Assembly (NCBI GenBank): GCA_003164785.1
Contig: PLUE01000062.1
Coordinates: forward strand, 1-64,000
Direction of reading: 5' to 3'
From: Gammaproteobacteria bacterium
GTDB lineage: Bacteria > Pseudomonadota > Gammaproteobacteria > Steroidobacterales > Steroidobacteraceae
Length of the DNA: 64,000 nt
Within the stretch, counting starts at the first letter, position 1. Each line of letters begins with the position of its first letter. The notes beneath the pieces were generated by a model. That model was given only the letters and a program-made list of their open reading frames with translations. It was not told the DNA's origin and searched no databases. Below, in pieces: positions 1 through 64,000 of this stretch. Both the position numbers and the translations under genes were made by a program.

Positions 1-4
1 CGAG

Positions 5-607
5 TTGGGCGGCGAGTTCGAGGGCAAGCTGCGCGTCGCCCCGGCTCCTTCTGATGCGCAGCCGTTTGTCGTTTTCGATTCTCTGACGTTGGGCGAAATC
101 GTTCGGCTCACCAACAAATTCAGCAGCAACCTCATGGCGCGCCACCTCTTGCTCACCATGGGCGAGGATCGATTCGGTTTGCCGGCGACGCTCGACAAGG
201 GCGCGGCCGCCATCGCCGAATGGAGCAAGGACCGCGGTCTGAGCCTGCAGGATATGAACATCGACAACGGTTCGGGCTTGTCCCGCGCCACACATATCTC
301 GGTCCTGCAAATGGCAAAGGTGCTGAGCGCGGCCTATCACAGCCGCTTCGCGCCGGAATTCATCGCGTCGCTTCCCCTGGCGGGCATCGACGGCACGCTG
401 CGGGCGCGCATGAAGACGTCGCCGGCGGGGTCCGTGCGATTGAAGACTGGCCATCTCGATGGCGTTACGGGCGTAGCAGGATACGTGACGACCCCGTCGG
501 GCAAAACCTATGTGCTGGTCTCGCTGGTGAACGACCCGCGCGCCGATTATGGCGCCGGGGAGCCGATTCATGGCGCATTGGTGAGCTGGATGCAAGGCAA
601 TCTTTGA
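5..607 (+). CDS. dacB: D-alanyl-D-alanine carboxypeptidase/endopeptidase (PBP4 family), C-terminal part, truncated by window start
   Basis: LTLGEIVRLTNKFSSNLMARHLLL, DNGSGLSR and LKTGHLDGVTGVAGYV motifs (peptidase S13 family). Confidence 0.85.
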   Translation: MGGEFEGKLRVAPAPSDAQPFVVFDSLTLGEIVRLTNKFSSNLMARHLLLTMGEDRFGLPATLDKGAAAIAEWSKDRGLSLQDMNIDNGSGLSRATHISVLQMAKVLSAAYHSRFAPEFIASLPLAGIDGTLRARMKTSPAGSVRLKTGHLDGVTGVAGYVTTPSGKTYVLVSLVNDPRADYGAGEPIHGALVSWMQGNL

Positions 608-633
608 GTCGACCGCGGCTGGTGACCGGCTGT

Positions 634-1260
634 TCAGCCCGGCGTTCTTTCCATGTCCCAGAGTATCGCCGTGACGTCTTTTCGCAGCCACACTCCCAGC
701 CCTAGGTATCGAAAATTGCGTCGCAGCCGTCTGCGATACCAGTCTCCCGTTCGCAGGTGAACGGCACGATCGGTCCGCGTGCGGTCGCAGTTATCGCGCC
801 AATCCTCGCGGGTCAAGGCCGATACATAGAGCGCGGCTCGCGTGAGTTTTCCGAGATTCGCGAGGGCCTTGGCCGCGTCCCGGTCATCGAGGTATTGCAG
901 AACGTCGTAGCACACGACCAGATCGCTTGGGCGGGGAGGCACGTAATCGATTACCGAACCGTTCGTCCAGCCATACCGCTCGCAGAGATAGGCGCTGGCT
1001 TCGAGCCCCTTGTACCGAGCCCGAGGCAACACTTCCGCGAAAGGTTTGCGCAGCAGGCCGATGCCGCAGCCCACGTCCAGAATGCTGCGAACCGGTATGC
1101 TGGCCTGAGCGACGACGGCCGCTATCAACCTCGCCCGTACCCGCATCTCGGCCGGAGTAACCACGCGCGTCACGGTATTGATGTAGAACTTCCGGAAGTA
1201 GGCGGAGCCGAACATGCTCTCGGCCCTCACCGCAGGTTTGGTCTTGGGCAATCCCGTCAC
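634..1260 (-). CDS. class I SAM-dependent methyltransferase
   Basis: [15 protein letters not shown] motif I; start overlaps glmS stop by 4 bp. Confidence 0.8.
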
Positions 1261-3092
1261 TCGACCGTCAAGCTCTTGGCCAGGTTGCGCGGTTGATCGA
1301 CATCCGTCCCCTTGAGCACGGCGACGTGATACGCCAGCAGCTGCATGGGAATGGCGAACACCGTGGGCGCCTGCAAGGCGCTCACCTTGACCGGCATTCG
1401 GATGACCGTCACTCCATCGCCGCTTTCCAGGCCGGTGTCGGGGTCGGCGAAAACAAACAGCTTTCCGCCGCGCGCACGGACCTCCTGCAGATTCGACTTG
1501 AGCTTCTCGAGCAGCGCGTTGTTTGGCGCAACTGCGACCACGGGCATGTCCTCATCGACCAATGCCAATGGGCCGTGCTTGAGCTCCGCGGCTGCATAAG
1601 CCTCGGCGTGGATATAGGAAATCTCCTTGAGCTTGAGGGCGCCCTCCATTGCGATGGCGTGCAGAGGTCCCCGTCCCAAGAACAGGGCGTGCCGCTTGTC
1701 GGCAAAGTTCTCGGCCAGCAGGCGGATCGTGTCGTCGAGTTTGAGGGTCTTTTCGATCAGGCCCGGCAGCTGGAGCAGCTGCACCACCAGCTCGCGTTCG
1801 AAGGCGGCATCCAGGACCAGATGTCTGGCCAGTGCGACCACCAGCATGCCGAGCGCCGTCAACTGAGTCGTGAACGCCTTGGTCGATGCCACCCCGATCT
1901 CAGGGCCGGCTCGTGTCAGGAGAACGAGGTCCGACTCCCGCACCATCGAGCTTTCGGCGACATTGCAGATCGTCAGCGTCGACAGGTAGCCGGCCTGCTT
2001 TGCGTTGCGCAGGGCGGCGAGCGTATCGGCCGTCTCGCCGGACTGGGACAACGTGACGAACAGTGTGTCAGGTGTCACCACGGGGTCGCGGTAGCGATAT
2101 TCGCTCGCGATCTCGACCCGCGCCGGCAGCCGGCATATCTGCTCGAGAAAATAGCTCGCGACGAGCCCTGCGTGATAACTGGTGCCGCAGGCAGCGATAT
2201 GGACCGCCTTGACGCGTTTGAACACCTGCTGCGCCAAGGGCCCGAACGCAGCTTCCAGAAGTTGGCCGCCCGCCACCCGGTCTTCGAGGGTTTCCGCGAT
2301 GGCGCGCGGTTGCTCGTGAATCTCCTTGAGCATGAAGTGCCGGTACTGACCACGCTCGACCGCATCCGCGGGAAGCTCACTCTCGCGCGCCGGACGAACG
2401 ACCGGTTCGCCTGCTGCATCCACGATCTTGATCGACTTGCGGCGCACTTCCGCCACATCGCCCTCGTCCAGGAACATGAATCGGCGCGTGACGGGGAGCA
2501 GCGCCGCGACGTCGGAGGCGACGAAGTTCTCATCGATACCGAGGCCGATGACGACCGGACACCCCTCGCGGGCGAGAACCACGCATTCTGGGTCGCCCTG
2601 GGAAATGACGGCCAACGCATAGGCGCCCTGCAACTCGGCGACGGTTCTGCGGACTGCGTCGAACAGATCCGCGGAACCGGCCAGGTGATGGTGGATGCGA
2701 TGTGCGATGACCTCGGTATCGGTTTCCGAGTCGAAGCTGTAACCGAGGTCGATCAAACCTGCACGCAACGCTTCGTGGTTCTCAATGATGCCGTTGTGCA
2801 CGATGGCGATGCCGTCCCGGGAGATGTGCGGATGCGCGTTGCGGGTGGTTGGAACGCCGTGGGTGGCCCAACGAGTGTGGGCGATGCCGACATGGCCATC
2901 GATGGGGGCGGCGTCCAGCGCGGCCTGGAGAACGGCCACCTTGCCCACCGTGCGGAGCCTCGCTAATTCATGGCCGCCCGTCATGACGGCGAGACCGGCG
3001 GAATCGTAGCCGCGATATTCGAGCCGACGTAGTCCCTCCATGAGAATGGGAACGGCATTCCGCTCCGCGACCACGCCGACGATTCCGCACAT
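1257..3092 (-). CDS. glmS: glutamine--fructose-6-phosphate aminotransferase (isomerizing)
   Basis: MCGIVGVV N-terminus, SIS domains, C-terminal [13 protein letters not shown]; start set to the MCGIVG methionine. Confidence 0.97.
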
Positions 3093-3225
3093 TCGAGCTA
3101 CTCCGAGACCCAACTAGAGAGGCTGTCTAGTGTGCCTTAGGTTTGTGGCAAATCCATGGTTAAATGGACGGGCACCCGCCGTTTCGTCGACCGATTCGGC
3201 GAGACCGTGTCTGGCTGATGAGGCG

Positions 3226-4677
3226 CTAGTGCGCCGCCACCGGCGCAATCGAGCCGCCGAGCGCCTGGAACAGAGCTGCCGTGTCGGCGTACCGATTCGT
3301 GCGCGCCTGCGCCAACGTCACGACGGCTTGCTCATAGCTTTGCTCCGACGTGACCAGCGCCAGGTAGCCCACGGAACCCAGCTCCAGCTGGTGATGGGCA
3401 ACGCCCAAGGTCTTCCGAGCGGCCTCTTCGGCACGGCTCGCGGCGTTTAGCGCATCCGCATCCGCATCGAGCGCGTGCAAGGCGTCGGCGACATTTTGGA
3501 AGGCTGTCAAGACCGCCGATTTATAGGCTGCCCCTGCCTGATCGAGCGCGGCATCGGCAGCACGCTTGCGGTGGATGAGCGTGCCGCCTTGGAACAGCGT
3601 TTGGGTTGCGTTGGCGCCGATGCTCCAGAAACCGGTGCCTGGCTTGAATAGATCGCTCAACAGCGTCGCGGTACTTCCGATATTGCCGCTGATGGTGAAC
3701 TGCGGCAGTAGATTCGCGATCGCCACGCCCACTTGGGCGGTCGCGGCATGCAATTGCGCTTCCGCCGCCCGGACATCCGGGCGCCTTTCAACGAGTTGCG
3801 ACGGTACGCCGAGCGGTAGATCGGTCGGCAGCACCAATTTCTCCAACTCGAAGTGCACGGGCTTCATGTCGGCCGGCACATGGCCCGTAAGGACTGCCAG
3901 TTGATCGCGCGCCTGATACAGCTGTTTCTGCAGCGGCGGTAAAGTGCCCTCCAATTGCGCCAGCGCCGCGTCCTGGGCATAGACATCGACTTCCGCAACC
4001 GCGCCAAGTTCGAGCTCGCGACGAAGCGCGCCCAGGGCCTCGCGCTCCAACGCGATCACGTGCTCGGTGCCCGCGATCTGCGCGCGCAGCCCCGCTTCCT
4101 GAATCGCCGTCGTCACGACGTTGGCAGTCAGGGTCAGATAGGTCGCATCGAGTTGAAAACGGTTCGCTTCGGCCTGGGCCGCGAGCGACTCGACCGCCCG
4201 ACGATTGGCGCCGAAGATGTCGGGGACGTAGGAGATCGTCACTTGCGGCGTGAATAAATTGTATAGAGGCGTACCGGAGTTCAGCGTCGGCTGGAGCACG
4301 CCGACCGCGTCCCGATTTCGGGTCGCGTCGAAGGTTCCGTCGACTGCCGGAAAGAACGAGCCGCGTTGCGCGGCCGTATTCTCGAGCGCCTGACGCAAGG
4401 CTGCCTGTGCCGATTGCACGTCGGGATTGGCGCGCAGCGCCTCATCGACGAGCGAGTCGAGTTCGTCCGATCCGAACAGCGTCCACCAGTTCCTCGGCAC
4501 ATCCTGACCGTCCAGGAACCGTTGCGCAGCGCCGCCTTCGCCCGGTGCCGAAGCCGTCGAGGCGGCGTGCGGCTCGGCCGTGAAACGATCGACGTTCAAG
4601 GGAGCGGGCCGGTGGAAATTCGGCCCGACGCAGGCGCTCACCGCGGCGACCGCCACGCAGATGACGAAGCGCCTCAC
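3226..4677 (-). CDS. outer membrane efflux lipoprotein (NodT/CusC-like) of an RND system
   Basis: VRRFVICVAVAAVSACVGPNFHRP lipobox; OEP repeats; GTG start overlaps the RND transporter stop. Confidence 0.88.
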   Translation of the reverse strand: MRRFVICVAVAAVSACVGPNFHRPAPLNVDRFTAEPHAASTASAPGEGGAAQRFLDGQDVPRNWWTLFGSDELDSLVDEALRANPDVQSAQAALRQALENTAAQRGSFFPAVDGTFDATRNRDAVGVLQPTLNSGTPLYNLFTPQVTISYVPDIFGANRRAVESLAAQAEANRFQLDATYLTLTANVVTTAIQEAGLRAQIAGTEHVIALEREALGALRRELELGAVAEVDVYAQDAALAQLEGTLPPLQKQLYQARDQLAVLTGHVPADMKPVHFELEKLVLPTDLPLGVPSQLVERRPDVRAAEAQLHAATAQVGVAIANLLPQFTISGNIGSTATLLSDLFKPGTGFWSIGANATQTLFQGGTLIHRKRAADAALDQAGAAYKSAVLTAFQNVADALHALDADADALNAASRAEEAARKTLGVAHHQLELGSVGYLALVTSEQSYEQAVVTLAQARTNRYADTAALFQALGGSIAPVAAH

Positions 4678-7600
4678 GTTCCCACGTCCTGTTCTACCTG
4701 TCCCGGCATTTCGTGCGCCTTCGAGAATTTCAGGATCAGCACCGGGAGGACCAACAGTATCAACACCGGGGCCAGCAACATGCCGCCCACCACCACGAGA
4801 GCCAACGGTCGCTGGACCTGGGAACCGATGCCAGTCGAGAACGCCGCCGGTATCAAGCCGACGCAGGCGACGATGCAGGTCATGACCACCGGCCGAAGCT
4901 GGGTGCGGCATGTTTGCAGCATGGCGGTCGCTCGATCATGGCCCAAGTCGAGGCTCAAATGGTAATACGACAGCACGAGGATGCCGTCCATGGCTGCTAT
5001 GCCGAACAAAGCCACGAATCCGATGGCCGACGAAACACTGAAGGCGGTGCCGGTGACCCACAGGGCGAAGATGCCCCCGATCAGCGCCATTGGAATGACG
5101 CTCGCCGCCAGCAGCGCGTCGCGCAGGCTGCCGAAATTCAGATACAACAACAGCACGATCAAGGCGATGGAAAGCGGTACGGCCACGCTCAGGCGGGCGA
5201 TGGCATCCTGCAGGTTGCCAAACTCTCCGACCCACTCCAGCCGATAACCACCCGGCAGAACGACCTGCGAGTCCACCGCATGCTGTGCATCGAGTACGGC
5301 ACTGCCAAGATCCCGGCCGCGCACGCTGAACTTGATCGGCACATAGCGCTGCTGTTGCTCGCGATAGATGAAGGCCGCGCCGGATACCAGACGCACCGTG
5401 GCAACATCCTCGAGCGGCACCTGGATGAAACCGTTGCCCGTGCTCGAGGCCGCTGCGATCGGAATGTGTCGGATCGCGTCGAGATTCTGGCGATACGGGA
5501 GACTCAAGCGCACCATCATCGGAAAATGCCGGTCGCTGGTTCCCTCGTACAGATCGCCCGCGCTCTGTCCGCCGACCGCGGCTTGCACCACGGCATTGAC
5601 GTCACCGGTTGACAGGCCGTATCGGGCCGCCCTCACGCGGTCGACGTCGATGCGGATGGTCGGTTGTCCCAGCGAACGCAGCACCGCCAGATCCGTGATG
5701 CCAGGCACGTTGGCCAGCACCGCTGCGACGTTGTCCGCCGTCTTCTCCAGCGTTTCCAGATCATTGCCGTAGATCTTGACGGAGTTCTCGCCCTTGACGC
5801 CGGAGGCGGCCTCCTCGACGTTATCCTGAATATATTGAGAGAAGTTGAAGTCGACACCGGGAAACTGTTCTCCCAGCGCATGGGTCATGTCCTGAGTCAG
5901 CGTTTCCTTGTCGACGCCGTGCGGCCAGGTGTCGAAGGGTTTGAGAGGGACGAAGAACTCGGCGTTGAAAAAGCCGGTGGCGTCGGTCCCATCGTCGGGA
6001 CGTCCATGCTGCGACACGACGGTCTGCACTTCCGGATACTGGGTCATGAGAAGCCGCATGCGATTCACGTAGGTGTCGCTTTCCTCGAGTGACACCGATT
6101 GCGGAAACGTCGCACGGATCCACAGATTCCCCTCCTCGAGTTTCGGCAGAAACTCGAGGCCAAGCGAACGCACGGCGACCACGGCCAGCAGCGCGAGCAG
6201 CCCGACGCCCGCGAACGTGACGATGCGGTTGGCCAGCACGAACTCGAGCGTCGGCTCGTAAATCCGGCGCAGCCCCCGCACGACGGGTGTCTCCCGCTCC
6301 TCGACGTCCTGGGGGAACATCAACAAGCTCAGCGCCGGCGCTATCGTGAAGGTGGCGATCAAGCCGCCGGCGATGGCATAAGCATAGGTCTTCGCCATCG
6401 GCCCGAAGATATGACCTTCGATGCCCGACAGCGTGAACAACGGCACGAAGCCGGCGATGATGATGGCGGCTGCGAAGAAAATCGACTGGCTGACCTCCGC
6501 GCCCGCAATCGACACGGTGTTCATCTTGGCGTGGAAGCCGCCCTGACCACCCATGCGGCGGCGTGCGGTCGCCTCGGCCAGATGTCTGAAAATGTTCTCG
6601 ACCATAATGACGGTTGCATCGACCACCAGGCCGAAATCGATTGCGCCGACCGACAGCAGATTGGCGGACTCGCCGCGTAACACCATGAGACCGATTGCAA
6701 ACGACAGCGCAAACGGTATCGTCATCGCCACGATGACCGCGCTTCGTACGTTGCCGAGAAAGGCCCATTGCACCAGGAATATGAGGATGATGCCCTCCAC
6801 CATGTTGTGCAACACGGTGTGTGTCGTGATCCGTATCAAATCGCTGCGATCGTAAATGCGCTCGATGCTGACGCCGGGCGGCAGGATGCCGCTCTTGTTC
6901 ACTTTGTCCACTTCGGCTTCGACGCGTTTGATCGTCGGCACGCTCTCGGCTCCGCGGCGCATCAGCACGATGCCCTGCACGATATCGGCCGAGTCGTTAT
7001 AGCCCGCAATTCCGAGACGTGGCAGGTTGCCGATGGTGACGTCGGCCACGTCTCCGATGACGACCGGCGCGCCCTGGTTGTTGGTGATCAACGTATGACG
7101 GATTTCGTCCGCCGAATGAATCAGGCCGACACCCCGCACGACTGCGGACTGCGCGCCGAAATTGACCGTCTGGCCGCCCACGTTGATGTTGGCGTTCCCG
7201 AGGGCCGCCAGCACCTGGGGTACCGACAATCCGTAGGCCATCAATTTGTGTTGGTCGATGGCAATGTCGTAGGTTTTCGTCTTGCCGCCCCAACCCGTCA
7301 CGTCGATCACGCCCGGGACCGCCTTGAAACGCCGCTCGAGCACCCAATCCTCCAGCGTCTTCAGATCCGTCACGGAATAGTCGGGCGGCCCCACCACCCG
7401 ATAGCGGTAGATCTCGCCGATCGGGCTCGTGGGAGATATCTGCGGCTGGACCCCATTCGGCAGCGGGGCGAGTTGCGACAAGCGATTGGTAACCCACTGC
7501 TCCGCTTGCTGGTAGGTGAAGTCGTAGGTGAATTGCACCTTAACGTCGGACAGCCCGAACAGGGAAATCGTACGGATCGCCTGTACGTTCGGAATGCCTG

Positions 7601-7817
7601 CCATCTGGATTTCGAGCGGGATGGTGACGTAGCGTTCCATCTCCTCCGCCGACTGGCCGGTGCTCTGGGTCACGATGTCGACCAGAGGGGGCACCGGGTC
7701 GGGATACGCCTCGATGTTGAGCGTGAGAAAGCTCGCTATACCGGCCCCCAGCATGATGACCAGCATGACGACGATCAGCACCCGCTGACGGAGCGCGAAG
7801 GTGACGATCGCGTTCAT
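4674..7817 (-). CDS. heavy-metal-type RND efflux transporter (CusA/CzcA family)
   Basis: 1047 aa; FALRQRVLIVVMLVIMLGAGI N-terminus, GAIDFGLVVDATVIMVEN, repeated TM architecture. Confidence 0.92.
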   Translation of the reverse strand: MNAIVTFALRQRVLIVVMLVIMLGAGIASFLTLNIEAYPDPVPPLVDIVTQSTGQSAEEMERYVTIPLEIQMAGIPNVQAIRTISLFGLSDVKVQFTYDFTYQQAEQWVTNRLSQLAPLPNGVQPQISPTSPIGEIYRYRVVGPPDYSVTDLKTLEDWVLERRFKAVPGVIDVTGWGGKTKTYDIAIDQHKLMAYGLSVPQVLAALGNANINVGGQTVNFGAQSAVVRGVGLIHSADEIRHTLITNNQGAPVVIGDVADVTIGNLPRLGIAGYNDSADIVQGIVLMRRGAESVPTIKRVEAEVDKVNKSGILPPGVSIERIYDRSDLIRITTHTVLHNMVEGIILIFLVQWAFLGNVRSAVIVAMTIPFALSFAIGLMVLRGESANLLSVGAIDFGLVVDATVIMVENIFRHLAEATARRRMGGQGGFHAKMNTVSIAGAEVSQSIFFAAAIIIAGFVPLFTLSGIEGHIFGPMAKTYAYAIAGGLIATFTIAPALSLLMFPQDVEERETPVVRGLRRIYEPTLEFVLANRIVTFAGVGLLALLAVVAVRSLGLEFLPKLEEGNLWIRATFPQSVSLEESDTYVNRMRLLMTQYPEVQTVVSQHGRPDDGTDATGFFNAEFFVPLKPFDTWPHGVDKETLTQDMTHALGEQFPGVDFNFSQYIQDNVEEAASGVKGENSVKIYGNDLETLEKTADNVAAVLANVPGITDLAVLRSLGQPTIRIDVDRVRAARYGLSTGDVNAVVQAAVGGQSAGDLYEGTSDRHFPMMVRLSLPYRQNLDAIRHIPIAAASSTGNGFIQVPLEDVATVRLVSGAAFIYREQQQRYVPIKFSVRGRDLGSAVLDAQHAVDSQVVLPGGYRLEWVGEFGNLQDAIARLSVAVPLSIALIVLLLYLNFGSLRDALLAASVIPMALIGGIFALWVTGTAFSVSSAIGFVALFGIAAMDGILVLSYYHLSLDLGHDRATAMLQTCRTQLRPVVMTCIVACVGLIPAAFSTGIGSQVQRPLALVVVGGMLLAPVLILLVLPVLILKFSKAHEMPGQVEQDVGT

Positions 7818-9061
7818 GACGAGGCGGGAACGGCCACTTGATCGATGAACAGGCCGCCCTTGGTGACGATGCGCTCGCCTGGCTTCAGCCCGTCCAGAAC
7901 CTCCAGCAGGCCATCGTTGTTGCGGCCGATTCGGACGGACCGGTACGCGAGAAGGCCATCCTCGGCGAGCACCCAGACATGGGCTGCGTCTCCTTCGTAT
8001 ACCACTGCCGACTCCGGCACGGCGGGCGCATCGGCGGCATCGCTGGTCAATATACGGAAACTCGCGAACATCTCCGGCTTCAGCGCGCCGTCATGGTTGT
8101 CGATTTCCGCCCGTACGGCCAGCCTGTGGGTCACTGCATCGACCAAAGCCGCAACATAGGTCACGCGCGCGTTGAAAATACGCTTGGGATAGGCGAGCAC
8201 ACGCACCTGGACTGCCTGGCCTGGATGCACCGAACCCGAGTCGGCTTCGCGCACGTTGGCCAGCAGCCACACGCTCGATGGGTCGGCGATCGTGAACAGC
8301 GGGGTGCCGCTGCCCTGCTGCAGGAACTGTCCCGGTCCGAGTTGGCGATCCACCACGATGCCGCCGATGGGTGCGTCGATCATGGCCGTCGGATTCATCG
8401 CATGGGAGGATTCGAGGGCATCGATGTCCTTGTCGGACTTGCCCAGGATGCGCAGCCGATTGCGCACCGAACTCAAGGCGGTCTCGGCCGCCGACAGGTC
8501 GGCCTGAGCCTGCTGCCAATCCTGCAGGCTACCGCCCTTGGCATCGTACAGCCCGTGCTTGCGCGTCTCGTTGATGCGCGCAATCTTGACCTGCGAAGCC
8601 GCCGTACCCAGGTCATTTTGGGCCTGAACGAATTCCGATGCCTCAACCGCGGCGAGCGGCGCACCCGGCTTGACGGCATCTCCGAGGCCGGCGATGACCC
8701 GCGTCACCCGTCCCGAATACGGCGAGAAAACCGGTGTGGTACGGTCGCCATTGATGGCGATCTTGCCTTCGGTCAGCTCCTCGCTGACGAATCCGTGCGT
8801 GCCGACCGTTTCGACGGTCAGAGACTTCAGCTGTTGCGGCGTCGCACGAAACGTTCCCGGCGGCGACGGCGGCGCGTCGCTGGGCGCGGCCTCGTGCCTG
8901 CCGAAGGCCTTGCTGCCCATCCATACGGCCACAATCGCCACCACGACCACGGCCGTCCCAATGCCGGCGGCCCGAACCTGCCGCGCGGTTGACCATGCAC
9001 GTTTGTCGATCGACTCCTGGCCCTTCGGAGGTTGTCCGGGATCGCTTGACGTTTCGCTCAT
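7814..9061 (-). CDS. RND efflux periplasmic adaptor (membrane fusion protein)
   Basis: single N-terminal TM, APIGGIVVDRQLGPGQFLQQG and KPGERIVTKGGLFIDQ motifs; overlaps RND gene by 4 bp. Confidence 0.88.
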   Translation of the reverse strand: MSETSSDPGQPPKGQESIDKRAWSTARQVRAAGIGTAVVVVAIVAVWMGSKAFGRHEAAPSDAPPSPPGTFRATPQQLKSLTVETVGTHGFVSEELTEGKIAINGDRTTPVFSPYSGRVTRVIAGLGDAVKPGAPLAAVEASEFVQAQNDLGTAASQVKIARINETRKHGLYDAKGGSLQDWQQAQADLSAAETALSSVRNRLRILGKSDKDIDALESSHAMNPTAMIDAPIGGIVVDRQLGPGQFLQQGSGTPLFTIADPSSVWLLANVREADSGSVHPGQAVQVRVLAYPKRIFNARVTYVAALVDAVTHRLAVRAEIDNHDGALKPEMFASFRILTSDAADAPAVPESAVVYEGDAAHVWVLAEDGLLAYRSVRIGRNNDGLLEVLDGLKPGERIVTKGGLFIDQVAVPASS

Positions 9062-9162
9062 GCATTCATCCATCGTTATTGGCACGCACGGCGCCGATTG
9101 GTTGGCACAGGAGTGTGCCACCGACACTTCTGACTAGCCATCCATGGCTTCGTTCAAGTCTA

Positions 9163-10713
9163 CTAGAAGTGAACAACCGCATCCGCGGCAATCATCGTCT
9201 GCGAATGTCTGCCCGCGCCCGGTATTGCGGTCGGATTGTCGTAGGCGTCGACATCGAGCGAGTGCTCGAAGCGCAGTTCCGGCCGCAACTCGATGGCATC
9301 CCCGACCCAGTGCGTGAAACTCAGATCGAACTCGGTATAGCGCGTCTTGAACCCCGTTCGTTGGCCTTTCGCATCGTCCAGGTAATCGGAGCGCCATGTA
9401 ACGATATCCCGCGGTCCGAACTGGTAGTTGATGTAGTTGATGAAGGCCCACTCGTACGAGTAGCAGTAAGCCACGGCGGAACTACACTGTGCCCCGCCCG
9501 GGGCCCCTGTACGTATGCCGGGATACGCTGCGGCAATGGCCGCCAACCCTTCCGGATTATTGACGTTCGGCGTGTGCGCTTCCCACATGTACCAAGCCTC
9601 GGTGTCGATATGCCATTGCGAGTTGAACTTGTGGTACCAGGTAATGACGGACTGCTGCACGTTGTTCCAGCGCCAATCGCTGTCGTTGAGTCCGTTCATG
9701 CATGGGTAAAGGCTGTCTTTTCCCGAATTGGAGGTCCAAATGACGCAGGCGGCCGGGGTCAGATGTCGCTCGGTCTTGACCCACGGCGCAACATCGTTAC
9801 CCGCGGACAGTTCAGTCTGCAGCTGCCAGTTCTTGCTGAGCTTGGTGGTGCTGACCACGCCGGTCTGCGTATAGGGATCAAACGTGTAGAGAAGCGAATG
9901 GCTGTAAGTAAGGTTGTTCGGCGCGAGCTGAGCCTCGATATCCGGAATCGAAATGTAGCGCCCGACGCGGATGTTCTCTCCCTCGGCGATCTTGGGGAAC
10001 CAAAAGTCCAGGTAATACATGACCGGATCGAAACCGTACTGTCTTTCGTCCTTCAGGTACTGATTGCTGAGAATGCCGTCGGCAAACGTGTACTTATAGT
10101 CCGTGCCGTACAGCGCCGTGAAGCGGCCGCCCCAATCGAAATGGTCGCGCTGGACCTCATCGGGGGTCCGCTCGAAATAGAGCGCCACCTGGTCCACCTG
10201 GACTGTGTTCGGCTCGTATGAATAGGCCGCGGGATAATTACCGCCGGTTCCGGTTGCATAATTGAAGCGCGTATGAGAGGTGCTGAGGTTGGCGCCCGGT
10301 TCGACCCAACCATAGACGGTGAAACGACTATCTTTCAGTTTCTGTCCGCCCGGGCCGCAATACAGCGCGTCCATGAATGCGTTGTAGTACATGTTGTCGA
10401 CTCCGATGAGTTCGGAGCCGCCGATGTTCCAGCTGGCATAGGGCCACGGCGGGTTGGACTCGGGATTTTCCGCTCCGCCTACGACGGAGGGAACGGGCGC
10501 CTGCGGATCCGGGCCATTCCACTCCAGATGCGACTTGTAGCTTTCCTTCAGCCGCTGAAAGAAGCCCTCGTCCTGAGACCCCTTTTGACAGCCCTGCGCG
10601 GGCCCGGCATCCTCATCGGCCAGCACCGGGGTGCTGAGGACAACAAGCGCAAGGAGGGCAATACCGCCAACACGCGGGAAACCGATGGAGAAACGCGAAT
10701 AAGTGTTGTTCAT
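9163..10713 (-). CDS. outer membrane beta-barrel protein (OmpL-like/putative porin)
   Basis: signal peptide, aromatic-rich alternating strands, C-terminal HF; start set at MNNTYSRF. Confidence 0.7.
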   Translation of the reverse strand: MNNTYSRFSIGFPRVGGIALLALVVLSTPVLADEDAGPAQGCQKGSQDEGFFQRLKESYKSHLEWNGPDPQAPVPSVVGGAENPESNPPWPYASWNIGGSELIGVDNMYYNAFMDALYCGPGGQKLKDSRFTVYGWVEPGANLSTSHTRFNYATGTGGNYPAAYSYEPNTVQVDQVALYFERTPDEVQRDHFDWGGRFTALYGTDYKYTFADGILSNQYLKDERQYGFDPVMYYLDFWFPKIAEGENIRVGRYISIPDIEAQLAPNNLTYSHSLLYTFDPYTQTGVVSTTKLSKNWQLQTELSAGNDVAPWVKTERHLTPAACVIWTSNSGKDSLYPCMNGLNDSDWRWNNVQQSVITWYHKFNSQWHIDTEAWYMWEAHTPNVNNPEGLAAIAAAYPGIRTGAPGGAQCSSAVAYCYSYEWAFINYINYQFGPRDIVTWRSDYLDDAKGQRTGFKTRYTEFDLSFTHWVGDAIELRPELRFEHSLDVDAYDNPTAIPGAGRHSQTMIAADAVVHF

Positions 10714-10793
10714 GCGCGGCAGGATAGTCAGCCGCATGTTAAAAAGATTCGGCACACAAAGGCGTCACCGGCTCAGCCCGGGCGTGGTCGCAT

Positions 10794-12029
10794 GTGGGCA
10801 TGGTGTTCCTTTTCATGCTGGTCAACTACGCCGACAAGGCGGTGATCGGGCTCTCCAGTGTGCCCATCATGCGCGAACTTGGGCTTTCCAATACCCAGTT
10901 CGGTGCGCTAGGCAGCGCGTTTTTCCTGCTGTTTTCAATCTCCGGCGTCGCCGTCGGGTTTGTCGCCAACCACGTTCGGACCAAGACGCTGATGTTCGCA
11001 ATGGCGGTCATTTGGGGCCTCGCACTGGTGCCAATCAGCCTTGCGTCGAGTTTCGGCCTGTTGCTGGTGAGCCGTGTCGTCCTGGGAGCCGCCGAGGGGC
11101 CGGCATTCCCGGTGGCGCTGCACGCAGTCTACAAGTGGTTTGCCGATCGGCGGCGCGCGCTGCCGACCAGCATCGTTGCCTGCGGCGCTGCATTCGGCAC
11201 CGGCGTGATTGCGCCCGTGATCACGTGGATCATCGGCCGTTTCGGGTGGCACGCCGCGTTCGGCGCTCTGGGGGTCGCCGGGCTTGCTTGGGCTTGCGGG
11301 TGGTTCGTTTTCGCCGAGGATGATCCCGTCGACCACCTTGGATCACTGGCGGCGGAAACGCTCGCGAGGTTGGAGCGGGTCCCCTACCGCCGCCTGCTGT
11401 CGAGCCGGACGGCGGTCGGCGTATTTCTGGCCGGTTTCGGCGCGTACTGGATCATCGCGCTCAACATCTCGTGGTTGGCCAACTATCTGATCAAGGCGTT
11501 GCACGTGCCACCGGCCAAGGCCGCATGGATCGTCGGGCTGCCGTCCGTGATGCAAATGATCCTGGCGCCTGGTCTGGCGATGTCGTCCCAGTTGTTGATT
11601 AAGCGCGGAACATCGAGCCGGGCTGCGCGCGGGGTGCTCGGGGCGATGTGCGTGGTCGTGGCCGGCATCGCCATGATGTGCATGCCGTTCATCGAATTCG
11701 GCGTGGTGAAAGTCCTGCTGATCGGGTTGACCTTCTCCGTGGGCAGCGTCATTTTCACGCTGGGCTCGACCTTGATCGGCGAGATTTCGCCGGCGGCGCA
11801 GCGCGGCGCGATGCTGGGCACCACCAATTCGATCCATACGCTGGCCGGCCTGTGCGCGCCCTTGGCCATGGGCCTCATCATCGACGGGGGCGCCGATCCG
11901 GATGCCGGATTTCGCGCCGGTTTCATGTACGCTGGCGCACTGGTCGCCGCGCTTGGCTTGGTGGCGGCGGTATTGATTCAACCACAGGCCGATCTGCGCA
12001 GATTCCGCCGACTTCAGCTTCAACTTTAG
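10794..12029 (+). CDS. MFS transporter
   Basis: multiple TM helices, MFS motif around LLVSRVVLGAAEGPAFPV; GTG 10794 or ATG 10800 start. Confidence 0.88.
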   Translation: MGMVFLFMLVNYADKAVIGLSSVPIMRELGLSNTQFGALGSAFFLLFSISGVAVGFVANHVRTKTLMFAMAVIWGLALVPISLASSFGLLLVSRVVLGAAEGPAFPVALHAVYKWFADRRRALPTSIVACGAAFGTGVIAPVITWIIGRFGWHAAFGALGVAGLAWACGWFVFAEDDPVDHLGSLAAETLARLERVPYRRLLSSRTAVGVFLAGFGAYWIIALNISWLANYLIKALHVPPAKAAWIVGLPSVMQMILAPGLAMSSQLLIKRGTSSRAARGVLGAMCVVVAGIAMMCMPFIEFGVVKVLLIGLTFSVGSVIFTLGSTLIGEISPAAQRGAMLGTTNSIHTLAGLCAPLAMGLIIDGGADPDAGFRAGFMYAGALVAALGLVAAVLIQPQADLRRFRRLQLQL

Positions 12030-12038
12030 AACGGACCC

Positions 12039-13043
12039 ATGCATCCCCTTCATATCGTTTATCTCAATGGCCCGGACATCGCACGATTGGCGCTCACCGA
12101 ACTTGAAATCCTGGATGCCGTGGAGCAGGGATTGGCCGCACAAGGACGCAGGCAAGTGGTGATCGAACCGCGGGTCCATCTTGTGCCCGAGGACTCGGCC
12201 ATTGGTCACTTCAATGTGCTGCGGGGCGTGGTTCATCCCTTGGGCCTTGCAGGCGTCAAGGTCGTCGGCGATTTCGTCCACAATCACGAAATCGGGCTGC
12301 CGTCCGAAATCGCCATGCTGACGCTGTTCGACCCCGCCACCGGCGTGCCCTTGGCGATCCTCAATGCCACGTCGATCACCGACATGCGGACCGGTGCGAT
12401 GACCGCCCTGGGAGCCAAATACCTGGCACGCAAGGACAGCAAGATTCTCGGACACGTCGGCGCGCGCGGTACGTCGTACTGGAACATTCGGCTGCTCGAT
12501 CATTATTTCGATTTCGACGAAATCCGCGTGCACTCGAAGCGGGTGCAAAGTCGCAAGGCGTTGGCCGCGAGGCTGTCCAAGGATCTGGGGAAGGCGGTTA
12601 CCGCCGTCGAGGATTGGGAAACCTGCGTCCGTGGCGCCGACATCGTGGTCGAGGCGACGCGATTGGAGACACCGCAGCCGCTTTTGAAAACCGCCTGGAT
12701 AAAGCGCGGCGCACTGGTCATTCCCTACGGAACGATGAGTGCGGTCGAACTCTCGCTGACCGACATCATGGACAAGGTGGTTGTCGACGATTGGGGCCAA
12801 TGCCGCAAAGGCCTGCCGTTCGGCGCCCTGCGCCAACATGTCGATCAGGACAGGATCACCGAGGAAAATCTGCATGCCGAATTGGGACAGATCGTCGCGA
12901 AGCAGCGGCCCGGCCGCGAGAGCGACGATGAGACCATTCTGTTCTGGCATCGAGGACTGTCGCTCAGCGACATTGCACTCGGCAGCGTGATGCTCGACAA
13001 GGCCGGAGAGATGTCGATCGGGCAGACCCTGCGGTTCGAGTAG
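12039..13043 (+). CDS. ornithine cyclodeaminase/mu-crystallin family protein (tyramine oxidase subunit B-like)
   Basis: GVKVVGDF, LAILNATSITDMRTGAMTALGAKYLARKDSKILGHVGARG: typical OCD family NAD-binding layout. Confidence 0.85.
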   Translation: MHPLHIVYLNGPDIARLALTELEILDAVEQGLAAQGRRQVVIEPRVHLVPEDSAIGHFNVLRGVVHPLGLAGVKVVGDFVHNHEIGLPSEIAMLTLFDPATGVPLAILNATSITDMRTGAMTALGAKYLARKDSKILGHVGARGTSYWNIRLLDHYFDFDEIRVHSKRVQSRKALAARLSKDLGKAVTAVEDWETCVRGADIVVEATRLETPQPLLKTAWIKRGALVIPYGTMSAVELSLTDIMDKVVVDDWGQCRKGLPFGALRQHVDQDRITEENLHAELGQIVAKQRPGRESDDETILFWHRGLSLSDIALGSVMLDKAGEMSIGQTLRFE

Positions 13044-13067
13044 TCGGCCAGATGCGGCCAATCGAGC

Positions 13068-14477
13068 CTAAACGGGCTTAAGCGCCGTCTCGACGGCCGT
13101 CGCCTTTTCTTCCTCGGTTTGCTTCGCGGGTCGGTTCCAGCCATCGACGGTGACCTGCCTCGAGCGGGCAACCGTGAGCTTGCCCGCGGGCGCGGCGCTG
13201 GTGATCGTCGATCCCGCCGCCACCGTGGCGCCCGCGCCGATGAGCACCGGAGCCACCAGCATGCTTCCCGAGCCGATGAACGCGCCATCCTCGATGATGG
13301 TGGGCCACTTGTTCGCGCCGTCGTAATTGCAGGTGATCGTGCCGGCGCCGACGTTGACGCCGGCGCCAATTGAGGCGTCGCCGATATAGCTCAAGTGGTT
13401 GACCTTGCTGCCGGATCCCACCTGGCTGTTCTTGACCTCGACAAAGTTCCCAACATGGGCGGCCGTGCCGAGCGCGGCGCCAGGCCGCAGGCGCGCGAAG
13501 GGCCCGATACGGCAATTCTCGCCGACGACGGCCTCCTCGATGACGCAGTTGGCATGGATCTCGGTGTCGGCGGCAATGTTCGAATCGCGTATCACGCAAT
13601 TCGGTCCGACTCTGACGCGCGGGCCCAAGTTGACGTTGCCGAGCAGCACCGCGTTGACGTCGATGAACACATCGCGGCCCACGGTCACGTTTCCGCGAAC
13701 GTCGACCCGTAACGGGTCCGCGAGCGTGGCCCCGGAGATCATCAACTCGTCGGTCCGCTGCCGTCGATACCCGGCCTCGACCTGCGCGAGTTGCAGCCGA
13801 TCGTTGACCCCGAGCACCTCGACGGCGGATGCCACGGGTATCGCGACCACGGGGCACCCCGACTTCACCGCACCGAGAACCACATCGGTCAGATAATATT
13901 CGCGCTGGGCATTCTCGCGGCCGAGGCCCAGCAACCATTCGCGCAAGCGGCCGGCCGGCGCCGCGATGAGGCCGGAATTCGCCTCTCGGATCAGCAACTG
14001 TTCGGCGCTGGCGTCCCTGTGCTCGACGATGCCAATCACGTGGCCCTCGGGTCCGCGCACGATGCGCCCATAGCCGGCGGCCTCGTCGAGATTGACGGTC
14101 AGCAGCGCCAGCGAGTCTTCCCCGGCGGCGCCGATCAGCCTGGCGAGGCACGACGCACGTATCAGTGGCACGTCACCGTACAGCACGAGCACCATGTGAT
14201 CGTCCGGGATGATGCGCATCGCCTGCATGACGGCGTGTCCGGTGCCCAACTGGTCCGCCTGCAAGACCCACTGCAAGTCCGCGTCCGGGAATGCGGACTG
14301 CACCCGCCCCCCCCCGTGGCCGTAGACGACGTAAATATTCGCTGGATGCAGCTCGCGTGCCGTGGCGATGACATGCTGTAGAAGGGGCTTGCCCGCCAAC
14401 GGTTGAAGCACCTTCGGCAGATCGGAGTTCATCCGCCTGCCCTGTCCGGCAGCAAGTATCACGACGGAAAGCGGCAT
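13068..14477 (-). CDS. glmU: bifunctional UDP-GlcNAc pyrophosphorylase/glucosamine-1-phosphate acetyltransferase
   Basis: LSVVILAAGQGRRMNSDLPKVLQPLAGKPLL, left-handed beta-helix hexapeptides, YDGANKWPTIIEDGAFIGS. Confidence 0.97.
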   Translation of the reverse strand: MPLSVVILAAGQGRRMNSDLPKVLQPLAGKPLLQHVIATARELHPANIYVVYGHGGGRVQSAFPDADLQWVLQADQLGTGHAVMQAMRIIPDDHMVLVLYGDVPLIRASCLARLIGAAGEDSLALLTVNLDEAAGYGRIVRGPEGHVIGIVEHRDASAEQLLIREANSGLIAAPAGRLREWLLGLGRENAQREYYLTDVVLGAVKSGCPVVAIPVASAVEVLGVNDRLQLAQVEAGYRRQRTDELMISGATLADPLRVDVRGNVTVGRDVFIDVNAVLLGNVNLGPRVRVGPNCVIRDSNIAADTEIHANCVIEEAVVGENCRIGPFARLRPGAALGTAAHVGNFVEVKNSQVGSGSKVNHLSYIGDASIGAGVNVGAGTITCNYDGANKWPTIIEDGAFIGSGSMLVAPVLIGAGATVAAGSTITSAAPAGKLTVARSRQVTVDGWNRPAKQTEEEKATAVETALKPV

Positions 14478-14500
14478 GGCAGCTCCCGAAAATAGGCTGG

Positions 14501-14923
14501 CTATCTGCGCTTTTTGCGCAGGTGTTCGATCGCCCGCAATTGTGCCATTGCGCGCGCCAGTTCCGCCTGCGCTTCGGCAATGTCCATCTTGTCGGCATGG
14601 CCGCGCATCGCTTCCTCGGCGCGGGCTTTGGCGGCCTGTGCCGCGGCCTCATCGATGTCATGGGCGCGTGCTGCCGTATCGGCGAGCACCGAAATTTTGG
14701 TTGGCTGGATCTCGAGGGCGCCGCCGCCCACGTAGAAGCTCTGCTCGTCCTGGCCCTCGCTCTGCACGCGGACCACGCCGGCGGTGAGCGTGGTCAGCAA
14801 GGGGGCGTGCCGGGGAGCAATTCCGATTTCGCCCTCGACGCCGGGGGCGAACACCATGGTCGCCTCGCCCGAAAAGATTTCGCCTTCGGGGCTGACGATA
14901 TCGACGTGAATGGTATGAGCCAT
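14501..14923 (-). CDS. atpC: F0F1 ATP synthase subunit epsilon
   Basis: MAHTIHVDIVSPEGEIFSGEA; gene order. Confidence 0.95.
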   Translation of the reverse strand: MAHTIHVDIVSPEGEIFSGEATMVFAPGVEGEIGIAPRHAPLLTTLTAGVVRVQSEGQDEQSFYVGGGALEIQPTKISVLADTAARAHDIDEAAAQAAKARAEEAMRGHADKMDIAEAQAELARAMAQLRAIEHLRKKRR

Positions 14924-14942
14924 GGCTTGGATCCGTTTTCCG

Positions 14943-17211
<2,269 letters not shown>

Positions 17212-17214
17212 AAA

Positions 17215-18750
17215 TCAGACCGTCGCGAAAAATTCTTCGCAGAGCTTCTTCAACGACGCGTCGACGTCCTTCGACAAGTCGGGTTTGTCGATGATGCTCT
17301 TCATCAAGGGTCCGTAGTTCGTGCGCGCGAACGATTGCAGCGCCGCTTCGGTTTCGACCACCTTCGTGCGATCGACCTTGTCGAAGAACCCACCGTTGGC
17401 CGCGTACAAAGATAGCGCCATCTCGGACACCGACATGGGGGCGTATTGCTTCTGCTTCATCAACTCGGTGACGCGGATGCCGCGCTCGAGCTGACGACGC
17501 GTGGCTTCGTCGAGGTCAGAGGCGAATTGCGAGAAGGCGGCCAGTTCACGGTACTGCGCCAGGGACAATCGGATGTTGCCGCCCAGCTTTTTGATGATGT
17601 TGGTCTGCGCGGCGCCGCCCACACGCGACACGGAGATGCCGGCGTTGATGGCGGGACGAATACCGGCATTGAACAGGTCGGACTCGAGGAAGATCTGGCC
17701 GTCGGTGATGGAAATGACGTTGGTGGGGACGAATGCCGTGACGTCGCCCGCCTGGGTCTCGATGATTGGCAGTCCGGTCAGCGAGCCGGTCTTGCCCTTC
17801 ACGCGGCCGTTGGTCGCCTTCTCGACGTATTCCTCGTTCACGCGGGCGGAACGCTCCAGCAAGCGCGAGTGCAGATAGAACACGTCGCCGGGATACGCCT
17901 CGCGGCCCGGAGGGCGGCGCAGCAGCAGCGAGATCTGACGATATGCCACGGCCTGCTTCGACAGATCGTCGTACACGATCAGCGCGTCCTCGCCGTTGTC
18001 CATGAAGTATTCGCCCATCGCACAACCGGCATAGGGCGCCAGGTACTGCATGGCCGCGGGCTGCGAGGCGGAGGCCGCGACGATGATGGTGTGAGCCAGG
18101 GCGCCGTGTTCCTCGAGCTTGCGCACGACATTGGCGATGGAACTCTGTTTCTGACCAATGGCGACGTAGATGCACTTAACGCCGGTGGTCTTCTGATTGA
18201 TGATGGTGTCGATCGCGACGGCCGTCTTGCCGGTCTGGCGATCGCCGATGATGAGTTCGCGTTGTCCGCGACCCACCGGGACCATGGCGTCGATGGCCTT
18301 CAGGCCGGTCTGGACGGGCTGCGACACGCTCTTGCGGAAAATGACGCCCGGGGCGACGCGCTCCAGCGGCGCCTTCAGTGTGCTCGTGACGGGACCCTTG
18401 CCGTCGATGGGATTGCCCAACGCGTCGACGACGCGGCCGAGGAGTTCCGGGCCAACCGGGACTTCCAGGATGCGTCCCGTCGTCTTGACGGTGTCGCCTT
18501 CCACGATGTTCTTGTAGTCGCCCAACACCACGGCGCCGACCGAATCCTGTTCCAAATTCAGCGCCAGGCCGAAGGTGTCCGTGCCGAACTGGAGCATTTC
18601 GCCATATCGGGCATCACCGAGACCGTGCACGCGCACGATGCCGTCAGTCACGCTGACCACGGTGCCGACGTTGCGGTCCTCGGTCTCGGACTGGAACTTG
18701 TCGATTCGCGCCTTGATGAGGTCGCTGATTTCAGATGCCTTGATGGACAT
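17215..18750 (-). CDS. atpA: F0F1 ATP synthase subunit alpha
   Basis: [20 protein letters not shown]-loop; full length. Confidence 0.98.
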
Positions 18751-18774
18751 ATTTCGCCTTCCTAAAAATTCGGA

Positions 18775-19323
18775 TCAACTACCTAATTCGGTCGCCATGC
18801 GCTGCAGCCGGCCATTGATCGAGCCGTCGATCACCAGGTCGCCGGCGCGTATGACAGCGCCGCCCAGCAGTGTCGGATCGATCGTGGTCGTCATGCGCAC
18901 GTCGCGCTTGAAACGGGTCTTGAGCGCAGCGTTGAGCTTGGACTTCTGTTCATCGCTCATTGCCGCCGCTGAAGTCACCTGCACATCGAGTTCGTTCTCG
19001 TACTGCGCACGCAGCATTTCGTATTGCGCGGTGATGTCCGGCAATACATCGAGGCGCTTGTTGGTCGCCAGGAGCCGCACGAAGTTCTGCCAATGCGCAT
19101 CGAAGTCGCCGGGGGCATCCGCACCCGCCAAACCCGCGAACATCGACACCACCTGATCGACGCTCATCTTGGGATTCGTGATGAGATCGGCGATGCGGGG
19201 GTCGGCCACCAGGCCGGACCCCTCGCGCAGTGCTTCCGACCATGCGGGCAACGCCTTTGCGTCGCGCGCCGACATGAAGGCCGCCTTCGCGTAGGGCCGG
19301 GCAATGGTTGCCGCCTCAGCCAT
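18775..19323 (-). CDS. atpH: F0F1 ATP synthase subunit delta
   Basis: MAEAATIARPYAKAAF; start overlaps atpF by 8 bp. Confidence 0.95.
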   Translation of the reverse strand: MAEAATIARPYAKAAFMSARDAKALPAWSEALREGSGLVADPRIADLITNPKMSVDQVVSMFAGLAGADAPGDFDAHWQNFVRLLATNKRLDVLPDITAQYEMLRAQYENELDVQVTSAAAMSDEQKSKLNAALKTRFKRDVRMTTTIDPTLLGGAVIRAGDLVIDGSINGRLQRMATELGS

Positions 19324-19795
19324 TCGCGATCTCCAGCTCGAGCTTGTCGAGAAGAGCCGCGTGCGTCGTCGCGTCGATCTCTCGTTCGAGCAAGTGTGAC
19401 GCCCCCTGGACCGCCAGGCTGGCGACCTGCTTGCGCAGGCCTTCCCGTGCCCGGGTGGTGTCGAGCGCAATCTCTTCGTGGGCCTGGCTCACGATCCGTT
19501 GACCTTCGGCGATGGCCGTGCTCTTGGCTTCCTCGATGATTTCGGCCGAACGCTTGCTGGCCTGGTCGACGATCTGGACGGCCTTGTCACGGGCTTCGCG
19601 GATGATCTCCTGCGACTTCACCTTGGCCTCATCGAGATCTTTTTGCGCGCGATTGCCCGCCGCGAGACCGTCGGCGATTTGCTTCCGACGCGCCTCGATC
19701 GCCGCCATGATCGGCGGCCAACCCCAACGCATGACGATCAGGACGACCACGAAGAACGCGATGCCCTGAATGATTAGCGTAACTGCTATGTTCAT
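19316..19795 (-). CDS. atpF: F0F1 ATP synthase subunit B
   Basis: N-terminal TM followed by long amphipathic helix; gene order. Confidence 0.95.
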   Translation of the reverse strand: MNIAVTLIIQGIAFFVVVLIVMRWGWPPIMAAIEARRKQIADGLAAGNRAQKDLDEAKVKSQEIIREARDKAVQIVDQASKRSAEIIEEAKSTAIAEGQRIVSQAHEEIALDTTRAREGLRKQVASLAVQGASHLLEREIDATTHAALLDKLELEIANG

Positions 19796-19822
19796 GCCGT
19801 AAAGCTCCTGCCAATACCCAAA

Positions 19823-20101
<279 letters not shown>

Positions 20102-20139
20102 CTATATCTCCAGGGTCTTAAGGGTCAGGTGGTTGATAA

Positions 20140-21367
<1,228 letters not shown>

Positions 21368-21469
21368 GGCAATGGAGACCGGGACAAGCCCGGTTTACGG
21401 CAGTCGCTGACTAACGTGGCTTCGATCCACTTCTTCATGAGCAAACTGCCGCTGCGTAAAAGCCGGCGC

Positions 21470-21498
21470 ATTATAGTGAGGCTGGGCTGGAGTCACAA
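21470..21498 (-). promoter_or_regulatory. sigma70-type promoter of the atp operon
   Basis: minus strand TTGTGA - 17 bp - TATAAT, about 100 bp upstream of atpI. Confidence 0.7.
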
Positions 21499-21575
21499 GC
21501 CAATGATCAAGCTTAGATTTTTTGCAGGGGCTTTTTTGACAGATGCCGGCCGCCGACACGACATATGTCGCCGCG

Positions 21576-21594
21576 GACCTCGGGGACCGAGGTC
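21576..21594. terminator. stem-loop after parB (GACCTCG/CGAGGTC, 7-bp stem)
   Basis: inverted repeat between parB stop and the atp promoter; no T-run directly after it. Confidence 0.4.
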
Positions 21595-21612
21595 GTTTGT
21601 CGCCACGTCTGC

Positions 21613-22533
21613 CTAATGGATGTGGGCCAGAATCCCTTCCAATTCGTCGAGGCTGTTGTACGAGACAACGAGCTTCCCCTTTCCGGACGAAGCGTGTTGA
21701 AACAGGACCTTGGCGCCGAGTTTGTCGGCCAACTCCATCTCCAGACGATGAATGTCGGGGTCGACCTTGGCGGGGGTGTTGGCGCTCCGAGCGGCAGGCG
21801 TCAGCAGGCGCCGCACCAGCGCCTCGGTGTCCCGCACCGACAAACCTTTACTGGCGACTAGGTTTGCAACCTCGATCTGCTGTCGGCGAGTGGTCAGACC
21901 AAGCAGCGCCCGCGCATGCCCCATTTCGATGTTGCGCTGCTCCAGGAGCTGCTTGACCTCATCGGCGAGCTCCATCAACCGCAGCAAATTGCTCACCGCC
22001 GCCCGCGAACGGCCCACGGCTTCGGCAGCCGCCTGATGGGTAAGGCCGAATTCGTCGATCAATCGCGCCAGCGCCCGCGCCTCTTCCAGCGGATTCAGAT
22101 TCTCTCGCTGGATGTTTTCGATGAGCGCCATCGCGACGGCTGCCTCGTCGGGCACATCGCGAATGATCGCGGGAATTTCGGAGATCCCCGCCATCTGCGC
22201 TGCACGCCAACGGCGTTCGCCGGCGATGATTTCATAGCGCTGCGATTCGCCCGGATTCGCCGGCGCGAGCGGCCTCACCAGAATGGGTTGAATCAAGCCC
22301 TGCGCCTTGATCGAATCGGCGAGTTCGCTCAACGTCTCCGGACGCATGTCCACGCGAGGTTGATACTTGCCGCGCGACAGCAGATCCAAGGGCAGGCTTG
22401 CCAGGCGGTCGCCGACCAGCGGCGCCCCGGATGACTGCGGCGGCGGAGCGGAGGGAGCCCGCGCACGCTGCGCGAGCAGCGGACTGAGTTCTGCAAGACC
22501 ACGACCCAAAGACGGCCTTTTGCCCAGCGCCAT
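21613..22533 (-). CDS. parB: chromosome partitioning protein ParB
   Basis: KYQPRVDM, AGERRWRAAQMAG, IENIQRENLNPLEEA motifs. Confidence 0.97.
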   Translation of the reverse strand: MALGKRPSLGRGLAELSPLLAQRARAPSAPPPQSSGAPLVGDRLASLPLDLLSRGKYQPRVDMRPETLSELADSIKAQGLIQPILVRPLAPANPGESQRYEIIAGERRWRAAQMAGISEIPAIIRDVPDEAAVAMALIENIQRENLNPLEEARALARLIDEFGLTHQAAAEAVGRSRAAVSNLLRLMELADEVKQLLEQRNIEMGHARALLGLTTRRQQIEVANLVASKGLSVRDTEALVRRLLTPAARSANTPAKVDPDIHRLEMELADKLGAKVLFQHASSGKGKLVVSYNSLDELEGILAHIH

Positions 22534-22536
22534 GAT

Positions 22537-23349
22537 TTAGCTTCCCGACAACGTAGGATCGGATTGTACGGGCGCCGCCGCCACATCGTCGCGGCGAATC
22601 ATTTCGCCGGCCAGGGCGAGATAGGCGAGGGCGCCGCGCGATTCCTTGTCATGAAATAGTGCCGGCTTGCCGAAGCTCGGCGCCTCGGCGAGACGCACAT
22701 TGCGTGGAATCATCGTGCGGAACACTTTGTCGCCGAAATGCTGGGTCAACTGCGCCGACACCTCGTTCGCGAGATTGTTACGGGGATCGAACATCGTGCG
22801 CAGCAGGCCCTCGATCTCGAGTTCCGGGTTCAGCGAGCCACGAATCTGTTCGATGGTCTGGGTGAGCGCGCTCAAGCCTTCGAGGGCGTAATACTCGCAC
22901 TGCATGGGAACCATCACCGAATCGGCAGCCACCAATGCGTTCAAGGTCAGCATATTGAGCGAGGGCGGACAGTCGACCAGAATGACGTCGAAGTTGTCGC
23001 GAATCAGCTTCAGCGCAACCCGCAATTTGAACTCCCGACCCACGTTCATCGTCAACAACCGCACTTCCGCAACCGTCAGATCTTGGTTCGCCGGCATGAG
23101 CATGAAACCACCATACTCAACTGGCACCAGAGCCTCCGCCGCGGAGCAATCGCCGAGCAGCACGTCGCATGTGGTTTTGGCCACGGAATTTTTGTCGATC
23201 CCGCACCCCATGGTGGCATTGCCCTGAGGATCCAGGTCGATCAACAGAACGCGGCGCTTGGTGGCCGCCAGGGAGGCCGCGAGGTTGACCGCGGTGGTCG
23301 TCTTACCGACCCCGCCTTTTTGATTGGCGACAGCAATGACCCGTTTCAT
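22537..23349 (-). CDS. parA: chromosome partitioning ATPase ParA
   Basis: NQKGGVGKTTTAVNLAASLA deviant Walker A. Confidence 0.97.
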   Translation of the reverse strand: MKRVIAVANQKGGVGKTTTAVNLAASLAATKRRVLLIDLDPQGNATMGCGIDKNSVAKTTCDVLLGDCSAAEALVPVEYGGFMLMPANQDLTVAEVRLLTMNVGREFKLRVALKLIRDNFDVILVDCPPSLNMLTLNALVAADSVMVPMQCEYYALEGLSALTQTIEQIRGSLNPELEIEGLLRTMFDPRNNLANEVSAQLTQHFGDKVFRTMIPRNVRLAEAPSFGKPALFHDKESRGALAYLALAGEMIRRDDVAAAPVQSDPTLSGS

Positions 23350-24029
23350 GACTTGCTCGATGGGTGAACGGTTGCGGCAGCCCGGGCGCCTCGGGCCAAT
23401 GCCGGTGAGAGTTCCACAAGATGCCGCTCATCGTCCAGTCCGGGCAGCTTCAGCCGATGAACGGCGACGACCCGGAAGGATTTTGGCACCGCGGCCATCT
23501 CCTCGTCCGGGCGCCTGCCCTTCATGGCCAGCATTCTCCCATCCGGCGCGCACAGGTGCCCGGCATATGCGACGAAGTCGGCCAGCGACGAGAGAGCGCG
23601 CGCCATCACCGTATCGAACAATTCGAACGGCCGGTAGGTTTCGGCCCGTGCATGAACCACATCCACGTTGCGGCAACCGACGCGGTCGGCGGTCTGCAAC
23701 ACGAATCGAGCCTTCTTGCCGATGCTTTCGATGAGCGAGAAACGTCGTTCGGGATTGATGATGGATAGCGGCAGTCCGGGGAAACCCGCGCCGGTGCCGA
23801 CATCAGCAAGCCGCAGGCCACGCAGGTAGGGCTGCAGACTCAGACTGTCGAGAATGTGCTTTCGCAGCATTCCGGGCCGATCGCGGATGGCAGTCAGATT
23901 GAACTGCGAGTTTGCCGTTTCCAATTCATCGACCAAACGCAGTGATTTCTCGGCCAATTCGGGGCCCAGCACGATCCCGAGGTCCAACGCGCCGCCGATC
24001 AGGATTTTCATTTCGTCTTCGCGCGTCAT
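23346..24029 (-). CDS. rsmG: 16S rRNA (guanine527-N7)-methyltransferase
   Basis: FNLTAIRD, HILDSL, DVGTGAGFPGLPLSI motifs; overlaps parA by 4 bp. Confidence 0.95.
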   Translation of the reverse strand: MTREDEMKILIGGALDLGIVLGPELAEKSLRLVDELETANSQFNLTAIRDRPGMLRKHILDSLSLQPYLRGLRLADVGTGAGFPGLPLSIINPERRFSLIESIGKKARFVLQTADRVGCRNVDVVHARAETYRPFELFDTVMARALSSLADFVAYAGHLCAPDGRMLAMKGRRPDEEMAAVPKSFRVVAVHRLKLPGLDDERHLVELSPALARGARAAATVHPSSKS

Positions 24030-24059
24030 GTGAATGAGAAAGGCCGGCGCCGTGCAATC

Positions 24060-24662
24060 TTAGTGAATCGCATCGCGCACCGTATCGTGCGGAGCGGCAT
24101 TGCTCAGCGTCATCGAGAGAGTGGCCGTGGCATCGCCCGGGGCCAGGGCCAGGTGCGCGCTGAAGGCAACGTTGCCATCGCGGCCCTCGCACACGGTTCC
24201 AACGGGCTCGGCCGGAGCGACGGTGGCGGTGTTTTTGAGCCATGAGGCGCAGGCCCTCATGAACATCGATGACGCCTCGGCCGCGGGCAGCCGCACCTCC
24301 GCTTCGATGCGGTTCAACCGATCGTGATCGAAGCACAACAGATGCTGGTGCGGCTGCCGGCCGACGAAGCGCGGCGCCGGGCCGTCGGTGGCAAAGCAGT
24401 CCTTGTTCTCGACGGCAGCGGGAGGTGTCTCGTCATGGAACAACAAGACTTCGTGCAATGGGATCGGGCTCTCCTTGAGAAGCGTGCTGAAAGGAACCGA
24501 GACCAGAACGTGCCAATCATACGAGGCATCGGTCACCCCGCCGCCCGACGTGGACGTCGGTTGTGGCGCGGCGTGACCGCGGCCACCGGTGGAACTCGAG
24601 GAGGCACAGGCTGTGGCGCAGAGCAGGGCCGCGCAGCAAAGGATACGTAGCGTCGCGTTCAC
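24060..24662 (-). CDS. predicted lipoprotein of unknown function
   Basis: signal LRILCCAALLCATAC lipobox; GTG start at 24662 overlaps upstream gene stop by 4 bp. Confidence 0.6.
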   Translation of the reverse strand: MNATLRILCCAALLCATACASSSSTGGRGHAAPQPTSTSGGGVTDASYDWHVLVSVPFSTLLKESPIPLHEVLLFHDETPPAAVENKDCFATDGPAPRFVGRQPHQHLLCFDHDRLNRIEAEVRLPAAEASSMFMRACASWLKNTATVAPAEPVGTVCEGRDGNVAFSAHLALAPGDATATLSMTLSNAAPHDTVRDAIH

Positions 24663-25606
24663 GAGATCCGCCGTGCCAACCACGAATGCAGGCCCGCGGC
24701 GTTCAATGCCACATCCCCGTCGAGCACGGCATGCCGTTGCGCACTGTCGCCCGGAAATCCATGCCGGTCGAGTCGCGCGGACAAATGGTCGAACAAAAGC
24801 GGCGTCATGCGCTCCACGCGGTCGGGTTCAGCCGCAACGCTCCTGGCGATGCGCACGAACGCATCGATGTCCGAATGCAAGTCGAGGCTCAGCTTGTCGA
24901 GGTGGCCAACCCGACCGTAATGGGTCAAGTACGCGGTTTTCGCCTCCGTTCGACGAACACGATCGATCGATGCGTGGAGCTGAATCGGGTCGAACTGGCT
25001 CGGCGTCGTGGTGGGAAAGATGAACTCGCCCGCCGCGGTATCGAATTCTCGATAGCTCACGCCGAAGGTATCGCCGGTAAAGACCTCACCGGCGTCGCGA
25101 TCCAGGAGACAGAGATGGTGCAGAGCATGGCCTGGCGTGTGAATGACCTCCAGAGTTCGGCCGCCGACCTGGATGCGCCGGCCATCATCCAGCGGTTCGA
25201 CGCGGTCGGCCGGAATACCCATGATCTCGCCATATTCCCGGGAAAATCGATCCGCGCCGTACACCATCTTGGTGGCGGCGACGAGAATCGACGGATCGAT
25301 CATGTGCGAGACGCCCCGTGGATGCACCAGCACCCGGGCGCGCGGCAGCTCCGCTGCGAGGCGGCCCGCGCCGCCGGCGTGATCGAGATGAATGTGCGTG
25401 AGGATGATGTAGTCGACGGCATCGACACCAAGGTCTTGGCCGGCGAGGGCAGACAGCAATTTCGGCACCGAAAAGCTCGTTCCGGCATCCACGAAGGCTG
25501 CATGGCCTGAATCGATGATGAGGTGACTCGCATCCATGCGGGGACGGACATACTCGGTGTCGATGGCAATGACGCCGTTGCCAACCAGGGTACACAGAGC
25601 GCTCAT
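24659..25606 (-). CDS. MBL-fold metallo-hydrolase
   Basis: THIHLDHAGG metal-binding motif, HTPGHALHHL, FTGDTFGV. Confidence 0.88.
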   Translation of the reverse strand: MSALCTLVGNGVIAIDTEYVRPRMDASHLIIDSGHAAFVDAGTSFSVPKLLSALAGQDLGVDAVDYIILTHIHLDHAGGAGRLAAELPRARVLVHPRGVSHMIDPSILVAATKMVYGADRFSREYGEIMGIPADRVEPLDDGRRIQVGGRTLEVIHTPGHALHHLCLLDRDAGEVFTGDTFGVSYREFDTAAGEFIFPTTTPSQFDPIQLHASIDRVRRTEAKTAYLTHYGRVGHLDKLSLDLHSDIDAFVRIARSVAAEPDRVERMTPLLFDHLSARLDRHGFPGDSAQRHAVLDGDVALNAAGLHSWLARRIS

Positions 25607-25992
25607 GTCGATCCACCGCCCAGCCGCTGTTCGAGTTCCGCCAACTCCGCCGCCGCGTCGGGATCAGCGGGCGTATAACGCTCGTTCGCACGGCGCAGGG
25701 CAGCGCTGGCGGCGTCTTTCATGCGAACGCAGTTCGCGGTGTAATGAGCACGCCAGTCGGCGATCAATTCCGGTTCCAGATCCGGGTAGTCCCGGTCATT
25801 GAGGATCGCATCCAGGACCATTCCACAAACCGAGAGCTGCTGCACGCGCACGAACGAAAGGCTCGGAGCCGACATGGCCTCCGCGAAGCATCGGCGCAAG
25901 TAAGCCGGCGGATCGGAACTCGCAATCTCGTCCAGCAGATCGCGGACGTCGTAGGTTTTTAGAAGATGCTCGAAGCCTGCCATTGGTCCCAT
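25603..25992 (-). CDS. hypothetical protein
   Basis: ORF overlapping MBL start by 4 bp (translational coupling); no recognised domain. Confidence 0.6.
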   Translation of the reverse strand: MGPMAGFEHLLKTYDVRDLLDEIASSDPPAYLRRCFAEAMSAPSLSFVRVQQLSVCGMVLDAILNDRDYPDLEPELIADWRAHYTANCVRMKDAASAALRRANERYTPADPDAAAELAELEQRLGGGST

Positions 25993-26020
25993 TATCCTCG
26001 TCGTATGAGAACATAGGGTA

Positions 26021-27967
26021 ATGACTCGAAATTATTTGTGCTTGGCTGTTTTGGCCTCTTTATTCTTGGATTCCGCGGGCTTGGCCTCATCACGCGTCGA
26101 GCGCGGCAGTTTGGTTTTCGACAACGTTCCTGAAGCCCCGGCCGATCTCACGGACAAGCTGGAGCAGTATTTGAATGCCCGCCAGGCGACTCCCCTGGGC
26201 TGGTCGCCAAAAGGGCAGCTGCTGATAACGACCCGCTTCGGCGATGTCGACCAGCTGCATGTGGTCGAACGACCGGGCGGCGAACGCCGCCAGATCACTT
26301 TTTTGCGCGAGCCGATCACGGACGCCGCATTTTCGCCGGACCCAAACCGCAACGCATATATCTACCTGCGAGACGTGGACGGCAGTGAGAAGACCCAGCT
26401 CTACTATCAGCGGGCTGGTGATCCGGCCCGGAAACTTTTGAGCGACGGAAAGTCCCTGAACGGCCATGCGATTTGGTCGAACTCGGGTCGCGAGGTGGCT
26501 TTTTTCAGCACGGCTCGGGACGGCGTGAGCTACGACATCGACATCGTGGAACCGGAGGCCGGCACATTGCCGCATCTGGCGCTCACTGGCGATGCAACGA
26601 CCTGGTATCCGCTCGACTGGTCACCGGACGATCGCAAACTGCTGGTGTTGAAGTACGTATCGATCGGCGAAGGGTATCTCTACGTCGTGGATTTGAGCAC
26701 CGGTCAAAAGCGCGAAGTCGATCCGGCACCGAACAAGGTGGGTATCGCAGGCGCAAAATTTTCACGGGATGGCCAGGGCGTCTACCTGATTTCGGATCGA
26801 GACGCCGAGTTCGCCAAGCTACGGTACGTGAACCTGTTCACCGGCGAGAAGAACGTGATATCCGCGCCCATCCCATGGGACGTGGAGGACTTCGCTCTCT
26901 CGCGTGATGGGCATTATCTCGCTTTCGTCAGCAATGAAGCTGGGGTCGCAAAGCTCAATCTCACGGATCTGCGGGCGCATCAGGACTTGACGCCGCCCCG
27001 ACTACCGGTGCCGGGCATCGTCAGTCAACTGAGCTTCGATTGGGACAGCAAGCGGCTCGCCTTCGGCTTGAGCACCGGGACTCAACCACGCGACGCCTAC
27101 GTGCTCGACTTGGCGAGCGCTCACCTGGAGGCATGGACGCACAGCGAAACGGGTCCGGTGGACACAGCCAAGTTCGTGTCACCCCGACTGACGCAATTCC
27201 CGACCTTCGACCGCCAGGACGGCCGCATCCGCCAAATTCCGGTCTATGTCTATGAGCCCCTGAGCCCAGGGCCGCATCCCGTACTCATCCTGCTTCACGA
27301 GGGCCCGAAGTCCCAGTTTCGTCCGAATTTCGATCCGTGGATTCAATATCTGGTGAACGAGTTGGGATTTGCGGTAGTGGCCCCCAACGTCCGCGGTTCA
27401 TCGGGTTATGGAAAGGCCTATCTGTCGCTCGACAATGGCACGCTACGCGACGACGCGGTGAAGGATATGGGAGCGCTGATCGTTTGGATCGACCTGCAAA
27501 GCACGTTCGACCCAAAGCACGTGGTCGTGGCAGGCAGCTCGTACGGGGGGTATCTCGCGCTTGCAGCGCTCGTCAATTACAGCGACCGCTTGGTTGGCGG
27601 CGTCGACTTTGCCGGGATCGACGATTTCATCAGCTTTCTCTCCAATCTTGCGCCTTCCCGGCAGAATCAAAGCCGCGCGGAATATGGAGATGAGCGCGAT
27701 CCCGACATGCGCGCCTATCTGCGGCGGGTGTCGCCATTGACCAATGCCGATCGCGTGTCGAAGCCGCTGCTGGTCGTGCATGGAAAAAACGATCCCCGGG
27801 TCCCCCTGAGTGAATCGGACCAGATCGTCAACCGGTTGCGCAGCCGCGGCAGCGAGGTGTGGTACCTGCAGGCCAAGGACGAAGGACACGAATTCCGCAG
27901 AAAAGTGAATTCCGACGCGTACTACACGACGTTCGCACAGTTTCTGAAGATGCTGACCCTGCACTAG
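26021..27967 (+). CDS. S9 family peptidase (prolyl oligopeptidase type)
   Basis: beta-propeller region then GSSYGGYLALAALV nucleophile elbow and VVHGKNDPRVP. Confidence 0.93.
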   Translation: MTRNYLCLAVLASLFLDSAGLASSRVERGSLVFDNVPEAPADLTDKLEQYLNARQATPLGWSPKGQLLITTRFGDVDQLHVVERPGGERRQITFLREPITDAAFSPDPNRNAYIYLRDVDGSEKTQLYYQRAGDPARKLLSDGKSLNGHAIWSNSGREVAFFSTARDGVSYDIDIVEPEAGTLPHLALTGDATTWYPLDWSPDDRKLLVLKYVSIGEGYLYVVDLSTGQKREVDPAPNKVGIAGAKFSRDGQGVYLISDRDAEFAKLRYVNLFTGEKNVISAPIPWDVEDFALSRDGHYLAFVSNEAGVAKLNLTDLRAHQDLTPPRLPVPGIVSQLSFDWDSKRLAFGLSTGTQPRDAYVLDLASAHLEAWTHSETGPVDTAKFVSPRLTQFPTFDRQDGRIRQIPVYVYEPLSPGPHPVLILLHEGPKSQFRPNFDPWIQYLVNELGFAVVAPNVRGSSGYGKAYLSLDNGTLRDDAVKDMGALIVWIDLQSTFDPKHVVVAGSSYGGYLALAALVNYSDRLVGGVDFAGIDDFISFLSNLAPSRQNQSRAEYGDERDPDMRAYLRRVSPLTNADRVSKPLLVVHGKNDPRVPLSESDQIVNRLRSRGSEVWYLQAKDEGHEFRRKVNSDAYYTTFAQFLKMLTLH

Positions 27968-28000
27968 AGAAGGGGAGCCGGCGGCCCGGCGGTCCTCGAA

Positions 28001-28042
28001 CCGCGCATCGGCGCGGCTCGCCCGCAGGTCGGAAGACCTGCG
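28001..28042. terminator. two tandem stem-loops between convergent genes (CCGCGC-atcg-GCGCGG and CGCAGGTC-ggaa-GACCTGCG)
   Basis: perfect inverted repeats in the convergent intergenic region; no clear T-run. Confidence 0.5.
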
Positions 28043-28693
28043 TTACTTGCTGGTGGTTTTAGCCGTGACCAGCGCCGAGGGCTGGCTGGCAAAATATTCC
28101 GCGACGATTTTGATGTCTTCGTCGGTCTTCAACAGCTGCGCCATGCCGTCCATGACGACGTTCTTGCGCCGGCCGTTGTGATAGGTGGTCAACGCCTGCT
28201 TGAGGTAATCCACGTGCTGCCCGGCAAGAACCGGCGGTTTGGGGTTCATGGGGGCATCCACACCGAGACCATTTTCCCCGTGACACGCGCCGCACGCGGC
28301 CGCCTGGGCGGGAACCTTACCGACCACCTTGGTGCTCGGCTTGATGGGATCGCCACCCTGAAGGTACGCGGCGATGTCCGCCATGTCTTGGTCGGACAAC
28401 GACGATGCTTGCGCGTGCATGGTCGCGTGGGGCCGCTCGCCTGACTTGTATTCCCGCAGTGCGGAAATGATGTAGGCGGAATGCTGGTGACGCAATCTCG
28501 GCACATCGTAGTCGGGATAGGCGTTTTTGTAGTTCTCGATCCCGTGGCAGCCAACACAGGTGTAGAACTTCTTCTGACCCATCACGGGATCGCCCGTCGA
28601 CGGGTCGCCGGCTGCGTAGGCTGAGGTTGAACAAATCGCACTCAGCGCCGTCATGCCGGCTAGCAATGCCAGGCCATTCAATCGAGAAAGCAT
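28043..28693 (-). CDS. diheme cytochrome c (c4-like)
   Basis: two CxxCH motifs (CVGCH, CGACH), signal peptide. Confidence 0.88.
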   Translation of the reverse strand: MLSRLNGLALLAGMTALSAICSTSAYAAGDPSTGDPVMGQKKFYTCVGCHGIENYKNAYPDYDVPRLRHQHSAYIISALREYKSGERPHATMHAQASSLSDQDMADIAAYLQGGDPIKPSTKVVGKVPAQAAACGACHGENGLGVDAPMNPKPPVLAGQHVDYLKQALTTYHNGRRKNVVMDGMAQLLKTDEDIKIVAEYFASQPSALVTAKTTSK

Positions 28694-28802
28694 CTACTTC
28701 TCCGAGCCACGGGGGGTCAAATATGACCACTGATGTTAAAGAGTGGCCGCCCAAATTGCCACCCACAATCTACAGGATGTGTGCGCGAACCGGCCAAACT
28801 CG

Positions 28803-30456
28803 TCAATTGCTGCCCTCTGCGACGTGTTTCGACAGGCTTTTGCTGTAGATCACGTCCATCGCATTGTCCCGCCAACCCTGGACATGGGGGTCCACGAGAT
28901 GTTTCGACACATAGAAGTAGAGAGGAATGACCGGTTGATCGGCGAGCATCAGCGTCTCGGCCATCTGCAGCGAGTTGCGGCGGCTCGCCGGATCCGCGTC
29001 CTCGGAAGCCCGTCGCAGCAACTCGTCATAGGCTGGGTTGGCATAACGGGGCATGTTGATGCCGAAACCACCTTGCAGCACCTGCAAAAAGGTGTAGGCG
29101 TCATCATAGTCCCCGATCCAGCTGGCACGAAACACCGTGGCATCACCCTGATCGATGTCCTGCAGAAGCACTTTGAATTCCTCGGCTCGCAGCGTGGTAT
29201 CGATGTTGAGCGCCTCCTTCCACATCCGGGCAACCGCAATGGCGATGCGGTTATGCAATTCGCCGCTGTTGTAGCGCAGCTCGATGGTCGGCGGAGCGTG
29301 CTCCAAGCCGGCCGTGCGCAGCAATTGCCTGGCGCGGCTGATGCGCTGTGCCATTGGCCACGCGGCGTAGTCGGGAACCGGCGGGGTGTAGTCGGTGGTA
29401 ATCGGCGGCACGAAAGTATATGCCGGCGCTTCGCCCGCGCCGGTGACCGACTCCACAATTCGCTCGCGATCGATCACCAAGGCGAGTGCCTGGCGAAGTT
29501 CGCGGGAACCGGCGAAAGGCGGCTTTCTCAAGTTGAGCCCAAGGTAATAGACGGCCAGCTGGGGCGCGACGTGAAGATCCGCGCCCAGATGTTGCTTGAT
29601 CCACTGGATCTGAGCGGCAGGAATGGTGGCCGTCACGTCCACCTGCCCGGTTCTGAAAGCGCGCAATTCGGCGGCGCCGTCGGCAAACGAATAATACTCG
29701 ACGCCGTCCAACTGCGTCGCCGCAGCGTTCCAATAGCGCGGGTTGCGGACCGCGGCGAGGTGCGAACCGAAGTCCCAGCGCGTCAGCTCGAACGGACCGT
29801 TCGACACCATGACCCCGGGCTTGGCAAAGGCTGCGCCGTGGGCAGCCAGCGATCCGCGGTTGAGCGGGAAGGTGGCGGGATGAGCCAGGAGGCCGAGGAA
29901 GTAGCGGGTCGGTCGTTCGAGTTCCACCACCAGCGTCTGCGCGTCCTCGGCTCGCACCGCCAATGTCGCGGGCAGCGCCGCTCCTTTTAATATCGCGGCG
30001 GCGCCGCGCACGGGAGCCAAAATGGCGGCGTACGGCGCCGCCGTATGGGGATCCACCAATCGACGCCACGCAGCCGCGAAATCCTCCGCGACGACGGATT
30101 CACCATTCGACCAGCGCGCCGCCCGCAGATGAAACCGATACGTCGTGCCATCCTCCGACACATCGACGTGATCCGCCGCGGCCAGAATGGGGGAGCCGTC
30201 CGCACCCAGCTCGGTCAAACCTTCGTACAGGTCCCGCAAGATGCTCAGGGCAGATTCTGAGCGGGCGCCGTGCGGATCGAGGCTCTCGGGTTCCGGGCCA
30301 TTGCCACGTCGCAGTATGGCGGGATGGGCGGAGCCGCGGACAGCGTCGCCCCCGGCGGCGTGAGGGGCGATGAGTTCCCGCGCCGCGATCAGCAATACCA
30401 CCGCCAACAGCGCGGCGAAGGCGGCGATCGGCTTGCGACTCACGGGGCGCCGGCGG

Positions 30457-30473
<17 letters not shown>
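28803..30473 (-). CDS. peptide ABC transporter substrate-binding protein (OppA/SBP family 5)
   Basis: [32 protein letters not shown] signature; no permease/ATPase nearby. Confidence 0.9.
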
Positions 30474-32361
<1,888 letters not shown>

Positions 32362-32569
32362 GCTGAATCCAAAAGGCTTTTCGGGAAAGGCGCGTACTCT
32401 AAACGGATCCTCGCCAGAGTGCCAGAAGCAACTCCAACCGCACCCCAGGAACCGCGTGCGGGATTTGCTCTTAGTTTACATGTACCAAGCTTAAAGGATT
32501 CGACCATGCGTACCAATCCCTACGGGTGCAGCATCAAGTACTCAGCGGCGGCCGATCAGGGGTGCCTCG

Positions 32570-34093
32570 CTACTCAATTGCGACTGGAATTCCGGCGAAT
32601 TTGCCTGCCCAAGCCTTGGGACCGGTGTCGTGGACGGACTCGCCATCGGAGGTCACGGCGACGGTGACGGGCATATCGCGAACCTCGAATTCGTATACCG
32701 CTTCCATTCCCAGCTCCGGGAAGGCCACCACCCGGCTGCTGCGAATGGCATTGGAAACCAGGAACGCGGCGCCACCCACGGCAATCAGATAGGCCGAGCG
32801 GTATTTGGCGATGCAGGCGACGGTCTCGGGACCTCGCTCGGCCTTGCCGACCATGGCGAGCAGACCCGATTTTCCCAACATCGTCTCGGTGAACCGGTCC
32901 ATGCGGTTGGCGGTCGTCGGACCCGCCGGTCCGACCACTTCAGTGCCCACGGGGTCGACGGGCCCCACGTAATAAATCAGCCGCCCGGTGAAATCCAAGC
33001 CGGCCGGCAGGGGCTCACCGGCGTCGAGCAATGCGCATATGCGTTTGTGAGCGGCATCGCGACCCGTCAGCAGCTTTCCGGATAACAGCAAACGTTCGCC
33101 CGGCTTCCAGCTCTCGATGTCCGCGCGAGTCAATCCTTCGAGCGACACCCGCCGCGCGGTCGCATCCGCAGCCCATTGCACCTTCGGCCACAACGCGAGA
33201 TTCGGCGGCTCCAGCACCGCGGGACCCGAGCCATCGAGCGTGAAATGAATGTGTCGCGTCGCAGCACAATTGGGAATCACCGCGACCGGCAAGGAGGCCG
33301 CGTGCGTCGGGTAATCGAGCACCTTGACGTCGAGCACCGTCGTCAAGCCGCCGAGTCCTTGCGCGCCGATGCCGAGCGCATTGACTCGTTGATAGATCTC
33401 CAGGCGCAGCTCTTCCAGCTTGGAGCGCGGACCGCGGGCAATCAAATCAGCGATGTCGATCGGTTCCATCAAGGACTTCTTGGCGAGCAACATGGCTTTC
33501 TCGGCACTGCCGCCCATCCCGACGCCGAGCATGCCGGGCGGGCACCAGCCCGCACCCATTTCCGGCACCATCTCCAGCACCCAATCTGCCACCGAATCCG
33601 AGGGGTTCAACATCGCAAACAGGGACTTGTTCTCCGAACCGCCGCCCTTCGCGGCCACCGTGATCTCCAGCGCATCGCCCAAAGACAGTTCGGTATGAAT
33701 CACGGCTGGTGTATTGTCGCGCGTATTCGCGCGCTTGAACGCCGGGTCGGAGACGATGGACGCGCGCAGCTTGTTGTCGGGATTCATGTACGCCCGGCGC
33801 ACGCCCTCGTTGATCATTCCGTCGAGATCGCGCTTCGCGTCCCAGCTTATGCCCATTCCGACCTTCACGAAAACCACGACGATGCCGGTATCCTGGCAAA
33901 TGGGGCGGTGGCCTTCGGCGCACATGCGCGAGTTGGTGAGAATCTGCGCGATCGCATCGCGCGCCGCAGGACTCTTTTCGGCATCATATGCACGGCCCAT
34001 GGCTTGGATGAAATCAGGCGTGTGATAGTAGGAGATGTATTGCAGGGCGGCGGCAACGCTGGCGACGACATCATCTTCGCGGATCACGGACAT
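32570..34093 (-). CDS. class I (iron-sulfur) fumarate hydratase
   Basis: CQDTGIVVVFVKVG, GGLTTVLDVKVLDYPTHAASLPVAVIPNCAATRH. Confidence 0.93.
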   Translation of the reverse strand: MSVIREDDVVASVAAALQYISYYHTPDFIQAMGRAYDAEKSPAARDAIAQILTNSRMCAEGHRPICQDTGIVVVFVKVGMGISWDAKRDLDGMINEGVRRAYMNPDNKLRASIVSDPAFKRANTRDNTPAVIHTELSLGDALEITVAAKGGGSENKSLFAMLNPSDSVADWVLEMVPEMGAGWCPPGMLGVGMGGSAEKAMLLAKKSLMEPIDIADLIARGPRSKLEELRLEIYQRVNALGIGAQGLGGLTTVLDVKVLDYPTHAASLPVAVIPNCAATRHIHFTLDGSGPAVLEPPNLALWPKVQWAADATARRVSLEGLTRADIESWKPGERLLLSGKLLTGRDAAHKRICALLDAGEPLPAGLDFTGRLIYYVGPVDPVGTEVVGPAGPTTANRMDRFTETMLGKSGLLAMVGKAERGPETVACIAKYRSAYLIAVGGAAFLVSNAIRSSRVVAFPELGMEAVYEFEVRDMPVTVAVTSDGESVHDTGPKAWAGKFAGIPVAIE

Positions 34094-34197
34094 GGCTTCT
34101 CTCTTCGGCTGGACCAATTGGGTCGCAAATCTATCAAGTCGCGGGCTCGCATGGGTAGCGAATCGCTACACTATCTCGGCAAAACCGGAGAATGTCA

Positions 34198-35060
34198 TGC
34201 GATTGGTGTGGGCGGCTCTCATTGGCGGCGCCGTGATCGGGTGCGGGCGCGCGTCGGCGGGCGCGGACTCCCAGACCCGGAAAAGCACGGAACGCGCGCG
34301 TGCATTGTTGTCAGCCTACGGCGGTGGGATAGCGCAATTGCGTCTTCAGATGAGCGGCGTAAGCCCGTTGCTCATGGTGCCGGTGGCCGTCAACGACATC
34401 GATGTCGCAACACCCACCGGGCGCGCGGTGGTCGTGTTGGGATTCATGACCTACTTCATTTTGTTCGCGGTTCTCATGGGAGGCCTGTACCTGGCAATCG
34501 ATTCCACAGCGGGCGAGCGCGAGCGCGGATCCCTGGAAGCTCTGCTCAGCTTACCCGTGGCCCGCGGCACTTTGGTTGGAGGCAAGTTGCTCGCGACGTG
34601 TGCCTTCATGTGCCTGTCGCTGGCGATCAGCCTGACGGCGTTCATCGTCGTGTTCCATTTCGTGCCGTTGGATCGGCTGGGCATGAGCGCGAATCTTGGG
34701 CCTGGCACGGCGATCGCCTTCTTTGCCATTTGTCTGCCGTTCGTACCCTTGGGTGCAGCTCTGATGACGTTCGTGGCCTCCTTTACCCGAAGTTACCGCG
34801 AGGCGCAGACTTACCTGACCACCGTGCTGTTGGTGCCGACCTTGCCGATCGCATTCGCCACCATCTACTCCTTGAAGACCAAGAGTTCACTCATGCTCAT
34901 TCCGTCATTGAGCCAGCACTTGCTGATGACCAGCGTTCTGAAGGACGAGCCCATCGCAATGTGGGACGTATTGGCGTCCACCGCGTCTTCGTTGGCGCTT
35001 GCCGCCATGCTGATTTTCTTGACTGCGAGGCATTGGAGGCGGGAAACGATGCTAGGGTGA
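34198..35060 (+). CDS. NatB-like ABC-2 permease, apparently lacking the N-terminal half
   Basis: RARALLSAYGGGIAQLRLQMSGVSP...GGLYLAIDSTAGERERGSLEALLSLPV resembles the C-terminal half of NatB-type permeases; ORF starts with a short lipoprotein-like leader. Confidence 0.6.
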
Positions 35061-35178
35061 ACGACTTGTCGTCCGACGCAGAAATTTCAGGATTTGCAGG
35101 GTTTGCGATGTGGCGTAACGAGGCGCATGAGGGTATATAGTGGTTGGCTGGGCATGTTTCGGGGTCGGGGGGGCTTAC

Positions 35179-35385
35179 ATGACGAAATCCGCGCAAAAGC
35201 GTTCGAATACCTTCGGTTTCTTGGGCATCGTGATCCTTTCCACGATCAGCATGGTTTGGCTGTTCTGGCACTACCCGGTGAGCACGTTCATGGTGACGCT
35301 CGTCGTACTCGCCGGCCTCGGCATATCCGCACGGTTGGCCCGCTTCATTCAGAGTGACAGCCGCTCGGATCTTACCCACCGCTGA
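35179..35385 (+). CDS. small predicted membrane protein
   Basis: MTKSAQKRSNTFGFLGIVILSTISMVWLFWHYPVSTFMVTLVVLAGLGISARL: two TM segments. Confidence 0.5.
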   Translation: MTKSAQKRSNTFGFLGIVILSTISMVWLFWHYPVSTFMVTLVVLAGLGISARLARFIQSDSRSDLTHR

Positions 35386-35417
35386 AGCCCCCTCAGCCGG
35401 CACCAAAACGGCTCGGG

Positions 35418-36809
35418 CTATTTCCCGATACAAAAGCTGCCGAAGATCTCGCCGAGGAGGTCTTCACTGGTAAATTCGCCCGTGATTTCACCAAGCGCTC
35501 GCTGTGCCAGACGCAGGTCTTCCGCAAACAACTCGAGCGCCCGGTTGCTCCGCAACGTCTCGGCCGACGCGTGAACCAACGCATTCGCGCGGTCGAGCGC
35601 ATCGAGGTGACGCCGACGTGCCGATAGCGCACCCGCTTCCGCACCAACATAGCCGGCAACCCGTTTCAAGTGGGCTTTCACGAGATCCAGTCCATCGCCG
35701 CTGCTCGCACTGACGTAGATCGTCGTCATCGGGGAGGCATCGTCTATTCGGGCGGCGGCACCCGTCAGATCGATCTTGTTGACGAGCAGCGTGACCGGCA
35801 CACCCGGCGGCAATTCAGCGAGTTCGGCGGGCAGCAGCGGTGCATCGGCCGCGCCGGCATCCCAAACGTAAAGCACCCAGTCCGCATTCTGAATTTCCAC
35901 GCGGGCGCGACGGATGCCCTCTTCTTCCACCCTATCCACCGCTGTTCGCAGGCCCGCCGTGTCGATGAGATTCACGGGCAGACCATCGAGCTGCACATGC
36001 TGGCGCAACACGTCCCGGGTGGTCCCGGGTACGTCCGTGACGATGGCAACCTCGTCCCCCACCAGGCGATTGAGCAGGCTCGATTTCCCGGCATTGGGTC
36101 TGCCGGCAATCACGACGGTCAGGCCTTCGCGCAGGAGCGCACCCTGCCGGGCGGACGCCGAGATCGAATCGAAGGTCGCGAAGACCTGTGCCAACCTGCG
36201 GGTGAGCGCACTGCCGGAAAGAAAATCAATCTCCTCGTCGGGAAAGTCGATGGCTGCTTCCACATAGACCCGCAGTTCAGTGAGCAAACTCTGTAAATGT
36301 CGGATCCGAGCTGAGAATTCCCCCTGCATCGAGCGCACGGCGGCCCGGGCGGCGGCGGAGGTCCCCGCGTCGATGAGATCAGCGATGGCCTCGGCTTGCG
36401 CGACGTCCATTTTCCCGTTCAGGAACGCGCGCTCGCTGAATTCACCGGGGCGTGCCAACCGGCAGCCCAATGCCAGGCACCGACGCACCAGGGCGTCCAT
36501 AACCACCACGCCACCATGGCCCTGGAGTTCGAGGATGTGCTCCCCCGTAAAGGAAGCCGGAGCGGGGAAATACAGCGCGAGGCCCTGATCGAGGGCTGTC
36601 CCGTCGTCGGCCAGAAAGCGCGTCAGATGGGCGACCCGCGGAGGAGGCGGGGTGGCGAGCAGCGTCGCGACAATGCGCGGAACCTCCGAGCCCGAGACCC
36701 GGATGACTCCGACCGCGCCCCGCCCCATGGGGCTCGCGATGGCGACGATGGTGTCGGACACCCGGCCCGGCAAGCCGTGGGACGTTTCGGCAGGCAGCGA
36801 CACCGTCAC
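35418..36809 (-). CDS. mnmE: tRNA modification GTPase MnmE
   Basis: GRPNAGKSSLLNRLVGDEVAIVTDVPGTTRD; C-terminal GEIFGSFCIGK. Confidence 0.98.
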   Translation of the reverse strand: MTVSLPAETSHGLPGRVSDTIVAIASPMGRGAVGVIRVSGSEVPRIVATLLATPPPPRVAHLTRFLADDGTALDQGLALYFPAPASFTGEHILELQGHGGVVVMDALVRRCLALGCRLARPGEFSERAFLNGKMDVAQAEAIADLIDAGTSAAARAAVRSMQGEFSARIRHLQSLLTELRVYVEAAIDFPDEEIDFLSGSALTRRLAQVFATFDSISASARQGALLREGLTVVIAGRPNAGKSSLLNRLVGDEVAIVTDVPGTTRDVLRQHVQLDGLPVNLIDTAGLRTAVDRVEEEGIRRARVEIQNADWVLYVWDAGAADAPLLPAELAELPPGVPVTLLVNKIDLTGAAARIDDASPMTTIYVSASSGDGLDLVKAHLKRVAGYVGAEAGALSARRRHLDALDRANALVHASAETLRSNRALELFAEDLRLAQRALGEITGEFTSEDLLGEIFGSFCIGK

Positions 36810-36831
36810 CTCCGAAGCGTCGCCACCGGCC

Positions 36832-38577
36832 TCAGGACCGTGGCTTGTTGGCCTCGGCGCTGACGACCTTGTTCACCCGCCACTGCTGCACGATCGACAG
36901 GACGGTGTTGGTCAACCAGTAGAGCACGAGGCCCGATGGGAACCATGCCATCATGCCGGTCATCACCAGCGGCATGAACTGCATGATCTTGGCCTGCATC
37001 GGATCGGGCGGTGCAGGATTGAGTTTGAACTGCGCGAACATCGCGCCGCCCATCAGCAGCGGGAGCACAAAAAATGGGTCGCGAGACGACAAATCATTGA
37101 TCCAGAGCATGAAGGGCGCCTGGCGCATTTCCACGCTCTCCAGCAACACCCAATAGAACGAAATGAAGAACGGAATTTGAACCACCATCGGCAGGCAGCC
37201 GGCAAGCGGGTTGATCTTCTCCTTCTTGTACAGCTCCATCATCGCGCGACCGAGCTTCTCGCGATCGTCCTTGTACGATTCCTGAATCTGCTTCATCCGC
37301 GGCGCAACGGCGCGCATCTTGGCCATCGAACGGCCACTCGCCTGGCTCAAGGGATAGAACAACAACTTGATGAGAGCAGTCACGATGATGATGGCCCAGC
37401 CCCAATTGCCGATAAGGCCATGAATCCACTTCAGCGAAATGAACAGCGGATGAGCGATGACCGTGAGGAGACCGTAGTCTGCCGTCAGATCGAGCCGCGG
37501 TCCCGTGGTCGCCAACTGCGCCTGAAGCTTCGGTCCGACGAACAGGTTTTCGTTGAACTGTGCGTGGCCGCCGGGCGGGATCAGCGTCATCGGGCCTGTG
37601 GCGCTCAGCAGGTATTGCTGTCCTTGCACCTGCAGCTGGAATTTCGTGGGCTTGCCGGCCTCCGGCACGATCGCCGAGACGAAATGGTGCTGCAAGGACG
37701 CTATCCAACCGTTCGTCGCATCTTCGGAGAATTTGCTGTCGGCTTCGTTTTCGACTTTGAGATCCCGCGATTTCGTACCGTCGAACACCGCGGGACCCTT
37801 GAAGGAATAGGTCTCGACGTCGAAGTAGGAGCGCGATGCATGAACCCAGTGGCGCAGGAACTGCGAATACGATGCCAGGCTGCGGGCGGAGCTATCGTCG
37901 TTCTGTATGTCGTACGTCAGTTCGATGGCATAGGCACCGCGCTTGAATGTGAACGTTTTGGTCACGGTCAGCCCGTGTCCGTCGGACCACGTCAATGGCA
38001 CGCGCAATTCGTTGACGCCCGTCGGCAGCACGTAAGACTTCTCGGCGGACTTCCACATCGCCAGATGCGTCGGGGCAGCCTCGCCCGCGATACCCGTAAG
38101 GCCGGTCTGCAGGAGATACAACGAGTCTTCCGAGTCGTGGTTCAACAAGCGAACCGGTACGTTGGGCGTGTCTTTGTGGAGCGGATATTCGACGATGTCC
38201 GCTCGCTCCAATTCGCCGCCTTTCGGATTGATGGAGAGGTCGAGCACATCGGTCACGACGTGCAGCGGAGACGTGTCGGCCGTCGCGGCGGCGGAGTCCG
38301 CAGATGCAATATCGGCAGCCGGCGCAGCGCTCGTCGCACCCGGCGCGGACGGCGCCGCAGCAGGAGCAGCGTCGGGTGGAGCGGTCACGGGACTCGGTGC
38401 GCCGGCGCCGGCAAGCGGCACCGAGTCGCCCAGTCGGTTCGAGGCAGGTGTGCCGGCGGTGGTGGATTGGTTGTTGCCCGTCAACGAAGACGCTGGATAG
38501 TCACGCATCCAAGCTTCGTAATTGAGGAACAAGATCGCAGCGAGCGCGATCCAAAGCATGACGCGGGTATTAGGCAT
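36832..38577 (-). CDS. yidC: membrane protein insertase YidC
   Basis: [45 protein letters not shown]. Confidence 0.97.
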
Positions 38578-38800
38578 TGATCAATCTCTTGTCCGGCACA
38601 GGGTCATAGCCGCCCTCTGCAAAGGGATGGCAGCGCAGGATACGGCGAAACCCGAGCCAGGTTCCGCGTAAAACGCCGTGACGTTCGATCGCTGTGTGGG
38701 TATAGCAGGAACAACTGGGATAGAAACGGCAGCGTGGACCCAGCATTGGGCTCACGACGAGTTGGTACGCGCGAATGGTCCACATCAAGAGTTGGCGCAT
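38570..38800 (-). CDS. yidD: membrane protein insertion efficiency factor YidD
   Basis: [31 protein letters not shown]. Confidence 0.93.
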
Positions 38801-38804
38801 AGCT

Positions 38805-39122
38805 CTACCATCGCTGCGTAATGCTCTTCCAATGCTTCTCGAGGCTGGCACGCAACTCTTTGGGTTGCGCGTGACGCGCGGCGTCCCTTGCGGACACCAT
38901 GACATCGACCGGCGGCAATTCGTGCTGATTCAAGCGAAACGATTCGCGCGTCAGCCGCTTGATGCGGTTGCGCGCCACGGCGGTGCGGAATGTGCGCGTC
39001 GCTATTGCCAAACCCAATCGCGGCGTACTTTCCTGATTGGCCACAACCGACAAGCTAAAATAGGCATCGCTCAGCTTCTTGCCACGCTGCCGAACCGCAC
39101 GGAATTCGGCCGGCTGGTGCAA
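38805..39122 (-). CDS. rnpA: ribonuclease P protein component
   Basis: [29 protein letters not shown]; open frame continues upstream (LTFEPSKRL) without ATG/GTG, so true start is non-ATG or slightly upstream. Confidence 0.93.
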
Positions 39123-39193
39123 CCGCTTGCTCGGCTCGAATGTCAGCCTCTTGATGAGCGCGGGGATCGCTAGAAAGTCCTGCGCAGCCCGTC

Positions 39194-39328
39194 TTAAGGA
39201 CAGAGTCGCTTGCGGCCCTTCGCACGGCGGCGGGCCAACAGATTGCGGCCACTCTTGGTGGCCATGCGCGCACGAAAGCCGTGGGTGCGGGCACGATGGA
39301 GATTACTGGGATTAAATGTACGTTTCAT
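39194..39328 (-). CDS. rpmH: 50S ribosomal protein L34 (not in the supplied ORF track)
   Basis: manual translation [44 protein letters not shown]. Confidence 0.97.
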
Positions 39329-39501
39329 AGCGCAACTTCAGGAAACTTTAAGGGGCAAAATCAAGGAACTACATGATTTGCGAAAGGCGGCAAGGGTACT
39401 TAGAGCGGGCGGATGTGTCAATAGACGCACCCGTCACTTGGAGCTAGACTCCCTGCCCTTTCGTTAATTCTGCCCCATTGCCGCAATCTAGGAGAGCGCT
39501 C

Positions 39502-40860
39502 TTGTCGGAGTCGCTATGGAATCGCTGTCTGCGTGTGCTCGAGAGCGAACTCCCGGTGCAGCAGTTCAATACATGGGTGCGGCCGCTGCAGGCGATCGAG
39601 CGTGACGGTGAATTGCGCCTGCTGGCGCCGAATCGGTACGTTATCGAGTGGTTGGGTGAGAACTCACTTCCCCGGATCAGGGAACTGCTCCTGGAGTTTG
39701 CGGAGGGCGTTGCTCCGGATCTCGTTCTTGACGTCGGCACCAGGGCGGGCGTCGTGAGCAGCATCGCGAGCGTCAAGAGCGCAAATGATGCGGTGAGTCA
39801 GGCGGCGGCCAGATCGCGCCGCATGGCACCGATGGTCCTGGGCGGCCGGATCAATGCGGACTTCACGTTCGCAGGTTTCGTCGAAGGCAAGAGCAATCAA
39901 CTCGCCAAGGCCGCCGCCATCCAGGTCGCTGGCAATCCGGGCAAGGCCTATAATCCGCTGTTCATCTATGGCGGTGTCGGGTTGGGCAAGACGCACCTGA
40001 TGCACGCGGTTGCAAACCGGATCAAGGAGAACAACTCCGAGGCCCGTATAGCGTACGTGCATAGCGAGCGTTTCGTCGGCGATATGGTGAAGGCGCTGCA
40101 ACACAACACCATCAACGACTTCAAGTCAGCCTATCGGTCGTTGGACGCGCTAATGATCGACGATATCCAGTTTTTTGCAGGAAAGGAGCGCTCTCAGGAA
40201 GAGTTCTTCCATACTTTCAATGCGTTGCTCGAGAGCCAGCAACAGGTCATTCTGACCTGTGATCGGTATCCCAAGGAGGTCGACGGCCTGGAAGAGCGGT
40301 TGAAGTCGCGCTTCGGCTGGGGATTGACGGTTGCGATCGAGCCGCCGGAATTGGAGACTTGCGTCGCGATTTTGATGAGCAAGGCGGCGATGTCGCATGT
40401 GGATTTGCCGGAGGAAGTCGCATTCTTCGTCGCGAAGCGGATTCGATCGAACGTACGCGAGTTGGAGGGCGCATTGCGTCGGGTGGTGGCCACATCGCAC
40501 TTTACAGGGCGCCCGATTACATTGGAGTTTGCGAAAGAGGCGCTTCGGGATTTGCTGGCGCTGCAGGAAAGGCTGGTGACAGTGGAGAATATCCAGAAGA
40601 CTGTCGCCGAATACTACAAGATCAGGATCGCGGATCTGTTGTCGAAGCGGCGTAGCCGTTCCATTGCCAGGCCGCGTCAGGTGGCGATGGCGTTGGCGAA
40701 GGAATTGACCAATCACAGTCTGCCCGAGATCGGGGATGCTTTTGGCGGTCGGGATCACACTACCGTGTTGCATGCGTGTAGGAAAATCAAAGAGTTACGT
40801 GAATCTGAGCGCCGGATAGGCGAAGACTATATGAACCTGTTGAGAACTCTCGCGGGATGA
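39502..40860 (+). CDS. dnaA: chromosomal replication initiator DnaA
   Basis: [16 protein letters not shown]-terminal [18 protein letters not shown] start at 39502 preceded by AGGAGAG. Confidence 0.97.
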
Positions 40861-41080
40861 GGGGGAGAACCTGTGGATGAAACTGTGGATAAAGTTATAC
40901 ACAGGTCCGCGACAGGTTTCGAACCGGCAGTGGACAGGTGCACAGCAGGGTTAAGGCGAGTATAACAATCTGATTAATATGGTTTTTGTGGGCTTATACA
41001 GAAATGTGCGCGCCCTCATAATCATAGTAATAATCTCTTATTAAGAATCTAAGATTAAGAATGTCCAGACGGGTGTGCCC
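40861..41080. other. oriC: candidate chromosomal origin oriC (dnaA-dnaN intergenic)
   Basis: DnaA boxes TGTGGATGA 40872-40880, TGTGGATAA 40884-40892 (perfect), TTATACACA 40895-40903; AT-rich tract about 40965-41065. Confidence 0.8.
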
Positions 41081-42178
41081 ATGAAATTGATGGCGGAGAG
41101 AGAAAAATTATTGGCGCCTTTGCAGGCGGTGATCGGTGTGGTGGAACGCCGTCAAACGATGCCGGTGCTCGCGAATGTGTTGCTCGGTGTGCGGGATGGC
41201 CGGCTGTCGATCACGGCCACGGATCTAGAGGTGGAGTTGGTGGCGGGGACTGAGGTGACGGTTCAGGATGCGGGCGATATCACAGTGCCGGGGCGAAAGT
41301 TTTTGGATATTTTGCGAGCGCTGCCGGAGAAGGTCGCGGTGTCGCTCAGCGTCGAGGGCGAGAAGGTGGTCATCAAGGCAGGGCGCAGCCGTTTCAGCTT
41401 GGTGACGTTACCTGCGGTGGAATTTCCCGTCATCGACGATATCAACGCGCAGCAGACCGTGCAGGTGTCGCGGAAGGAATTGTTGCGCTTGCTCGAGAAG
41501 ACGCATTTTTCGATGGCTCAGCAAGACGTCCGCTATTACCTCAATGGGATGCTGTTGGAGATTGATGGACAGACGCTGCGGGCGGTCGCCACTGACGGCC
41601 ATCGCCTCGCATTGTGCGAAGCGACATTGGCGGCGAAAGCAAAGAGCTCGCAACAGGTGATTGTGCCGCGCAAGGGGGTGCTCGAGTTGCAACGGGTGCT
41701 GACTGAGGATGGCAATGCTGATTTGGCTATCGGTACGAATCACGTTCGTGCGCAGATCGGTGATGTGCGCTTCACGTCGAAGCTCATCGATGGCCGTTTT
41801 CCAGAATATTCGCGGGTCATACCGGCAGCTGCGGCGAATGCCATACGTGCGGATCGGGATGTTTTGCGGGCTGCGCTGCAACGCACTGCGATTTTGTCAA
41901 ATGAGAAATATCGCGGGATCCGCATAACCGTGAAGAGCACGGCTTTGACCGTTCAGGCGCATAACCCCGAGCAGGAAGAGGCCGAAGAAGAGATCGAAGT
42001 CGCTTATGCGGGTGCGGATTTGGAAGTGGGCTTCAACGTGAACTACTTGTTGGATGCCCTGGCCGCGATCGATGGTCAAGAGGTTGAATTGGGTCTGACG
42101 GACAGCAATAGCAGTTGTTTGATTCGTTCGCCAGGAAATGGGTCGGCGCGGTACGTCGTCATGCCAATGAGGTTGTAG
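41081..42178 (+). CDS. dnaN: DNA polymerase III beta sliding clamp
   Basis: MKLMAEREKLLAPLQAVIGVVERRQTMPVLANVLL; C-terminal YVVMPMRL. Confidence 0.98.
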   Translation: MKLMAEREKLLAPLQAVIGVVERRQTMPVLANVLLGVRDGRLSITATDLEVELVAGTEVTVQDAGDITVPGRKFLDILRALPEKVAVSLSVEGEKVVIKAGRSRFSLVTLPAVEFPVIDDINAQQTVQVSRKELLRLLEKTHFSMAQQDVRYYLNGMLLEIDGQTLRAVATDGHRLALCEATLAAKAKSSQQVIVPRKGVLELQRVLTEDGNADLAIGTNHVRAQIGDVRFTSKLIDGRFPEYSRVIPAAAANAIRADRDVLRAALQRTAILSNEKYRGIRITVKSTALTVQAHNPEQEEAEEEIEVAYAGADLEVGFNVNYLLDALAAIDGQEVELGLTDSNSSCLIRSPGNGSARYVVMPMRL

Positions 42179-42180
42179 CG

Positions 42181-43251
42181 ATGTCGCTACGGCGAATGCA
42201 GGTGACGGATTACCGTTGCCTGCGTTCGGCCGATTTGGAATTGGATCGTAGGTTCACCCTCATCAGTGGGCCGAACGCGTCGGGCAAGACGAGCCTCCTC
42301 GAGGCCATTTACGTCCTCGGCCGCGGCCGATCATTCCGTACCCGACAATTGAACCATTTGATACGAACGGGCGCGGAGCGCTTCGTTGTTTTCGGTGAAG
42401 TGGAATTGGCTGAACGGATTGTTCCGCTGGGCGTTGAGGGATCCAATGGGGGTGTTCGTGCCAGGGCCGGTGGGGCGCCGGTGGGGTCGCTGGCGGAGCT
42501 GGCGGTGGCGTTACCGGCGCAGATCATCGATCCGGAGATCCACCGGCTGATTGAGGAAGGTCCGAGCCAGCGTCGACGATTCCTCGATTGGGGTGTGTTC
42601 CACGTGGAACATTCGTTCGTGAAGTCCTGGCAGGCGTATCAACAGGTGCTTCGTCAGCGAAATGCGGCGCTGCGACTTCGACAGCCTCGCGCTGTTGTAT
42701 CTGCCTGGGATGGGGAGCTCCTGCGCCTGGCTGCCATGATCGACGCAGCACGTTCGCGCTACGTGCTGGATCTCGAGTCCGCTGCACGCTCCATCGCGGA
42801 TCGACTGCTACGAATGGAGCTTGCTCTGACCTATCGATCAGGCTGGAGTCGGGAAATGAGCTTCGCGGATGCCTTGGAGCGCAGTTGGCCCCATGACTAT
42901 GAGGTCGGTAGCACGTCGGTGGGTCCACAGCGAGCTGAGTTAACGATTCGGCTCGATGGACTGGCCGTGAAGGACAGGATATCGCGGGGTCAACAGAAAT
43001 TGCTTGCTGCCTCGTTGTTGATTGCTCAGATCAAGCTTTTTCCTAGTAACGGCGACGTGCGACCGACATTGTTGTTGGATGATCCGTCTGCGGAGCTGGA
43101 CGATGATCGGCTCGCTAGACTAATCGAGGAGGTCTCGCGAGAGACGGTGCAGTTGATTGTCACCAGTCTCGATCCGGAGCTTATGGCCTTTGGCGTGCCG
43201 GGCCGCCGGTACAGAATCGCAGACGGCATCGTGACACCCAGCGATATCTAA
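42181..43251 (+). CDS. recF: DNA replication and repair protein RecF
   Basis: SGPNASGKTSLLEAIYVLGRGRSFR Walker A; LLLDDPSAELD. Confidence 0.97.
   Translation: MSLRRMQVTDYRCLRSADLELDRRFTLISGPNASGKTSLLEAIYVLGRGRSFRTRQLNHLIRTGAERFVVFGEVELAERIVPLGVEGSNGGVRARAGGAPVGSLAELAVALPAQIIDPEIHRLIEEGPSQRRRFLDWGVFHVEHSFVKSWQAYQQVLRQRNAALRLRQPRAVVSAWDGELLRLAAMIDAARSRYVLDLESAARSIADRLLRMELALTYRSGWSREMSFADALERSWPHDYEVGSTSVGPQRAELTIRLDGLAVKDRISRGQQKLLAASLLIAQIKLFPSNGDVRPTLLLDDPSAELDDDRLARLIEEVSRETVQLIVTSLDPELMAFGVPGRRYRIADGIVTPSDI
42596..42611. promoter_or_regulatory. parS: parS site (TGTTCCACGTGGAACA, perfect consensus) inside recF
   Basis: exact 16-bp palindrome. Confidence 0.93.
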
Positions 43252-43267
43252 TGTTCCACGTGGAACC
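43252..43267. promoter_or_regulatory. parS: parS site (TGTTCCACGTGGAACC, 15/16) immediately after recF stop
   Basis: 15/16 match to parS consensus. Confidence 0.9.
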
Positions 43268-43615
43268 AGATGCTAAGACCGTAGCGGGCCACTGAGTGGG
43301 TTGGACCTCGGGCCGGCGGTCAGACCTGTGGGTTAAGGCCCGATAAGCGATTTCGGCTATCCCAATCAGATACCCGTTGACCGTTCCTATGTCCGATGCG
43401 CAGGAACACCGAGCGTCAACGACAAGGCCGAAGACGATTTCCAGCAAGATTCATGATCGGAGGTTCCCATACTACGGACGTCCATATTGGCTCGATTTCA
43501 CCGAGCGTCCTCGACTATGTCTGCCGCGCTTTGTAAGGGAATGATTTAGCAGGGATTTTCGCCAAACCCAAGGTCGATTTTCGAGCCCAAAACTGCTATG
43601 ATAGCGGGTCGCTAA

Positions 43616-46042
<2,427 letters not shown>

Positions 46043-46071
46043 CATCGGGGACTCCGGCGTACGTCCGCGGT

Positions 46072-46707
46072 TTAGACGGCGTTGGTCTTCCGAAAGCGAG
46101 CCATCGCAAATTCTGCGATGGCATCTCTTCGCTTGAAGATGCGGTAGCCCAGCAGGACGGCGAGAATGCAGGCATACAGCAGCGGTTCTCGTATGTCCTT
46201 CTTCACCTGCCACCAGAAATGCCACGCACCCAAAATGGCGATCGGGTAGATGAGCCGATGCAGAGTGGTCCACCGCCGCCCGAGCCGGCGTTGCATTTTG
46301 CCCGTCGAAGTGACGGCAAGAGGGATCAACATCAGGAAGGCCAGCATCCCGATCGTGATGTAGGGGCGCTTGATAACATCCTGCCACAACGCGCCTACCT
46401 TTCCGGCTTGATCGAGCACCAGGTATACGGTGAAATGCAGGATCACGTAGAAAAACGCGAACAGACCGAACATGCGCCGGAAGCGCAGCCAGAATATCGA
46501 GTGGGTGACATCCCTCAGCGGCGTCATGCACAGCGTGATGAGCAGAAATTTCAAAGCCCAATTGCCGCAGGTATGCAACATGAGCTTCACGGGATCGGCT
46601 CCTAGATCCACGCCCAGGAGACCGAACGCGCCGGCGGCGAGACGCAGAGCCGGCAGCAAGCACAAAACGAAAACCAGCGGCTTCGCCGCCCAACGCCTGA
46701 CCCACAT
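46072..46707 (-). CDS. msrQ: protein-methionine-sulfoxide reductase heme-binding subunit MsrQ
   Basis: ferric-reductase-like TM protein; start overlaps msrP stop by 1 bp. Confidence 0.9.
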   Translation of the reverse strand: MWVRRWAAKPLVFVLCLLPALRLAAGAFGLLGVDLGADPVKLMLHTCGNWALKFLLITLCMTPLRDVTHSIFWLRFRRMFGLFAFFYVILHFTVYLVLDQAGKVGALWQDVIKRPYITIGMLAFLMLIPLAVTSTGKMQRRLGRRWTTLHRLIYPIAILGAWHFWWQVKKDIREPLLYACILAVLLGYRIFKRRDAIAEFAMARFRKTNAV

Positions 46708-47675
46708 CAAAAATAGGTCTTGAGGTTCATGCCGGTGTAAAGAGGCGCGACTTGCGAGGCGTAGCCGTTGAAGGGCAGCGTCGGGCGCCGCTGATCGAAC
46801 AAGCTGCCACCGATGTGACGCTCCGTCGCCTGACTCCATCGCGGATGATCCACCGCGGGGTTTACGTTGGCGAAGAAGCCGTATTCTCCGGGCGCCATCT
46901 TCGCCCACGTCGTTGCAGGCATCCGCTCGACAAATCTGATGGTGTTGATGGCTTTGACTCCCTTGAAGCCATACTTCCACGGCACGATGAGCCGCAGCGG
47001 CGCTCCGTTCTGATTCGGCAGCGCCTTTCCGTACAAGCCAACCGTCATCAGTGTCAAAGGATGCATCGCCTCATCCAGCCGCAAGCCCTCGACATAGGGC
47101 CAATCCAGGACGGAGCCCCGCTCCCCGGGCATTTGCTTTGGGTCGAGCAGCGTATGGAACTCCACATACTTGGCCTTCGAAGTAGGCTTAAAACGCTTCA
47201 GCAAGTCGGCCAGCGGGAAGCCCACCCAAGGTACGATCATCGACCATGCCTCCACGCAGCGCATGCGGTAGATGCGCTCCTCGAGAGGATGCGGCTTCAA
47301 AATATCTTCCAGGCTGAAGGTCCCGGCAACCTCGCATTCGCCGCCGACCGTGACGTTCCAGGGTTGAGTACGGAAGTTCTTGGAGTTCTCGGCGGGGTCC
47401 GACTTGTCGGTGCCGAACTCGTAATAATTATTGTAGGTCGAAATATCTTTGAACGTGTTCGGGGTATCCGCCGCGCTATATTCCACATTGTGGGTGTAGG
47501 TCAGGGCTGTTCCCGGCGCGGACTGGCCATAAGCCGGTCGTAGGAATCCTCCAATCGTTTGAGCTGCGGCAAGCCCCAATCCCCCCGCAAGCAACGATCG
47601 GCGTGTCAGGAATTTATCGGGAGGCGTTATGTCCGACGGTGCGATCCTGTTGACATCAAACGATGCGTTGCGCAT
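46707..47675 (-). CDS. msrP: protein-methionine-sulfoxide reductase catalytic subunit MsrP
   Basis: Tat signal [39 protein letters not shown] sulfite-oxidase fold motif. Confidence 0.95.
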
Positions 47676-47917
47676 ATCGGCTCCTGAAAGCTGTGATGTG
47701 TTGACGAATAGACCGGCGCGCATCGCTTCTTATTGCAATCCGACACTGCAATCCGACGCGATCATTCAGTGCCCGCGAAATCATCGGATACCCACAATCG
47801 CTGAATGCCTAAGGATACTACGATTTGGGACAGTCCTATGGTCACCCGGAGCACGAAACTTTCTGTTTTCAACCGACGAGATGTTTGTAGAATCGATGAC
47901 ACCTCACGGAGTCAACC

Positions 47918-48379
47918 ATGTCAACCACATTCAAGCTCAACGGCAATCCCACCACATTGGATGCTGATCCGACCATGCCGCTGCTATGGGCGATCCGTGA
48001 AGTCGCTGGTCTGCATGGCACCAAGTTCGGCTGCGGGATGGCGTTGTGTGGCGCGTGCACCGTCCACCTGGACGGTCAGGCGATAAGATCGTGCGTCATG
48101 CCTCTGTCCGCCGTTGCGGGTCGGGAAGTAACCACCATCGAGGGCCTGCAAAGCGGGCCCGCAAAAGCCGTTCAAGCGGCGTGGATCGAGTTGCAAGTGC
48201 CTCAATGCGGCTACTGCCAGTCCGGACAAGTGATGTCCGCGACCGCGTTGCTGGAAAAAAACCCGTCCCCGACCGACTCCGACATCGATGGCGCAATGAG
48301 CGGCAACATATGCCGCTGTGCCACCTACTCCCGAATTCGCGCTGCCATTCATGCAGCGGCCCAGTCCATCAAGGCATGA
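47918..48379 (+). CDS. (2Fe-2S)-binding subunit of xanthine dehydrogenase/isoquinoline 1-oxidoreductase family
   Basis: [43 protein letters not shown]. Confidence 0.93.
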
Positions 48380-50571
48380 GCATGACCACAGAGATCCTCC
48401 CCCCCCAGCCCGCACGGCGCGCGTTTCTCAAGAGCGCCGGCGCAGTGGGCGCATTGACACTCACCGTCGGATTCCAGTGGGCAGGCACGACGCGGCGTGC
48501 TGCAGCGATGACTACGCCCGGCGCGCCATTTGCGCCCAATGCCTTCGTTAGAATCGGCGCCGACAACAGCGTGACGATCATCGCCAAGCACGTCGAAATG
48601 GGCCAAGGCGCCTATACCGGGATAGCCACGGTGCTCGCGGAAGAGCTCGATGCGGACTGGGCGTTGGTTCGCGTGGAAAGCGCACCCGCGGATGCGAAAC
48701 GCTACGCCAACAGCGCCTTCGGTGCGCTGCAGGGCACGGGCGGCAGTTCAGCAATGGCCAATTCCTGGACTCAGCTCCGGGAGGCGGGTGGCAAGGCACG
48801 CATGATGCTGCTCACGGCTGCCGCCAACGGGTGGAAGGTCCCCGTAACTGAACTCACCGTGGAGAAAGGCGTCATCCGTCATGCGGGCAGCAACCGCCAG
48901 GCGACCTTCGGCTCGCTGGTCGGGAGCGCATCGGCGCTTCCCGTGCCCGAGAAAGTCGTCCTCAAAGATCCGAAGGATTTCAAGCTGATCGGCCGCCAGG
49001 CACCGCGTGTCGATGTACCTTCTAAGGTCGACGGGACCGCTCAGTTCACGCTGGATGTCGTGATGCCGGGCATGTTGATCGCGCTGCTGAAGCGACCACC
49101 ACAATTTGGTGCGACCGTAAAATCGTTCGAGCCGACGGCAGCCAATGCTGTACCCGGCGTCGTCAAAGTCGTCCAGGTACCCGGTGGAGTCGCCGTGATC
49201 GCCAGGAGCTTCTGGGCAGCCAAGCTTGGGCGAGATGCATTGACGATAGACTGGGACGACACGCACGCGGAGAAGCGCAGCTCCGCCGCCCTGATGAACG
49301 AATATCGGGCGCTCGCCGAACAGCCCGCCCACTCTGCGCGTAAGGAGGGCGATGCCATTCCGGCGATACGCGACGCCGCCCACAAGCTCTCGGCCAGCTA
49401 CGAGTTTCCGTTTCTTGCGCATGCGCCCATGGAGCCGCTCGACGCGGTGGTGAAACTCACGGCAACCAGTTGCGAGATCTGGGCGGGAGATCAATTTCAG
49501 ACCATTGACCAAGCCAATGCCGCGAAGACAGCAGGCCTGGATCCGCAGCAGGTGAGCATCAACACGCTATATGCAGGCGGCAGCTTCGGGCGGCGCGCCA
49601 ATCCGGGATCTGACTACATCGTCGAGGCGGTTTCGATCGCCAAGGCCTTCGGCGCCGACGGCACGCCCATCAAATTGCAGTGGACGCGCGAGGACGACCT
49701 CCACGGCGGCCTATACCGGCCGATGTATTTTCATAAGCTCGAAGCGGGCCTCAACGAGAAAAAAGAACTCGTCGGCTGGCGCCATGTCATCGTCGGACAA
49801 TCGATCATGGCAGGCAGCTTCTTCGAGGTGATGATAAAGGATGGCGTGGACCCGACCTCGGTCGAGGGGGCGGCGAGCATCGCCTATTCGATTCCGAACA
49901 TATCCGTCGAACTGTCCACGACGAAGACCGGTGTTCCGGTCCTGTGGTGGCGGGTCGTCGGCAGTTCCCACACGACATTCGCCGTCGAGGCGTTCATCGA
50001 CGAAGTGGCGCATGCCGCGGGCGAAGATGGCTTTACGTTCCGACGAAAATTACTCGAACATCAACCGCGAATGAAGGCGGTGCTCGAACTGGCAGCCGAC
50101 AAGGCGGGCTGGAGCAGCGCCCCGTTGCCGAAGGGAAAGGGTCGTGGAATAGCGGTCGCGGAAGCATTCAAGACACTGGTGGCGCAAGTCGCCGAGGTGA
50201 CCGTCGACGACCAAGGCCGCGTCACCGTGGATCGCGTCATATGCGCCGTCGACTGCGGCACGCCCATCAACCCGGACGTCATCGCGGCACAGATGGAGGG
50301 GGGTATCGGGTTCGGACTCGGGGCGGTGCTCTATGGCGAGATCACTCTCAAGGATGGACGCGTGGAACAGGATAATTTCAACAGCTATCGCGTCCTGCGG
50401 ATGAACGAAATGCCCAAAGTGGAGGTCTACATCGTGCCGTCGACGGAGCCTCCAACCGGTGTCGGTGAGCCTGGGGTGGCTCCGGTGGGACCGGCCGTCG
50501 CCAATGCCATTTTCGCCGCCTCCGGCAAGCGTGTTCACATGCTGCCGTTTCCGAAACCGGGTGTCGCGTGA
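48376..50571 (+). CDS. molybdopterin-binding subunit of xanthine dehydrogenase/isoquinoline 1-oxidoreductase family
   Basis: Tat-like [18 protein letters not shown] signal; [18 protein letters not shown]; overlaps small subunit by 4 bp. Confidence 0.93.
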
Positions 50572-51962
50572 AGCCCATGCCAAGGAAAATCATTCCCATG
50601 AACGTTTCATCTCAGCACGGTCGGGTGGCGCATCCCGTTTTGTGGACTTTGGCGGTCATTGTCGGCGTCGCGATCGTCGTCGCCTCGTATATGGTCTTCG
50701 GTCCCGGCCCAACCAATTTTGCGGGAGGGAAGCGCGTGTCCCTCGCCGAGTATCACGACCAAGACCCGACCGGCGTACCCACGGAACTGAAGGCGGCGAG
50801 CCTGATCGAGCGTGGCGAATACCTGACGCGTGCCGCCGACTGCATGGTTTGCCACACGACCAAGGGCGGCGCTCCGTTCGCGGGCGGCCGGGCGTTCGTG
50901 TTGCCGTTTGGTACTCTGTACTCGACCAACATAACCCCCGACGTCGAAACGGGTATCGGCAGCTACTCGGACGCGAATTTTCTGGATGCTGTGCACAAGG
51001 GCATCGGGCGCGGCGCCACCAAGCTGTATCCGGCCATGCCGTACGCCAGCTACACGTATATGTCGGATGCCGACGCGTTGACCATCAAGGCATACCTTTT
51101 CAGCCTGAAGCCACTGCATGCTCCCGCGCCGCAGAACATGCTGATGTTTCCCTTCAACCAACGAAGCCTCATGGGCGTCTGGTCGGCTTTCTTCAATCCC
51201 GACAAGCGCTATGAACCGAACACCGACAAAAGCCCGGACTGGAATCGTGGCGCCTACCTCGTCGAAGCGATGGGGCATTGTGGCGAGTGCCACACGCCGC
51301 GAAATCTGGCCTTGGCACTCAACAACCGAGAGAAATTCTCCGGCGCCATCCAGGCTGGCTGGAGGGCTTATAACATCACGCCGGATCGCAATAGCGGCAT
51401 AGGCTCCTGGAGCGATGATGACCTGGCGCGGTATCTCGCCACCGGGCACGCGGCGGGACGTGGGACGGCATCCGGACCCATGGGCGAGGCGGTGGACGAG
51501 AGCTTGAGCCATCTCAAGCCCGGCGACATCACGGCGATGGTCACTTATTTGCGCTCGGTACCGGGGGCCGCGACCTCCGATTTGCCTGAACCTCGAGGCA
51601 ACCCGGCGCCGCCATCCCATTCGCAAGGGGTCGCCGCGAATTCCGACCCCCACGGACAGGCCGTGTACGAAGGTGCCTGCGCCGGATGCCACGGATGGAC
51701 CGGTATCAGCCCGGTGCTTTCGCCCGCAACGCTCATCGGAACCCGTGCGGTCAACGACGTAACGGCTACCAACGTCGCGCAGATCATCATCCGGGGCGCG
51801 CAACGCCACAGCGCCGGCACCTCGACCAACATGCCGGCTTTCGGCGATGCGTATTCCGACGCGGAGATAGCCAGCGTCGCCAACTACGTGACGGCCCGAT
51901 TCGGCACGAAAGGTTCCGAACTCAGCGCCGCCAAGGTCGCAAAATTGCGCGCTGCGGACTAG
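50568..51962 (+). CDS. triheme cytochrome c (electron-transfer subunit)
   Basis: CMVCH, CGECH, CAGCH motifs; start overlaps upstream stop by 4 bp. Confidence 0.9.
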   Translation: MKPMPRKIIPMNVSSQHGRVAHPVLWTLAVIVGVAIVVASYMVFGPGPTNFAGGKRVSLAEYHDQDPTGVPTELKAASLIERGEYLTRAADCMVCHTTKGGAPFAGGRAFVLPFGTLYSTNITPDVETGIGSYSDANFLDAVHKGIGRGATKLYPAMPYASYTYMSDADALTIKAYLFSLKPLHAPAPQNMLMFPFNQRSLMGVWSAFFNPDKRYEPNTDKSPDWNRGAYLVEAMGHCGECHTPRNLALALNNREKFSGAIQAGWRAYNITPDRNSGIGSWSDDDLARYLATGHAAGRGTASGPMGEAVDESLSHLKPGDITAMVTYLRSVPGAATSDLPEPRGNPAPPSHSQGVAANSDPHGQAVYEGACAGCHGWTGISPVLSPATLIGTRAVNDVTATNVAQIIIRGAQRHSAGTSTNMPAFGDAYSDAEIASVANYVTARFGTKGSELSAAKVAKLRAAD

Positions 51963-51997
51963 CGTCTTCGGCCGGCCCCACTTGTATAGTGGGCGCC

Positions 51998-52987
51998 ATG
52001 CGACATTCCATGTTGATGGGGATTGCGGCGGCCGTTCTGGCCGCAGTCTCGTGGTCGATGAGTTTCATCGTGCCATTCGTCATCGGCGAGTATTCGCTGT
52101 TTGATTTTGCGCTCGTCGAATTCGTGGTCTCAGGCTTGGTGAGCGTTCTGCTCCTATGGCGGAACGCCGCGGCGATTCGTCTGCTCAGTCCTGCCGATTG
52201 GTTCGCAGCCTGTTCGCTCGGTGTCATTGGCTACGTGGGTTACTTCCTGGCAGTCATGGGTGCCGCGGTCTACGCAGGTCCGGTGATAGCACCTGCTTTT
52301 CTGGGACTGGTACCCGTGGTGCTGGCGGTCGCGGGCAATGTACGTCAGCACACGGTGCCTTGGAGGACGCTGGCGGTGCCGCTGTCGCTCGCAACCCTCG
52401 GCCTGCTCCTGGTCAATGGCAGCGCCTTTGCTCGATCCGGCGTCGTCGAGTTGCGCTCGCTATTGGTCGGCATTCCCTTGGCGATCCTCGCCGTGACGTT
52501 GTGGACGGTATTCGGGTTGATGAATCAAAGCGCGCTCGCCAAGCGCCCGCTGATGGACGCCGGCGTATGGACCGCCCTCATCATGGCGGGAGCTGGACTG
52601 GCGATGCTGGTATTTCTTCCGATCGGCCTGCTGCTCGGTCTCTTCGAGATTCCTCGATTGGGACTTGGGTGGGGGGTGGCGGCGCCTCTCCTGATATGGG
52701 GTACCGCTTTGGCCATAGTCGCCAATGTCGGTGGAGCGATGGCCTGGACCTTCGCGTCCCAACGCCTGCCGGTTGCACTCTGCGCGCAACTCATCACCAT
52801 GGAGCCGACGTGCGCCACGGTACTCGGTCTGTTGGTTCACCGGCGCCTGCCATCCGTGGCCGAGTCCGCCGGGATGGTCGTGCTTCTGATCGGGGTCCTC
52901 ATTGCGATCGGCATTTTTACGCGGCCGGCGACGAGCGCCGCAGAGGCCGCGTTAGTCTTAGCGCAAGATGCCTCAGGTGAAGATTGA
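51998..52987 (+). CDS. DMT/EamA family transporter
   Basis: about ten TM helices with EamA-type repeat. Confidence 0.75.
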   Translation: MRHSMLMGIAAAVLAAVSWSMSFIVPFVIGEYSLFDFALVEFVVSGLVSVLLLWRNAAAIRLLSPADWFAACSLGVIGYVGYFLAVMGAAVYAGPVIAPAFLGLVPVVLAVAGNVRQHTVPWRTLAVPLSLATLGLLLVNGSAFARSGVVELRSLLVGIPLAILAVTLWTVFGLMNQSALAKRPLMDAGVWTALIMAGAGLAMLVFLPIGLLLGLFEIPRLGLGWGVAAPLLIWGTALAIVANVGGAMAWTFASQRLPVALCAQLITMEPTCATVLGLLVHRRLPSVAESAGMVVLLIGVLIAIGIFTRPATSAAEAALVLAQDASGED

Positions 52988-54065
52988 TCGGATTAGAAAA
53001 ATGGCGAGCCACGCCGGCGGCGAGCAGGGCCGACGCACCCATGAAAAGCGTCAGCGACGGCAGCTTGTATTCGTAGGACATGGTGCCCTTCGGGACCAGG
53101 TTCCGGATGCCGGCAAGTACGATGATGTGAAACAAATACAGCTCGTAGCTATGCCGGCCCATCCAGCGCACCGTGTTCGACAAACGCCCGTCCGCGCACG
53201 GCGGGGCATGCCCGAACGCGCCGCCGATCAAAACGGCTGCGCAGAGCGCCACCACCGAAAAGCCCCACGTCTCATGCCCGTCGATCCCCATCAAGTACGT
53301 GACGATCAACAGGAAGACCGCGAATACTTGCGCCGGACGACCAAACCAGGCGCTACGTTGAATCCTTCGGTATAGCAGCGCGGTCACGCAACCGATGGCG
53401 ATCGCATCGAAGCAGGCCAGGTAGCCACATTCGAAGTAAAGCTCATCATTGGCATGCATGCCGCGATAAACGGGACCCGCGACGATGAAAACCGAGCATA
53501 GGGCCAAGACCAGAGCCTGTCGCCGTAGCAACACGCAGACGAGCGGGAACCCCAGATAGAACATTTCCTCCACCGATAAGGACCAGTAGATATTCAGGCT
53601 GTAGTTGAACCACCCGTTGGACTGCATGAGTACGTTGTGCCAAAACGTCAGAACGGAGAGCGTGGCGGGTACGAAGAACGACGCGGCCATCGTATGTCCA
53701 CCATCGCTGTTGCGGAACGACGGCACGCCGACCAGACCCAACGGCACGATGACCAGCAATGCAAGAAGCAGCGGTGGCATGATGCGCGACGCTCGGAACG
53801 CATAGAACTGCCGACAATCGACGGCGCTCAGGTGGTTATAGCGTCTTAGGATATTGGACGTGATCAAGAAGCCGGAGATCACGAAAAATATCGTGACTCC
53901 ATAATTGCCGTTCAAGACTGCGCGTCTGAGCCAGGACGGCGGCAAGATTCGCGACAGCGGGCTGTCGACCAAGTCGTAGCTCAAGGAGAAGTGCAGCAAC
54001 AGAACAGCCAGGATCGATACGCCGCGGAGCAGGTCGATCCGGCCGTTTCGCACGGAATTCGGCAT
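52917..54065 (-). CDS. acyltransferase 3 family protein
   Basis: RIDLLRGVSILAVLLLHF N-terminal signature, multi-TM. Confidence 0.9.
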   Translation of the reverse strand: MPNSVRNGRIDLLRGVSILAVLLLHFSLSYDLVDSPLSRILPPSWLRRAVLNGNYGVTIFFVISGFLITSNILRRYNHLSAVDCRQFYAFRASRIMPPLLLALLVIVPLGLVGVPSFRNSDGGHTMAASFFVPATLSVLTFWHNVLMQSNGWFNYSLNIYWSLSVEEMFYLGFPLVCVLLRRQALVLALCSVFIVAGPVYRGMHANDELYFECGYLACFDAIAIGCVTALLYRRIQRSAWFGRPAQVFAVFLLIVTYLMGIDGHETWGFSVVALCAAVLIGGAFGHAPPCADGRLSNTVRWMGRHSYELYLFHIIVLAGIRNLVPKGTMSYEYKLPSLTLFMGASALLAAGVARHFSNPINLHLRHLALRLTRPLRRSSPAA

Positions 54066-54205
54066 CAGTGCTCGTGCTCGACGCGCACAGGTCGCGCCGG
54101 GGACTCCTCCGCAGACCCGGATACACCGGAGACCAGCACGGCCGCCAAGGCGGTGAGCAACAGCGCAAGGCCCACGAATGCCCGCTTTTCGATCAACCGG
54201 ACCTC
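54065..54205 (-). CDS. small single-TM protein coupled to acyltransferase (start uncertain)
   Basis: (L/M)IEKRAFVGLALLLTALAAVLVSGVSGSAEES...; stop overlaps acyltransferase ATG (TGATG arrangement). Confidence 0.4.
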   Translation of the reverse strand, partial: EVRLIEKRAFVGLALLLTALAAVLVSGVSGSAEESPARPVRVEHEH

Positions 54206-54260
54206 CGAGGCGCCGCAAGAAACCGCGCACCAGCCGGGGTGCGCGGTTAGTCTCCGACTA

Positions 54261-55706
54261 TCAGTGAGCCGCAGCACCGGCCTTCGGGCGATAGCCCAAA
54301 ATGGATTTCAATTCCAGAAATTCATCGAAAGCATGCTCACCGAATTCACGGCCATTGCCCGAACGTTTGTAGCCGCCGAACGGCGCCGTCAAGTCCATGT
54401 CGGCATTGTTGATGTTGATATAGCCTGCGCGAAGCTTCGACGCCACTTTGCGGGCGCGCTCCAGATCTGCGCTCTGAACATAACCGCCGAGGCCATATTG
54501 CGAATCGTTTGCGATCTTGATGGCTTCGCTCTCGTCGTCGTAGCTGATGACCACCAGCACCGGCCCGAAAATCTCCTCCTGAGCGATGGTCATGCTGTTC
54601 TTCACATCGGCAAAAATGGTCGGCTTGATATAGAACCCGTCGGTCAGGCCCTCCGGCTTGCCGAGTCCGCCGGTCACCACGGTGGCACCCTCCGCGATAC
54701 CCGTCTTGATCATGGCCTGGATCTTGTTCCATTGGTTTTCATTCGCGACGGGACCCATTCGGGAATCGCCTTTCGGGTCTCCAACCGTCCAACCCTCCGC
54801 GGCTTCCTTGGCGAGCGCCAGGATCTCCTTGAGTTTCGACTTGGGGACCAGCAGCCGTGTCGGTGCGACGCACGATTGTCCTGAGTTCATCATCACCGAG
54901 AACACGCTGCCGCCGATGGCCTTCGGTAGATCGGCGTCCTCGAGGACGATATTGGCCGACTTGCCTCCGAGTTCCTGGAGGACCCGTTTGACCGTCGGAG
55001 CGGCCGTGCGCGCGACTTCGATTCCGGCCCGCGTCGAGCCCGTGATGGAAATGAGATCGACGTCAGGATGGGCAGCCAACGCCGCACCGACGACGGGCCC
55101 GTCGCCGTTCACCAAGTTGAACACACCGGCGGGAACACCGGCCGCCTCCAGAACCTCGGCGACGATGTAGGCCGAGAACGGCGCGAGCTCGGAAGGCTTC
55201 AGGACGATGGTGCAGCCTGCCGCCAAGGCGGGCGCTACTTTGGCGGCCAACTGATGAATCGGCCAGTTCCACGGCGTAATGAAACCGGCAACTCCGATCG
55301 GCTCCTTGACGATCATCGTGCCGCCGCGATCTTCTTCGAAGCTGAAATTCTTGAGCGTCTGCATCGCGATCGCGAAATGGCCGCCGCCGGAAGGCGCTTG
55401 TGCGTTGACCGCCAGCCAACCCGGCGCGCCCATTTCCTCCGTGATCGCGGCGGCGATGTCGCCGGATCGCTTGCCGTACTCCGCCACTATTCGCTCCAAG
55501 ACGGCGACGCGCTCTTCGCGGGTGGTCTGCGACCAGCTCTCGAAGGCCTTGCGGGCGGCTTTGACGGCCACGTCAACGTCCGCTGCGGAACCGAGGCTGA
55601 TATGGCCGGCGACGCTCTCGGTCGCCGGATTGACCACATCCTTGGTCTTCGGCGTAATCGGATCCACCCATTTGCCGTCGATGAAAAACTTTAGATATTC
55701 GCGCAT
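54261..55706 (-). CDS. aldehyde dehydrogenase family protein
   Basis: VLQELGGKSANIVLEDAD, NSGQSCVAPTRLLV, FGPVLVV. Confidence 0.95.
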   Translation of the reverse strand: MREYLKFFIDGKWVDPITPKTKDVVNPATESVAGHISLGSAADVDVAVKAARKAFESWSQTTREERVAVLERIVAEYGKRSGDIAAAITEEMGAPGWLAVNAQAPSGGGHFAIAMQTLKNFSFEEDRGGTMIVKEPIGVAGFITPWNWPIHQLAAKVAPALAAGCTIVLKPSELAPFSAYIVAEVLEAAGVPAGVFNLVNGDGPVVGAALAAHPDVDLISITGSTRAGIEVARTAAPTVKRVLQELGGKSANIVLEDADLPKAIGGSVFSVMMNSGQSCVAPTRLLVPKSKLKEILALAKEAAEGWTVGDPKGDSRMGPVANENQWNKIQAMIKTGIAEGATVVTGGLGKPEGLTDGFYIKPTIFADVKNSMTIAQEEIFGPVLVVISYDDESEAIKIANDSQYGLGGYVQSADLERARKVASKLRAGYININNADMDLTAPFGGYKRSGNGREFGEHAFDEFLELKSILGYRPKAGAAAH

Positions 55707-55844
55707 GAAATCGCCTTCTTGAAATTCCTGTGGGAGGAGGAAGCGGGCGCAAGCCCTTGCAGGCGCCGCACGCTGAACTGCTCCGCTCACGGTGTTCTCT
55801 CCATGTCGGCAGGCTCGATTGTTGAAATATTCAGCCGTCGTCGC

Positions 55845-55887
55845 TTACACTGTAAACATTATAGTCGGGCACGTTACACTGTCAACA
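55845..55887. promoter_or_regulatory. paired TetR-type operator candidates (TTACACTGTAAACA and TTACACTGTCAACA)
   Basis: direct repeat of a near-palindrome TTACA-C-TGTAA, 29 bp apart, in the ALDH/TetR divergent region. Confidence 0.6.
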
Positions 55888-56468
55888 TGCAGGCCAAAAC
55901 CTATCACGTCGGCGATCTACGCAACATCTTGCTGCACACCGCGCTCGACATGCTTGCGGAAGACGGCGCCGAGGCCATTTCATTACGAGCGGTCGCGCGA
56001 CGGGCCGGCGTCTCGGCGATGGCGCCATACCGCCACTATTCCGATAAAAGCGCGCTGCTTGCCGCGACTGCGGCCGAGGGCTATGTGAATCTGCACGCGA
56101 AATTGCGGGAAGCCGACGAGAGCGGCGCGGCGAACCGGCATTTGGCGTCCCACGGCGTTGCTTATGTGCAGTTTGCGCTCGATCATCCAGCGTTGTTTCG
56201 TTTGATGTCCGGCCCCCGTCTGGAGGGCGATCATCCTCATCTCGTTGCAGCCGGGCAGGCTTGCTACGACGTCCTCAGAACTCGACTGAAGCTCGAAGGA
56301 CTGAGCGGCGAGGAGTTGGAAGTGCGCGTGCTCGGCTCATGGTGCTTGATGCACGGCCTGGCGGCGCTGATGTTGGACGGCAAGTTGGTCGACAAACACG
56401 TGGGTTCGAGCGATGCCATCGCCGACCGGGTCATGAAGGCCATGCTCCAAGGCGCGATCTGCGGCTAA
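55887..56468 (+). CDS. TetR/AcrR family transcriptional regulator
   Basis: AISLRAVARRAGVSAMAPYRHYSDKSALLAATAAEG HTH; LFRLMSGP C-terminal domain. Confidence 0.92.
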   Translation: MQAKTYHVGDLRNILLHTALDMLAEDGAEAISLRAVARRAGVSAMAPYRHYSDKSALLAATAAEGYVNLHAKLREADESGAANRHLASHGVAYVQFALDHPALFRLMSGPRLEGDHPHLVAAGQACYDVLRTRLKLEGLSGEELEVRVLGSWCLMHGLAALMLDGKLVDKHVGSSDAIADRVMKAMLQGAICG

Positions 56469-56579
56469 GACGCACGCAGCCGGATGGGAATCGATTTCGC
56501 CGCGGGAACGTGGCTTCCCTCCGCTGTGCGCGATTTGCACGGCGCCGCGATCGGTCCGTCGATTTGAAGACCGGTTAAT

Positions 56580-56987
56580 ATGGTGCACATGGAAAACATT
56601 CCCGCGGAAATTCGTCCTCTACCCACGCCCTCCGGCTATAGGCAGCTGAATCCAGCTGTCATTCCCTTCGCACCGGTCAGTCCGACGAGTCGGCTCTCGC
56701 GGCGGAAACGGTTGGTCATCGGCTTCTGCATTGCCGCGGCGCTTCACGTGGGACTGATCCTCGCGTGGTGGCTGACGCCCCCGCTTCGGCTGAAGGCGAG
56801 TTATGCACCGGAACGATGGGTGCAGGTGTTACCCCTGGTCAAACCCGAGACCGAGGTCAAACCCGTGGAGCAGCCAGTTCCGACCGCCGAATCGGCCGCC
56901 CCACCTGGGGCGCCACCGACAAGGAAATCTCGTCATTCGCGTGACGCTGCGCGCAGCGTCACGCGAATGGAGACCCCAGGACAATGA
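56580..56987 (+). CDS. hypothetical protein resembling a TonB N-terminus (TM plus Pro-rich), possibly truncated
   Basis: RLVIGFCIAAALHVGLILAWWLTPP then KPETEVKPVEQPVP; no TonB C-terminal domain. Confidence 0.45.
   Translation: MVHMENIPAEIRPLPTPSGYRQLNPAVIPFAPVSPTSRLSRRKRLVIGFCIAAALHVGLILAWWLTPPLRLKASYAPERWVQVLPLVKPETEVKPVEQPVPTAESAAPPGAPPTRKSRHSRDAARSVTRMETPGQ
56934..56969. repeat. 36-bp perfect palindrome CATTCGCGTGACGCTGCG|CGCAGCGTCACGCGAATG (REP-like)
   Basis: exact self-reverse-complement read from sequence. Confidence 0.85.
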
Positions 56988-57015
56988 GCGTCCGGAATTT
57001 TGTGCGGGTCAGTGG

Positions 57016-57726
57016 TCAGTAAGCGGCGATCTTCGCCACCCCCGCATCGATCGCTGCGCGCACCTCGTCGTTGAGTTGGCGGGGCTTCTTCCCGACCGAT
57101 GTGATGGGCTCTCCGATCACCACTCGGATCGTGCCGGGTCTTTTGACGATCCCGCGCCGCGGCCAATATTGCCCCGCGTTGTGCGACATCGGCAGCACGA
57201 GATTCCCGGTCGATGTCGCGAGCAGCGCGCCGCTGATCCCGTACTTCTTAGTCTCGCCTGGCGCCACCCGCGTGCCCTCTGGAAAAATGACGATCCAAAT
57301 GCCGGCGGCCAGGCGTTGTTTCCCCTGATCGATGACTTGTTTCACTGCACGGTGGCCTTCGCCGCGATTGATGGCGATGGGCCTCAATACCTTGAGCCCC
57401 CAGCCGACGAAGGGGAACCATAGCAACTCGCGCTTCAACACCCAGCAGTGAGGTGGAAAGAAAATGAACAATGCAATGGTCTCCCATGCCGACGCGTGGT
57501 TGCTCATGACGATATGCGCGCCGGCGGGGATTCTCTCGCGGCCCTCGACCACGAATTTCAGGCCGCAGAGGTGTTCGAGCATCCAAAACAAGCGGCAGGC
57601 CCACCACCGCGCAATCGCGAATTGAAAGCGGTACGGCAGCCAAAAGCAGATTCCCATGAACCCACCGACCAGGCATGCCGACACGATCATGTAGACCGTG
57701 AATAGAAACGAGCGAAGCGTCTGCAT
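57016..57726 (-). CDS. plsC: 1-acyl-sn-glycerol-3-phosphate acyltransferase
   Basis: NHASAWET and FPEGTRVAPG motifs. Confidence 0.92.
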   Translation of the reverse strand: MQTLRSFLFTVYMIVSACLVGGFMGICFWLPYRFQFAIARWWACRLFWMLEHLCGLKFVVEGRERIPAGAHIVMSNHASAWETIALFIFFPPHCWVLKRELLWFPFVGWGLKVLRPIAINRGEGHRAVKQVIDQGKQRLAAGIWIVIFPEGTRVAPGETKKYGISGALLATSTGNLVLPMSHNAGQYWPRRGIVKRPGTIRVVIGEPITSVGKKPRQLNDEVRAAIDAGVAKIAAY

Positions 57727-57734
57727 GCGGTATT

Positions 57735-59801
57735 TCAGCCTGGCAGGCGCGACAGGTCTGCCACCCCGCCGAGCACTTCCTGAACGCCTCTGAGGAGTGC
57801 AAGCCGGTTGCGGCGGCGCTCGAGATTATCGTCCATCACCATGACCTGGTCGAAAAACTGGTCCACCGCGGCCCGCAGACCTGCCGATGCCCGCAGGGCA
57901 TCGGCATATCGGTGCTCGGCAACCGCGGCTGTGACGGTGTCGCGCAGGCCACCCAGCACTCCGTGCAGGCCGATCTCGGCGGGTTCGGTGAGCATCGCCG
58001 CGTCGACATCGACATTGTAGCCTGGCGCGGCCTTCCGCAAGATATTCAATATGCGCTTGTTGAGGGCGGTCAACACGCCCGCATCCGGACGCAACAAGAA
58101 CACCTTCAGCGCCAGCAAGCGCGCTTCCAAGTCCAACGGCGATCGGGGCCTGCCGGCGAGGACGGAATCGATCATTTCCGCGGTCGTGCCGTCCGCCCGC
58201 TCCAGGAGCAATCCACGCAGGCGCTCTGCGATGAAGTCATAGACTTCGTCGGCGGTACCCGGTCGCTGAACGGGCTGCAGGGACGCGGCTTGATGGAGTA
58301 ATCCGGTCAGGTCCAGATCCAGTTGACCCTCGAGCAGGATTCGCAAGACGCCGAGGGCGACGCGGCGCAACCCGAAGGGGTCCTTGGTGCCGGTCGGTCG
58401 CTGGTCGATTGCAAAGATGCCGACCAGGGTGTCCAGTCGGTCCGCGAGTCCCAACGCTTGGCCGGTTCTGGTGGTGGGCAGGACATCCCCGGCAAATCGC
58501 GGTCGGTAGTGCTCTTCCAGTGCGAGCGCGAGTTCCGCAGGCTCTCCCTGCGCCTCCGCGTAATATCGACCCATGGTCCCTTGGAGCTCAGGAAACTCCC
58601 CCACCATGGCGGTCATGAGGTCCGCCTTCGCAAGTTCAGCCGCCCGACCAACGTAACCGAATGCACTTATACGTTGACCGATTGTCTCGGCCAGCGCTTT
58701 CACCCGGATCGTCTTGTCCGCATAACTGCCTAGCTTGGTCTGAAAGGTGACGCCGGCAAGCTTGGCGGCATGTTCGTCGAGCGAGATCGCCCGATCCTGT
58801 TCCCAGAAAAACGCCGCGTCGCTCAGCCTAGGTCTGACCACGCGTTCGTTGCCCTCGCGCACCTTCGTCGGATCGCGGCTTTGAATGTTGCTGACCGTCA
58901 CAAAGCCGCCGGTCAGCCGACCGTCGGGGCCCTCCACCGCGAAGTAACGCTGGTGATCCTGAATCGTGGCGATGATCACCTCGCGTGGCAGCGACAGAAA
59001 GCGCTGCTCGAAGTGTCCGGCGATCGGGACAGGCCACTCGACCAACGCGGTCACTTCATTGAGCAGGGCGTCTTCCATGAGTGCCGTGCCCCCCGCGGCC
59101 GCGGCGGCTGCCTGCACACCCTGACGAATGACGTCGCGCCGTTTGCCGAAATCGGCGATGACCTTGGCTGCGCGCAACTGGCTCTCGTACGTTTTGGGAG
59201 ATTTCAGGACGATGGGCCGCGGCGCATGGAACCGATGACCCGTGGTGATGCGGTCCGACTTTAATCCCAGGACTTCGATGGGAATCACGTCGTCGCCGAA
59301 TAGCAGCACGACGGAGCGCACCGGCCTGACGAACTCCACCGTGCGTGCGCCCCATCGCATGCGCTTGGCGATCGGGAGGGCCGCGATCGCTTGACTGATG
59401 ATGGAACCCAGCAGGCTGGCGGTTGCCGCTCCCGGCTCCGTTCCGCGAAAGGCCAGCCATGCGCCTTTGTCGGTGGTCAGTCGCTCCAGATCGGCCACTT
59501 GCACGCCGCAGCTCTTTGCGAAGGCGGCGGCTGCTTGGGTCGGGGCGCCGGACGAGTCGAACGAGTTGTTCACCGGCGGCCCTCGACGCTCGATCCGCCG
59601 GTCCGGTGCGAATTCCGCGCAGGCGTCAATCTGCACCGCCAGGCGGCGCGGAGTGGCGAATCCACGCGCCTTGCCGTGCGGAATGGCTGCGGTATCGACG
59701 CCGCTCAGGATGCCCTCCTGCAGCGCAAGCGACAATGCCAGCAGTGTCCGGGGAGGCAACTCTTCCGTGCCCAATTCGAACAGCAGGTCGCGCGTGGCCA
59801 T
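57735..59801 (-). CDS. glyS: glycine--tRNA ligase subunit beta
   Basis: [20 protein letters not shown]. Confidence 0.97.
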   Translation of the reverse strand: MATRDLLFELGTEELPPRTLLALSLALQEGILSGVDTAAIPHGKARGFATPRRLAVQIDACAEFAPDRRIERRGPPVNNSFDSSGAPTQAAAAFAKSCGVQVADLERLTTDKGAWLAFRGTEPGAATASLLGSIISQAIAALPIAKRMRWGARTVEFVRPVRSVVLLFGDDVIPIEVLGLKSDRITTGHRFHAPRPIVLKSPKTYESQLRAAKVIADFGKRRDVIRQGVQAAAAAAGGTALMEDALLNEVTALVEWPVPIAGHFEQRFLSLPREVIIATIQDHQRYFAVEGPDGRLTGGFVTVSNIQSRDPTKVREGNERVVRPRLSDAAFFWEQDRAISLDEHAAKLAGVTFQTKLGSYADKTIRVKALAETIGQRISAFGYVGRAAELAKADLMTAMVGEFPELQGTMGRYYAEAQGEPAELALALEEHYRPRFAGDVLPTTRTGQALGLADRLDTLVGIFAIDQRPTGTKDPFGLRRVALGVLRILLEGQLDLDLTGLLHQAASLQPVQRPGTADEVYDFIAERLRGLLLERADGTTAEMIDSVLAGRPRSPLDLEARLLALKVFLLRPDAGVLTALNKRILNILRKAAPGYNVDVDAAMLTEPAEIGLHGVLGGLRDTVTAAVAEHRYADALRASAGLRAAVDQFFDQVMVMDDNLERRRNRLALLRGVQEVLGGVADLSRLPG

Positions 59802-60730
59802 CAGGCCACCTGCAGCGGAGATTCGTCTTTCAACAGCGGAAAGCCCAGCGCCTCGCGGCTTTCGCGATAAGCCTCCGCGACGCCGCGGGCCAGCGTGCGG
59901 ACGCGAAGTATGAAGCGCTGCCTCTCGGTGACTGAGACCGCGTGTCGAGCGTCCAGCAGATTGAACGAGTGCGATGCCTTCACCATTTGTTCATAGGCTG
60001 GCAGCACCAATTTATCCTCGAGTAATCTCTGGCAGGCGAATTCGTACGTATCGAAGTGGTCCAACAAAACCCGTATGTCGGCTTTCTCGAAGTTGTAGGC
60101 CGATTGCTCCACCTCGTTTTGGTGGAATATGTCCCCGTAGGTGATGGGGCCATGCGGCCCGTCAGCCCAGACGATGTCGAAAATGCTCTCCTTGCCTTGA
60201 ATGTACATGCCGAGCCGCTCGAGTCCGTAAGTGATCTCGCCCATGACCGGACGGCAATCCATGCCGCCGACCTGCTGAAAATACGTGAACTGCGAGACCT
60301 CCATGCCGTTCAGCCAGACTTCCCATCCCAGACCCCAAGCGCCCAGAGTCGGGGATTCCCAGTTGTCCTCGACGAATCGAACGTCGTGAGTCAGCAGGTC
60401 GAAACCCAACGATCGCAGCGAGCCTAGATAGAGTTCCTGGAAGTCGTCCGGCGAGGGTTTGATGGCCACCTGAAATTGATAGTAGTGTTGCAAGCGGAAC
60501 GGGTTATTGCCGTAGCGTCCATCGGTGGGCCGCCGCGACGGTTGTACATACGCGGCGCGCCAGGGCTCGGGCCCGACGGCGCGCAAGAAGGTGGCGGTAT
60601 GAAAGGTGCCGGCGCCCATTTCCATGTCGTAGGGCTGCAAGATAATGCATCCCTGATCGGACCAGTATTTTTGCAACGCAAAAATCAATTCTTGAAACGT
60701 GCGAGGCGGCGCTGGAAGTGCTTTGGCCAT
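59801..60730 (-). CDS. glyQ: glycine--tRNA ligase subunit alpha
   Basis: [41 protein letters not shown]; start overlaps at glyS. Confidence 0.98.
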
Positions 60731-60924
60731 CTTGTGCTCTGAGCGAAATAACGGCCGCGAGTATAGCCACGCGGGGCGCGCGCTGTCGTGAGCTTGAGGG
60801 CCCGGGGCTGTTCGCCGGCGATCCCGACGCACCAAAGTAGCGCACGATTTCAGTCGTTGGGTCATAATGGCGCGCCGATGCACGAAGCTGGCGCGCAAGT
60901 GACTGATCCATATGAACCTGTCCC

Positions 60925-60940
60925 TGGCACAGTTGCTGCA
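60925..60940 (+). promoter_or_regulatory. sigma54 (-24/-12) promoter of glnA
   Basis: TGGCACAgttgCTGCA versus TGGCACRNNNNTTGCW (one mismatch), correct GG/GC spacing, about 60 bp before glnA ATG. Confidence 0.75.
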
Positions 60941-61000
60941 TTGTCACAGAACCCCGGCATTGACCGGACCCGAAGAGCTCTCCACCTCGCGAGGACGCAA

Positions 61001-62410
61001 ATGACTCCCGCTGATGTTCTGAAATTGATCAAAGAAAAAGAGGCGAAGTTCGCCGATCTCCGCTTTACCGACACTATCGGCAAGGAGCATCACGTAACCA
61101 TCCCGACGCGCCTCGTCGACGAAGGATTTTTCAAGGACGGCAAGATGTTCGACGGCTCGTCGATTGCCGGCTGGAAGGGCATCAACGAATCCGACATGAT
61201 TTTGATGCCGGACCCCGAAACCGCCGTCATCGACCCCTTTTATGAGGAAACGACGGTGAATTTGCGCTGCGACGTCATTGAACCGATGACCATGCAGGGC
61301 TATGAGCGCGATCCTCGATCCTTGGCGAAGCGCGCCGAGGCGTACCTGAAATCGTCGGGCATCGCGGACTCCGCGCTGTTCGGTCCCGAGAACGAGTTCT
61401 TCATTTTCGACACCGTGACGTCGAGCGTCGCCATGAATGGCTGCTCGTATGAAGTCGATTCGTACGAAGGCGCTTGGAATTCCAACAAGAGCTATGAGGA
61501 CGGCAACAAGGGGCACCGACCCGCCGTCAAGGGTGGTTACTTTCCGGTCCCCCCGGTCGATGCCCAGCAGGACATCCGCACGGCCATGTCACTGGCCTGC
61601 GAGGAGATGGGGCTCAAGTTCGAGGTCCACCATCACGAGGTGGCGACGGCAGGTCAGGGCGAGATCAACGTGGCTGCGAACACGCTGACCAAGAAGGCCG
61701 ATGAGGTCCAGATCCTCAAATACGCCCTGCAGAACGTGGCTCACGGCTACGGCAAAACGCTGACGTTCATGCCGAAACCCATCGTGGGAGACAACGGCAG
61801 CGGCATGCACGTGCACATGTCCCTGCAAAAAGACGGCAAGCCGATGTTCGCGGGAGACAAGTACGGTGGCCTGTCCGATACCGCGCTTTATTATATCGGC
61901 GGCATCATCAAGCACGCGCGCGCGCTCAATGCATTCACCAACGCGAGCACGAACTCGTACAAACGTCTCGTTCCCGGATTCGAAGCGCCCGTGAAGCTCG
62001 CTTATTCGGCCCGCAACCGCTCGGCCTCCATTCGCATCCCCTGGATTGCCAATCCGAAGGGGCGCCGCATCGAGGTGCGCTTTCCGGACGCGACGGCGAA
62101 TCCGTACTTTGCGTTTTCGGCCATGTTGCTGGCCGGACTCGACGGTATTCAGAACAAGATCCATCCCGGCGATCCCGGCGACAAGGACCTTTACGACCTG
62201 GAGCCCGAAGAGGACAAGAAGATACCGACGGTATGCCATTCGTTGGACATGGCGCTCGATTACCTGGACAAGGATCGGGCCTTCCTGAAGGTGGGCGGTG
62301 TGTTTACCGATGACTTGATCGATGCGTACATCGAATTGAAGATGAAGGAAGTCACTCGCTTGCGGATGACACCGCATCCGATCGAGATTGAGATGTACTA
62401 CAGTCTGTAA
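61001..62410 (+). CDS. glnA: type I glutamine synthetase
   Basis: [31 protein letters not shown]. Confidence 0.98.
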
Positions 62411-62440
62411 TTCCGCTCCCTGGGGGTGCTACAGCCTTAA

Positions 62441-62475
62441 GGTGACGGCGGTCACGCCGCCGTCACCCCGTTTTG
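62441..62475 (+). terminator. rho-independent terminator of glnA
   Basis: GGTGACGGCGG-tcacg-CCGCCGTCACC then CCGTTTTG. Confidence 0.8.
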
Positions 62476-62509
62476 TGGTCGAGAGGCGATAGGGCTATGC
62501 TTTCGAGTT

Positions 62510-63046
62510 ATGCACCTTTGGCGACTTTGGATTGCTCTCGGTCTGTTCGCGGCTTTTGCGGCCGGGGCAGCCGTGGTCTACAAATGGACCGACGGCGATG
62601 GCGTGGTTCACTTTTCGGATCAGCCGGTTCCGGGGGCCGAGAAGATCGTGACGTCGTCGGGTTCGACGAACGGCATCGGCGGCACGTCATCATCGGGAGC
62701 CGGCACGACACCCAAGAGCGCGACCGCCGCACCCAAGGTGGGCGAAGCGACGATCGAATCGCCATCGAAGGAACAGGTGTTCTTCGGCGACGATGTGATC
62801 CCGGTACGTCTCAACTTGGCGCCCGAGCTGCAACCGACCCAGGCCATCGCGTGGAAATTGAACGGCGCTACGCTGGATCAGCCGCGCGACGCGATCAGCT
62901 TCGCACTGCAGACACTGCCGCGTGGAACGTACTCGATCTCGGCGACCGTGACGGATTCCGCCAGCGGCGGGTCGCTGAGCACGGAAAGCGTCACCTTTTA
63001 TGTCAGACAACCTTCCGAACTCGCTCCGCAGCACAAGAAATCCTGA
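62510..63046 (+). CDS. DUF4124 domain-containing protein
   Basis: signal peptide then VVYKWTDGDGVVHFSDQPVPGAEKI. Confidence 0.88.
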   Translation: MHLWRLWIALGLFAAFAAGAAVVYKWTDGDGVVHFSDQPVPGAEKIVTSSGSTNGIGGTSSSGAGTTPKSATAAPKVGEATIESPSKEQVFFGDDVIPVRLNLAPELQPTQAIAWKLNGATLDQPRDAISFALQTLPRGTYSISATVTDSASGGSLSTESVTFYVRQPSELAPQHKKS

Positions 63047-63058
63047 CCGTATTTCCAC

Positions 63059-64000
63059 TTGCAGCGGAGCGCGCGCTTGGCTGCTGAGCTGCAAACCCAG
63101 GTCCCAGCGGAGGGCACCGAGCTGCTCGATGCGCTGGTCACCAGCGTTTTCCTGCTCGATCAAGACCTGCACGTCATCTATTTGAATGCAGCGGCGCAGA
63201 CGCTGCTGGGCCTAGGATCAAACCAAGCGTTGGGCCGCCGCTTCACCGAGCTGACTCGTGGCGCCGACACGATGCTCACGCTGTTCGATCGGGCACGGAC
63301 CGGCGGCGAAGGCGTGGTGCAACGCGAACTCGCGTGGCCCGCGCCGGGTGGCGTGGACCGAATTCTCGACTGCGCCGTGACGCAGATCGTCGTTGGGCAT
63401 AACCCGCGCCTGTTGATCGAAATCGAGGACATCACCCAGCATCGGCGTCTGACGCGCGAGAACGCGCTGTTGGCCCAGCTCGGTGGCAGCCGTTTGATGG
63501 TCCGGCAGCTCGCTCACGAGATCAAGAATCCGCTCGGTGGCCTGCGAGGCGCTGCGCAACTTCTGGAACGCGAATTACTGGATCCTGCGCTGCGCGAGTA
63601 CACGCGCGTCATCATCAGTGAGGCGGATAGGCTCACGAATCTGCTCGATTCCATGCTGGGTCCCGGACGACCGCCCGCGAAGCAGCTGGTGAACGTCCAT
63701 GAGCTGCTGGAGCGGGTATATCACCTGTTACGCAGCGAGGCGCCGGAGGGTGTGACCGTCGATCGCGACTACGATCCAAGCCTGCCTGCGCTCACGGTCG
63801 ACCCGAATCACATCATCCAGGCCATGCTCAATCTCGGCCGTAATGCCGTCCAGGCGCTGTCGAGCGGCGGCGTGGAGTCGCCACGGCTGGTGCTGCGCAC
63901 CCGGGCCGCCTCCAACGTGAGCGTCGGCGCGAGACGCCATCGTTTGGTGGCCTCGATCCAGTTCGAAGACAACGGACCCGGCGTGCTCGCAGAAATCCGC
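63059..64000 (+). CDS. glnL: nitrogen regulation sensor histidine kinase NtrB/GlnL, truncated by window end (not in ORF track)
   Basis: manual translation: PAS-like region, LMVRQLAHEIKNPLGGLRGAAQLLERE, LNLGRNAVQAL; TTG start at 63059 or 63077. Confidence 0.9.
   Translation, partial: MQRSARLAAELQTQVPAEGTELLDALVTSVFLLDQDLHVIYLNAAAQTLLGLGSNQALGRRFTELTRGADTMLTLFDRARTGGEGVVQRELAWPAPGGVDRILDCAVTQIVVGHNPRLLIEIEDITQHRRLTRENALLAQLGGSRLMVRQLAHEIKNPLGGLRGAAQLLERELLDPALREYTRVIISEADRLTNLLDSMLGPGRPPAKQLVNVHELLERVYHLLRSEAPEGVTVDRDYDPSLPALTVDPNHIIQAMLNLGRNAVQALSSGGVESPRLVLRTRAASNVSVGARRHRLVASIQFEDNGPGVLAEIR

Follow-up and report, generated by a model that had tools for sequence, protein, structure and literature searches.

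The 64,000-nucleotide stretch of DNA analyzed here (the window) carries a parS site written into the codons of recF. Judged by its sequence, this site is a near-certain functional parS of a kind already known, and its interest lies in a constraint that is class-wide, paired and protein-shaping. The site (site 1, 42596-42611, TGTTCCACGTGGAACA) is a perfect palindrome with 0 mismatches to the 16-bp pattern TGTTYCACGTGRAACA, as the original prediction of a consensus parS had stated. It lies in frame, within the DW-G-[VLM]-FHV[EK] segment of the encoded protein, and its codons GTG TTC CAC GTG GAA CAT read VFHVEH. Both the exact match and the identity of the host gene, recF by the family model TIGR00611, were confirmed. 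Given this gene's own codon usage, the chance of the VFHVEH peptide appearing in parS spelling is ~1.6%. The relevant features of the window are as follows.

21613-22533, minus strand: parB, encoding R177 and G205 and the GERRWRA and ENxxR motifs

22537-23349, minus strand: parA, a Walker ATPase gene adjoining parB; ParA-family models score below their curated cut-offs (NF041546, 109 bits)

23346-24029, minus strand: rsmG (gidB) (TIGR00138, 156 bits)

39478-40860, plus strand: dnaA, replication initiator (TIGR00362, 585 bits)

41075-42178, plus strand: dnaN, DNA polymerase III beta clamp (TIGR00663, 366 bits)

42181-43251, plus strand: recF (TIGR00611, 324 bits against a cut-off of 172)

42596-42611, no strand assigned: parS site 1, TGTTCCACGTGGAACA, intragenic in recF; counterpart of Pseudomonas aeruginosa parS1

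43252-43267, no strand assigned: parS site 2, TGTTCCACGTGGAACC; counterpart of the C-terminal coding parS of relatives (xFHVEHG), displaced past the recF stop

43628-46042, plus strand: gyrB, DNA gyrase subunit B (TIGR01059, 1013 bits)

The family models give the gene order dnaA, dnaN, recF, gyrB, which places site 1 in an origin-proximal cluster, ~1.7 kb past the dnaA stop. The recF frame is open from 42115; its likely start is the ATG at 42181, directly after dnaN, and its stop is the TAA at 43249-43251. The interval between dnaA and dnaN holds two DnaA-box-like sequences (TGTGGATAA and TTATACACA, at 40884 and 40895; together 40884-40903), and the GC skew climbs over 38-44 kb. Taken together, the position of this pair after dnaA and the rise in skew mean that the origin may flank dnaA on either side.

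A cognate parAB pair lies beside rsmG on the same chromosome (21.6-24.0 kb), rsmG being the usual neighbour of chromosomal parAB. These genes are 19-21 kb from site 1, in agreement with the ~20 kb given originally. The encoded ParB has the residues of a parS-reading protein: its R177 and G205 correspond to Caulobacter R173 and G201, two parS-contacting residues that ParB orthologs conserve (PMC7383237). Across 28 related ParB proteins the parS-reading helix hardly varies, and the closest solved chains to the window ParB (7bnk, 6t1f and 1vz0) are all chromosomal ParB.

The whole 5.85 Mb assembly to which the window belongs (75 contigs, 99.7% complete, contamination 6.45%) was scanned for parS. 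Sites with at most one mismatch were found only at 42596 and 43252, and two-mismatch sites were no commoner across the assembly than matches to a backwards-pattern control. A chance match was ruled out on the grounds that only two sites with at most one mismatch occur in this genome, 656 bp apart.

The original prediction was right about site 1 and overlooked its partner at 43252-43267, the counterpart of the second coding parS of most relatives. Site 2 (TGTTCCACGTGGAACC) has 1 mismatch to TGTTYCACGTGRAACA, and its first base directly follows the recF stop TAA. The window's nearest relative (L169, 68% RecF identity), an uncultured Gammaproteobacteria MAG from permafrost palsa, has its site 2 at 4067-4082, one base after the recF stop; the distance from site 1 to site 2 is 651 bp in that genome and 656 bp in the window. 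C-terminal FHVE is absent from RecF of both the window (RRYRIADGIV) and L169 (RRFTVDAGRV). As the window RecF has no C-terminal xFHV[EK], and the site stands after the stop instead, we do not attribute a full coded pair to the window. Three order-level relatives (G275, G368 and G167) have site 2 inside the recF C-terminus, and in a further genome (G017) a site with one mismatch stands at the corresponding distance. Judging from these comparisons, site 2 has left the coding sequence in the window's lineage and moved just past the stop codon. Its retention while the coding role was dropped is a natural sign that the DNA itself matters.

The constraint on these codons was followed across the class. 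A codon-independent pattern search of 369 genomes for GVFHVEH or GVFHVEQ returned ~70 matches, nearly all of them spelled GTG TTY CAC GTG GAA CA, while the Gly codon preceding the Val uses all four wobble bases. With the wider pattern DWGxFHxE, the residue before Phe was V, L, M, T, A or S, in a codon nearly always ending in TG or CG. We then compared 119 recF genes (those of the window, of E. coli and of 117 other genomes in the class), drawn from the best family scores and pattern matches. These genes contain 195 xFHV[E/K] peptides, 94 at site 1 and 101 at site 2, the two places lying 612-648 nt apart within recF. parS codons occupy all four constrained positions in 188 of the 195, compared with 6.6 expected from same-gene codon usage, a comparison whose P value treats genes as independent and ignores shared descent. 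The seven most frozen codon columns of the whole recF alignment are V161, H163, V164 and E165 together with a C-terminal H, V and E, and it is these last three that reveal the second coded parS, xFHV[E/K][H/Q]G.

Wobble changes were also counted on a tree whose construction excluded both motifs. Each of the six H/V/E motif columns shows 3-5 changes, and no other conserved column has fewer than 23; the flanking glycines have 53-55, and the Phe of the motif has 25-28, its wobble base being one that parS leaves free (Y). This tree-aware count removes most of the shared-descent objection and supports the same conclusion. The idea that the codons may double as protein and partition site is thus supported by both counts, and the expectation that relatives would hold the synonymous sites in parS form was borne out when their recF DNA was compared.

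Within the motif, RecF shows only those amino-acid changes that parS permits. Phe is preceded by V, M, L, R, T, W, A or K, and the codon of this residue has G as its last base every time (195 of 195). E/K is followed by H, Q, P or R only, in a codon that begins with C in all 197 instances. The E/K position corresponds to the R of parS, and its two states differ in their dyad match: K (AAA) occurs with TTT vs TTC at 32:3, and E (GAA) at 61:92 (P=1e-8). The DNA site apparently fixes RecF codons and, in part, amino acids, and RecF would carry the peptide twice because the DNA needs the site twice. The conservation of GVFHVE in RecF noted in the original prediction seems for the most part to follow from parS, and not to stand as an independent fact. 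Two genomes show the same central change at both recF sites: CACATG in G024 (L094; positions 452 and 1076), whose RecF reads FHME twice, and GTA in G166 (L081; positions 458 and 1079 of recF). Gene conversion or an altered reading by ParB are possible sources of these twin changes.

The recF-parS arrangement, usually paired, is found in gammaproteobacteria from well over 50 families. Exactly two sites with at most one mismatch occur in 60 of 94 genomes drawn nearly one per family, most of the listed pairs being 600-660 bp apart; in the same scan, matches to the backwards-pattern control numbered 0 or 1 per genome. The recF pair makes up the whole parS set in 24 of the 37 genomes of the recF set with a total count, a fraction that is not unbiased, since the set was drawn from the best family scores and pattern matches. 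In some genomes the layout is different: two parS sites form a close pair, separated by 26-47 bp, either at the recF end or outside the gene (G026, C5:173309-173353; G076, C412:10269-10310; G068, C8:13507-13569; G078, C11:16599-16645).

Lineages that lack ParB have lost or decayed sites; the independent losses are few and the comparison is descriptive. E. coli has no chromosomal par genes (PMC3909081), and its RecF reads GCFHNEP and MFTVEKG at the two places. G252, with no ParB match in a single search, has no parS site in recF. Two genomes of one genus, each a single contig of 0.9-1.0 Mb and each with no ParB match in a single search, have degraded recF sites (3 and 2 mismatches in G173, 3 and 1 in G281); G027, of the same genus, has ParB and both recF sites intact. 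Five genomes (G131, G215, G308, G312 and G341) lack a ParB match but were not scored as true losses, being either incomplete or fragmented, or else belonging to a genus or family in which other members have ParB. Some ParB-bearing genomes have no recF sites, for example G192, G053, G149 and G068, the last three of which keep parS elsewhere; parS therefore need not lie in recF. In one family (f34), three genomes that are 99-100% complete (G032, G177 and G284) have neither a strong RecF match nor a ParB match, hinting that recF and ParABS were lost together.

From this sequence evidence we consider it very likely that site 1 is a working chromosomal parS, a loading site for ParB, and we infer binding, spreading and segregation in this organism. 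A ParB dimer would bind each of the two 16-bp sites, the palindrome inside recF and the twin 656 bp on, and ParB would spread from both sites over adjacent DNA. ParA would then move the ParB-DNA complex, and newly copied origins would separate. Since the site is spelled in codons, selection that preserves ParB binding would shape RecF as well, fixing its synonymous positions and, partly, its amino acids. On a wider scale, the recF parS pair is probably the ancestral and still the commonest gammaproteobacterial centromere, the DNA site rather than the protein having dictated two RecF stretches (xFHV[E/K][H/Q/P/R]) throughout; on this probable history, the peptide decayed with ParB loss and the second site left the coding sequence in the window's lineage.

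FHVE might instead be kept for RecF's own need, the parS match being a by-product of codon bias. The segment does lie in a well-aligned part of RecF, and its Phe is invariant at site 1 in 119 of 119 genes. However, codon usage accounts for only the 6.6 parS spellings set against the 188 seen among 195, and the residues change as parS permits (including E to K and V to R, W or T, always NNG). Nor would a need of the protein account for one peptide at two places ~206 residues apart, for E. coli and other ParB-less lineages managing without FHVE, or for the window's site 2 being maintained outside coding sequence. Conservation for the protein alone is accordingly very improbable and was rejected on the codon, residue and ParB-loss patterns. 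We give just as little credence to the palindrome acting as an mRNA hairpin, regulatory or terminator, in place of a ParB site. An RNA stem would also produce the T5-A12 and C5-G12 matching, but shuffled versions of the two 51-nt stretches fold just as well (z = -0.13 and -0.33), no T-run follows the palindromes, and the CACGTG core is without covariation. Site loss, moreover, accompanies ParB loss, and the same 16-mers are bound by ParB in P. aeruginosa (PMC4368675). The unexceptional folds and the absent T-run led us to discard a hairpin or terminator.

It is similarly hard to credit that the site is a relic unused by this organism's ParB, with the working centromere elsewhere. A 75-contig assembly could miss a stretch, but at 99.7% completeness it contains no further site with at most one mismatch; in addition, the ParB residues are intact and the wobble positions are frozen class-wide. 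A working parS in recF is the reading we retain. The wider history proposed above, if true, would be a clear case of a centromere shaping the amino-acid sequence of a protein across a bacterial class. The recF arrangement affords a two-way natural test of DNA-level selection within a coding gene. It would explain a RecF 'conserved motif' that structural work could mistake for functional, and it would offer a simple route to the centromere in unassembled gammaproteobacterial genomes. It also raises a testable question, that of the centromere's long stay in recF, a gene flanked by the replication genes dnaN and gyrB.

In the literature searched, no report of parS inside recF was found outside P. 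aeruginosa. The distribution of parS was reportedly treated by Livny et al. in 2007, who may report some of these positions.

That parS can lie inside recF is not new, as the P. aeruginosa parS sites nearest the origin are located there (PMC3909081), namely parS1 and parS2 (PMC5521831). P. aeruginosa ParB binds oligonucleotides of both in vitro (EMSA), the perfect palindrome best; any one of parS1-4 is enough for segregation, and mutation of all four gives a parS-null phenotype (PMC4368675). As that phenotype comes from four sites mutated together, neither recF site is shown to be essential alone. The parS mutants in Table 1 of the same study were designed to leave proteins unchanged (PMC4368675): the parS1 changes fall at wobble positions of V-F-H-V-E-P, and in parS2 the TG is untouched, as the Met codon of Met-F-H-V-E requires. 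These readings match the two recF places found here. P. aeruginosa and the window share both the gene and the sequences (parS1 is TGTTCCACGTGGAACC and parS2 is TGTTCCACGTGGAACA). They differ in that the window's perfect site is site 1 and its site 2 lies just past the recF stop, and in that the window genome has two parS sites only whereas P. aeruginosa has ten putative sites. Set against chromosomal ParABS centromeres elsewhere (Caulobacter, Bacillus, Corynebacterium), the recF-coded arrangement was seen only in Gammaproteobacteria, its recF-context pattern occurring in 0 of ~260 genomes from other classes of the phylum. Nonetheless, the window resembles those systems in its ParB fold and motifs, in the class of its 16-bp palindrome and in its origin-near position.
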